This document shows, in pieces, positions 1 through 45,453 of a DNA stretch of 45,453 nucleotides. The notes beneath the pieces were generated by a model that was not told the DNA's origin, searched no databases, and saw nothing but the letters and a program-made list of their open reading frames with translations. The stretch is taken from positions 1-45,453 of the forward strand of contig JANJTM010000049.1 of assembly GCA_024711125.1 (NCBI GenBank). The letters run 5' to 3'. The stretch's first letter is position 1. Every line of letters starts with the position of its first letter. The translations under genes were made by a program, and so were the position numbers. Source of the DNA: Rhodothermales bacterium. GTDB taxonomy: Bacteria; Bacteroidota; Rhodothermia; Rhodothermales; UBA10348.

Positions 1-143
1 CAGGAAATGGCGCCCCACCAGGGCGGAATGACCGGGTAGGCTTCCCGGTGGATGAATCTCCCGGCCTCGAGCTGCCTGAGCCGGGCGGAGCGCATCGTGT
101 GGGTGATGGCGGCCGAGGTCCGTCTTCCGCTCGCCGTATCCCA
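1..143 (-). pseudogene. HxlR-family regulator fragment, probably a relic
   Basis: On the minus strand the frame opens just after a TGA at 146-144 and reads out of the window at base 1. It contains HTMRSARLRQLEAGRFIHRE followed by AYPVIPP. This resembles the recognition helix and wing of HxlR-type winged-helix repressors, which typically read L-R-x-L-E-x-D-G-L-x-x-R-x-x-Y-P-x-x-P-P-x-V-E-Y. The upstream stop removes the first 40 or so residues expected of the family, and I found no HxlR-like N-terminus in the other frames between 144 and 269. After PP the expected V-E-Y is replaced by W-W-G-A, and the usual D before G in the wing is missing. I read it as a decayed or shifted copy. The 3' part lies outside the window, so a diverged gene starting at the ATG at 95 cannot be excluded. 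Confidence 0.35.
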
Positions 144-269
144 TCACGCGCGGCGCAGAAGAACGCGTCTCCGGTGTGCGAACACGCCCCCGGGCCGATC
201 CAACCCGAAGTCTCGCCGCTCACCCAGCCGATCCTCCCGAACCGCGCGAACCATCTCGGCGCACGCGCC

Positions 270-1421
270 CTACCGCGCCAGCGCGCGCTCCAGGTCCTCG
301 AGCAGGTCCTCGGCGTCTTCCACGCCGACCGACAGGCGGATCAGGCTGTCGTGCAGCCCGGCGGCCAGGCGTTCCTCCCGCGGAATGCTGGCGTGGGTCA
401 TGGTGGCCGGGTGGTTGGTGAGGCTCTCGACCCCGCCCAGGCTCTCGGCCAGCGTGAAGACCCTCGTCCCGGTCATCACGCGAACCGCCGCCTCGATCGA
501 CTCGTCCTTCAGCACGAAGCTGACCATGCCGCCGAATCCGCTCATCTGTCGTGCGGCGACGGCGTGGCCGGGGTGATCGGGGAAGCCGGGCCAGTACACG
601 CGGGCGACCTTCGGATGCGAGGCGAGGTACCCTGCGACACGCCCCGCGTTGGTGCAATGCCGGTCCATGCGCAGGTGCAGGGTCTTCGTTCCGCGCAGCG
701 TGAGGAAGCAGTCCATGGGCCCGGGCACCGCCCCGGTCGACTTCGCGATGAAGCGGAGCCGCTCGGTCCACGCATCGTCGTTCGTACAGATGGCGCCCCC
801 GATGACATCGGAATGCCCGCCCAGGTACTTCGTGGTCGAGTGCAGCGCAAGGTCGGCGCCCAGCGCCAGCGGCCGCTGCAGGTACGGGGTGGCGAAGGTG
901 TTGTCCACCACGACCGTGATGCCGTGCGCCTTCGCCGCCGCGGCCAGCGCCGCGATGTCCACGATGTTTAGCAGCGGGTTCGTCGGCGTCTCGATCCAGA
1001 GGATGCGGGTCGTGTCGCGGAAGCGGGACGCGACGAAATCCGGGTCATCCATCGGGATGAACTCCGAATCGATCCCGAACGGACCGAACACCTGGCGTAG
1101 CAGTCGATAGGTGCCTCCGTACAGGTCGTTGGACGCCAGCACGTGATCGCCCGGCTTCAGGCACTTGATCACGGCGTCGGTCGCGGCCACGCCCGACGAG
1201 AACGCGATGCCGTGTTTCGCTCCCTCCAATGCCGCCAGGTTCTGCTCCAGCGCCGTGCGCGTGGGGTTCGAGACCCGGGCGTACGCGTAGCCCTGGTGCT
1301 CGCCCGGGGCGCGCTGGGCGTATGTGGAGGTCTGGTAGATCGGAGGCATCACGGCGCCCGTCTGGGGGTCGGGAGCCTGGCCGGCGTGCACGGCGAGGGT
1401 TGCGAAACGCGGCGTGGGCAT
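270..1421 (-). CDS. metB: Cystathionine gamma-synthase/lyase, PLP-dependent (Cys/Met metabolism family)
   Basis: This 383-residue enzyme is a fold-type I PLP protein of the Cys/Met metabolism family and acts in the cytosol in transsulfuration or methionine synthesis. The N-terminus FATLAVHAGQAPDP is typical. Y-x-R-x-x-N-P-T (about residues 48-54), SSGVAATDAV (75-84) and the PLP lysine in HSTTKYLGGHSD (K198) are all present. Length fits the family (about 380). Gamma-synthase (metB), gamma-lyase and beta-lyase (metC) cannot be separated reliably by eye, so the symbol is tentative. The gene ends 270 bases from the left edge. It is preceded by the terminator of the TPR lipoprotein gene, so it probably has its own promoter in the 70 bases upstream. 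Confidence 0.9.
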   Translation of the reverse strand: MPTPRFATLAVHAGQAPDPQTGAVMPPIYQTSTYAQRAPGEHQGYAYARVSNPTRTALEQNLAALEGAKHGIAFSSGVAATDAVIKCLKPGDHVLASNDLYGGTYRLLRQVFGPFGIDSEFIPMDDPDFVASRFRDTTRILWIETPTNPLLNIVDIAALAAAAKAHGITVVVDNTFATPYLQRPLALGADLALHSTTKYLGGHSDVIGGAICTNDDAWTERLRFIAKSTGAVPGPMDCFLTLRGTKTLHLRMDRHCTNAGRVAGYLASHPKVARVYWPGFPDHPGHAVAARQMSGFGGMVSFVLKDESIEAAVRVMTGTRVFTLAESLGGVESLTNHPATMTHASIPREERLAAGLHDSLIRLSVGVEDAEDLLEDLERALAR

Positions 1422-1491
1422 CGGTTTCCTGTCCGTCAGGGGTTCTGGGGCTTCCGGATCGGGCGTCGAACCGGATCATGGTTCGAGAATA

Positions 1492-1530
1492 CGAAAAGGG
1501 CCCGGATTCGACGAACCCGGGCCCTTTTCG
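1492..1530 (-). terminator. Rho-independent terminator of the TPR lipoprotein gene
   Basis: Two perfect 14-base arms, CGAAAAGGGCCCGG at 1492-1505 and its complement at 1517-1530, enclose an 11-base loop. The stem sits 15 bases past the stop of the minus-strand lipoprotein gene. On the minus strand it ends in CCTTTTCGTATTCT, which supplies a short U-rich tail. The A/T ends make it usable in both directions, but the only gene ending here is on the minus strand. Confidence 0.85.
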
Positions 1531-1545
1531 CGAAGGCTGGACCTT

Positions 1546-2751
1546 CTAGTTGTCCGAGTAGCCGGCGCACTCGGCGATCGTCTGGGCCAGCTCGAGCTGG
1601 TTCGTCTGCACGTACGACTGGTAAAGCGCCTGGCAGACACCCGTCGTGCTTTCGCCCGAGGCGTCCATGATGCGCCGGGCGGCGACGAGGGGCTCGATGG
1701 CCGACTGGAAGAGCCCACGACGCTCCTCGGCGAGACGGTCGATCTCGGCCTCGGCCGCGGAGATCTGCGCGGCCGTCATCGACGAGCGGTTCGTGCGCAG
1801 GTTGTCGTCCACCTCGTTGATCCGGTTGTTCACGTTGACCGCCTTGTTGATGTAGGCGGCGCCGAGGTTGTACTGGGCGTTTCCGTACTCCGGATCGATG
1901 CGGATCGCCTCCAGGAGTTGCTCGATCGCCTCGTCATAGCGCTCGAGCCGGACGAGAAGCGACCCGTAGTTGTACCGGAAGAGCTTGTTCTCGGGGTCCC
2001 GCTCGACTGCGGTCTCGTAGAGCGCCATCGCGCGGTCGATCTGGCCCGTGACCTGGAACGCGTTCAGCAGTTCGTTCTGGACGTCCACGTTGTCGGGGTA
2101 CATGCCGGAGGCCCGCTCGAGCAGCGGCACGGCTTCGGCCTCACGACCGTTACGCAGGTACAGGTCGGCGAGGAAACGGAACGTGTCGAGTTCGGTGTCG
2201 CCGGTTTCGATGGCCTTCTCGAACGGGCCGATGGCGTCGGCGGCGTTCCCGGCGTTCATGAGCGCGTACGCCTGGTTGACGTAGGCACCCGACGAATCGG
2301 GGCGGATGGTGGCCGCGGTACCGAAGTACGTGGCCGCGATGCCGTACTGCGAATTGTCGTTGCGGGCGCGGTTGAACGCCTGGATCCCGCGCTGGAACTC
2401 GTTGACGTACGCGATGGAGAGACTGCGCTCGACGGTGGGTTCGCGGGTGGCATCGACCGACATCGCCGCCCGGAACGCCTCGACCATCTGGCCGATGAGC
2501 GACACGTGCTCGGTAACGTCCTCGGTGGAGAAAGCCTTCTCCGACAGCACCTGGCCCTTCAGTTCGAGCGCGTCGGCGTTGTTCGGATTGGTGCGCAGGG
2601 CGGTTTCGAGGTTCTCCAGCGCCCGGTCGTAGTCCTTGTTGCGCAGGTCGAGCTTGGCGCCCTCGACGTTGGGGTCGCTCGAGCAGCCGTCCGCGCCCAT
2701 GAGCACGAGCCCGGTGAGCACGGTACAGAAGAGGATGGAGAGGCGCTTCAT
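1546..2751 (-). CDS. TPR-repeat lipoprotein
   Basis: The product has 401 residues starting at the ATG at 2751, chosen because it opens a lipoprotein-type signal (MKRLSILFCTVLTGLVLMGA) with the acceptor cysteine at residue 23. The residues before the cysteine (A-D-G) fit the lipobox only loosely. The rest is a chain of tetratricopeptide repeats, for example NKDYDRALENLETALRTNPN, AIGPFEKAIE and ERYDEAIEQLLEAIRIDPE. A charged helical stretch lies at about residues 300-350, probably coiled. TPR lipoproteins usually act as periplasmic or outer-membrane scaffolds; no specific partner is indicated. The gene diverges from the fumarylacetoacetase pair and ends at a strong terminator, so it is a single transcription unit. 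Confidence 0.9.
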   Translation of the reverse strand: MKRLSILFCTVLTGLVLMGADGCSSDPNVEGAKLDLRNKDYDRALENLETALRTNPNNADALELKGQVLSEKAFSTEDVTEHVSLIGQMVEAFRAAMSVDATREPTVERSLSIAYVNEFQRGIQAFNRARNDNSQYGIAATYFGTAATIRPDSSGAYVNQAYALMNAGNAADAIGPFEKAIETGDTELDTFRFLADLYLRNGREAEAVPLLERASGMYPDNVDVQNELLNAFQVTGQIDRAMALYETAVERDPENKLFRYNYGSLLVRLERYDEAIEQLLEAIRIDPEYGNAQYNLGAAYINKAVNVNNRINEVDDNLRTNRSSMTAAQISAAEAEIDRLAEERRGLFQSAIEPLVAARRIMDASGESTTGVCQALYQSYVQTNQLELAQTIAECAGYSDN

Positions 2752-2837
2752 GGCTATACGGAATTGGCGGAACTCGATTCGGGGCCGTCCCGACGGCGTG
2801 GTCCTGCGTGAGGGACGACGCGCCGACGTGGAGCATC

Positions 2838-2869
2838 GGAAGGTACGGCCCGGTTTTCGCACCTTCCAA
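2838..2869 (-). promoter_or_regulatory. Candidate Bacteroidota-type promoter for the TPR lipoprotein gene
   Basis: On the minus strand TTGG (2869-2866) is followed after 20 bases by TACCTTCC (2845-2838). This approximates the Bacteroidota TTTG-(19-21)-TAnnTTTG promoter with mismatches in the last three positions. It would give a leader of roughly 80 bases. It lies in the only intergenic gap shared with the divergent genes. Confidence 0.3.
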
Positions 2870-2950
2870 CCCGTTGTATCAAGAGTTGTCGAACAGGTTT
2901 CGACCGCGCGGCACGGACCCCGGCGACCGGTCGCGGCGTTGACCCGACCC

Positions 2951-3928
2951 ATGGAATCTCCCCGCCCCGACCCCTCCGTCCCGGCCCTCTTCGACCGCCT
3001 CGTCGATTACGCCGGTCTCTTTCCGCCCGCGTCGCTTCCGCTGGCCGAAGCGGTCGTCGAGTACCGGGCGTTGCTCGACCGGTCCGACGCCGGTCTCCTC
3101 GGGCGGTTCATCGTGCCGGCTTCCCGGCTCGACGAATTGACCGTGTTTCTCCGCCTGTTCTCGGTATCGAGACCGTTGCGTCTCGCCCTGCTCGCGCCCC
3201 CGGGCCCGCACGCGCCGGACATGGGGGCCGCGGTGGCGTATGCCCGGGTGACGGGCGACGCGTTCGTCGACGCCGCGGGGGGGCGCGTTCGCATCGAGTG
3301 CTTCGAGACCCGGGCCTCGGAGCGTGAGCTGGACGTGCCCGCGACGCTGGCGGCGTCACTCCGTCGCGCCGCGGAATCGGCCGCGCCGCGACCGGTGTAT
3401 GCGGAACTCCCCTTCGCCCGCCGCCCCGAGGATGCGTTTGCCGCGCTCGAACGGATAGCCGACGTGAGAGCCGAAGGACATCCGCTGCTTGCGGCCAAGG
3501 TCCGTTGCGGCGGCGAAGGACCCGACGACGTGCCGTCGACGGCCACGCTCGCACGCTTCCTTGCCCGCTGCGCCGCGCTCGACATCCCTTTCAAGGCGAC
3601 GGCCGGTCTTCACCATCCGTTGCGGCACGAGCGGACCGACGGGGGCACGGCCCACGGCTTCCTGAACGTCTTCGCCGCGGCCGTACTCGCCCGATCGGGC
3701 CGGCTCGACCCGGCCACGATCGCCCGGGTGATCGAGGAGCGGGACCCGGCCGCCTTTTCCCTCTCCGACGGTGGAATCTCCTGGCAGGGACGGTCGGCAT
3801 CCGCCGACGCCACGGCCCTGGCGCGCTCCGGGTTCGCCCACGCGTTCGGAAGCTGCAGTTTCGACGAGCCCACCGACGACCTGCGCGCGCTCGGCTGGCT
3901 CGATCCGCTCCCGGTCCCCGCCGCCTGA
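2951..3928 (+). CDS. Conserved protein of unknown function paired with fumarylacetoacetase
   Basis: I do not recognise a named family for this 325-residue cytosolic protein, although I believe similar uncharacterised proteins exist. It has no signal peptide or membrane segment. Notable motifs are DYAGLFPPASLPL near the N-terminus, AAKVRCGG at about 182-189, IPFKATAGLHHPLRH at about 212-226, and AFGSCSFDEP near the C-terminus. The order of a K-x-R strand motif followed by an F-K-x-T-A-G-L-H-H-P segment suggests a TIM-barrel enzyme, but this is inference. It starts 199 bases from the divergent lipoprotein gene and ends 11 bases before fumarylacetoacetase, so the two are very likely co-transcribed. 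A role in aromatic amino-acid breakdown is suggested only by that context. Confidence 0.85.
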   Translation: MESPRPDPSVPALFDRLVDYAGLFPPASLPLAEAVVEYRALLDRSDAGLLGRFIVPASRLDELTVFLRLFSVSRPLRLALLAPPGPHAPDMGAAVAYARVTGDAFVDAAGGRVRIECFETRASERELDVPATLAASLRRAAESAAPRPVYAELPFARRPEDAFAALERIADVRAEGHPLLAAKVRCGGEGPDDVPSTATLARFLARCAALDIPFKATAGLHHPLRHERTDGGTAHGFLNVFAAAVLARSGRLDPATIARVIEERDPAAFSLSDGGISWQGRSASADATALARSGFAHAFGSCSFDEPTDDLRALGWLDPLPVPAA

Positions 3929-3939
3929 GCGAACCCGTC

Positions 3940-5184
3940 ATGCCGCATCCGCTCGACGTCCCCCCCTCCCACCCGTTCTCGCCCGCCAACCTGCCCTACG
4001 GCGTTTTCCGCGGAACGGACGGACGTTCGGCCCCTGCCGTCGCGATCGGCGACGGCCTGCTCGACCTGGGCGTGCTGGCCGCGCGCTCAGCGTTCGACGG
4101 CGCCGTTCCCGGGGCGGACGCGCTGTTCGGCGGTCCGACCCTGCGCCCCTTCATGGCAGCCGGCGCGCCGGCGTGGGCCGGCGTGCGGCGACGGCTGGCC
4201 GAACTCGTGTCGCCGGCCTGCCCCGATCTGCGCGGTGATCCGGAGTTGCTCGCACGGGCCTGGCGGTCGCGGGGCGAGGTGACGATGCTTCTTCCGACCG
4301 AAATCGGGGACTACACGGATTTCTACGCGTCCCGGCAGCATGCGACCAACGTCGGCATCATGTTCCGGGGTCCGGAAAACGCCCTGATGCCCAACTGGCT
4401 TCACCTTCCGGTCGGCTACCATGGGCGGGCGAGCTCGATCGTGGTCGACGGCACGCCGATCCGGCGCCCTCATGGCCAGCTCCAGACGGGAGACGCTCCA
4501 CCGACCTTCGGCCCGAGCCGGCAGCTCGATTTCGAGCTCGAGGTCGGCTTCTTCATGGGCCCGGGCAACGCGCTCGGCGAACCGATCCCGGTCGAACGCG
4601 CGCACGAGCACATCTTCGGCTTCGTGCTCGTCAACGACTGGAGCGCCCGCGACATCCAGCGCTGGGAATACGTGCCCCTCGGCCCGTTCCTGGGCAAGAA
4701 TTTCGCGACCTCGATCTCGCCGTGGGTCGTGCCCCTCGAAGCCCTGCTTCCGTACCGCGTGGCGGGCCCGGCCCAGGAACCGGCTCCGCTCCCCTACCTG
4801 GCCGACCCGGAGCCATGGTCGTTCGACGTCGCGCTGGAAGTATCCGTCGCCCCGCCGGGCGCCGGTCCGAAGGTCGTCTGCCGGTCCAACCTGCGTCACC
4901 TCTACTGGAACGTGCGGCAGATGGTGGCCCACCACACGTCGGGCGGATGCAACTTGCGGCCGGGCGACCTGCTGGCATCGGGCACGATCAGCGGCCCGGA
5001 CCCGGACTCGTTCGGAAGCCTGCTGGAACTCGCGTGGAGAGGCACCCGGCCCGTGGACGTGGGCTCGGGCGCGGAGCGTACGTTCCTCGCCGACGGCGAC
5101 CGCGTCACGATGTCGGGCCGCGCCGGATCGGGCGACGCCGTCGTGGGATTCGGAGAGGTGTCGGGCGTGATCCTGCCCGCCTGA
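3940..5184 (+). CDS. fahA: Fumarylacetoacetase
   Basis: This 414-residue enzyme hydrolyses fumarylacetoacetate to fumarate and acetoacetate, the last step of tyrosine/homogentisate breakdown. It matches the full-length eukaryote-like form. An N-terminal domain (about residues 1-110, with LPYGVF and IGDGLLDLGVL) precedes the catalytic FAH domain. That domain carries DYTDFYASRQHATNVGIMFR, LPVGYHGRASSIV with the catalytic histidine, LDFELEVGFF with the metal-binding glutamates, VNDWSARDIQRWEY, PLGPFLGKNF and SGTISGP. The ATG at 3940 lies 11 bases after the stop of the uncharacterised partner. No other gene of the pathway (hppD, hmgA, maleylacetoacetate isomerase) is visible in the window. Confidence 0.96.
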   Translation: MPHPLDVPPSHPFSPANLPYGVFRGTDGRSAPAVAIGDGLLDLGVLAARSAFDGAVPGADALFGGPTLRPFMAAGAPAWAGVRRRLAELVSPACPDLRGDPELLARAWRSRGEVTMLLPTEIGDYTDFYASRQHATNVGIMFRGPENALMPNWLHLPVGYHGRASSIVVDGTPIRRPHGQLQTGDAPPTFGPSRQLDFELEVGFFMGPGNALGEPIPVERAHEHIFGFVLVNDWSARDIQRWEYVPLGPFLGKNFATSISPWVVPLEALLPYRVAGPAQEPAPLPYLADPEPWSFDVALEVSVAPPGAGPKVVCRSNLRHLYWNVRQMVAHHTSGGCNLRPGDLLASGTISGPDPDSFGSLLELAWRGTRPVDVGSGAERTFLADGDRVTMSGRAGSGDAVVGFGEVSGVILPA

Positions 5185-5188
5185 CGGG

Positions 5189-5269
5189 CTGTCGCACACG
5201 GTTTGCCGGGCTGTCACGGCCGTGACAGGTTTCGTCTGACAGCGTGGCTACCGGGTTTGCCAGCCTGTC
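5189..5269. promoter_or_regulatory. Operator-like cluster upstream of hsp20 (CTGTC/GACAG sites, 18-base palindrome)
   Basis: Five CTGTC or GACAG pentamers occur at 5189, 5211, 5224, 5238 and 5265. Two of them form the perfect 18-base palindrome CTGTCACGGCCGTGACAG at 5211-5228. GTTTGCC-N3-CTGTC occurs twice as a direct repeat, at 5201 and 5255, 54 bases apart, and a third GTTTGCC lies at 5287. The palindrome could also fold as a 7-base stem with a GGCC loop and serve as a weak terminator for fahA, since it is followed by GTTTCGTCT. The density of sites argues for protein binding ahead of the chaperone gene. Confidence 0.45.
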
Positions 5270-5313
5270 GCGCGGCGGATCCCGGTGTTTGCCGATTCGG
5301 CATGCCGGGCGGC

Positions 5314-5329
5314 TTGGCACGAGCGTTGT
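5314..5329 (+). promoter_or_regulatory. Sigma-54-like promoter upstream of hsp20
   Basis: TTGGCACGAGCGTTGT carries TGGCACG, four bases, then TTGT. This fits the sigma-54 consensus TGGCACG-N4-TTGC at all but the last base. It would start transcription about 64 bases before the hsp20 ATG, downstream of the palindrome cluster, as expected for an activator-dependent promoter. The mismatch falls in the usually conserved GC of the -12 element, which lowers confidence. Confidence 0.35.
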
Positions 5330-5404
5330 CCCGCTTTCAGGCGAATGCGACAACACCCGCAACCTGATCGCTCCCACAGACTTGCCCCACAGGGGCCAAC
5401 CGCC

Positions 5405-5851
5405 ATGACACACCTCGTACGCTTCACCCCGGCCCAGGACATCCGCCGCATGCAGAGCGAGATCGACCGCCTCTTCGGCAATCTCTTCGCCGCGTCGCGC
5501 CCCGAGGATCCCGAAGCCGAGACGGCCGTCTGGGCTCCGCGCGTCGACCTCGTCGAGACGCCCGACGCCTACCTGATCCACGCCGATCTGCCGGGAATCA
5601 CCCGGGACGACGTGAACGTCAACTACCATGACGGCGTGCTCTCGATCTCCGGCGAGCGCACCGCGCAGAATCTTGCCGAAGGAGACAGCTGCGTTCGCCT
5701 CGAGCGCTCGTTCGGACGGTTCTACCGGTCGTTCTCGCTCCCGAAGACCGTCGACGACAAGAAGATCTCGGGCGCCTTCGCCGACGGCGTGCTGACCGTG
5801 CGGGTTCCGAAGGCCGAAGAAAGCAAGCCCCGCCGCATCGAGATCGCCTGA
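5405..5851 (+). CDS. hsp20: Hsp20/alpha-crystallin family small heat-shock protein
   Basis: This 148-residue ATP-independent holdase chaperone keeps unfolding proteins soluble in the cytosol. The alpha-crystallin domain runs from about residue 40 (WAPRVDLVETPDAYLIHADL) to about 135. It includes GVLSISGERT and the signature AFADGVLTVRVPK. The C-terminal tail ends PRRIEIA, which contains the I-x-I-type motif used in oligomer assembly. The start at 5405 is chosen because the sequence from MTHLVRF aligns with family N-termini and because upstream sequence looks regulatory. A long upstream gap with repeated sites and a sigma-54-like element suggests stress control. The gene is followed by a strong hairpin terminator. 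Confidence 0.95.
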   Translation: MTHLVRFTPAQDIRRMQSEIDRLFGNLFAASRPEDPEAETAVWAPRVDLVETPDAYLIHADLPGITRDDVNVNYHDGVLSISGERTAQNLAEGDSCVRLERSFGRFYRSFSLPKTVDDKKISGAFADGVLTVRVPKAEESKPRRIEIA

Positions 5852-5901
5852 CCCCGAGCCCGGGCCCTGCCCGATCGCGAGAGGGCGCACCGAGCGCATG
5901 G

Positions 5902-5940
5902 CCGGCCGGCCTCCCTGCGGAGGTCGGCCGGTTCCTTTTC
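5902..5940 (+). terminator. Rho-independent terminator after hsp20
   Basis: A 13-base stem (CCGGCCGGCCTCC at 5902-5914 with 5919-5931, one G-U pair) closes a CTGC loop and is followed by TTCCTTTT. It lies 50 bases beyond the hsp20 stop. Its T-run overlaps the stop codon of the convergent sensor kinase gene, so the same structure may serve both genes. Confidence 0.85.
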
Positions 5941-7432
5941 AGGCCTCCGGACGGATGGGAAGCACGAACGTGAACTCCGCCCCCCCCTCCGGCCGGTTCG
6001 CCGCCTCGAGCGTGCCCCCGTGGGCCGTCGCCACGGCCCTCGCGATCGCCAGGCCGAGGCCGGAGCCGCTGCGCGAACGGGTGCGCGGATCCGACCCGCG
6101 GTAGTAGCGATCGAACAGGCGTTCGAGTCGGTCACCGGGGATCCCGGGGCCGGTGTCCGATACGCGCAACGTCACGGAGGCGTCGCCCGATCCCGCCGAC
6201 ACGCGGATGGTCCCGCCGGCGGGTGTATGCTGCCGGGCGTTCAGCAGGAGATTGTCCACCAGCCGCATGAGCCGGACCCCGTCGGCGCTCACCACGGGCA
6301 AGTCCGAGCCGATCTCGACGTGGAGGTCGATTCCCGCCCGTCGGCATTCGGACCGGTGGGCCGAGACCGCGTCCGACACCAGCTCGGCCACGGGGACCGG
6401 CTCCACGCGAAGCACCGGCTCGGGGGCGTCGAGCACCGAAAGCTCGAAGAGGTCGTCCACGAGTCGCGCCAGGTACCGTGCCTGCGCATCGGCGCCCTCG
6501 AGTTGGCGTTCCGCGCCCGGGACATCCCCCGAAGCGAGGTGGCGGGACGCTTCTTCGACGCGGCCGGTCAGCGCCGCAAGCGGCGTGCGCAGGTCGTGCC
6601 CCACGTTGGCCACGAGTTCGCGGCGGAGCAGGTCGGTGGCCTTGAGCCGCTCGAAGGACGCCGCGACCTCGTCGGCCATCGCCTGGATCGAACGAGCGAG
6701 CCGGTCGAACTCGGCCGTGCCCTGCTGCGGAAGACGCACCGTGAACTCTCCGCGACCGATGGCCTCGATCTGCGTCATCATCGATCGCACGGGCCGCACG
6801 AACTGCCAGGTCACGACGGCCGCGAGCAACAGGGCGATGGCCAGCACCAGCAGCAGCACCACCCCCACCGCTCGACGCAGCGCGGCGCCGGCCGGACCCA
6901 GTTCGCGGGCCAGCGTCCCGGACAGCGGGTGCACGAGGACACCCCCCTCGGGAAAGCCGGCGTCGCTGAACAGCGGGGCAAAGGCCCACCCCCCCTCCGA
7001 CTCGCGATCGATGGTGATGTCGGCTTCCAGCAGCACCGGGAGAACCCCGTCCGGCACGGACCCCGCAGGGCCTCCGCCCGGTCCCTCGGCCGGAAGCACG
7101 GTGAACAGCACGCTGCCGTCCGATCCCAGGACCCGCACGGGATCAGGGAATCGACGCGACAGGTCCGATCGAAGGACGGACGGGATCGAATCGAGGCCGG
7201 TCGGTCCCCACACGGCCGCCCGTTCGATTTCCTCGGCCACGGCGTCGAGGCGCAGCCGCACGCTGGTGATGGCGAGATCGAGGGCGCGATCGTAGGCGAA
7301 CCATGCCGAGAGCGATACGGCGAGCAGCACCGCGAGCATCTGCACACCGACGAGCACGGCGGCGATGCGCCAGAAGATGGACCGCCGGGCCAGCAGGCGG
7401 CCGCCCGCCCCGGAGTCCTCCGCCGCGCTCAC
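5939..7432 (-). CDS. Two-component sensor histidine kinase
   Basis: This 497-residue membrane kinase partners with the response regulator next to it. It has two transmembrane helices, at about residues 23-46 and 188-210, flanking a periplasmic sensor domain of about 140 residues. A HAMP linker (about 210-262) follows. The dimerisation/phosphoacceptor domain carries ELVANVGHDLRTPLAAL with H279. The ATPase domain shows the N box (LVDNLLLNARQHTP), G1 (VSDTGPGIP) and G2 (SGSGLGLAIAR). The GTG start at 7432 overlaps the regulator stop by four bases (GTGA), implying translational coupling. The stimulus is not evident; the sensor domain resembles general OmpR-partner kinases. The stop overlaps the T-run of the hsp20 terminator. 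Confidence 0.94.
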   Translation of the reverse strand: MSAAEDSGAGGRLLARRSIFWRIAAVLVGVQMLAVLLAVSLSAWFAYDRALDLAITSVRLRLDAVAEEIERAAVWGPTGLDSIPSVLRSDLSRRFPDPVRVLGSDGSVLFTVLPAEGPGGGPAGSVPDGVLPVLLEADITIDRESEGGWAFAPLFSDAGFPEGGVLVHPLSGTLARELGPAGAALRRAVGVVLLLVLAIALLLAAVVTWQFVRPVRSMMTQIEAIGRGEFTVRLPQQGTAEFDRLARSIQAMADEVAASFERLKATDLLRRELVANVGHDLRTPLAALTGRVEEASRHLASGDVPGAERQLEGADAQARYLARLVDDLFELSVLDAPEPVLRVEPVPVAELVSDAVSAHRSECRRAGIDLHVEIGSDLPVVSADGVRLMRLVDNLLLNARQHTPAGGTIRVSAGSGDASVTLRVSDTGPGIPGDRLERLFDRYYRGSDPRTRSRSGSGLGLAIARAVATAHGGTLEAANRPEGGAEFTFVLPIRPEA

Positions 7433-8142
7433 GCCTCGCCCCCGGGATCCGACGCCATCTTGTAGCCGACGCCCCAGACGGTGCGCACGTAGCGGGGACG
7501 GGAGGGGTCGGGCTCGATCTTCGCGCGCAACCGTTGCACGTGCGAGTCGACGGTGCGGTCGTAGCCCTCGTAGTGGATGTCCCAGACCTGTGCCAGCAAC
7601 TGCATCCGCGTGAACGGGCGGTCGGTCTGGCGGGCGAGGAACAGCAGGAGGTCGAATTCCCGGACCGTGAGATACACCAGTTCGCCCTCCCGACGCACCT
7701 CCCGGCGCACGGGGTCGATCTCGAGGCCGGCCACCCGGATCGGGGCGTCGGCCTCGGTTTCGGTGCGTTCCGACGTCGCTTTCACGCGGCGCAGCGCCGA
7801 CCGGATGCGTGCCACGAGCTCCTCGAGACTGAACGGCTTGGTCACGTAATCGTCGGCGCCGACCTCGAGACCGACCACGCGGTCGAGTTCCGACGTACGC
7901 GCGGTCAGCATGATGACGTAGAGCAGCGGATACCGGGAACGCAGGCGTCGACACACCTCCAGGCCGTCCATTCCGGGCAGCATGATGTCGAGCAGAACGA
8001 CGTCGGGAACGGCGGCATCGACGAGCTTCAGCGCGGCAAGGCCGTCGCCGGTGGAGCGCACCGAGTAGCCCGCCTCCACCAGGCGGCCGGTGACCAGTTC
8101 CGACAACTCGGTGTCGTCTTCGACGAGGAGTATTTCGGCCAT
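7429..8142 (-). CDS. OmpR/PhoB-family response regulator
   Basis: This 237-residue protein has an N-terminal receiver domain (ILLVEDD, phosphoacceptor D52 in LLDIMLPGMDGLEV, switch Thr in IMLTARTS, lysine in VTKPFSLEEL). A C-terminal winged-helix DNA-binding domain follows (LTVREFDLLLFLA, DRTVDSHVQRLRAKIEPD, TVWGVGYKM). It is the first gene of a regulator-kinase operon and overlaps the kinase start by four bases. It diverges from the exported-protein/Nudix pair, which makes that pair a plausible target; this is inference from orientation only. Confidence 0.95.
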   Translation of the reverse strand: MAEILLVEDDTELSELVTGRLVEAGYSVRSTGDGLAALKLVDAAVPDVVLLDIMLPGMDGLEVCRRLRSRYPLLYVIMLTARTSELDRVVGLEVGADDYVTKPFSLEELVARIRSALRRVKATSERTETEADAPIRVAGLEIDPVRREVRREGELVYLTVREFDLLLFLARQTDRPFTRMQLLAQVWDIHYEGYDRTVDSHVQRLRAKIEPDPSRPRYVRTVWGVGYKMASDPGGEA

Positions 8143-8164
8143 GCGAGCGTCTCCCGAATTGGCG

Positions 8165-8172
8165 CGAATATA
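8165..8172 (-). promoter_or_regulatory. Candidate -7 element TATATTCG for the response regulator operon
   Basis: TATATTCG lies 23 bases before the regulator ATG on the minus strand. It fits the TAnnTTCG pattern that recurs upstream of several minus-strand genes in this window and is one base from the Bacteroidota TAnnTTTG element. No clear -33 TTTG is present at the right distance. Confidence 0.35.
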
Positions 8173-8295
8173 CGCGGAAGGTCCCCGGCGCCCGGAACGA
8201 CCCGACGATTGCCGACCAAAAGTGACCGTTTCGTGACATCCGCCTCCCGATCCTCGGGGTATATGGCGTACCATGTTCCGGTGCCCCTCCGTCGA

Positions 8296-9015
8296 ATGAC
8301 CCCACGCACGTTCATCCTGATCCTCGCCCTGCTCACGGCAGGGGTTGCCAGGGCCCAGTCCGGTTCCGAATGGACCGCGCGGTGGATGGCCGATCAGCGG
8401 TCGGCCAATCGCGGCGTCGTCCGCGTATCGATGCTCGAGAAGGCGTCCCTTCGGGTCGAATACGCCTCGGGCAGCCGGAACATGCAATACGAGGAAGAGA
8501 TCACCTTCGGCCCCGCCGGCGACCGCTTCGAGTCCCGCATGGTGTTCATGGAAGTCGACGGGCGCCGAATGCCCCAGGAGACGCCGGAGCAGCGTGCGCG
8601 CCGTGAGGAGGGCCGATCGCACGGCGATCCGCAGCGGGAGGCGCGTCGGTTCAATCGACCCTTGTCGGTCATCGAGGGCATGCAGGTCGCGGATGACACC
8701 GAAGCCGCCGAGCTGGACGGTCGGTCCACCGTGCGCGTCGCCATGACATCCCGCGAGACCGAATCCCCGATACCGCGCCTGACGGCCTGGTTCGACACGG
8801 AAACCGGAGCGCTCGTCCAGGTGCGCGCGTTCGTGGGCGGCCAGGGCCCGAGCGCCCTCACCGCGTTCGTCCGCTATGCCCGGATCTCCGGGATCGACCT
8901 CCCGGTAAGGCGCTATACGGAAGGCTCCTTCTCGTTCCGGAGGCGGGAACGCGAGTTCTCCTCGCTGGTGAACGCGCGCGTCGAAATCACGGCACACCGG
9001 GTGGAGCGCGAATGA
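8296..9015 (+). CDS. Exported protein of unknown function
   Basis: The 239-residue product begins with a clear Sec signal peptide, MTPRTFILILALLTAGVARA, with likely cleavage after ARA at residue 20. I do not recognise a family. The mature part looks beta-rich, with alternating polar and hydrophobic stretches such as ASLRVEYASGSRNMQYEEEI and GRSTVRVAMTSRE. A very charged, low-complexity segment of E and R residues lies at about 95-120. This could be a lipid- or ligand-binding beta-barrel in the envelope, but that is a guess. An in-frame ATG at 8263 would add 11 residues; 8296 gives a better signal peptide. The stop overlaps the next start (ATGA), coupling it to the Nudix gene. Confidence 0.85.
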   Translation: MTPRTFILILALLTAGVARAQSGSEWTARWMADQRSANRGVVRVSMLEKASLRVEYASGSRNMQYEEEITFGPAGDRFESRMVFMEVDGRRMPQETPEQRARREEGRSHGDPQREARRFNRPLSVIEGMQVADDTEAAELDGRSTVRVAMTSRETESPIPRLTAWFDTETGALVQVRAFVGGQGPSALTAFVRYARISGIDLPVRRYTEGSFSFRRREREFSSLVNARVEITAHRVERE

Positions 9016-9650
9016 GCCCCGCCGCCGGCGGTTTCGACGAGCTACTGCGCGAACGCCTGGCCGCGGCCCTGCCGGGAACCACGGTCCAGGTGGACATGGC
9101 ACCCGTGTACCGCCGGGACCCGTCCATGGCGCGAATCGAGGGCAAGACGTGCCGGGAAGCCGCCGTCCTGGCCGTCCTGCACCCCTCGGCGGACGGCGTC
9201 CGGATCCTGCTCATCGAGCGGCCCTCCCACCTCCATCACCACGCCGGGCAGGTCGCGTTCCCCGGAGGCCGCCGGGAGGCCGGTGAGTCTCTCCTGGAAA
9301 CCGCCCTCCGCGAGACCGAAGAGGAGCTGGGGCTCGACCGGTCGACGATACGGGTGCTCGGAGGGTTGACCCCCCTTTTCATCCCGCCTTCGGGCTACTG
9401 CGTATACCCGTTCGTCGCCTGGGCCGACGTGCTTCCGGACCTGCGGCCGGAACCCGGCGAGGTCGCCGACTGGTTCACGGCGCGCCTTGCCGAGCTTGCC
9501 GATCCGGCCTGCCGACAGGAGGTGGAGCGTTCGGTGCGTGGACAGACGTTTACCGTTCCGGCGTTCCACGTCGAAGGACGCCATGTCTGGGGTGCCACGG
9601 CCATGATGCTCTCGGAACTCGTAGCCGTCGCCGCGGGAATCGCCCCCTGA
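9012..9650 (+). CDS. Nudix hydrolase, CoA pyrophosphatase (NudL) type
   Basis: The 212-residue cytosolic enzyme carries the Nudix box GGRREAGESLLETALRETEE followed by ELGL, which binds the divalent metals that cleave nucleoside diphosphate linkages. Just before it is the CoA-pyrophosphatase motif region LLIERPSHLHHHAGQVAFPG, which points to the NudL group that hydrolyses CoA and related compounds. Substrate range within the group varies, so CoA is inferred rather than shown. The start is fixed by the ATGA overlap with the exported-protein gene. It converges on the phosphohexose mutase gene with a 9-base gap. Confidence 0.93.
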   Translation: MSPAAGGFDELLRERLAAALPGTTVQVDMAPVYRRDPSMARIEGKTCREAAVLAVLHPSADGVRILLIERPSHLHHHAGQVAFPGGRREAGESLLETALRETEEELGLDRSTIRVLGGLTPLFIPPSGYCVYPFVAWADVLPDLRPEPGEVADWFTARLAELADPACRQEVERSVRGQTFTVPAFHVEGRHVWGATAMMLSELVAVAAGIAP

Positions 9651-9659
9651 GCCGGGCGA

Positions 9660-11063
9660 TCAGAGCCCGAGCTGGCGCGTCGCGTCCTCGACGAGGGCCC
9701 GCGCAGCCTCGTCGGTCGGTGCCTCGGCGTAAATGCGCAGTACGGGCTCGGTGCCGGACGGCCGCACGAGTACCCAGCCCGACGCGGTCCGGTGCTTGAA
9801 GCCGTCGAGCGTTTCGACGCGATCGACGGATTCGCCGGCCACCGTGCGAAGGCCTCCGCGGTTCCTGAGGACGTCGAGGGCCACTGCCATGCGATCGTCC
9901 GTGGTGTGCACGTCATCACGCCAGTAGGCATGCCGACCGAACCGTTCGAAGAGCTCGTCCACGAGCGAGGACAGCGTTCGACCCCTTCGGGCCAGCATCT
10001 CGAGGACCAGGAGCCCGATGTACACCCCGTCCCGCTCCGGGAGGTGCCCCTTGACCGCGATTCCGCCCGACTCTTCCCCTCCCACGAGGATGTCCCGATC
10101 GAGGAAAAGTTCGCACACGTACTTGAACCCGATCGGGGTCACGTGGAGCCCGAGGCCGAACTCCGCCGCCATGCGGTCGAGCATGTCGGTGGTCGAGAAG
10201 GTCTTGACGACCTCGCCGCTGAGCCCGCGCTCTTCGACCAGGTACTGCAGGAGCAGCGCCAGGAGCCGATGCGAATCGACGAACCGGCCGCGCTCGTCCA
10301 CCATGCCGATCCGGTCGGCGTCCCCGTCGTTGGCGATGCCCGCGTCGCACGCTTCGCGCGTGACGATGCCCGGCAGTTCGGCCAGGTTGCGTTCGATCGG
10401 TTCGGGCGGAACGCCCCCGAACCCCGGATTCAGGGTGCCGCGCACCGGGATCACCCGGTCGTGCCCGAGCAGTTCCGCGATGAGACCCTGCCCCGCCCCG
10501 TACATCGCGTCATGCACCACCCTCAGGCCGGCCGCGCGGATGGAGCCCACGTCGATCGTACGACGCATCATGGCCAGGTAATCGGCCTTGATGTCGTGCA
10601 CGCGGACGAGCGGGGAGTCCTCCGGGGCGAGCGCCGCGGGCAACACGTCGGCGCCGGGAATCAGCGCCTCGACCTCGGCGACCTGCGCGGGGAGCGCGGG
10701 CCCTCCGAACGGGGCCTTGAGCTTGAATCCGTTCCACGCGGGCGGGTTGTGGCTCGCCGTCAGCACGACGCCCGCCGTGCAATCGTAGGCCCGTGTCGCC
10801 CAGGAAATGGCCGGAGTCGCCGTGAACTCGTGCGCGAGGATGACTTCGACGCCCTGGCCCGCCAGCACGCGGGCCGCATGCCGCGCGAAGGCCGCGCCCT
10901 CGAACCGGGTGTCGTAACCCACCACGGCACGTGGGGCAGGCGATCGGGCGTGAAGCCATCGGGCGGTTGCCAGCGCGACGCGCGCCACGTTGTCGAACGT
11001 ATAGCCTTCACCGATGACGGCGCGCCAGCCGTCGGTTCCGAACCGGATGGGAGAAGAATGCAC
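9660..11063 (-). CDS. Phosphoglucomutase/phosphomannomutase family enzyme
   Basis: This 467-residue alpha-D-phosphohexomutase interconverts hexose 1- and 6-phosphates for cell-envelope and storage sugar supply. All four family loops are present. The phosphoserine loop is TASHNPP (S104), the metal loop is NDGDADR (D246, D248, D250), the sugar loop is GGEESGG (about 328-334), and the phosphate-binding loop is RPSGTEP (434-440). RFGTDGWR at the N-terminus is typical. The start is a GTG at 11063; no ATG is available in a sensible place. Glucose versus mannose preference is not decidable by eye. It follows recN in the same direction after 78 bases and has its own candidate promoter element. Confidence 0.95.
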   Translation of the reverse strand: MHSSPIRFGTDGWRAVIGEGYTFDNVARVALATARWLHARSPAPRAVVGYDTRFEGAAFARHAARVLAGQGVEVILAHEFTATPAISWATRAYDCTAGVVLTASHNPPAWNGFKLKAPFGGPALPAQVAEVEALIPGADVLPAALAPEDSPLVRVHDIKADYLAMMRRTIDVGSIRAAGLRVVHDAMYGAGQGLIAELLGHDRVIPVRGTLNPGFGGVPPEPIERNLAELPGIVTREACDAGIANDGDADRIGMVDERGRFVDSHRLLALLLQYLVEERGLSGEVVKTFSTTDMLDRMAAEFGLGLHVTPIGFKYVCELFLDRDILVGGEESGGIAVKGHLPERDGVYIGLLVLEMLARRGRTLSSLVDELFERFGRHAYWRDDVHTTDDRMAVALDVLRNRGGLRTVAGESVDRVETLDGFKHRTASGWVLVRPSGTEPVLRIYAEAPTDEAARALVEDATRQLGL

Positions 11064-11086
11064 CGAACCTCGGGAGTCGTTTGCGC

Positions 11087-11094
11087 CGAATCTA
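11087..11094 (-). promoter_or_regulatory. Candidate -7 element TAGATTCG for the phosphohexomutase gene
   Basis: TAGATTCG lies 24 bases before the GTG start on the minus strand, in the 78-base gap after recN. It matches the recurring TAnnTTCG pattern. No convincing -33 element is visible. Confidence 0.33.
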
Positions 11095-11141
11095 CGACAC
11101 GGGGCACCGCGGGAACGATCCCGGGGAGGCCGGATCCCGGA

Positions 11142-12842
11142 TCAGCGCCCGGACTCGATCAGCTCCCTTGCCGACGCGCGCGCAGACTCGCTCACGACGG
11201 CTCCGCTCATGAGCGAGGCCACCTCGTCGACTCTTTCGGCCTCGCCGAGCCGGCGTACCGCGCTGCGCGTTCGGCCGTCGGAAACGACCTTCTCGACGCG
11301 GAAATGGGCGTCGGCCAGGGCGGCCACCTGCGGAAGGTGCGTGATGGCGACGATCTGGTGGAAGGCCGAAAGGTCCTTCATGCGTTCGCCGACGCGCTGG
11401 GCGACGGCCCCGGAGACGCCCACGTCGATCTCGTCGAACACGAGGATCGGAAGCCGGTCGCTCTTGGCCAGGATCGACTTGAGGGCCAGCATCACGCGGC
11501 TCACCTCGCCACCCGACGCGATGCGGGACAGCGGGCGGGGCTCCTCGCCCGGGTTCGTGGACAGGTGGAACGCCACCTTGTCCATCCCGGCCGGAAATGC
11601 CTGGACGCGACGCCCGTCGGGCGCGGTGACCCATCCATCGGCGTGCTCCTCCACGTCGAAGCGGACCACGAACCGGCACGAAGCCATGCCGAGGCCTGCG
11701 AGTTCGGCTTCGATGGCCGAAGCGATCCGGACGGCCGTCTCGTGGCGCTTTGCGCTGAGCAGCGCCGCGGCGCGGGACAGCTCGGCCCGTTCCGACTCGA
11801 GCCGGGCGTCGAGACGCCGCAGCGCGCCCTCGAAATCGGACGCGAGCGCGTGCTGGGCGCCGATCTCGGCGCGGTACGCGATGACTGCCTCCAGCGTACC
11901 GCCGTAGCGCCGCTTCAGGCGGTCGATCGCCCCCAGCCGATCGCGCACCGCCTCGAGCCGCTCGGGATTGAACTCGATGCGCGCGTTGTAGTCCTGCAGG
12001 TGTTTCGCGATTTCTCCGACCGCGATCTGGCCCTGGCGGATCTCGGCAGCCGCCTCGGCGAACGAGGGATCGATGCGCACCAGTTCGGCCAACTCGTTGC
12101 GCGCGATCGTCAACCGGTCATATACCGCGCCGTCCGACTCGTAGAGCAGGTCGAACAGGGCCGCCGTCGCCTGGTGCAGCCGCTCGGCGTTCTCCAGGAT
12201 GCGGCGCTCGGCCTCGAGCCGCTCCTCCTCGTCGGCCTCGGGACGCACGGCGTCGATCTCGTCGACCTGGAATCCCCACAGCTCCTTCTGCCGCGCCAGC
12301 TCGCGCTCGCGGGCCGAGAGATCCCGCCGCTCCTCCACGAGGGCCCGCACCCGGGCGAAAACCTCCCGGTACGAGGCCACCAGCGCTCCCAGGCCGCCGA
12401 CGGCATCGAGCATCCCTCCGTGCGTCGCTTCGCGCAGCAGCGACTGGTGTTCGTGCTGCCCGTGCAGGTCGACCAGGTGTTCTGCCACGGCCCGGAGCAC
12501 CTGGACGGTGGCGGGCGTGTCGTTGATGAACACGCGGCCCTGGGATTCGGAAACTTCGCGCCGGAGGATGAGCGTCGGCTGGCGCTCGATGCCGCTCCCG
12601 TCCAGCAGCGGCCCTATCGCTCCCTCGTCGTACGCCTCGAATTCCCCCTCCACGATCGCCTTGCGCGCGCCGGACCGGACCGACTCGGTCGAGGCCCGCT
12701 CGCCCAGGATCAGCTTCAGCGCGCCCACGAGAATCGACTTGCCGGCCCCGGTTTCGCCGGTCAGGATGTTGAGCCCGGGCTCGAGACGCAGCTCGAGGTG
12801 CTCGATCAGGGCGTAGTCGCGGATGGTGAGGGAGCGAAGCAC
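11142..12842 (-). CDS. recN: DNA repair protein RecN
   Basis: This 566-residue SMC-like ATPase takes part in recombinational repair of double-strand breaks. The Walker A motif is GETGAGKS (about residues 29-36). Two long coiled-coil segments fill about 155-370 (for example ARERELARQKELWGFQVDEI). The ABC signature is RIASGGEVSRVMLALKSIL and the Walker B region is LPILVFDEIDVGVSG. The C-terminal ITHLPQVAALADAHFRVEK is highly typical. Length agrees with the family (about 550-570). It is the first gene upstream of the phosphohexomutase on the minus strand, and a TAnnTTCG element lies 72 bases before its ATG. Confidence 0.97.
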   Translation of the reverse strand: MLRSLTIRDYALIEHLELRLEPGLNILTGETGAGKSILVGALKLILGERASTESVRSGARKAIVEGEFEAYDEGAIGPLLDGSGIERQPTLILRREVSESQGRVFINDTPATVQVLRAVAEHLVDLHGQHEHQSLLREATHGGMLDAVGGLGALVASYREVFARVRALVEERRDLSARERELARQKELWGFQVDEIDAVRPEADEEERLEAERRILENAERLHQATAALFDLLYESDGAVYDRLTIARNELAELVRIDPSFAEAAAEIRQGQIAVGEIAKHLQDYNARIEFNPERLEAVRDRLGAIDRLKRRYGGTLEAVIAYRAEIGAQHALASDFEGALRRLDARLESERAELSRAAALLSAKRHETAVRIASAIEAELAGLGMASCRFVVRFDVEEHADGWVTAPDGRRVQAFPAGMDKVAFHLSTNPGEEPRPLSRIASGGEVSRVMLALKSILAKSDRLPILVFDEIDVGVSGAVAQRVGERMKDLSAFHQIVAITHLPQVAALADAHFRVEKVVSDGRTRSAVRRLGEAERVDEVASLMSGAVVSESARASARELIESGR

Positions 12843-12913
12843 GGTTCGTCGGGGCTGGTTCCGGGGCCCGGAGCGGGTGCCGGGGCGTCCTGTATGGAGC
12901 CTTTCCGCCCGCC

Positions 12914-12921
12914 GAATGTAA
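12914..12921 (-). promoter_or_regulatory. Candidate -7 element TACATTCG for recN
   Basis: TACATTCG lies 72 bases upstream of the recN ATG on the minus strand. It is the third perfect TAnnTTCG found upstream of a minus-strand gene here. No SOS-type operator was noticed in the gap. Confidence 0.33.
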
Positions 12922-12993
12922 CGCGCGGCGCACCGCGACGAGCCCGGCCCGCTTTCCGGAACCCCGGCGACGTCACGGCGACGGCCGGGACAC

Positions 12994-13920
12994 TCACTCG
13001 CGAATCGCGCAGGCCGCCGGATCCGACTTCAGGAAATACGGTCGGAAGGCCGCCGACGCCGGGTCCATGCACCCCTCGAGCGGTAGCAGGTCGACGCGGC
13101 GGAACTGCACCGGGTGGCTCTCGCTCTGGAGCGAGATGGTGCCCGAGTCCAGGAGGAGTCCCTCGACGAGCAGCGCCGGATCGGCGCCGTCGACGTTTCC
13201 GCCCCCGATCTGCGGGTTCTCGTACCGCAGGACTTCCTCCCCTTCCACCGAGTGCACGATGAGCGAATCCCCGAGCACGGTGACCCCGACACGCACCCAG
13301 CGGTCCCCGGCGAAGGTTTCGGAGGCCGACTCGATGCAATGGCGGGTATCGAGCTGCCCCTGGTAGACGACGTTCGTGCCCGGCGTGCAGAGATTTGCGG
13401 TCGTGCGGGGCTCCGCGCCGTCGCCGCCGAGGAGCTGCACCTCGATCGAGATCGGAAAGTCCTGGCCCAGCCCCATCGACGCGGCCGATTGCCCGTGCAC
13501 CATGATGCCGCTGTTCCGCCACGCCCAACCCGGGCCGTCGGCGATCTGATCGCCCGTGAACCGGTACTCGACCTCGAGGTGATACCAGCCGTACGGAATC
13601 TCATGGAAGAGGTGGCCGAACTGCTCGCGGAAGACCCCTCCGTATTGCCCATACGAAACCGTGATCGCTCCGTTCTGCACCGAGAACGTGCCCTGGGGGT
13701 CGTCGCCGGCCTCGAAACCGCGGACCTTGGGAGTCCACCCGGCCAGGTCCGTGCGGTTGAACAGCCGGATCCAGTCGGTCCCATCGACGGTCGAGAGGTC
13801 GGCCACGGGGCTCCACGCCGCGTCGGTGGGTGCGTCTTCGGTGCCTACGGGTCCGTCCGGCGACGCGCAGCCGGCGGCAGACAGGACGAACAGCGTCAGG
13901 AACAGGCCGACGGACTTCAT
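12994..13920 (-). CDS. DUF1080 (3-keto-disaccharide hydrolase domain) lipoprotein
   Basis: The 308-residue product starts at the ATG at 13920 with a lipoprotein signal, MKSVGLFLTLFVLSAAGC, acceptor cysteine at residue 18. An upstream TTG would add only five residues. The body is a concanavalin-like beta-sandwich of the DUF1080 family: WIRLFNRTDLAGWTPK at the start, YHLEVEYRFTGDQ, NSGIMVHGQS, PISIEVQLLGGDG and a closing VQFRRVDLLPLEGC. The family is linked to hydrolysis of 3-keto sugars, often as secreted or lipid-anchored proteins. A tail with two cysteines (EGC and AAC) after the domain could form a disulphide. It begins 11 bases after the secA stop, so co-transcription with secA is likely but the roles appear unrelated. 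Confidence 0.9.
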   Translation of the reverse strand: MKSVGLFLTLFVLSAAGCASPDGPVGTEDAPTDAAWSPVADLSTVDGTDWIRLFNRTDLAGWTPKVRGFEAGDDPQGTFSVQNGAITVSYGQYGGVFREQFGHLFHEIPYGWYHLEVEYRFTGDQIADGPGWAWRNSGIMVHGQSAASMGLGQDFPISIEVQLLGGDGAEPRTTANLCTPGTNVVYQGQLDTRHCIESASETFAGDRWVRVGVTVLGDSLIVHSVEGEEVLRYENPQIGGGNVDGADPALLVEGLLLDSGTISLQSESHPVQFRRVDLLPLEGCMDPASAAFRPYFLKSDPAACAIRE

Positions 13921-13931
13921 GGCTCGGCGGC

Positions 13932-17324
<3,393 letters not shown>

Positions 17325-17529
17325 CGGTAGGGTGCGTGGGGACCGTGTCTCGGGTCCGGAATCGGCCTGCCCGAAAGGGTTCCGCCCGGCCGGAACGGTC
17401 GTCGGGCCGGGCGCGGCCAAAGCCGCGTTCTCACGCCGAAGGGACGGGCTGCGTTCCCACCGGACGGGCGCGAGAACCACGGACACGCGCTGATGTAGAA
17501 CCCGACCCGATCCCCGAGACCCGCACCCG

Positions 17530-18492
17530 TTGCGTCCCCTCCTCGTCATCCTCCTCGCGCTCGCGGCCGTCGCCCCCCCCGCGCGATCGCAGGCTACGGG
17601 GGCCGGCGCGTTTTCGTTGGCCGCGACCGACGCTACACCGCGGGGCGCGGCGCTGGCGGGAGCCGTCTCGGCGGGAGGTCGACCGGACGCGGGGGCCTGG
17701 CTCTACAACCCCGCCCTGCTGTCGCCCGATCTTTCGGGTCGTTTCACCGCGCAGGTCTCCAACCTGCCCTCCTCCGTAGCGGGCGGAGGGTTCGGGTACG
17801 CCCGCTCGTTCGCCGGGCTCGGCGAGGCCGCCGTCGTCGTCCGGTTCCTGGGTTGGGGCGAGATGGACCGGACGTCGACGGACGGTGCGCCCGCGGGAAC
17901 GTTCACGGCGCGCGAACTGGCGCTGACGGTCACGGCCGCCCGCCGGCTCCGACCGAATCTGCGCGCGGGAGCAAGCCTGCACGCCCTGCGCAGCACGATC
18001 GACGCTTACGGGGCCTCGGCGGCATCCCTCGATGCGGGACTCGCCTGGAGCGCGGTCGAGCGCGGACTGTCGGCGGGCGTGTCCGTCCACCACGCCGGCC
18101 TCGTGCTGTCATCGCTCGGCGCGACGAGAGACGAACTGCCGTTCGACGTGCGCCTGGGCGTGGCCAAGCGACTCAGGCACATGCCGCTCCTGCTGTCGGC
18201 CACCGCGTACGGATTCTTCTCGGACGCTCCGTTGCCGGACGGCGGGCCGGCCGGCGACGCGTTCTCCCACCTCCTCCTCGGGGCGGAATTCCAGTTCTCC
18301 GACGCCTTCCAGGTACGCCTCGGTTACGACCATCGCCGCCACGAAGCCCTGAAGATCAAGAGCCGGCTCGATTTTGCGGGGGTCGGCGTCGGGATCGGAA
18401 TGCGTGTGCGCGGCATCCGCGTGGACTGGTCCCGATCGTCGTGGTCATCGCTCGGTTCGGTACACCGCTTCGCCCTGTCCGTGGGCCCCTGA
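17530..18492 (+). CDS. porQ: Type IX secretion system protein PorQ
   Basis: The 320-residue protein is an outer-membrane beta-barrel related to PorQ/PorV of the type IX secretion system. After a signal peptide (MRPLLVILLALAAVAPPARS) comes ATGAGAFSLAATDATPRGAA, then LYNPALLSPDLSGRFTAQVS. FTARELALTVTAARRLRPNL and LPFDVRLGVAKRLRHMPLLL also fit PorQ closely. PorQ is thought to cooperate with the PorU/PorZ surface-attachment machinery. The start is a TTG at 17530; no ATG is available until well inside the protein. The gene converges on the recombinase gene with a 16-base gap. Another protein in this window ends in a sorting-domain-like region (41183-41659). Confidence 0.88.
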   Translation: MRPLLVILLALAAVAPPARSQATGAGAFSLAATDATPRGAALAGAVSAGGRPDAGAWLYNPALLSPDLSGRFTAQVSNLPSSVAGGGFGYARSFAGLGEAAVVVRFLGWGEMDRTSTDGAPAGTFTARELALTVTAARRLRPNLRAGASLHALRSTIDAYGASAASLDAGLAWSAVERGLSAGVSVHHAGLVLSSLGATRDELPFDVRLGVAKRLRHMPLLLSATAYGFFSDAPLPDGGPAGDAFSHLLLGAEFQFSDAFQVRLGYDHRRHEALKIKSRLDFAGVGVGIGMRVRGIRVDWSRSSWSSLGSVHRFALSVGP

Positions 18493-18508
18493 GGCCGCCT
18501 CGTCGGTC

Positions 18509-19459
18509 TCAGGCGGCCGGAGTATCCACCGCGGCCGTGTACTGCGACTGGTGCTTCAGGTAGATCATGGTGGTGTCGAGCGTGCCGTGGCGCATGCGCC
18601 GCCGCACCTCGTCCAGCGGCATTCCGTCTCCCAACCAGATGAGGGCGGCGGTGTGGGTCAGGCTGTGCGGAGAGATGCCCGCGCGCTTGACCCGCGCCCG
18701 CCGCAGCAGGTCGCCGACTCGGCTGCGAACCGACCGCGTATTCAGGCGGTCGCCTTCCGAGCGGTGTCCGTGCGACACGAAGAGCGGGTCCTCCGGTCGT
18801 ATCCGGCCTCTCGTATCGAGATAGAGGCGGATTGCGTCCATGACCGGCGGATCGACCGGAACCTGCTGGTCCTTCGCGGTGTGCCCTTTGCCCTGCACAC
18901 GCAGGTACCAGCCCATGAGCGTCTGCTCGAGATCGGCCAGGTCGGCCCTGACGATCTCGATTTCCGACAATCCCGCGAAGAGCATCAGGAATACCATGGC
19001 CCGGTCTCTGCGGTCGATCTGCGAATCGATGCCGAGGGATCCGGTCAGACGGCCGATCTCGTCCTGTGTCAGGGCGCTTCGCGAGTGGGTGCCCGGTCGC
19101 CTGTTGCCCTTGACGGTGGCCGCCGGGTTGGCCGACAGCGCCCCGAGGTCCACCAGGAACTGGCAGAACCGGCGCAGGGCCGTGAGGTACGTCGATACCG
19201 AAACGTCGTGAAGCCCTCGTTCCTTGGCGAGATAGGCCTTGTACGCCTCCACCTCCTCGTGAACGAACCGGAACGGACCCGAGCGCCGTGCCAACCAGCG
19301 TTCGAATTCGTTGAGCGAACGTCGGTATGTTCCCACCGTCTCGGGGCTGCGGCTCTTCTGCGTCTCGCGCAGGAAATCCTGGACGCGCAGGCGCACTTCG
19401 ACGGCTGAGAGGGCGAAGGGCTCGGGATCGGGCACCCTCGGGCGTACCGGAGACGGCAT
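18509..19459 (-). CDS. Tyrosine recombinase/phage-integrase family protein with substituted catalytic arginines
   Basis: The 316-residue protein has an N-terminal SAM-like core-binding domain (about 20-105, TVGTYRRSLNEFERWL) and a C-terminal catalytic domain (about 125-305). The lysine (K191 in VQGKGHTAK), first histidine (H265 in SPHSL), second histidine (H291 in MRHGT) and nucleophile tyrosine (Y300 in TTMIYLKH) are present. The first arginine, normally in GLRxSE, is serine (GLSEIE, S165). The second, normally in HxLRH, is threonine (HSLTH, T268). In XerD and Cre both arginines activate the scissile phosphate, so normal strand exchange seems unlikely. The ATG at 19459 is preferred because upstream sequence is AT-rich and repetitive; an ATG at 19561 would add 34 residues. 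No mobile-element partner genes are adjacent. Confidence 0.85.
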   Translation of the reverse strand: MPSPVRPRVPDPEPFALSAVEVRLRVQDFLRETQKSRSPETVGTYRRSLNEFERWLARRSGPFRFVHEEVEAYKAYLAKERGLHDVSVSTYLTALRRFCQFLVDLGALSANPAATVKGNRRPGTHSRSALTQDEIGRLTGSLGIDSQIDRRDRAMVFLMLFAGLSEIEIVRADLADLEQTLMGWYLRVQGKGHTAKDQQVPVDPPVMDAIRLYLDTRGRIRPEDPLFVSHGHRSEGDRLNTRSVRSRVGDLLRRARVKRAGISPHSLTHTAALIWLGDGMPLDEVRRRMRHGTLDTTMIYLKHQSQYTAAVDTPAA

Positions 19460-19518
19460 GGAAAGGTCGGTGCTGACGGCGTACGGTCGAAACCGGCTTT
19501 CCCGTCCGGTTCCTCCTG

Positions 19519-19554
19519 CAATAACGGAAGAAACCACACGATTGTCAATAACGG
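19519..19554. repeat. Direct repeat CAATAACGG x2 upstream of the recombinase gene
   Basis: CAATAACGG occurs at 19519-19527 and again at 19546-19554, 27 bases apart, in an AT-rich island 60-95 bases before the preferred recombinase start. It may be an operator or promoter region for that gene. If translation starts at 19561 instead, it would be coding. Confidence 0.4.
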
Positions 19555-19606
19555 CCATCACGTCGCGCCGAGGGGATCCCCAGGCCCGATCCCCGTCGAT
19601 CCGCCG

Positions 19607-21358
19607 CTACAGCTCGAAATCCGGCCCGTACGATTCGAGTACCGTGATGTACCGCTGGAGGAACGAAGCCGCCATCGCACCGTCGATGATCCGGTGATCG
19701 TAGGACAGCGAGGCGTACATCATGTGCCGGATGCCGATCACGTCGCCCAGGACCGGATCCTCGATGACCATGGGGCGCTTCTTGATGGCGCCCGTCGCGA
19801 GAATGGCCACCTGCGGCTGGTTGATGATGGGCGTACCCATGATCGAGCCGAGCGAGCCCACGTTGGTCACCGTGAACGTGCCCCCCGTGATGTCGTCCGG
19901 CGTGAGCGCCTTGGACCGGGCCCGTGTAGCCAGGTCGTTCGCCGCATGCGCGAGCCCCGCCACGTTCTTCTGGCCCGCGTTGCGGATGACCGGCACCATG
20001 AGCTTGTCCGAGCCGATGGCGACGGCGATGCCGATGTGAAGATCCTTGCGCACGATGATGCGCTTGTCCTCGACGGACGCGTTGAGGATCGGGTGGTCCT
20101 TGAGCGCCTCGATCGCCGCGTGAACGAAGAACGGCGTGTACGTGAGCTTGACGCCCTCCCGGCGCAGGAACTCGTCCTTGCGCATCTCGCGCAGGCGCAC
20201 CAGGTTTGTGACGTCGATTTCGGCGAACGAGGTCACGTGCGGCGACGTCGCCTTCGAGCGGACCATGTGCTCGGCGATGATCTGCCGCATGCGGTCCATC
20301 TCGATGATCTCGACGCGGCCCTCGGGGGTCGACGCCGTGGCGGGCGCGGAAGGGGTCGCCGCTGCCGTCGCCGACTGCCGCCCTGCAGACGGCGCGCCGA
20401 CGGGTGATGCCGCGAGCGCGGCCGTGCGGCGCTCCAGGTAGTTCAGGACGTCTTTCTTCGTGACGCGCCCGGCGGTGCCCGTTCCCGGAATGGCCGACAG
20501 CTCGAACGCGCTGATGCCTTCCTTTTCGGCGATGGAGCGCACGAGCGGCGAATAGAACGCACCATCCTGCGATTCGCGTCCGATCGGGCCGGGAGGCGCG
20601 GCCTGCCCCGACCCGGGGTCGACAGCGGCCGGGATCGGGGCGGTCGGGGGCGCCGGCGCGGAAGAAACGGGAGGCGCGGGGGACGGGGCGGGCACCGTGG
20701 TCACAGCCGCGGCCCCGGTCATCACGACGGCGATCGGCGTGCCCACTTCCACCGTGGCTCCTTCCTCCACGAGGATTGCGGTCACGACGCCGGCCGCCGG
20801 AGACGGCACCTCGGTATCCACCTTGTCGGTCGCAATCTCGAGAAGCGGCTCGTCGAGCTCGATCGTATCGCCGACCTTCTTCTTCCAGGAGAGCACGGTG
20901 CCCTCCATGATCGACTCGCCCATCTTGGGCATCACGACCTCCACGCGCGATCCGGTCGGCGCGACGGGCGCGGCTGCCTGGGAGGCGACGGAAGCGGCCG
21001 GCCGGGCGGCTGCGGGCGGCTCGGCCTCCCGGGCCGCCTCGGCGGGTGCGGGTACCGCGGGTTCGACCTTCGGGACCGCCGCCGCGGGTGCGGGTGCCGC
21101 TTGCACGGCGGCCGCGCCGTCGGACTCCAGGACCGCGATTACCGTGCCCACCTCGACGGTTTCGCCCTCCGGAACGCGGATCTCGAGCAGCACGCCCGCC
21201 GACGGGGAAGGCACCTCGGTATCGACCTTGTCGGTTCCGATTTCGAGCAGCGGCTCGTCGAGCTCGACCGGTTCACCCGGCTTCTTGTGCCAGGTGAGGA
21301 CGGTGCCTTCGGTGATCGATTCGCCCATCTTGGGCATCGTGACGTCGATCCTGGCCAT
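19607..21358 (-). CDS. Dihydrolipoamide acyltransferase (E2) of a 2-oxo acid dehydrogenase complex
   Basis: The 583-residue cytosolic protein forms the E2 core of a 2-oxo acid dehydrogenase. It has two N-terminal lipoyl domains, each with the swinging-arm lysine in G-T-D-K-V-D-T-E (about residues 44 and 180), joined by Ala/Pro-rich linkers. A peripheral-subunit-binding domain follows ([30 protein letters not shown]). The C-terminal catalytic domain ends with [20 protein letters not shown], containing the H-x-x-x-D-G active site. Two lipoyl domains and this sequence style fit pyruvate, 2-oxoglutarate or branched-chain enzymes; the substrate cannot be settled without E1, which is not nearby. 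The start codon sits directly behind a nested palindrome (21360-21402), suggesting control of initiation or transcription. Confidence 0.95.
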
Positions 21359-21359
21359 G

Positions 21360-21402
21360 CGCTGGTCGAGATTGGGTACGTTGGCACACGTACGAACCAG
21401 CG
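21360..21402 (-). promoter_or_regulatory. Nested palindrome abutting the E2 start codon
   Basis: Outer arms CGCTGGT (21360-21366) and ACCAGCG (21396-21402) are perfect 7-base complements. Inside them GTACGT (21376-21381) and ACGTAC (21388-21393) are perfect 6-base complements around TGGCAC. In the mRNA the structure ends one base before the AUG at 21358, so it would occlude the initiation region. It could equally be a DNA operator. No riboswitch family is recognised. Confidence 0.5.
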
Positions 21403-21490
21403 CGCCCCGGGTTCAACGGGACGCGCTTTGCTTCGGAGTCCCCCACCGGCGGGCGCCCCGAAAGGACGCGCGTCGGCCGGGAGCGGAAGA

Positions 21491-23584
21491 TCAGGCGATC
21501 AGCGGGGCGATCACGAGCGCGACGACCGCGATCAGCTTGATCAGGATGTTGATGCTGGGACCTGACGTGTCCTTGAGCGGGTCGCCGACGGTGTCGCCGA
21601 CGACGGCCGCCTTGTGGGCCTCCGAGCCCTTTCCGTACCGGACGCCGTCGATCTCCACCCCGGCCTCGATGCGCTTCTTGGCATTGTCCCACGCGCCGCC
21701 GGCATTGGCCTGGAAGAGCGCCATGAGCACGCCCGACACGGTGACGCCCGCCAGCAGGCCTCCCAGCATGTTCTTGTCGATGAAGCCGATGGCGACCGGG
21801 ACGACGAGCGCGAGCAGGCCGGGAAGGATCATCTCCCGGATGGCCGCCTGCGTCGAGATGTCGACACACTTCGCGTACTCGGCGCGGGCCGTGCCCTCGC
21901 GAAGTCCGGGGATCTCCCGGAACTGCCGACCCACCTCCTTGATCATGTCCCCCGCGGCACGGCCTACGGCTCCCATGGCCATCGCACTGAAGACGTACGG
22001 AAGCATGGCTCCGATCAGGAGACCGGCCAGGATCGTCGGGTTGGACACGTCGATGGTCGGGATGTTCGCCTGCTGCATGAAGGCCGCGAAGAGCGCCAGC
22101 GCGGTCAGAGCGGCCGAACCGATGGCGAAGCCCTTTCCGATGGCGGCCGTCGTGTTTCCGACCGCATCGAGCTTGTCGGTGCGCTCGCGCACCTCGGCCG
22201 GCAGGTGCGCCATCTCGGCGATGCCGCCCGCGTTGTCCGAGATGGGCCCGTAGGCGTCGACGGCCAGCTGGATGCCGGTCACCGAGAGCATGCCCACCGC
22301 GGCGATCGCGATGCCGTACAGGCCGGCGAAGGTGAACGCGCCGATGATGCCCACGGCCAGGATGATGGTCGGAAGACCCGTCGAGTACATGCCGACGCCG
22401 AGCCCCGCGATGATGTTCGTCGCCGCGCCCGTCACCGACTGCCGCGCGATGCCGTAGGTGGGCTGCGTCGTCGTGGAGGTGTAGTACTCCGTCACGAGCC
22501 CGATCAGCGTGCCGGCGGCGAGGCCGATGACCACCGCGAAGAACACGCCCTGCGACGTGTACTCGCTGAAGGTCGACAAGGGCGTCACGTACGACCAGCG
22601 CTCGGGAAGGAACGCGTCGATGAGGAACCACGAGAGGATCGCCATGAAGCCCGCGGCGCCGAACTCGCCGAGATTGAGGGCCTTCTGCGGATTGCCGCCC
22701 TCGCGGGTGCGCACGAAGAACGATCCCGCGATCGAGACCAGGATCCCAACCGCCGCGAGGATCATGGGCAGCAGGACCGCATTGAGCGACGGGTATCCGA
22801 TGGTTTCGAAAACGGGTACGAACGCCGCGCCGAGTACCATCGTGCCGACGATGGATCCCACGTACGACTCGAAGAGGTCGGCGCCCATGCCCGCCACGTC
22901 GCCCACGTTGTCGCCCACGTTGTCGGCGATGGTGGCCGGGTTGCGCGGATCGTCCTCCGGAATGCCCTCGTAGACCTTGCCGGCGAGGTCGGCCCCGACG
23001 TCGGCCGCCTTGGTATAGATTCCGCCGCCGACGCGCGCAAAGAGCGCGATGGAGGACGCGCCGAGCGAGAAGCCCGAGATCACGTTCACCACGTGGTACG
23101 TGTCGACGAGGACGCTGGAGTAGGCGATGAACAGGGCGCCCAGTCCGAGAAGTCCAAGGCCCACGACACTGAGTCCCATCACGAGGCCGCCGGAGAACGC
23201 CACGTTCAGGGCCGGGGCCAGGCCGATGCGGGCGGCTGCCGTGGTACGCACGTTGGCCTTCGTGGCGACCGTCATGCCGAAGAACCCCGCCAGCGCCGAG
23301 CAGAGTGCTCCGACCACGAACGAGACCGCCACCAGCGGCGACGACTCGGGATTGGACCAGTTGCTTACCGCCAGCGTGAATCCGGTCGCAAGGACGAAGA
23401 TCGCCAGTACGCGATACTCCCGGCGGAGGAAGGCCTGAGCACCCTCGGCGATCGCCCGTGCGATCTCCTGCATGGTCTCGGTGCCGGGATCCTGCCGCGA
23501 AATCCATCGGGCGCGCAGGAAAGCATACGCGAGCGAGACGAGCCCGATCACGGGTACGGCAATCGTAAAGACTTCGGCGTTCAT
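21491..23584 (-). CDS. hppA: Membrane-bound ion-pumping pyrophosphatase, K+-dependent type
   Basis: The 697-residue integral membrane protein couples pyrophosphate hydrolysis to H+ or Na+ transport. About 16 hydrophobic helices are visible. The catalytic motif region reads [20 protein letters not shown] followed by [20 protein letters not shown]. The second conserved cytoplasmic loop is [14 protein letters not shown], and the C-terminal one is [19 protein letters not shown]. In [16 protein letters not shown] the residue after GNTTA is alanine, as in K+-dependent enzymes; K+-independent enzymes carry lysine there. Whether it pumps Na+ or H+ depends on a glutamate in a membrane helix that I cannot place with certainty. 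ATG at 23584 is chosen ([20 protein letters not shown]). It follows pth in the same direction after 222 bases. Confidence 0.96.
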
Positions 23585-23806
23585 CGTGCTTCGGCCGGAA
23601 TAGGTGGGGAACGAGGGGCTGACCGCTCCAAAACGCACCGCCGGCCCGCGGAGCCCGGGGGCCGGCAGTTCATCCGGAAACGCTTCCGACGGTGCTTCGC
23701 GGTCTTGAAGCCCCGCCGGAAATAGCGTGGAAAAATAGGGTGCAAGGGCTTTCAGAGCATCCCTTGACGCAACTTTCGCCGGACTAAGCGCCGTTTCGGG
23801 CGCGAT

Positions 23807-24373
23807 TCAGCCGTTGAAACGATTCATCACGACCTGGATGCCGTCGGTGACGAACGTCAGGGCAGCCTTGACCGCCCGATCGAGCGCACCCGCCACTGCC
23901 TCGCGTTCCTCCTCGTCGAACGGCGAGAGCACGAAGTCGGCCTGCCGCCCTTCGCCGAATTCGCGGCCGATTCCGATGCGCAGCCTGGGGAACGCGTCGG
24001 TGTCGAGCCAGTCGATGATGTCCTGGAGACCGTTGTGTCCCCCGGCCCCTCCTCCCGGCCGCGCACGCAGGCGCCCGAGCGGAAGGTGGATGTCGTCGAC
24101 GACGACGAGCATGTCCGTCGGCTTCAGCGACGCGCGGCGCAGAAGGGCCTCCACGGACGTACCGGAACGGTTCATGTACGTCCAGGGTTTTGCGATGCCG
24201 ACCTCGTGTCCACGCCACCGCACCCAACCGGACCGCGCCTGGTCCCGCTCCTTCCGCAGGTCGGCTCCCACCGTGCCGGCAACGGCGTCCGCGACCAGGA
24301 ATCCCACGTTGTGGCGGGTATGCTCGTACTCGGGCCCGGGATTGCCCAACCCTACGATGAGTCGCTTCGACAC
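23807..24373 (-). CDS. pth: Peptidyl-tRNA hydrolase
   Basis: The 188-residue enzyme releases tRNA from stalled peptidyl-tRNA. SKRLIVGLGNPGPEYEHTRH contains the catalytic histidine. KPWTYMNRSG, VVVDDIHLPLGRLRARPGGG with the catalytic-site aspartate, and GHNGLQDI complete the family pattern. The GTG at 24373 is chosen because MSKRLIVGLGNPG is the canonical start. An ATG at 24460 would add 29 residues, but they read through a GC-rich hairpin and look non-coding. It lies downstream of rplY in the same direction, a pairing common in bacteria. Confidence 0.95.
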   Translation of the reverse strand: MSKRLIVGLGNPGPEYEHTRHNVGFLVADAVAGTVGADLRKERDQARSGWVRWRGHEVGIAKPWTYMNRSGTSVEALLRRASLKPTDMLVVVDDIHLPLGRLRARPGGGAGGHNGLQDIIDWLDTDAFPRLRIGIGREFGEGRQADFVLSPFDEEEREAVAGALDRAVKAALTFVTDGIQVVMNRFNG

Positions 24374-24425
24374 GGCGGTTGGCGATCGATGCACCCGCCG
24401 GAACAGGGGCGCGGTACGAAGCGAC

Positions 24426-24451
24426 GGCGGCGGCCCGTCGGGACCGCCGCC
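24426..24451 (-). terminator. GC-rich hairpin between rplY and pth
   Basis: GGCGGCGGCCC (24426-24436) pairs with 24440-24451 over 11 base pairs with one bulged A and a GTC loop. It lies 12 bases past the rplY stop on the minus strand. There is no T-run, so it may attenuate or stabilise the rplY transcript rather than terminate fully. Confidence 0.35.
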
Positions 24452-24463
24452 GCCTGGCATCGG

Positions 24464-25072
24464 CTACTCTTCGGACTCTTCCGCCCCGCCCTCGGCGGGC
24501 GTCTCGGCCGGGGTCTCTTCGGTCGTCTCGGCGCGGGCGGCGCTGACCGAGTACAGCAGCGTATCGGCGGGCACGTTGAACGTGAGGCCGTCGTGCTTCA
24601 GATCGGAGACATGGACCAGGTCGCCGATCTTCATCCCCGAGACGTCGATCTCGACGTGGTCGGGCAGATCCTTCGGCAGGCACGTGATGCTGATCTCGTG
24701 GGCGAACGCCTGGATGCGGCCGCCGTCGCGCTGTCCGATCGGCGTGCCGGCAAACTTGATCGGCACGTTGAGCGTGATCGCCTCCCCCTTCTTCAGGAGC
24801 TGGAAATCGACGTGGATCGGCCGATCGCTCACCGGGTGGAAGTCGATGTGCTTCACCACGCAGTCATAGGACTGCTTGCCGAGCTTGACCTCGACGCGGT
24901 GCATCTCGCTGGTGTAGATGAGGTTCTTCAGGCTCGGCTCGGGAACCTGGAACACGACGGGCTCGACGTTGTGGCCGTAGAGCACACACGGCACCTCGCC
25001 GGCGCGCCGGGCGGCACGTGCGGGGCCCTTTCCGGTCTTGCGGGTCTGCGCCGCGAGGGTGATGACGTCCAT
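24464..25072 (-). CDS. rplY: 50S ribosomal protein L25/general stress protein Ctc
   Basis: The 202-residue protein binds 5S rRNA. It is the long Ctc form. The N-terminal L25 domain (about 1-90) includes TRKTGKGPARAARRAGEVPC, VLYGHN and VVKHIDFHPVSDRPIHVDFQ. A C-terminal TL5-like beta domain (about 95-185) contains GQRDGGRIQAFAHEISITCL and DLPDHVEIDVSGMKIGD. The last 25 residues form an acidic tail rich in T, E and P, as often seen in Bacteroidota and deltaproteobacterial homologues. The gene lies 41 bases after prs in the same direction; prs-rplY-pth is a widespread conserved order. Confidence 0.95.
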   Translation of the reverse strand: MDVITLAAQTRKTGKGPARAARRAGEVPCVLYGHNVEPVVFQVPEPSLKNLIYTSEMHRVEVKLGKQSYDCVVKHIDFHPVSDRPIHVDFQLLKKGEAITLNVPIKFAGTPIGQRDGGRIQAFAHEISITCLPKDLPDHVEIDVSGMKIGDLVHVSDLKHDGLTFNVPADTLLYSVSAARAETTEETPAETPAEGGAEESEE

Positions 25073-25113
25073 GGGATCAGGGGTATGGGTTCAATCGGGA
25101 TTCGGAACGGCGG

Positions 25114-26046
25114 TCACGGAACGAACAGCGTCGAAACGGACTCGTCGGTGTAGATGCGGCGGATGGCGTCGGCAAAGATGTCGGCGACGCTCACCACGGT
25201 GATCTTGTGCGACGGGCGCCGGAGCGGCACCGTGTCGGTCACGACCACCTCCTGCAGGGCCGAGGCCTCGATGCGCTCGAAGGCCGGCCCGGAAAGCAGC
25301 GGATGGGTGCACGCCGCACGGATCTCGAGCGCGCCCGCCTTCTTCAACGCGTTCGCCGCGTTGGTCAGCGTGCCCGCCGTATCGATCATGTCGTCAATGA
25401 GCAGGACGTTCCGGCCTTCGACTTCGCCGATGATGTTCATCACCTCGGCTTCGTTCTGCCGCGGCCGCCGCTTGTCGATGAGCGCCAGGTCGGCGCCCAT
25501 GCGCTTCGCGTAGGCCCGGGCCGTCTTGATGCCCCCGACATCGGGCGCCACGACGACCAGGTTCGACAGGTGAAGCTTCCGGAAGTAGTCTATGAACACG
25601 GCCGAGCCGTACAGATGATCCACCGGAACGTCGAAGAAACCCTGAATCTGGGAGGCGTGCAGGTCCATCGTCAGCACGCGGTCGACACCGGCGGTCGTCA
25701 GCATGTTGGCCATCAGCTTGGCCGCGATGGAGACCCGGGGCTGGTCCTTGCGCTCCTGGCGGGCGTACCCGTAGTACGGCAGTACGGCGGTGACGCGCGC
25801 GGCGCTGGCCCGCTTGGCGGCGTCGATCAGGAGCAGGAGCTCGATCCAGTTGTCGCCCGTCGGGTGCGTCGACTGGATGATGAACACGTCGCACCCGCGG
25901 ATCGACTCCTCGTAGTGCACGTAGATCTCGCCGTCGGCGAAGTTCTTGATCTCGACATCGCCCAGGTTCTGCCCGAACGAACGCGCGATCGCATCGGCGA
26001 GCCCGGGGTTCGCCCGGCCCGCGAAGATCTTGATGGGGTTGCTCAT
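25114..26046 (-). CDS. prs: Ribose-phosphate pyrophosphokinase (PRPP synthetase)
   Basis: The 310-residue enzyme makes PRPP from ribose 5-phosphate and ATP for nucleotide, histidine and tryptophan synthesis. The ATG at 26046 gives MSNPIKIFAGRANPGLADAI. Motifs include FADGEIYVHYEESIRGCDVF, VLPYYGYARQERKDQPR, DLHASQIQGFFDVPVDHL, VVAPDVGGIKTARAYAKRMG and the PRPP loop LLIDDMIDTAGTLTNA. Length matches class I enzymes (about 310-320). It lies 67 bases downstream of tRNA-Gln in the same direction, so a joint transcript is likely, with rplY and pth following. Confidence 0.97.
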   Translation of the reverse strand: MSNPIKIFAGRANPGLADAIARSFGQNLGDVEIKNFADGEIYVHYEESIRGCDVFIIQSTHPTGDNWIELLLLIDAAKRASAARVTAVLPYYGYARQERKDQPRVSIAAKLMANMLTTAGVDRVLTMDLHASQIQGFFDVPVDHLYGSAVFIDYFRKLHLSNLVVVAPDVGGIKTARAYAKRMGADLALIDKRRPRQNEAEVMNIIGEVEGRNVLLIDDMIDTAGTLTNAANALKKAGALEIRAACTHPLLSGPAFERIEASALQEVVVTDTVPLRRPSHKITVVSVADIFADAIRRIYTDESVSTLFVP

Positions 26047-26113
26047 GCGCGTATCGGGATGGGGAGCCGACTCCGGAACCGTCCGAACTCCTGGCACGAC
26101 GGGACGACCCTTG

Positions 26114-26184
26114 TTGCCCGGGGAGGATTCGAACCTCCACATACGGCTCCAAAGGCCGCTGTCCTGCCATTAGACGACCGGGCA
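26114..26184 (-). tRNA. tRNA-Gln (anticodon TTG)
   Basis: A complete 71-base cloverleaf reads on the minus strand. The acceptor stem TGCCCGG pairs with CCGGGCA, starting with the U1-A72 pair usual for tRNA-Gln. The D-arm is GTCT...GGAC. The anticodon stem GCGGC/GCCGT encloses CTTTGGA (anticodon TTG). The T-arm is GGAGG-TTCGAAT-CCTCC. The discriminator is A and the CCA end is not encoded. A Bacteroidota-type promoter lies 34 bases upstream. Confidence 0.97.
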
Positions 26185-26217
26185 CCGGCCGCCCGCGTAC
26201 GGGCGGGTAGAGAAAGG

Positions 26218-26250
26218 CAAAGATAATACCGCAGCCTGCGCACGGCCAAT
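26218..26250 (-). promoter_or_regulatory. Bacteroidota-type promoter for tRNA-Gln (and probably prs)
   Basis: On the minus strand ATTG (26250-26247) is followed after 21 bases by TATCTTTG (26225-26218), a perfect TAnnTTTG -7 element at the right spacing. TTGGCC-N15-TATTAT overlaps it as a poorer sigma-70-like alternative. Between the promoter and the tRNA a 7-base stem (CCGCCCG/CGGGCGG, 26189-26206) could guide leader processing. Confidence 0.6.
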
Positions 26251-26390
26251 TTTCTTCCTGGGCGGCGGGACCGACTTTCGGGCCTGGTCGGGTTCTCGTG
26301 GGACGGGTGGGGTCGTCGGAATGGATTGGCGCCCGGGGCGTGATCATGCGTTGCGAGCCGTCCGAAGCCTTCAGATCGGAGCGGCCGCGA

Positions 26391-26540
26391 TTGTGCACTT
26401 TGGCCCCGACAGTGCACAAGACAGACCTCCGAACAGCCGTACTTGTGCACTTTGGCCCCGACAGTGCACAAGACAGACCTCCGAACAGCCGTATTTGTGC
26501 ACTTTGACCCCGCCAGTGCACAATACCGACCTCGGGAGGC
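26391..26540. repeat. Three tandem 52-base units, each containing a perfect 9-base inverted repeat
   Basis: The units start at 26391, 26443 and 26495. Each opens with TTGTGCACT, an 11-base spacer and AGTGCACAA. The spacer is TTGGCCCCGAC in units 1 and 2 and TTGACCCCGCC in unit 3. A 23-base linker, GACAGACCTCCGAACAGCC plus GTAC or GTAT, separates units 1-2 and 2-3. Units 1 and 2 differ at one base in 52. Unit 3 has two changes in the spacer and a diverged, shortened linker but unchanged arms. Six GTGCAC cores result, in pairs 19 bases apart. Possible readings are an operator array, a structured RNA, or the bound end of a lost transposon. Confidence 0.9.
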
Positions 26541-26772
26541 AGTGGAGTGGAAACGATCGCTCGATTCCGCTTCGAGGGACATCCCGCGGTGACTCCGGGG
26601 CTGCCAGACGCTGGAACGCTCGCGAGCATACCCGCGTGGGCCGCGGTCGCCACGCCCCGATCGCGGAGGGCCACGCCGCACGGCGCCATGCCCGGTGCGG
26701 GAGCCGAAATCCCTCTCGCCCCTCTGCTTGCGGGCGAACCCGCGGACGTCGGCGTCGACCCGGCTGCCTTTC

Positions 26773-27963
26773 CTACCGCCCGTACCTCCCCAACACCGCC
26801 CGCACCGAGTCCACGTCGATCGCGTCGACCGTCCGCCCGTTCCCGCTGACCGTCACCGCCTTCAGCAGCGCGTTGTAGATCGCCTCCTCGGCCGCCTCCA
26901 TCGCCGCCTCGAAGAGCGCCGACATCCCGTCGTTGGGGAGTTCGGTGACGGTCGCGGGCCCCCGCCGCCGCTCGGGCGTGCGCCGCACCTCGGCGGCCGT
27001 CGAGAACGACACCGCGTAGTCGCCCGACCCGTTGGTCGCCGGCGACCCCGTGCGGGCGATCGCCATGAGCGCCCGCCTCGCGAGCCGCGTGAGATTCCGG
27101 TCCGAGAGCGGCGCGTCCGTCGCCACGACGAGGATGACCGAGCCGTCGGCATCCCCCCGATCGAGCGCCTCCTTGAGAAAGTATCGCCCGAGTCCCCGAC
27201 CCACCGGCACGCCGACCATGTCCAGGACGCCGCCGTAATTGGTCTGGGCGAGCACCCCCACCGTGTAGCCACCGAGCGACGGCGGCAGGCGCCGCGAGCT
27301 GGTTCCGATCCCGCCCTTCCAGCCGAAGTTGACGGCGCCGGTGCCGGCGCCGACGGCGCCCTCGGCCACGGGGCCTCCCGTCGCCGACTCGATGGCCCGC
27401 ACGACGTCACGCGGCTGCACGTACCGTCCGCGGATGTCGTTGAGTCCCCCGTCGTTCGTCTCGCCGACGACCGCGTTGACCGACCGCGCGCCCGGAGTGC
27501 GGGCGAGCGTCCACTCGATGACGCCCGCCGCGCCCTCGGGCACGTTGAGCGTGTTGGTGAGCACGATCGGCGTCTCGATCTCACCGAGTTCCAGGATCTG
27601 CGTCGAGCCGGCGAACTTGCCGAACGCGTTGTGCGCCACGAAGCCGGCGGGCACCTTGTCCTCGTACGGGTTTCCGGGGTGCGGAACGACGGCGGTCACG
27701 CCCGTCCGCACGGAATCACCGCGCCAGAGCGTGACCTGCCCCACGCGGACCCCTTCCACGTCGGTGATGGCGTTGAGCGGTCCGGGGGCCAGGATCCCGG
27801 GCGCGATCCCCAGTTCCCGGGCCCGCGGGCGGTGCGCATTGTCGGGCGCTGGGTCCCGCGTGCCGGCGGTTTCCTGGGCCGCGGATGGCTCGGGAAGACC
27901 GAACCCCGCAGCCACGGTGACGACGGTGAGGAGGACGACGAGGCGATCGGGAACGGACGGCAT
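26773..27963 (-). CDS. P1-family (DmpA-type) aminopeptidase, exported
   Basis: The 396-residue protein belongs to the self-processing N-terminal nucleophile peptidases of family S58 (DmpA). A signal peptide of about 30 residues (MPSVPDRLVVLLTVVTVAAG to SAAQ) suggests periplasmic location. Typical segments are NAITDVEGVRVGQVTLWRGD, TGVTAVVPHPGNPYEDKVPA, ETNDGGLNDIRGR, GAVGAGTGAVNFGWKGGIGT and ILVVATDAPLSDRNL. The presumed nucleophile is the serine in ATNGSGDYAVSFST, where DmpA cleaves itself between G and S into two chains. It removes N-terminal residues, including D-amino acids in some members. The gene diverges from the Asp/Glu racemase across 48 bases, a suggestive pairing for D-amino-acid handling. 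Confidence 0.92.
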   Translation of the reverse strand: MPSVPDRLVVLLTVVTVAAGFGLPEPSAAQETAGTRDPAPDNAHRPRARELGIAPGILAPGPLNAITDVEGVRVGQVTLWRGDSVRTGVTAVVPHPGNPYEDKVPAGFVAHNAFGKFAGSTQILELGEIETPIVLTNTLNVPEGAAGVIEWTLARTPGARSVNAVVGETNDGGLNDIRGRYVQPRDVVRAIESATGGPVAEGAVGAGTGAVNFGWKGGIGTSSRRLPPSLGGYTVGVLAQTNYGGVLDMVGVPVGRGLGRYFLKEALDRGDADGSVILVVATDAPLSDRNLTRLARRALMAIARTGSPATNGSGDYAVSFSTAAEVRRTPERRRGPATVTELPNDGMSALFEAAMEAAEEAIYNALLKAVTVSGNGRTVDAIDVDSVRAVLGRYGR

Positions 27964-28011
27964 GGATCCGGGTGCGAGGGTGCGTCGAATACAGGATAGG
28001 AAACCCACCCC

Positions 28012-28788
28012 GTGTCGTCACCCCTCCCCCCCAAGCTCGGTATCATCGGCGGCATGGGACCCCATGCCGGCCTGCTCCTCGCCGACCGCGTGCTCGCTTC
28101 GACCCGCGCGACCACCGACCAGGATCACCTTTCCTTCGTCGTGATCTCCTACTCCGACCGCACGCCGGATCGTACGGCCTGGCTCGAGGACCCGTCCCGC
28201 CCCGATCCCGCCCCGGCCATCCTCGACGCCGCGCTCACGCTCGCCGCGGCAGGCGTGCACCATGCGGGCATCGCGTGCAATACGGCGCACGTCCCGGCCA
28301 TCCACACCCGGGTCCTGGCGGAACTCGAAATGCGGGCCCCCGGGCTCGAAATGCTGCACCTCGTGAGGGAAACCGCGGCGTTCGCGTCGGAAGCCGCCCC
28401 GGGCGCCCGCCGGATCGGCATCCTGTCGACGCTCGGCAGCTACCGTGCGGGCCTGTACGCCACCGCGATCGAAGCCGCCGGACTTACGCCCGTCCTTCCG
28501 ACCGAGCACACGAAGCACGAGGTCAACCGCTCGATCTTCGACCGCGGTTTCGGGCTCAAGGCGTTCACGGGACGGGTCTCGGCGCAGGCGCTCGATCTGC
28601 TCGTGCATGCGACGGCCGAATTGCGCGCGGCGGGCGCCGAAGCGGTCGTGCTCGGATGCACCGAACTGTCGCTCGTTCATGCGGAAGGACTCGATGTGGG
28701 GCTTCCGGCCATAGATTCCACGACGGCATTGGCCCGCGCGCTCGTGCGGCGGGCCGCACCCGATCGGCTCCTCCCCCTCGCTTCATGA
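28012..28788 (+). CDS. Aspartate/glutamate racemase family protein
   Basis: The 258-residue cytosolic protein is a PLP-independent racemase of the Asp/Glu/hydantoin family. KLGIIGGMGPHAG opens the first domain. Cysteines expected to act as the two-base pair lie in GIACNTAHVPAIHT and VLGCTELSLV. GARRIGILSTLGSYRAGLY fits the second half. It resembles aspartate racemase rather than MurI. The start is a GTG at 28012. The stop overlaps the RNase R start by four bases (ATGA). It diverges from the P1 peptidase, hinting at D-amino-acid metabolism, but it also heads the RNase R/ABC transporter operon. Confidence 0.92.
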   Translation: MSSPLPPKLGIIGGMGPHAGLLLADRVLASTRATTDQDHLSFVVISYSDRTPDRTAWLEDPSRPDPAPAILDAALTLAAAGVHHAGIACNTAHVPAIHTRVLAELEMRAPGLEMLHLVRETAAFASEAAPGARRIGILSTLGSYRAGLYATAIEAAGLTPVLPTEHTKHEVNRSIFDRGFGLKAFTGRVSAQALDLLVHATAELRAAGAEAVVLGCTELSLVHAEGLDVGLPAIDSTTALARALVRRAAPDRLLPLAS

Positions 28789-30905
28789 CCGTCGACCCGA
28801 ATCGCGCCCGCCTGCGGGCCTCCGCGCTCGCCTACCTGCGAAACAACGGCGACCGGATGTTCCGCCCGAAGGACCTCGCGAACCGGATGGGCATCCGGGG
28901 GCGGCGCGAATTCGAACTGCTGCACGACGTCCTCGACGAACTCGTGGAGCTGGGCTCGGCCGCGAGGCTGCGAGGCGGCAAGTACGCGTATCGGAAGAAG
29001 TCTTCGCGCGCCGAGGGCGTGCTGCGCGTGCGACCCGAAGGCTACGGATTCGTGGCCGTGGACGGCGAAGGCATCGAATGCTACGTATCGGCGAGGCGCA
29101 TGGGGACGGCGCTCGACGGCGATCGGGTGGAGGTGGGCCTCGATGCCCCCCGCGCGGGCGACGACCGCCGGGAGGCCGAGGTGATCCGCGTGGTCGAGCG
29201 GTCGCGGAAGACCGCCGTCGGGACGTTTCGCGCCCGGGGCCGCCTTGGCGTGGTCCAGCCCGACGACCGTCGACTGACGCGCGACATCGTCGTGACCGAT
29301 GCCGGCGCGGCGGCGGACGACGATAAGGTAGTGGTGTCGATCGATCGCTTCGACGACCCGCACGGGGCGCCCCAGGGCCGCGTGCTGCGCATTCTCGGCC
29401 CGTCGAGCGATACGTCGATCCGGGTGCTGGCGCTCGCGATGGCGATGGGCGTGGACGCCGATTTTGCAGCCGAGGCCCTGGCCGAAGCCGACGCGGCTCC
29501 CGCCCGGATCGCCGCCGACCGGCTGCGCGGGAGAGAGGATTTCCGGGACACGGCCGTCTTCACGATCGACCCGGTCGACGCGAAGGACTTCGACGACGCG
29601 ATCCACGTTCTTCCGCTTGCGAACGGGCGGTTCGAGGTCGGCGTGCACATCGCCGACGTCTCGGCCTTCGTCGCGCCGGGGGGTGCCCTCGACGAGGCGG
29701 CCTATTCCCGCGCCACGAGCGTCTACCTCGTCGACCGCGTGCTGCCGATGCTGCCCGAACGGCTCTCGGCCGACCTCTGCAGCCTGCGTCCCGACGAGGA
29801 GCGCCTCACGATGTCGTGCGTGCTCGAACTGGACGCCGAGGGCGACGTGCACGGGTACCGGATCGGGGAATCGGTCATCCGGTCCAAGGCGCGGTTGACC
29901 TACGAGCAGGCCCAGGCGCTCATCGACCGTTCCGAGGACGCGCCCGGGACCGATCCGGAGGTCGTGCGGGCGCTCGACACCGCGGCGTTCCTCGCCGGCG
30001 TCCTGCGCCGCCGTCGCCTCGACGCCGGCGCCGTCGATTTCGACATGCCCGAGATACGGGTCGTGCTCGACGAGGCCGGGGTCGTCACCGGGCTCGTGCG
30101 CAAGGACCGCATGGCCTCGCACAAACTGATCGAGGAGTTCATGCTGCTCGCCAACCGCACCGTGGCGACCCACGCGGCGCGCACGCACGAACAGTCGGCC
30201 TTCGTGTACCGCGTGCACGACCGGCCGAACCGCGAGAAGATCGGCCAGCTGCTCGACTACGTGCGCGCGTTCGGCTACCGGGTGCCCTCGAAGGGAGGGA
30301 CGGTCACGGGCGCAGACCTGAACCACCTGCTCGCCGAATGCCGCACGCGTCCCGAGGCGCCGGTAATCGAGGAGGCGGCCCTGCGCGCCATGGCGAAGGC
30401 CACGTATTCCCCGGAGAACATCGGCCACTTCGGGCTCGCCTTCGAACACTACACGCATTTCACCAGCCCGATCCGCCGGTATCCCGACCTGATGGTGCAC
30501 CGGCTGCTGAAGGATCTGGCCGCCGGAAGGAGTACGCCGTCCGTCGAGGACCTCAAGATCCGCACGGACCATTGCGCCGAACGGGAGCGCGCCGCCGACG
30601 AGGCGCAGCGGGAGTCGGTCAAACTGAAGCAGGTCGAATACATGCAGCAGCACGTGGGCGACCGCTTTCCGGGCGTGGTGAGCGGCGTGACGCGGTTCGG
30701 CGTGTTCGTGGAAATCGACTCCCTGCTCGTCGAGGGCCTGCTTCACGTCCGCGACCTGCCGGACGATTACTACGAGTACGACGAGGGTAGCTATGCGCTC
30801 GTCGGCCGATATTCCGGGCGTCGATTCCGGCTCGGCGACCCGGTGGAGATCGTGGTCGCGTCTGCGAGCCTCGAGACCCGGGAGATCGACTTCGTCCTTC
30901 CCTGA
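28785..30905 (+). CDS. rnr: Ribonuclease R (RNB-family 3'-5' exoribonuclease)
   Basis: The 706-residue enzyme degrades structured RNA processively from the 3' end. It has an N-terminal winged-helix segment (about 5-60, FRPKDLANRMGIRGRREFEL), cold-shock OB folds (about 75-220), the RNB catalytic domain (about 240-580) and a C-terminal S1 domain (about 620-705, GVVSGVTRFGVFVEIDS). The metal-binding aspartates lie in FTIDPVDAKDFDDAIHV. HFTSPIRRYPDLMVHRLL is a signature near the end of RNB. The start is fixed by the ATGA overlap with the racemase gene. The permease gene follows after nine bases. Confidence 0.97.
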   Translation: MTVDPNRARLRASALAYLRNNGDRMFRPKDLANRMGIRGRREFELLHDVLDELVELGSAARLRGGKYAYRKKSSRAEGVLRVRPEGYGFVAVDGEGIECYVSARRMGTALDGDRVEVGLDAPRAGDDRREAEVIRVVERSRKTAVGTFRARGRLGVVQPDDRRLTRDIVVTDAGAAADDDKVVVSIDRFDDPHGAPQGRVLRILGPSSDTSIRVLALAMAMGVDADFAAEALAEADAAPARIAADRLRGREDFRDTAVFTIDPVDAKDFDDAIHVLPLANGRFEVGVHIADVSAFVAPGGALDEAAYSRATSVYLVDRVLPMLPERLSADLCSLRPDEERLTMSCVLELDAEGDVHGYRIGESVIRSKARLTYEQAQALIDRSEDAPGTDPEVVRALDTAAFLAGVLRRRRLDAGAVDFDMPEIRVVLDEAGVVTGLVRKDRMASHKLIEEFMLLANRTVATHAARTHEQSAFVYRVHDRPNREKIGQLLDYVRAFGYRVPSKGGTVTGADLNHLLAECRTRPEAPVIEEAALRAMAKATYSPENIGHFGLAFEHYTHFTSPIRRYPDLMVHRLLKDLAAGRSTPSVEDLKIRTDHCAERERAADEAQRESVKLKQVEYMQQHVGDRFPGVVSGVTRFGVFVEIDSLLVEGLLHVRDLPDDYYEYDEGSYALVGRYSGRRFRLGDPVEIVVASASLETREIDFVLP

Positions 30906-30914
30906 CCGATCGCG

Positions 30915-32426
30915 ATGCCCCGTCCGCTCAAGGCCTCCGCCGTCTTCGGCCTGCTGATGCGCCAGCAGGTCCGCCGACTGAGCCGCGCCGCCCGAAGTCC
31001 GGGGCAGCGGCTGGTCACGGTCATCATGGGACTGTTCGCCGTGTACATGGGCTTCACGCTGGTGGTCTCGGCGTTGTATTTCCCGGTTTTCGCCCGCCAG
31101 ATGGCCGCGGGTGTCGATCCGGTGGAGCTCGTCAACCGGCACGCGCTGCCCGTGCTGTTCGGGCTGTTCGCGATGCGGTTCCTCTTCCAGAAGACCCCCA
31201 AGGTGCAGTTGCAGCCGTATCTGCACCTTCCGATCCCGCGGACACAACTGGTCACCTTCTTCGCGGCGGCGAGCGTCGTATCGGCCCACAACCTGTTTCC
31301 GCTGCTCTTCGTGGTACCGTTCGCACTCGCGCAGCTCGCGCCCGAATTCTCCCAGCGGGCGGCCTGGAGCTGGATCCTCGGGGCCTTCGCCCTGCTGCTT
31401 GCGTCCAATTTCGCCAACCTGTACCTGCGCACGCTCCTCCACCGCCGGGAGCGGGTCTTCCTGAGCATACTCGGTGGTTTCGCGCTGGTCGGACTGGCCG
31501 ACGAGTATACGGGGGCCCACCTCCTGCGCGCCGTCTCGTCGGGGCTTTTCACCTCGCTGTTGCGTGGAGATCCGGTCACGCTGCTCGCGTTCGGGGTCTT
31601 CGTGGCGTCGACCGCCGTGCTCGCCGGGGCCGCGCTGCTCGAATCCATCCGCACCCAATCCACCGAGAACGCCCCACCCCGTCGTGCGGGCCGCCTGCAC
31701 GAACTGGCCGAGCGATGGGACGTCTCGGGCCACCTCGTGTGGCTGGAGCTGCGCCTGATGTGGCGGAATCGCCGTCCCCGGCACTACCTCCTGGTGTCGA
31801 TGCTCTTTTCGACGGTCTACCTCGTATTCCTGCTTGCCAGCCCGCGAGCGTTCGGCGGCTTCGTATTCGCCGCCATGATGGGACTTTTCGCGTCGGGCGG
31901 GTTCGTCCTGAACTACGGCCAGCTGATGTTCGGATGGGACTCCGGCTACTGGGACGGACTCATCGGGCGGAACATCCGTACGCGCGTCATGGCCCGGAGC
32001 AAGGTGATCGTACTGCAGGCTTCGTGCCTGGTGCTCTTCTTCGTCAGTCTGCCCCTGTTCCTCTGGCTGCGACCCGAACTGGTCCCGCTGCACGTCGCCT
32101 TCCTTTTCTACAACGCGGGCGTCACCTCGCAGATCGTGATGGAGCTCGCCGTACGCAACCGCGACCGCGTGGACCTGGCTCGCACGGGCGGATTCTTCAA
32201 CTACGAGGGCTTTTCGGCACGCCACTGGCTCTGGTTCATCCCCACCGCACTTCCACCCACGCTGCTCATCGTGGCCCTTCGCGACCGGCCCGACCTGGCC
32301 TGGAGCGCCCTGGCCATCGCCGGCCTGGCGGGACTCGCGGTGACCGAGGCATGGGTCCAGCGGCACGCCACGCTGCTCGATCGCTCCAAGTACCGGATGG
32401 CGGCGGGTTTCCGCCGGGACGCATGA
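30915..32426 (+). CDS. ABC transporter permease, DUF5687-like
   Basis: The 503-residue integral membrane protein has roughly ten to twelve hydrophobic helices. An N-terminal segment (ASAVFGLLMRQQVRRLSRAA) precedes the first helix and a long cytoplasmic loop with ELAERWDVSGHLVWLELRLM lies near the middle. It resembles the large permeases of the DUF5687 type that Bacteroidota encode next to a single ABC ATPase. The stop overlaps the ATPase start (ATGA), confirming the pairing. The substrate is unknown; such exporters have been suggested to move peptides or lipids, but nothing here decides this. It is the third gene of the racemase-rnr-permease-ATPase operon. Confidence 0.85.
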   Translation: MPRPLKASAVFGLLMRQQVRRLSRAARSPGQRLVTVIMGLFAVYMGFTLVVSALYFPVFARQMAAGVDPVELVNRHALPVLFGLFAMRFLFQKTPKVQLQPYLHLPIPRTQLVTFFAAASVVSAHNLFPLLFVVPFALAQLAPEFSQRAAWSWILGAFALLLASNFANLYLRTLLHRRERVFLSILGGFALVGLADEYTGAHLLRAVSSGLFTSLLRGDPVTLLAFGVFVASTAVLAGAALLESIRTQSTENAPPRRAGRLHELAERWDVSGHLVWLELRLMWRNRRPRHYLLVSMLFSTVYLVFLLASPRAFGGFVFAAMMGLFASGGFVLNYGQLMFGWDSGYWDGLIGRNIRTRVMARSKVIVLQASCLVLFFVSLPLFLWLRPELVPLHVAFLFYNAGVTSQIVMELAVRNRDRVDLARTGGFFNYEGFSARHWLWFIPTALPPTLLIVALRDRPDLAWSALAIAGLAGLAVTEAWVQRHATLLDRSKYRMAAGFRRDA

Positions 32427-33112
32427 TCGAAATCGAGCAGCTCAGCAAGGCCTACGGGTCGCGCACCGTGCTCCAGGTACCGTCATGGAGGGCCGGCGCG
32501 GGCGAGGTGATCGGACTCGTCGGCTCCAACGGCGCGGGAAAGACCACCTTTCTCAGGCTCCTCCTCGATCTCATCGAGGCAGACACCGGACTGGTGCGCA
32601 TCGGAGGTCACGAGGTGGCGCGGTCCGATGCGTGGAAGGCCTTCACCGGGGCGTACCTGGATGAGCGCTTCCTCATCGGATACCTGACGACCGACGAGTT
32701 CCTCGATTTCATCCGCACCGTATACGGACTGTCGAGGGACGAGGCCGAGCCACTGATCGCCCCGTTCCATCCCTTCCTGCCCGAGGACCGCTCCGGACGC
32801 TATCTCGGCGAACTGTCCACGGGAAACGCGAAGAAGGTCGGTATCACCGCGGCCATGTTCTTCGGGCCGCGGCTCCTGGTGCTCGACGAGCCCTTCGCGA
32901 ATCTGGATCCGCCGTCGAATATCCGGCTGAAGCAGCTGCTCAGGGACCTGCACGCGCGCACCGGGGCCACGATGCTCATATCGAGCCACGATCTCGTGCA
33001 CGTCACCGAGCTCTGCGGCCGCATCACGCTCATCGACCGGGGCCGCATCGTCAAGGACACGGCCACGTCGCACGCGACGCTCGAGGAACTGGAAGCCTAC
33101 TTCTCGGCCTGA
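32423..33112 (+). CDS. ABC transporter ATP-binding protein
   Basis: The 229-residue ATPase energises the overlapping permease. Walker A is GLVGSNGAGKTTFLRLL (about residues 31-47), the Q-loop lies near GAYLDERFLIGYLTTDEFL, the signature is LSTGNAKKVGI (a variant of LSGGQ with TGN), Walker B is RLLVLDEPFANLD, and the H-loop is ISSHDLVHV. The glutamine of the usual Q-loop is not obvious, and the signature lacks the second glycine, both acceptable variants in exporters of this kind. The 3' end overlaps the convergent ferrochelatase-like gene by 16 bases. Confidence 0.93.
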   Translation: MIEIEQLSKAYGSRTVLQVPSWRAGAGEVIGLVGSNGAGKTTFLRLLLDLIEADTGLVRIGGHEVARSDAWKAFTGAYLDERFLIGYLTTDEFLDFIRTVYGLSRDEAEPLIAPFHPFLPEDRSGRYLGELSTGNAKKVGITAAMFFGPRLLVLDEPFANLDPPSNIRLKQLLRDLHARTGATMLISSHDLVHVTELCGRITLIDRGRIVKDTATSHATLEELEAYFSA

Positions 33113-34359
33113 ACCGACGTCGGACGCGGCGCCAGGGTGTGCATCGGCGCCGAACGCCGGCAGTGCCGACATACGGCCATGGAGTCGCCCGAAGCCTCCC
33201 ACGCCGCACGAGGGCAGACCGTCGAGCCGGGCGCCGGGCCGGCGGCCAGCCGCGTGCCGTCCACCGCGACGCGGGAGCGAACGAGCCGGGCCAGGCCCTC
33301 GATCAGCAGCGGGTGGCAGTTCAACGGCGCGGCGACCTCGTACCGGGCGATTCCGGCCGAATCGGCGACGCTTCGCATGGCCACGTCGAGCCGGAACGCG
33401 ATGTCGAGCTGCTCGGTCACCGTCGACACGGGCAACAGCAGCAGGTCGCGGGCTCCCTCGTCGCCGACCCGGGACAGGACGTCCTCGAGCGAATCGCGCC
33501 CCGGATCGGCAACGCCGGGGGCGCGCTGGAAGGCTACCTCGAACGGGCGGTCGAACCCGCGGAGACGCATTACCGCGTCGACGGTGCGATGCACCTGGCA
33601 GCAGTAGGGCCGATCCTGCCTGCGATCGTCGGCGGGTGCCCCGGCCTGGGCCACGAACACGAATCGGACGCCGTTCCGGCGATCCCGCGGAAAGCGCTGC
33701 AGGGTCTCTTCTATCCGCTCGTGGAAGGCCCGCACGAGAAGGGGATCCTCCGCGTAGTCCCGGATCGCCGAAACCGCGACGGTGCGACGCGCGCGGGTCG
33801 CGACGGCTTCCCAGTAGAGAAGAGACGAACCCGTGCGTGCCGACGAGAATTGCGGAAATATGGGTACGAGCACGGCGTGGTCGATGCCGTCGTCGGCCAG
33901 GCGCTCGAGGGCCTCCTCGGTGGAAGGCTGGCCGTAACGCATGGCCGGGTAGACCCGCCATGCGACCGGGTCGTCGGTCCGGGCCAGCGTGGTTTGCAGG
34001 GAGCGCACCTGCTCGAGGGCGTGCCTCACGACCGGTGCGCGCCCGCCGACCGCCTCGTATTCGTGCTCCAGCGCGGTGCCTCGCATCACCGAAACGGCGC
34101 GGCTCGTCAGGTGCCGCATCCAGCCGGAGCCGGGGAGCGCTTCCCCGGCGGGATCCATCAGCAGCCGGTAGAGATACGGCCGGATCTCCGCACGGCCCTG
34201 CGGTCCTCCGGGCCCAAGCAGCACGACGCCGACCCGGCTGCCGGGAGCCACGTCGTGGACCCCCTCGGAAGCGAGGGCCGACGCCGCGTCGCGGCGGTGC
34301 ATGAGCCGTAGATATTCTCGGGGAGTCACGGGGGGAGCGGCGAGGACGGACCCGGGCAT
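33097..34359 (-). CDS. Ferrochelatase-family protein with altered active-site residues
   Basis: The 420-residue protein aligns along its length with ferrochelatase (GVVLLGPGGPQGRAEIRPYL at about 44-63, VPIFPQFSSARTGSSL, PFEVAFQR, LLLLPVSTVTEQLDIAFRLD). Key residues differ. The metal-inserting histidine of the S-A-H-x-L-P motif is replaced by Q238 in FVFVAQAGAP. In the S-D-H-x-E motif the histidine and glutamate are Q317 and D319 (TEQLD). The P-W-L-G-P loop is absent. Cysteines C348, C382, C397 and C400 near the C-terminus recall the [2Fe-2S] site of some ferrochelatases. It may be a non-catalytic or changed-function homologue. An ATG at 34302 would remove 19 residues; the family match begins only at about residue 42, so both starts are possible. 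Confidence 0.8.
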   Translation of the reverse strand: MPGSVLAAPPVTPREYLRLMHRRDAASALASEGVHDVAPGSRVGVVLLGPGGPQGRAEIRPYLYRLLMDPAGEALPGSGWMRHLTSRAVSVMRGTALEHEYEAVGGRAPVVRHALEQVRSLQTTLARTDDPVAWRVYPAMRYGQPSTEEALERLADDGIDHAVLVPIFPQFSSARTGSSLLYWEAVATRARRTVAVSAIRDYAEDPLLVRAFHERIEETLQRFPRDRRNGVRFVFVAQAGAPADDRRQDRPYCCQVHRTVDAVMRLRGFDRPFEVAFQRAPGVADPGRDSLEDVLSRVGDEGARDLLLLPVSTVTEQLDIAFRLDVAMRSVADSAGIARYEVAAPLNCHPLLIEGLARLVRSRVAVDGTRLAAGPAPGSTVCPRAAWEASGDSMAVCRHCRRSAPMHTLAPRPTSVQAEK

Positions 34360-34371
34360 CGTAAGGGGTGC

Positions 34372-34379
34372 CGAAGGTA
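34372..34379 (-). promoter_or_regulatory. Candidate -7 element TACCTTCG for the ferrochelatase-like gene
   Basis: TACCTTCG lies 13 bases before the upstream ATG (34359) and 70 bases before the internal ATG (34302) on the minus strand. A promoter this close to 34359 would leave almost no leader, which mildly favours the start at 34302. Confidence 0.3.
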
Positions 34380-34498
34380 CCGCGACCCGCCGTCCCGCGT
34401 CTCCCCCTGGGGGGCGCTCTCCGGGCTATTGCGCGAACCTTCACCCGGTCTGAATCGTCGCTTCACGCCCGCGTGGTGCCGGGCAGCCGCCGCGGGGG

Positions 34499-35188
34499 TC
34501 AGGCGGCCATCCATTCCAGCGCCGCACGGCGCAGGTCGGCAGGCCACGTGACCGGAGGCGGTGCCGAAAATGCCTGGCGCTCCCCGCGCGTCGGGTGGTC
34601 GACCGCCATCCGGGCGCAATGAAGGGCAAGATTGCGCCCGTCCAGCTCGGTGCGGGAGCCGTAGCGGAAATCGCCCAGCAGCGGGTGCCCCCGGTGGGCA
34701 AACTGGATGCGCACCTGGTGGGAGCGCCCGGTTTCGAGCCGGATGGCGACCAGCGTGAGCTCGCCGGCCTCCGAAACGCGGCTCCAGCGCAGCACGGCCT
34801 CGCGGGCTCCCTGGGCGCCGGGTCTCGCGACCCGAACCGTTTCGTCGTCCTTGGTAAGCCAGTCGGTCCACGTCGCGGCGTCGCCCGGCGCACCTTCGAC
34901 GATCGCCAGGTACTGCTTCTCCACGGTGCGGCGGCGCACCTGGTCCGAGAGCCGCGCGGCCGCCTTGGACGTGCGCGCCAGCACCATCACCCCGGAAACC
35001 GGCCGGTCCAGCCGGTGGACAAGGCCCAGGAAGACGTTTCCGGGCTTGTCGAACGCGCGTTTCAGATAGTCCTTGCCCCAGGAAAGCACGTCCATGTCCC
35101 CTGTCCGGTCGGCCTGGGACAGCAGCCCCGCAGGCTTCGACACCACCAGCAGGTGGTTGTCGAGGTACAGTACGTCCGGAGCGGTCAC
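34499..35188 (-). CDS. RluA-family 23S rRNA/tRNA pseudouridine synthase
   Basis: The 229-residue enzyme isomerises uridine to pseudouridine in RNA. It has the catalytic aspartate in LVHRLDRPVSGVMVLARTSK (about residues 60-79), the N-terminal VLYLDNHLLVVSKPAGLLSQ, and the C-terminal LETGRSHQVRIQFAHRGHPL with GDFRYGS. It lacks the S4 domain found in RluC/RluD, so it is a short RluA-like form and its target position is unknown. The GTG at 35188 overlaps the stop of the YjbR gene by four bases (GTGA), giving a coupled pair. Confidence 0.93.
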   Translation of the reverse strand: MTAPDVLYLDNHLLVVSKPAGLLSQADRTGDMDVLSWGKDYLKRAFDKPGNVFLGLVHRLDRPVSGVMVLARTSKAAARLSDQVRRRTVEKQYLAIVEGAPGDAATWTDWLTKDDETVRVARPGAQGAREAVLRWSRVSEAGELTLVAIRLETGRSHQVRIQFAHRGHPLLGDFRYGSRTELDGRNLALHCARMAVDHPTRGERQAFSAPPPVTWPADLRRAALEWMAA

Positions 35189-35538
35189 GCGCCGGCCTCC
35201 GGCCGCCTGGTCCGCGGAAGGGACGCCACGACCAGGTCGTACGAGTGATCGACGAGTTCCCGCACCAGGCTCGCGGGAACGTCCGAATCGAGCTTCACGC
35301 TGTTCCAGTGCGTCTTGCTCATGTGCCACCCGGGCAGGATGCCCTCGTACTCGGCGCGCAGCGCCACGGCCCGCTCCGGATCGCATTTCAGATTCACCAC
35401 GGGCTCCGGGGCATCCAGGCCGACGAGGGCGAACATCTTTCCGCCCACCTTGAACACGAGGGTCGACTCGTCGAACGGAAAGGTCTCCTCGGCGCCGGGT
35501 TTGGCGATGCAGCAGGTGGTGAGACTCTCCAGGGTCAT
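35185..35538 (-). CDS. MmcQ/YjbR family protein
   Basis: The 117-residue protein belongs to the YjbR (DUF419) family with a CyaY-like fold proposed to bind DNA. Recognisable segments are TCCIAKPGAEETFPFDESTL, FKVGGKMFALVGLD, VNLKCDPERAVALRAEYEG and ILPGWHMSKTHWNSVKLDSD. Its biological role is not established. It is the first gene of a two-gene unit with the pseudouridine synthase, joined by a GTGA overlap. Confidence 0.9.
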   Translation of the reverse strand: MTLESLTTCCIAKPGAEETFPFDESTLVFKVGGKMFALVGLDAPEPVVNLKCDPERAVALRAEYEGILPGWHMSKTHWNSVKLDSDVPASLVRELVDHSYDLVVASLPRTRRPEAGA

Positions 35539-35655
35539 GGCTTCACGATAGGGTTACGGTCCCCTCATCCTGCGGGCATACGCCGAGGCGAGACTTCGGG
35601 GTCCAACCACCACGCGGCCCGTCCCGGCGGACGGCCACGCCTGAGCCCCAGCCCC

Positions 35656-36687
35656 ATGTCCCTCCGCATCCTGTACGGAATCAACGGGACCGGAAACGGT
35701 CACCGCAGCCGGGCCATCGAACTCGTTCCCGAGCTTCGCCGCCGTGCCGAGGTCGACGTGCTCGTTTCCGGAGCACGCTATTCCCTGCAGTTTCCGTTCG
35801 ACGTGCGGTACCGGTTCCGAGGGCTCTCGTTCGTCTACCGGGACGGCGGGGTCGCGCCGCTCGCCACGGCGGCCGAGGCGAACCCGGTGCAGTTGCTTCG
35901 CGACATCCAGGGCCTGGACCTGGACGGCTACGACGCGGTGGTGACCGATTTCGAGTCGGTGTCTGCGTGGTCGGCCAAGCTGCGCGGAATTCCCTGCCTG
36001 CACGTCTCCCACCAGGCCTCGTTCCGATGCCCGGCGGTACCCCGGCCCGATCCCCCGCAGGCCATGCCCGAGGCGTTCCTCAAGGGCCTCATTCCGGGCG
36101 ATTCCTGGATCGGGTTGCACTACCGCCGGTACTCGCGGCAGATTCTTCCGCCCATCGTGAGAACGTCGGTCCGCGACATCTCGCCGACCCGGGGAGCCAA
36201 CACCGTCGTCTACCTTCCGTCGGTGCCGATCGAGGAGCAGATCGGGTTCTTCTCCCGCCAACGCGGCGAATATGTCCTGTTCGGGGTGGGGGTTGACCGA
36301 TCCGAGAGGGCGGCTCCGGGCATCCGGGTCGAACCGGCCTCGGACGGCGCGTTTGCGCGGGCGCTGGCGTCGTCGCGGGGCGTGATCGCCCACGCAGGAT
36401 TCGAACTGCCGTCCGAAGCGCTGTTTCTCGGCAAACCCCTCTTCGCCCTTCCCATTGCGCGGCAGTACGAGCAGCAGTGCAACGCGGCGGCGCTGGCCGC
36501 CCTCGGGGTAGCCACGGCGTCCGATTGGGAAACGGCCAGGAGGTTGCTGCCCGGCTGGCTCCATGCACCGGTCTCCGTACCGGGCGCCGTCCCCGAGATC
36601 AGCGAGCCTGCGGACCTGGCTACGCGAATTGCGCAGTGGGTCGAGCGGAACGTCGAGGTTCGTCGAAAGCGTCGAGGAGCTGCCTGA
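35656..36687 (+). CDS. MJ1255/VC2487-family glycosyltransferase
   Basis: The 343-residue protein has a GT-B-like fold related to MurG-type glycosyltransferases. It starts with LRILYGINGTGNGHRSRAIE, the nucleotide-loop G-x-G-x-x-x-R-x-x-A motif. VVTDFESVSAWSAKLRGIPC and VIAHAGFELPSEALFLGKPL (donor-binding region) follow, as in the MJ1255/VC2487 group of unknown acceptor. The ATG at 35656 is chosen as the first start consistent with the family. Its 3' end overlaps the convergent metallophosphoesterase gene by 68 bases. In other bacteria homologues of these two genes also tend to occur together (recalled, not checked), suggesting a shared envelope-lipid or glycan task. Confidence 0.88.
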   Translation: MSLRILYGINGTGNGHRSRAIELVPELRRRAEVDVLVSGARYSLQFPFDVRYRFRGLSFVYRDGGVAPLATAAEANPVQLLRDIQGLDLDGYDAVVTDFESVSAWSAKLRGIPCLHVSHQASFRCPAVPRPDPPQAMPEAFLKGLIPGDSWIGLHYRRYSRQILPPIVRTSVRDISPTRGANTVVYLPSVPIEEQIGFFSRQRGEYVLFGVGVDRSERAAPGIRVEPASDGAFARALASSRGVIAHAGFELPSEALFLGKPLFALPIARQYEQQCNAAALAALGVATASDWETARRLLPGWLHAPVSVPGAVPEISEPADLATRIAQWVERNVEVRRKRRGAA

Positions 36688-37432
36688 GGTCGTTGGCGAC
36701 CGGCGAAACCAGCTCGATACGACCGTCCGGCCACTCTACGGCCGCGGTGCAGCTCTCGACCCAGTCGCCCAGGTTCACGTAGTGCAATCCGTCCAGCGTC
36801 CGGCTCTCGGCATGGTGGATGTGACCACAGATCACACCGTCCACCTGCGCCTGCCGTGCGCGGGCCGCGACGACACCGGAGAAGTCGGCCATGTGCTGGA
36901 CCGCCCGCTTCGTGCGGTGTTTCAGGAAGGCCGACAACGACCAGTAATCGCGGCCGAGGGCCGTCCGGACCCGGTTCACGACTCCGTTGAGCGACAGGAG
37001 GAATGCGTACAGCCGGGCGCCCAGGTGGGAGAGCCACGGCGCGATGCGGATGATCCCGTCGAACTCGTCGCCGTGCAGGACGAGGTAACTGCGGCCGTCC
37101 GCCGTCCGGTGCACCGTTTCGCGCTCGACCGAAAGCGGACCCATCGACAGGCCTGCGAAGCGCCGCGCGAACCCGTCGTGGTTCCCGGGCACGTAGATGA
37201 CTTCAATCCCCTTGCGCACCTGGCCCAGGACCCAGTCGACGACGTCCTGGTGATCCTTGCACCAGTACGGGGACCGCTGAAGCGCCCATCCGTCTACGAT
37301 GTCCCCGACGAGAACCACTTTCTCGACCTCCACCAGCTCGAGGAACTCGACCAGTTCGCGGGTGCGCGTATGGCGGCTTCCGAGATGGAGATCCGAAAGA
37401 AAGAGCGTGCGGAATCGGGCGACGGGGTTCAT
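36620..37432 (-). CDS. UDP-2,3-diacylglucosamine diphosphatase (LpxH)-like metallophosphoesterase
   Basis: The 270-residue protein is a calcineurin-like phosphoesterase. The metal-binding motifs are all present: FLSDLHLGSRHT, VLVGDIVDGW, YVPGNHD, VLHGDEFD and GVICGHIHHAE. The insert RIAPWLSHLGARLYAFLLSL is amphipathic and resembles the lipid-binding cap of LpxH-type enzymes. It may hydrolyse UDP-diacylglucosamine in lipid A synthesis, or another membrane lipid pyrophosphate, as proposed for the YbbF/LpxH-like paralogues. It converges on and overlaps the glycosyltransferase gene by 68 bases, and no other lipid A gene is near. Confidence 0.88.
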   Translation of the reverse strand: MNPVARFRTLFLSDLHLGSRHTRTRELVEFLELVEVEKVVLVGDIVDGWALQRSPYWCKDHQDVVDWVLGQVRKGIEVIYVPGNHDGFARRFAGLSMGPLSVERETVHRTADGRSYLVLHGDEFDGIIRIAPWLSHLGARLYAFLLSLNGVVNRVRTALGRDYWSLSAFLKHRTKRAVQHMADFSGVVAARARQAQVDGVICGHIHHAESRTLDGLHYVNLGDWVESCTAAVEWPDGRIELVSPVANDLRQLLDAFDEPRRSARPTAQFA

Positions 37433-37527
37433 GGCTCGGATGTCGGCTTTCGCGACCGAAGATCCGGGCTCCGTGTTACCCGGACTTCAAGCACCCGTGA
37501 GCGAATCGTGACGCCGTGCCAGGCGGT

Positions 37528-38148
37528 TCACGATGCCTCGAGCAGCGCCCGGGCCGCCTCGACGTCGGCCGGATGGATCGTGTGCCCCATCCCTGGCCGC
37601 ACCCGGACCGTGACGACGGCGCCCAGCGATTCGAGCACTTCGCCGGATGCCCGCACATAGGCCGGCTCGACGTGCAGGTCCGCTTCACCCACGGCGAGCA
37701 GTGCCGGCGTGCCCCGCAGGTCGCCCGCATACCCTCCCGCGTGCGGATCGGGGCCGATGAGCGCCCCGGCGAACGCAACCAGGCCCCCGAAGCGACCGGG
37801 ATTGCGGGCCACGAACTCGCATGCGAGACAGGCGCCCTGCGAGAAGCCTGCCACGACGATCCGTTCGGGCGGAACGCCTTCGGCGGCGAGGACCCGTACG
37901 GCCTTTCCGGTCGCCTCGAGAGCCCGTCCGAGCCAGGGCTCGTTCATGGCTGTTTCGACGAGGAAACGGTACGGGTACCAACTCCCTCCCGGCGCGTCCG
38001 GCGCGACCACGACGGTCGAAGGGGTACGCAGCGCGGCTGCGAGCCCGGCCATGTCGGCGGCGCGGGAGCCCCTGCCGTGCAACAGGACGAGCCCCGTTCG
38101 GGCGACTTCGCCTTCCGGAACGGCCAGTCGTACGAGGGTTGACTCCAT
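37528..38148 (-). CDS. MhqD-like phospholipase/carboxylesterase family hydrolase
   Basis: The 206-residue alpha/beta hydrolase has the nucleophile elbow AGFSQGACLACEF, an early LVLLHGRGSRAADM oxyanion region, an acid residue in VGEADLHVEPAY and the catalytic histidine in GMGHTIH. It belongs to the phospholipase/carboxylesterase group that includes MhqD of Bacillus subtilis, a gene induced by quinones. It starts four bases after the stop of the glyoxalase-type dioxygenase, mirroring the association of MhqD with MhqO-type dioxygenases. The actual ester substrate is unknown. Confidence 0.9.
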   Translation of the reverse strand: MESTLVRLAVPEGEVARTGLVLLHGRGSRAADMAGLAAALRTPSTVVVAPDAPGGSWYPYRFLVETAMNEPWLGRALEATGKAVRVLAAEGVPPERIVVAGFSQGACLACEFVARNPGRFGGLVAFAGALIGPDPHAGGYAGDLRGTPALLAVGEADLHVEPAYVRASGEVLESLGAVVTVRVRPGMGHTIHPADVEAARALLEAS

Positions 38149-38152
38149 GGCG

Positions 38153-39229
38153 TCAGAGAATCGTAGGTTCGGGAATCTCGAGTGGCTTGAGCGCACCCGA
38201 TATTGCCGCGTGGTGCCGCTCGAGCCACGGCGGAAGTCGCAGCGCGGTACCCATCGCCTCGCGGTCCTCGTCGACCGCGAAACCCGGCCCCTCGGTCGCC
38301 AGCTCGATGATGTGCCCGTCGGGATCCTGAAGGTAGATGCTGCGGAAGTACACCCGGTCCCGTACCGGAGAGACCGACAGTCCGAATTCCAGCAGGCGTT
38401 CGCGCCACGCCGCCTGTTCGTCGTCGCCCGCCACGGCGAATGCCAGGTGGTGGGTCTGCCCGCGCCCGACGCGGGCGCGCGCCATGCCCGGTCGGCTCCA
38501 CTCGAACGCCGTCATCAGCGTGCCCGGGCGCCCGTCATCGAGTCCCCAGTACCAATGCCCGACACCCGGATCGTCGAAATTGGCGGTCTGCTTGACCCGC
38601 CGCAAACCGAGGATTCCCGAGTAGAACGCCTCGGCACGTCCGAGATCCGATACGATGGCCGAGACGTGGTGCATGCCGGTCGAGAGGCGCATGGCCTCGT
38701 CGATGCCGGCGGGCTCGCCTGCCGGGGCATCCGCCGTCCAGGGCGCCCGCTCCTCCGGGGCCGGGCGGAAGGCGGTTCCCAGCGCGTCGGCCGCCTCGTC
38801 CACCGTGAATCCCGGTCCGGCGGTCGCGATCTCCACCACCTGCCCGTCGGGATCGGCGAAATAGATCGAGCGGAAATACCGGCGGTCGAACGGACCCGCC
38901 ACGTGGCGGCCCGACGCCTCGATACGCCGCTTCCAGCGAAGCAGGCCCGACTCGTCGGCGACGGTGAGCGCGAAATGGTGGGTGCCGCCGATGCCGGGCC
39001 GTCCGCGCGGCGTGTCCGGCCACTCGAAGAACGTCACGAGCGAGCCCGGCGCGGCGTCGTCGTTGCCGAAGTACAGGTGGTAACTGCCGGGGTCGTCGAA
39101 ATTGACGGTCTGCTTGACCAGGCGCAGGCCCAGAAGTCCGGTGTAGAAATCCACCGTGCGCTGGGCATCGCCCGCGACGAGCGTGATGTGGTGAAGGCCA
39201 CGCACGGCCCGGGGATGTGCGGAGGACAT
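38153..39229 (-). CDS. MhqO-like ring-cleaving dioxygenase (tandem glyoxalase domains)
   Basis: The 358-residue protein has two vicinal-oxygen-chelate modules, about 10-150 and 180-320. Each contains a histidine-leading strand (GLHHITLVAGD, GMHHVSAIVSD), FYTGLLGLRLVKQTVNFDDP or FYSGILGLRRVKQTANFDDP, and RSIYFADPDGQVVEIAT or RSIYLQDPDGHIIELAT with the metal glutamate. This is the MhqO/MhqA pattern; those proteins protect against (methyl)hydroquinone by ring cleavage. The ATG at 39229 is chosen; an upstream ATG at 39262 would add 11 residues and place the dyad at 39244-39262 inside the gene. It is first in a two-gene unit with the MhqD-like hydrolase. Confidence 0.9.
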   Translation of the reverse strand: MSSAHPRAVRGLHHITLVAGDAQRTVDFYTGLLGLRLVKQTVNFDDPGSYHLYFGNDDAAPGSLVTFFEWPDTPRGRPGIGGTHHFALTVADESGLLRWKRRIEASGRHVAGPFDRRYFRSIYFADPDGQVVEIATAGPGFTVDEAADALGTAFRPAPEERAPWTADAPAGEPAGIDEAMRLSTGMHHVSAIVSDLGRAEAFYSGILGLRRVKQTANFDDPGVGHWYWGLDDGRPGTLMTAFEWSRPGMARARVGRGQTHHLAFAVAGDDEQAAWRERLLEFGLSVSPVRDRVYFRSIYLQDPDGHIIELATEGPGFAVDEDREAMGTALRLPPWLERHHAAISGALKPLEIPEPTIL

Positions 39230-39243
39230 CGGGGACGATCGGT

Positions 39244-39262
39244 TTGTTACCTGTTGTAACAA
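39244..39262. promoter_or_regulatory. Operator-like dyad upstream of the quinone-resistance-like genes
   Basis: TTGTTAC (39244-39250) and GTAACAA (39256-39262) are perfect 7-base complements around CTGTT. An overlapping GTTGTAACAAC is itself a perfect 11-base palindrome. The dyad ends 15 bases before the dioxygenase ATG in the only AT-rich patch nearby. TTAC...GTAA dyads are common operators for HxlR and MarR repressors, which control mhq-type genes in Firmicutes. Confidence 0.5.
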
Positions 39263-39702
39263 CTATTACTGACGGCGGTTCCCTGGTGCGGCGGCCGGCG
39301 CGGGGGCGGTGCGAGTGGGAGGATCGGGGCCCGCGAGCCGTCGCGCGGCTCTTCGGCGGGCGCGTAGTGCCCGGGAACGGACCCGCGTCGTCCGTTCCCG
39401 CCGCTGACGGGGACGGCAACGTGGAATAGGAGCCGAAATGCGATGTATTCGCCCCATTTCGGGGGTGAATAGGTCGACAAACGGCAGAATGTCGATGGTT
39501 TCGCCCACTTCCGGGGCCCAATACATCGACTTTGGGCCAAAATCCCATGTCCGCACTCCTTCATGGCGCCCTGAGAGCGGACCGGGGCCAGGGATTCGCC
39601 CATCGCCGTCGCCCGCCCGGCACCCACGCCGCCCACCCCTCGCGAACGCGCCGAATCATGCCGCACCCCCGCGCGTACTGCGCCTTCCCGAAACCCCTCC
39701 CG
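39263..39702. other. Intergenic region with a palindromic repeat pair and no convincing gene
   Basis: Between the dioxygenase and the dolichol-kinase-like gene no frame shows recognisable protein features. The repeat pair at 39437-39530 is the only structure seen. 39263-39436 and 39531-39702 hold nothing I can interpret apart from a possible alternative start for the next gene at 39658. Confidence 0.65.
39437..39530. repeat. Two tandem quasi-palindromic units, period about 51 bases
   Basis: Unit 1 (39437-39478) reads AATGCGATGTATTCGCCCC, ATTTCGGGGGTGAATAGG, then GTCGAC. It folds as CGA..TATTC.CCCC against GGGG..GAATA..TCG. Unit 2 (39488-39530) starts AATGTCGATGG and ends CATCGAC; its outer arms GTCGATG and CATCGAC are perfect. 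The units align to each other in direct orientation. CGATGTATT (39441-39449) and AATACATCG (39520-39528) also make a perfect 9-base inverted repeat across the pair. A third small palindrome, TTTGGGCCAAA, follows at once. Confidence 0.75.
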
Positions 39703-40308
39703 ATGGCCTCCTCCCATCCCGTCCTCGATTTCAAGGGCGAAATCGGCCGAAAGGCGCTCCACCTCCTCGCACTCGTCGTGCCGCTCGGCATGCTTGCGAT
39801 TCCGTTCGGGGTCGCCCTGGCCCTGCTCTCCGGCGTGTCGCTCGCCGCCATCGCCACCGAGATCGCCCGGTCGCGCAGCGCGGCGGTGGCGGCCTTCGTG
39901 GACCGGTGGTTCGGTTGGATGATGCGCCCCGAGGAGCGGGGCATGGGACGGGGCTTCACCGGTGCGACCTGGGTCGTCGTCACGGCGACGCTGCTCCTCC
40001 TGGCGTTCGATGCGCGCATCGCCGCGACCGCGATGTCGATGGCATTGGTCGGAGACGCCGCCGCCGCCCTCGCGGGGCGCACCTGGGGCCGGACTCGCTG
40101 GCCGGGATCGCGACGGACCGTGCTCGGAACGGGAGCCTTCCTGCTCACCGCCATGCTCGTCGCCGCCTTCTTCCCCTGGTTCGGCTGGAGTGCCCGGGGT
40201 GCCGCGGCCCTCGCGGCCGCGACGGTCGAGGTCCTCCCGATCCCGGTCAACGACAACCTGTCGCTTCCCTTCGCGGCTGCCGCGGCACTCGCTCTCCTCG
40301 GCGGCTGA
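39703..40308 (+). CDS. Dolichol/polyprenol kinase-like integral membrane protein (SEC59/DGK1 type)
   Basis: The 201-residue protein has about six transmembrane helices. It begins with DFKGEIGRKALHLLALVVPL, the E-x-x-R-K-x-x-H motif typical of CTP-dependent dolichol, phytol or diacylglycerol kinases. GRTWGRTRWPGSRRTVLGT corresponds to the G-K-x-x-x-P-x-S-x-K-T-x-E-G segment, and PVNDNLSLPF to the D-D-N-L-T-x-P motif of the family. The lipid phosphorylated is unknown. The ATG at 39703 is chosen; one at 39658 adds 15 residues. It lies nine bases before the lipase gene in the same direction. Confidence 0.85.
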   Translation: MASSHPVLDFKGEIGRKALHLLALVVPLGMLAIPFGVALALLSGVSLAAIATEIARSRSAAVAAFVDRWFGWMMRPEERGMGRGFTGATWVVVTATLLLLAFDARIAATAMSMALVGDAAAALAGRTWGRTRWPGSRRTVLGTGAFLLTAMLVAAFFPWFGWSARGAAALAAATVEVLPIPVNDNLSLPFAAAAALALLGG

Positions 40309-40317
40309 ACCCTTACC

Positions 40318-41175
40318 ATGCGCACGCTTCCGCAGCAGGCCCTCGGCAGTCTCATCGGCCGCGATCCCTTCCCGCAGCCGCCGGTGGTGCACACCCGGTA
40401 CCCGGTGGTACTGATGCACGGGTTCGGGCTGCTCGCGTCGCTCCGGAGGGGAGGGCATCTCCACGAAGAGGCACTCTACCTGCGCTCGCGCGGTGTGCTG
40501 GCCTACGCGCCCAACGTTTCCCCGTATCATACCGTTCCGTTCCGCGCGGCGCAGTGGAAACACAATATCCTGCGCATTCTCGCCGAAACGCGCGCCGAGG
40601 CCGTCAACTGCATCGCCCATTCGATGGGCGGCCTCGACGCCCGGTTCCTGATCCGCGAACTCGGCATGCATGACGTCGTGGCGACGTTGGTGACCGTATC
40701 CACGCCTCACCACGGCAGCGCGCTCGCCGACATCATGCTCGAGCAGCCGCAGCGCGTCGCCTCGTGGATGACGGACGCGGCGCGGTGGGTCAGCGAGGCC
40801 ACGATGGCCACCAGCCCGTCGGATTTCCGCCGGGCGGTCGCGGACCTGACCCCCGGCTACGTCACCGGCACGTTCAACGCGTCGGTCACCGATCACCCCG
40901 CGGTGCGGTACTGGTCGTATTCGGCACGGGCGGGAAGGGGTACGGATATTCCCATCAACCCCGTCCTGCGGCCGCTCAACGCCCTCCTGTACGCCCGGGA
41001 GGGAGTCAACGACGGTTTCGTGTCCGAAAACAGCGCGCGCTGGGGCGAGGTACTCGGAACGATCGACGCCGACCACGCCCAACAGATCGGCATCGGACGG
41101 TTCGTCGGCTCCGGGTTCGAATCGAACCGGTTCTACGCCGACATCGCCGACCGCCTGGGTCGGGCGGGCTTCTGA
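40318..41175 (+). CDS. Triacylglycerol lipase/esterase, alpha/beta-hydrolase fold
   Basis: The 285-residue protein has YPVVLMHGFGLLASL (oxyanion region), the nucleophile elbow CIAHSMGGLDARFLI, a GREGVNDGFVS-like acidic segment (EGVNDGFVSENSARWG) and a histidine in DADHAQQIG, completing a Ser-Asp-His triad as in Pseudomonas/Burkholderia family I lipases. It lacks a signal peptide, unlike most of those lipases, so it may act in the cytosol. It follows the dolichol-kinase-like gene after nine bases and converges on the small lipoprotein gene. Confidence 0.9.
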   Translation: MRTLPQQALGSLIGRDPFPQPPVVHTRYPVVLMHGFGLLASLRRGGHLHEEALYLRSRGVLAYAPNVSPYHTVPFRAAQWKHNILRILAETRAEAVNCIAHSMGGLDARFLIRELGMHDVVATLVTVSTPHHGSALADIMLEQPQRVASWMTDAARWVSEATMATSPSDFRRAVADLTPGYVTGTFNASVTDHPAVRYWSYSARAGRGTDIPINPVLRPLNALLYAREGVNDGFVSENSARWGEVLGTIDADHAQQIGIGRFVGSGFESNRFYADIADRLGRAGF

Positions 41176-41182
41176 CGCCGAC

Positions 41183-41659
41183 CTATTCGAGCAGCAGGTC
41201 CCCGTAGGAGACGAGTTCCCCGTACCGGTCGAGCACGAAGAGCCGGACGAGCCCCGTACGTCCGATGAGCGCCGGCGTGAACTGGAATACGTATGCTCCG
41301 GGCGAGGTGGCGTCCGGAATCTCGTCGAGGATGCTGAGACGGCCCGACGCGTCCCGGGTGCGCAGCACGAGGCCGCTGCGGACGGCCTCGAACTCGAGCA
41401 CGCTTACCGGGACGGTCACGACCGTACCGGTGGTCGGATTGGGCCACGCCGGGTCCACGCGCACCTTGCCGATGAAGATCGGAGCCGTGCGCCAATCGTC
41501 CGCATCCTCCGACACCACCGAGCCGAGCCGGTCGGTGCGCGTGTAGCCCGAGGGCTCGCGCGTCGCCGCCGCGACGAACTCTTCCATGTCCTGCTGGCTG
41601 TCGCACCCCGGCACGACGAGGGCCACGACGAGGATCCAGGACAGCGTTTTCGGTCGCAT
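41183..41659 (-). CDS. Small lipoprotein with a type IX sorting-domain-like C-terminus
   Basis: The 158-residue product starts with MRPKTLSWILVVALVVPGC, a lipoprotein signal with the acceptor at C19. The second half, from DPAWPNPTTGTVVTVPVSV (about 69-87), resembles the type A C-terminal sorting domain of type IX secretion substrates: a Y-P-N-P-like motif (here W-P-N-P), then alternating strands with VLRTRDASGRL and LVRLFVLDRYGELV. A lipid anchor plus such a domain is unusual, since type IX substrates normally use signal peptidase I. The domain may simply serve as a beta-sandwich module here. It diverges from the btuD-like gene across 70 bases. Confidence 0.82.
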   Translation of the reverse strand: MRPKTLSWILVVALVVPGCDSQQDMEEFVAAATREPSGYTRTDRLGSVVSEDADDWRTAPIFIGKVRVDPAWPNPTTGTVVTVPVSVLEFEAVRSGLVLRTRDASGRLSILDEIPDATSPGAYVFQFTPALIGRTGLVRLFVLDRYGELVSYGDLLLE

Positions 41660-41729
41660 GGCTCGAGGGAGAGGTCGTCGGGAGAACCCCGCGGTATCCG
41701 GCACGTTCCCCAGCCAAACCCCTACCCGG

Positions 41730-42530
41730 ATGCCGTTTCTCGAAGCCCGGGACCTCTCGGTCCGCCTCTCGGGCCGACGGATCCTGCACGAACTTTCGTT
41801 CTCGCTCGACGCCGGCCGGTGGTACGGGGTGGTGGGGCCGAACGGCAGCGGCAAGACGACGCTCCTCAGGGCATTGGGTGGCCTGCTTCCCTACGACGGC
41901 CTGCTGACGCTGGAGGGCCGGGACCTCTCGGCATGGCCGCCCCGCGAACTGGCCAGGCGGCTGGCGTTCGTGCGCCAGTCGTTCGGCCTCGGGTTCGACT
42001 TCACGGTCGAGGAACTGGTCCTTCTCGGTCGGTCCCCGCACAAGAACTGGCTCTCGGCCTACGATCGCGCGGACCGGGACCTCGTCGCGCACGCCCTGTC
42101 GGCCGTGGACCTCGAGGGCTTCGAGGACCGATCGATGCTGGCGTTGTCGGGCGGTGAACAGCGCCGCGTGCTGTTGGCGCAGGCGCTCGCCCAGGGCGCG
42201 GACGTGCTGCTGCTCGACGAACCGACGACCCACCTCGACGTGCACCACCGGTTCGAATTCCTCGACCACGTGCGTCGTCTCGCCGACGACGGAACGACCG
42301 TCGTCGGCGTCTTCCACGAGTTCGAGACGGCCGTGCGATACACGGATGCCGTACTGGTGCTGTACGAGGGCCGGGCGCACGGGTTCGGCCCGGCGGCCGA
42401 CGTACTTACGGCCGATCTCATCGAGCGGGTCTTCCGCATGGAATCCCGCCGGGCGGTCGACGAGGACGGCCGGCCGGAAATCCGCCTGACCGCCCCCCTG
42501 CCCCGTCTCCGGCGGGATCAGGCGACGTAG
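41730..42530 (+). CDS. btuD: ABC transporter ATP-binding protein, FecE/BtuD type
   Basis: The 266-residue ATPase belongs to the importers of iron-siderophore, haem and vitamin B12. Walker A is GVVGPNGSGKTTLLRAL, the Q-loop is RLAFVRQSFGLGFDFTVEEL, the signature is LSGGEQRRVLLAQALAQ, Walker B is DVLLLDEPTTHLDVHHR, and the H-loop histidine lies in VGVFHEFETAV. The permease and binding protein are not in the window. The next gene is cob(I)alamin adenosyltransferase, so a vitamin B12 (BtuD) role is likelier than siderophore uptake, but this rests on context. Confidence 0.9.
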   Translation: MPFLEARDLSVRLSGRRILHELSFSLDAGRWYGVVGPNGSGKTTLLRALGGLLPYDGLLTLEGRDLSAWPPRELARRLAFVRQSFGLGFDFTVEELVLLGRSPHKNWLSAYDRADRDLVAHALSAVDLEGFEDRSMLALSGGEQRRVLLAQALAQGADVLLLDEPTTHLDVHHRFEFLDHVRRLADDGTTVVGVFHEFETAVRYTDAVLVLYEGRAHGFGPAADVLTADLIERVFRMESRRAVDEDGRPEIRLTAPLPRLRRDQAT

Positions 42531-42612
42531 GGCAGAAACGGCCCGGGCTCTGGAGCGTTGACCGGGGCTCCCGGCGCAGGTGCCGGCCGTCAAGACGATC
42601 GACCCGCATTCC

Positions 42613-43164
42613 ATGAAGATCTACACCCGCACCGGAGACGAAGGGGACACCGGCCTGTTCGGAGGCGCGCGCGTCAAGAAGAACCACCCGCGCATCGCCG
42701 CCTACGGCACCGTCGACGAAACCAATGCGTTCGTCGGCATGGCCCGCGTGCACCGCCCGGCCGGTGCGCACGGCGACCGCCTGGACACGATGCTGGGCAG
42801 GATCCAGCACGAACTCTTCGTGGTCGGAGCCGACCTGGCCACCCCGGACGATTCGAAGGCCCGCGTGCCCCGCATCGGACCGGAGCACGTGGCCGCGCTC
42901 GAGGCCGACATCGATGCCATGGAAACCGACCTGGCGCCCCTGCGGCAGTTCATTCTTCCGGGCGGAACGGCCTGCGCCGCCGCGCTGCACGCCGCGCGCA
43001 CCGTGTGCCGCCGTGCCGAGCGGGAAACCGTCGCGGCCATGGGCATCGAGGAGATGGACGCGCGCGTCATGGTCTACCTGAACCGCCTGAGCGACCTGCT
43101 CTTCGTGGCCGCCCGTTGGGCGAACCACGTCCAGGGTGCACCCGACATTCCCTGGACCCCGTGA
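42613..43164 (+). CDS. Cob(I)alamin adenosyltransferase, PduO type
   Basis: The 183-residue enzyme transfers the adenosyl group of ATP to cob(I)alamin to make coenzyme B12. MKIYTRTGDEGDTGLFGGAR followed by VKKNHPRIAAYGTVDETNAF is the PduO N-terminal ATP-binding pattern. LPGGTACAAALHAARTVCRR and VYLNRLSDLLFVAARWAN are family signatures of the trimeric enzyme. The ATG at 42613 is the canonical start. It lies 82 bases after the btuD-like gene, forming a likely B12 uptake and activation unit, and overlaps the following SGNH/TPR gene by four bases (GTGA). Confidence 0.95.
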   Translation: MKIYTRTGDEGDTGLFGGARVKKNHPRIAAYGTVDETNAFVGMARVHRPAGAHGDRLDTMLGRIQHELFVVGADLATPDDSKARVPRIGPEHVAALEADIDAMETDLAPLRQFILPGGTACAAALHAARTVCRRAERETVAAMGIEEMDARVMVYLNRLSDLLFVAARWANHVQGAPDIPWTP

Positions 43165-45158
43165 GCCCGCGTCCGAAGCCGTTGCCCGGGCCGGATGCGC
43201 CCGTCCTCCCGGCCTCACGCCGGCGGCTGTTCCTGGTCGCGACGGCGGCCATCCCGTTCCTGTTCTTCGCCGCGCTCGAGGGTTCGCTGCGCCTCGGGGG
43301 ATACGGATCCGATACGCCGCTCTTCGTCGAGGTCCCCGACTCCGGCGGGTGGATGACGCAGAACCGGGAGGTCGCGCGCCGGTATTTCGCCCGCGAGACC
43401 GGTCTTCCGACGCCGATCGGGGACGCGTTCCGACCGGAAAAGGACTCGACGACGTTCCGCATCGTCGTCCAGGGAGGGTCCAGCGCCGCCGGATACCCGT
43501 ATTACTACGGCGGCAGCTTCTCGCGCATGCTCGCGCAACGGCTGCAGCAGACGTTCCCGGACCGGCGCATCGAGGTGATCAACACCGCGATGGCGGCCGT
43601 CAATTCGTACACGCTGCTCGACTTCGCCGACGAGATCGTGGAGATCGAGCCCGACGCGGTGCTCGTCTACGCCGGCCACAACGAGTTTTACGGCGCGCTG
43701 GGGGTCGGCTCGTCCGAATCGGCGGGCCGGTCCAGGGGACTCGTCAACCTGTATCTCCGGCTCCACGACTGGCGCATCGTGCAGTTGCTGCGCGCCGGCC
43801 TGACGCGCGCCGCGGGCCTCCTGGCGGGCGATCGGCCGTCGACCCCCCCGGGGCGAACCCTGATGGAGCGCATGGTCCGGGAGCAGAAGATCCCGATCTC
43901 GTCCCCCCTGTTCGCGCTCGGCGCCCGCCAGTTCGAGCGCAATCTCGAGGACCTGGTCAGGATCTATCGCGAGGCGGGAGTGCCCGTCTACCTCTCCACC
44001 CTCGCCAGCAACGAGCGCGATCACGCACCGTTCGAGAGTGCCCCGGCCGAGACCACCGACCCGGGCGCGTGGGCATCGGCGCTTCGCCGGGTGGATCGGC
44101 GCCTCGGCGCGGCCGATACGGCCGGTGCCCTGGCGCTGCTCGACAGCCTGGCACGAACCGACACGGTGGATGCGCAGGTGCGGTTCCTGCGCGCACGGCT
44201 GCTCGACGGCAGCGGACGGCACGAGGAAGCTCTCGCCGGGTATCTCGCGGCGAAGGACCGCGACCAGCTCCGGTTCCGCGCTCCGGAAGCCTTCAACGAC
44301 ATCGTGCGCCGGGTGGCCGGGCGCACGGGGGCTACGGTCGTGGAAGGCCAGGAGGCGCTTCGTGCGGCCTCGCCGGACCGCATCATCGGCTCCTCGCTCA
44401 TGCTGGAGCATCTGCACCCGAACCTCGACGGCTATTTCCTGCTCGCCGACGCCTTCTACGACCGCCTGCTCGCCGACGGGCTGCCGGATATTGCCGAGAC
44501 CCCGGTACCGGAGGCCGAGGCGCGCCGCGAGTGGCTCGTTACCGCCGTCGATTCGCTGTACGGTGCCTTCCGGGTGCGGCAATTGCTCGCATCGTGGCCG
44601 TTCCGGCCCGCGGGGACCTTCGATTCCGGTGTCGACACGCTGACCGCGCGAACCACCGCCGAGGACCTCGCGCTCAAGGTTTTCCGCTCGGAACTGTCCT
44701 GGTTCGAGGCCACCGAGCGCCTCCGCCAGGCGTATGCCGCCGTCGGGGACCACCACCGCGCCCTCAGGGCCTCGCTGGCGATGATCCAGCAGTATCCGTT
44801 CCTCCCGGCCCCGTATGCCTGGGCCGGCGAAGCGCTGCTCCGCCAGCGCCGGGCCGACGACGCGCTCGCCTACTACAGGGCGGCGGTCGAGATCGAGGAC
44901 TCGCCCGTCGTGCGCCTGGTCATGGGCGACATCCACGCGGCGCGTGGCGACGACGGGAAGGCCCTGCCCGAGTACGTGCGTGCCGTCGAGCTGGCGCCGG
45001 ACGACCCGGACGCCGTGCTGCGCCTCGGGCGGGCGCTCGCCGTGATCGGCCGTTTCGACGAGTCCCGCCAGGCGCTCGAGCGCTTCCTGCAGCGAAATCC
45101 GGGAGACGAACGGGTTCGCCGCGCGCTCGACGGGCTGGTCGCTCAACTCGGAAGCTGA
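43161..45158 (+). CDS. Membrane-anchored SGNH-hydrolase-like protein with TPR repeats
   Basis: The 665-residue product has one transmembrane helix near the N-terminus (about 23-41). An SGNH-like domain follows. Block I-like VVQGGSSAAGYPYYYGGSF has the presumed serine at S107 or S108. A block III-like VYAGHNEFYGAL has N174. A late LEHLHPNLDGYFLLAD gives E416-x-x-H419 in place of D-x-x-H. About 70 TPR-like residues (300-370) interrupt this domain, and further TPRs fill about 530-660 (DDALAYYRAAVEIEDSP, RFDESRQALERFLQRNPG). Whether it is an active esterase is unclear. The start is a GTG overlapping the adenosyltransferase stop by four bases. Confidence 0.87.
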   Translation: MSPRPKPLPGPDAPVLPASRRRLFLVATAAIPFLFFAALEGSLRLGGYGSDTPLFVEVPDSGGWMTQNREVARRYFARETGLPTPIGDAFRPEKDSTTFRIVVQGGSSAAGYPYYYGGSFSRMLAQRLQQTFPDRRIEVINTAMAAVNSYTLLDFADEIVEIEPDAVLVYAGHNEFYGALGVGSSESAGRSRGLVNLYLRLHDWRIVQLLRAGLTRAAGLLAGDRPSTPPGRTLMERMVREQKIPISSPLFALGARQFERNLEDLVRIYREAGVPVYLSTLASNERDHAPFESAPAETTDPGAWASALRRVDRRLGAADTAGALALLDSLARTDTVDAQVRFLRARLLDGSGRHEEALAGYLAAKDRDQLRFRAPEAFNDIVRRVAGRTGATVVEGQEALRAASPDRIIGSSLMLEHLHPNLDGYFLLADAFYDRLLADGLPDIAETPVPEAEARREWLVTAVDSLYGAFRVRQLLASWPFRPAGTFDSGVDTLTARTTAEDLALKVFRSELSWFEATERLRQAYAAVGDHHRALRASLAMIQQYPFLPAPYAWAGEALLRQRRADDALAYYRAAVEIEDSPVVRLVMGDIHAARGDDGKALPEYVRAVELAPDDPDAVLRLGRALAVIGRFDESRQALERFLQRNPGDERVRRALDGLVAQLGS

Positions 45159-45232
45159 TCGCGCGGAACGAGAGCGGCCCGCGCGCGTGTTCCGGCAGTC
45201 CCCACGCCGGCTCCCGCGCCGGCCTCCGCACC

Positions 45233-45453
45233 ATGCTCCGGACTACCGGCTTCGCGCTCCTCTTCGTCGCCTGCGTGTCGCCCACCCTCGCCCAGGCTCC
45301 GCGCTTCGTGGAACGCCCGACGGCGGGCATGACCGTCAACGGCCTCGGCCGCGGGGTCGCGGTGGCCGACTACGACCGCGACGGGGACGACGACGTCTTC
45401 GCGGCCATCGAGTATTCCGCGTCGAAGCTCTTCCGCAACGACGGAACGGGGCG
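45233..45453 (+). CDS. FG-GAP/VCBS-repeat protein, partial (5' end only)
   Basis: From the ATG at 45233 the frame stays open to the end of the window (about 73 residues). It starts with the signal peptide MLRTTGFALLFVACVSPTLA. The first repeat, RGVAVADYDRDGDDDVFAAI followed by SKLFRNDGTG, is the calcium-binding D-x-D-x-D-G-x-x-D loop of FG-GAP/VCBS beta-propellers, common in exported Rhodothermota and Bacteroidota proteins of the ASPIC/UnbV type. The stop and total length are outside the window. It follows the SGNH/TPR gene after 74 bases. Confidence 0.85.
   Translation, partial: MLRTTGFALLFVACVSPTLAQAPRFVERPTAGMTVNGLGRGVAVADYDRDGDDDVFAAIEYSASKLFRNDGTG

Follow-up and report, generated by a model that had tools for sequence, protein, structure and literature searches.

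The window analyzed here is a 45,453-nucleotide stretch (positions 1 to 45,453 of contig JANJTM010000049.1) from a Rhodothermales bacterium. On its minus strand lies hemH2 (33097..34359, stop codon included), an open frame of 420 codons with an ATG start, which encodes a 420-aa ferrochelatase-fold protein whose catalytic histidine and glutamate are replaced. Two genes on the same strand lie upstream of it: an RluA-type pseudouridine synthase (34499..35188; Pfam PF00849, 108.9 bits), which is a recurrent neighbour of hemH2 and its relatives, and a YjbR-family protein (35185..35538; PF04237, 115.9 bits), which is the first gene of the run. On the plus strand, an ABC transporter ATPase (32423..33112; PF00005, 68.7 bits) converges on hemH2 and overlaps it by 16 bases at the gene ends, and is preceded by a DUF5687 membrane protein (30915..32426, also on the plus strand; PF18940, 302.9 bits), its probable partner. 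The presence of this pair (30915-33112) beside hemH2 is conserved in the window's family. The membrane protein belongs to neighbour cluster c2, found in 17 loci, and the ATPase to cluster c5, the neighbours having been called with a crude codon-composition heuristic that missed the window's own RluA gene.

The original prediction recognized a ferrochelatase pattern in this frame, which both profile and structural comparisons confirm. The hemH2 product scores 208.1 bits (E-value 2.1e-61) against the Pfam Ferrochelatase profile (PF00762) over residues 43-363, where the cut-off is 27, a score that rules out a chance match or a wrong reading frame. It also passes the cut-off of NCBIfam TIGR00109 (hemH; 162.7 bits against 124.6), so that annotation pipelines would name it ferrochelatase. 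Assignment to CbiX (sirohydrochlorin or cobalt chelatase) was rejected, as that profile gave 18.8 bits, below its cut-off of 22. All 38 matches with an E-value of 1 or less in a sequence search of the PDB are ferrochelatases. An AlphaFold2 model, built from an alignment of 37 rows, has a mean pLDDT of 85.5 and a pTM of 0.86, with residues 405-420 and a few others below a pLDDT of 50. Human ferrochelatase entries are the top Foldseek matches of this model in the PDB, and VIA-align superposes it on human ferrochelatase (1hrk) with a Z of 37.8 and an rmsd of 2.3 over 325 residues, the ferrochelatase fold covering residues 39-374. The structures of two human variants, 2hre (E343K, with protoporphyrin bound; Z 37.6) and 4kla (E343D; Z 37.0), tie with 1hrk, and the fold of hemH2 is therefore uninformative on activity.

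The active site is where hemH2 departs from the enzyme. In alignments to human ferrochelatase (FECH) and 133 other ferrochelatase rows, Gln238 (codon CAG, 33646..33648, minus strand) occupies the column of the catalytic histidine (human H263). The surrounding motif, expected as S-A-H, reads V236-A237-Q238; the absence of the catalytic histidine thus stands, although the predicted reading A-Q-A should be V-A-Q. The S-D-H-x-E motif reads T-E-Q-L-D at residues 315-319 (33403..33417, minus strand), as had been proposed, so that the human D340, H341, and E343 columns hold Glu316, Gln317, and Asp319. Further columns of the network are also altered: Trp310 is replaced by Pro286 (in a column with tryptophan in 54 of 54 canonical rows), Asn75 by Gly49, and Glu347 by Arg323, whereas Gln302 is kept as Gln278 (the human numbers of Trp310, Gln302, and Glu347 were counted along the sequence from E343). 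With CAG as the codon of Gln238, and with changes in adjacent residues as well, the loss of the histidine is not accounted for by one sequencing error, and a one-base artefact was ruled out. For the human enzyme, according to PMC9133952, all of the H263 variants studied are inactive, E343K lacks activity and carries protoporphyrin through purification, and E343D slows a step that follows chelation.

An iron-sulphur cluster on the C-terminal cysteines had also been suggested, and the individual residues named for it and for the active site (Q238, Q317, D319, C348, C382, C397, and C400) were all given correctly. C348, in an L-N-C-H context (33316..33318, minus strand), is present in 17 of 17 rows from the window's family and in 18 of 54 canonical rows. 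The C-terminal stretch (33160..33216, minus strand) has the spacing C382-x14-C397-x2-C400, and its CxxC is found in 16 of the 17 same-family rows. On the other hand, the published C-terminal [2Fe-2S] motif of ferrochelatases, CX(1,11)CX(1,11)C (PMC8529089), is found in the C-terminus of none of these 17 rows, compared with 42 of 54 canonical rows. A cluster with different spacing is possible. C253 and C254 (P-Y-C-C; 33598..33603, minus strand) are additional candidate metal or cluster ligands, conserved in 15 and 16 of the 17 same-family rows, respectively.

The source genome (3.79 Mb, 99.3% complete) has two ferrochelatase genes, and hemH2 as the organism's only ferrochelatase is ruled out. 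The second is a canonical hemH on contig C6 (348.6 bits), which retains SAHGTP and SDHVE and adjoins hemE; HemB and HemY are encoded on the same contig. The canonical gene and other haem genes that the original prediction proposed to look for are thus present, and its own genome can complete haem synthesis without hemH2. Compared with HemH/FECH (EC 4.98.1.1), hemH2 shares the fold, the Pfam and TIGR00109 scores, and C-terminal cysteines, but it has replaced the catalytic histidine, the glutamate, and most of the network, and is dispensable for haem synthesis in its genome.

A search of genome contigs with the single hemH2 protein sequence found no relative, whereas an alignment-based search did, and the named loci place the paralogue group of hemH2 in Rhodothermales. 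All 114 genomes of this order in the dataset were searched for ferrochelatase and HemB. From 113 genome stretches and the window, 134 ferrochelatase rows were aligned; the counts given here use 133 (leaving out the second fragment of L060 from G003), the tree uses 132 (leaving out that fragment and one from G012), and alignment A2 left out L120 and L140. In L060 and L140, the relative is split in two frames, which may reflect either a sequencing error or a broken gene. The histidine, the glutamate, or both are missing from 47 of the 133 rows (20 without the histidine, 39 without the glutamate), and 27 of these 47 degenerate rows retain the histidine. On the tree, the histidine state changes at least 10 times (7 of them forced by the starred branches) and the glutamate state 6 times. 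All trees were built in quick mode with SH-aLRT as the sole support measure, and long branches are flagged in them, that of the window gene included. In the 132-row tree, hemH2 falls in a set of 34 paralogue rows (SH-aLRT 96), with 20 rows lacking the glutamate, 12 lacking the histidine, and 2 intact; most members of this group lie downstream of an RluA-type pseudouridine synthase gene.

The original prediction held that orthologues with the usual histidine and glutamate would speak against a changed function, and the two residues give different answers. Among the 17 same-family rows, window included, the histidine is kept in 14; the glutamate is kept in none and is an aspartate in all 17. The scaffold columns stay in these rows, while Phe337 has become histidine in 13 of the 17 and Asn75 valine in 15. 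The window's own gene matches 77 of 120 columns conserved among its family relatives and lies on a long branch (1.6). Of 25 derived states of the paralogues, 9 are found in hemH2; in another 9 columns it retains the canonical residue, and in the remaining 7 it has neither. By synteny and its EQxD signature, hemH2 is a member of the paralogue group, but an early-branching or fast one, and in view of these differences its function may have diverged from that of its relatives. Two other forms were observed in the order. A third hemH type, with an FGEP start and HEQSE replacing SDHxE but with the histidine and glutamate kept, occurs at L032, L033, L035, and L036 (G019, G010, G015, and G009) and at L034 (G045). 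It shares a contig with HemB, HemE, and HemY in four genomes of the window's family, and may represent a haem operon that was gained separately after the lineage had lost haem synthesis. In family f4 (L054, L056, and L058), the sole ferrochelatase is a long-branch form with phenylalanine at the histidine column and the glutamate kept; these three genomes are at least 99% complete, have no HemB or HemE, and show no RluA in the stretch examined.

In 33 of the 47 degenerate rows, including that of the window, an RluA gene lies upstream of the ferrochelatase gene and has the same orientation. An intact hemH occupies the RluA locus in at least 9 of 86 intact rows (the flanks often being about 1.4 kb). 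RluA and hemH are separated by hemF in Salinibacter and in family f14, and the copy at this locus is still intact in f14 and two other genomes. These intact copies suggest an ancestral RluA-hemF-hemH arrangement in which the ferrochelatase copy later decayed. HemF was found in 46 genomes, all of them outside the window's family, and in none within it. The second ferrochelatase of Salinibacter (e.g., L122 of Salinibacter altiplanensis) resembles hemH2 in its RluA-linked locus, but differs in that the RluA-linked copies keep the histidine and mostly have asparagine in place of the glutamate. This combination is seen at L122, L066, L200, L199, and L202. In a survey of ferrochelatases, both S. ruber copies were assumed to be functional because they have the histidine (PMC8529089); the glutamate-to-asparagine change is invisible to a check on the histidine alone.

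In genomes without HemB, the degenerate copy is often the one that is kept. Among genomes that are at least 90% complete, an intact ferrochelatase accompanies HemB in 61 of 61, and 20 of these carry a degenerate copy as well. Of 17 without HemB, 13 have a degenerate copy only, 3 have none, and 1 (G047, which has HemE) has an intact ferrochelatase. Fisher's test on these genomes gives 1e-15, a value that ignores kinship. Across all 114 genomes, an intact ferrochelatase is present in 74 of those with HemB and missing from 3 (each less than 90% complete). Of those without HemB, 4 have an intact ferrochelatase and 33 do not, these 33 comprising 22 with a degenerate copy and 11 with none. Absence of HemB was called from a profile search in which 17 of the 37 HemB-negative genomes were assigned as the remainder of the genome list, 8 of these 17 also lacking HemB in a separate search. 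HemE, for which 60 genomes were searched, is absent from 12 of the 13 genomes that have only a degenerate copy and gives a weak match in the other. Within the window's family, the paralogue is kept in 13 of 15 HemB-negative genomes (at least 84% complete) and in 4 of 9 HemB-positive ones (p = 0.06), and full HemY matches occur in 9 of 27 genomes, the same 9 as HemB. The haem-copper oxidase COX1 is present in 26 of these 27, and a search of 33 genomes for a CtaA-like protein gave matches in 30, many of them weak or partial. The HemB-negative members of the family therefore seem to use haem that they do not make. Haem auxotrophy is reported to be common among uncultured bacteria (PMC11139205). 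The three genomes without any ferrochelatase indicate that the protein is not strictly required. In another family, G034 (97% complete) has at L026 an otherwise canonical hemH adjoining HemF in which SAH has become SAQ; it has neither HemB nor HemE, while a genus mate has SAH, HemB, and HemE, and G034 is possibly a recent haem auxotroph. An orphan salvage HemH is marked by the absence of early haem genes, a situation seen in 22 relatives' genomes, in which HemB is missing and a degenerate copy is present. The window's genome, with its HemB, HemE, HemY, and canonical hemH, makes haem, and the argument from auxotrophy thus applies to the relatives of hemH2.

These relatives are under constraint. 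Pairs of degenerate copies give dN/dS values of 0.056-0.377 in 24 of 30 cases, with no value in the other 6 because of saturated dS and several others near saturation. Canonical pairs from Rhodothermus and Salinibacter give 0.018-0.070, and a pair of intact hemH genes in family f9 gives 0.23. The relatives are thus constrained, some less so than the enzyme. Of the two marks of a pseudoenzyme, loss of residues is seen in hemH2 itself and constraint among its relatives.

Several known systems offer points of comparison. The pseudoferrochelatase of Caenorhabditis elegans is likewise a ferrochelatase-like protein without the catalytic histidine (PMC9133952); however, it belongs to an animal without the pathway, whereas hemH2 is part of a group of bacterial paralogues in which residues were lost repeatedly and which occurs both in haem makers and in HemB-negative genomes. 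The survey cited above set aside 14 sequences without the histidine as dysfunctional, of which 11 were duplicates in organisms that also had a functional copy (PMC8529089). In contrast, the degenerate copy in Rhodothermales is often the sole one, occurs in HemB-negative genomes, and is under constraint. The orphan HemH proteins of Lactococcus lactis and Porphyromonas gingivalis are also late-pathway genes kept after the early ones have gone, but they are reported to be active (PMC4696147; PMC13227078), while the Rhodothermales copies lack catalytic residues. FetB of P. gingivalis (PDB 9b86) has a class II chelatase fold, a PDB title that mentions a haem group, and a Z of 17.0 to the hemH2 model over 237 residues, but it is closer in size to CbiK-like chelatases and 12% identical; a single search found no literature on this structure. 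Literature searches also returned nothing joining Rhodothermales with heme auxotrophy, nothing on ferrochelatase-like paralogues in heme biosynthesis beyond a software paper, and, among the matches listed, nothing with a ferrochelatase and pseudouridine synthase operon as its subject.

Taken together, these data point, with a probability of about 0.5, to hemH2 as a pseudo-ferrochelatase that has been retained because it does something other than catalysis, probably the binding, delivery, or sensing of haem or porphyrin. This is the best explanation because the fold has been kept, the proton-abstracting residues have been dropped repeatedly, and genomes unable to feed the reaction keep the protein. 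The changed function put forward originally is well supported, both by the canonical hemH, HemB, HemE, and HemY of the window's genome and by the persistence of relatives without HemB. We infer the haem-related role, as we do any C-terminal cluster. The gene would have arisen from the second hemH locus of Rhodothermales (RluA-hemF-hemH in lineages with an intact copy), shed the residues that abstract protons (His263, His341, and Glu343 of the human enzyme), and been kept for a purpose other than iron insertion. Most likely, the old cleft would bind haem or porphyrin in order to hold, deliver, or report it; for instance, haem arriving from outside could be handed to enzymes that use it, such as those that assemble cytochrome oxidase. 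The putative job could equally well be delivery, storage, or sensing, and a tetrapyrrole or metal sensor, as first proposed, is a possible role.

The main rival to a non-catalytic job is residual chelation in the relatives that keep the histidine. With histidine and aspartate, they might slowly insert iron into imported porphyrin or remove it from imported haem, as an altered chelatase or de-chelatase (HmuS being another, unrelated de-chelatase; PMC12583661). With the histidine still present in 27 of the 47, some degenerate copies may still chelate, and both the human E343D variant, affected mainly after chelation (PMC9133952), and the orphan HemH of P. gingivalis, reported to be functional (PMC13227078), and of L. 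lactis, which charges protoporphyrin with iron in a haem auxotroph (PMC4696147), lend this some weight. The window protein itself, however, lacks the histidine, as do 20 of the 47 degenerate rows, with at least 10 changes of this residue on the tree; the W310, N75, H341, and E347 columns are replaced as well, and an intact hemH is at hand in the same genome, all of which leaves an altered chelatase with a minority chance.

That hemH2 is a slowly decaying relic with no function is unlikely. Its long branch, the split frame of L060, and degenerate dN/dS values (0.06-0.38) that mostly exceed the 0.02-0.07 of canonical pairs in Rhodothermus and Salinibacter would fit such decay, but none of the 24 pairs with a value comes anywhere near a dN/dS of 1, and the intact f9 pair falls in the same range. 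Moreover, the frame of hemH2 is open over 420 codons with a confidently modelled fold, and a degenerate copy is the sole ferrochelatase in 13 of the 17 HemB-negative genomes that are at least 90% complete. Similarly unlikely is a function of hemH2 with the RluA-type pseudouridine synthase, as its haem- or iron-responsive partner in RNA modification. The recurrence of RluA upstream of the degenerate copies speaks for it, as does PMC9133952, in which a nuclear pool of human ferrochelatase is reported to be active in rRNA synthesis and a regulatory role for non-catalytic ferrochelatases is posed as a question. Yet an intact hemH sits at the RluA locus in some lineages, so that the linkage may be merely inherited, and family f4 keeps the protein with no RluA in the stretch examined.

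A non-catalytic role for hemH2 would matter for annotation as well as for biology. Transfer of the TIGR00109 name would label a probably inactive protein ferrochelatase, and a HemB-negative genome could then appear to retain the last step of haem synthesis. The graded bacterial series at one locus, from intact copies to those without the histidine, offers a testbed for the regulatory-role question of PMC9133952. More tentatively, with the odds against it, ferrochelatase may have had an old second, non-catalytic job of holding, handing on, or reporting haem, which the Rhodothermales duplicate took over and which became worth more once haem was imported. Lineages that dropped haem synthesis would then have kept the dead copy and lost the live one, and the adjacent RluA might link RNA modification to the availability of haem.
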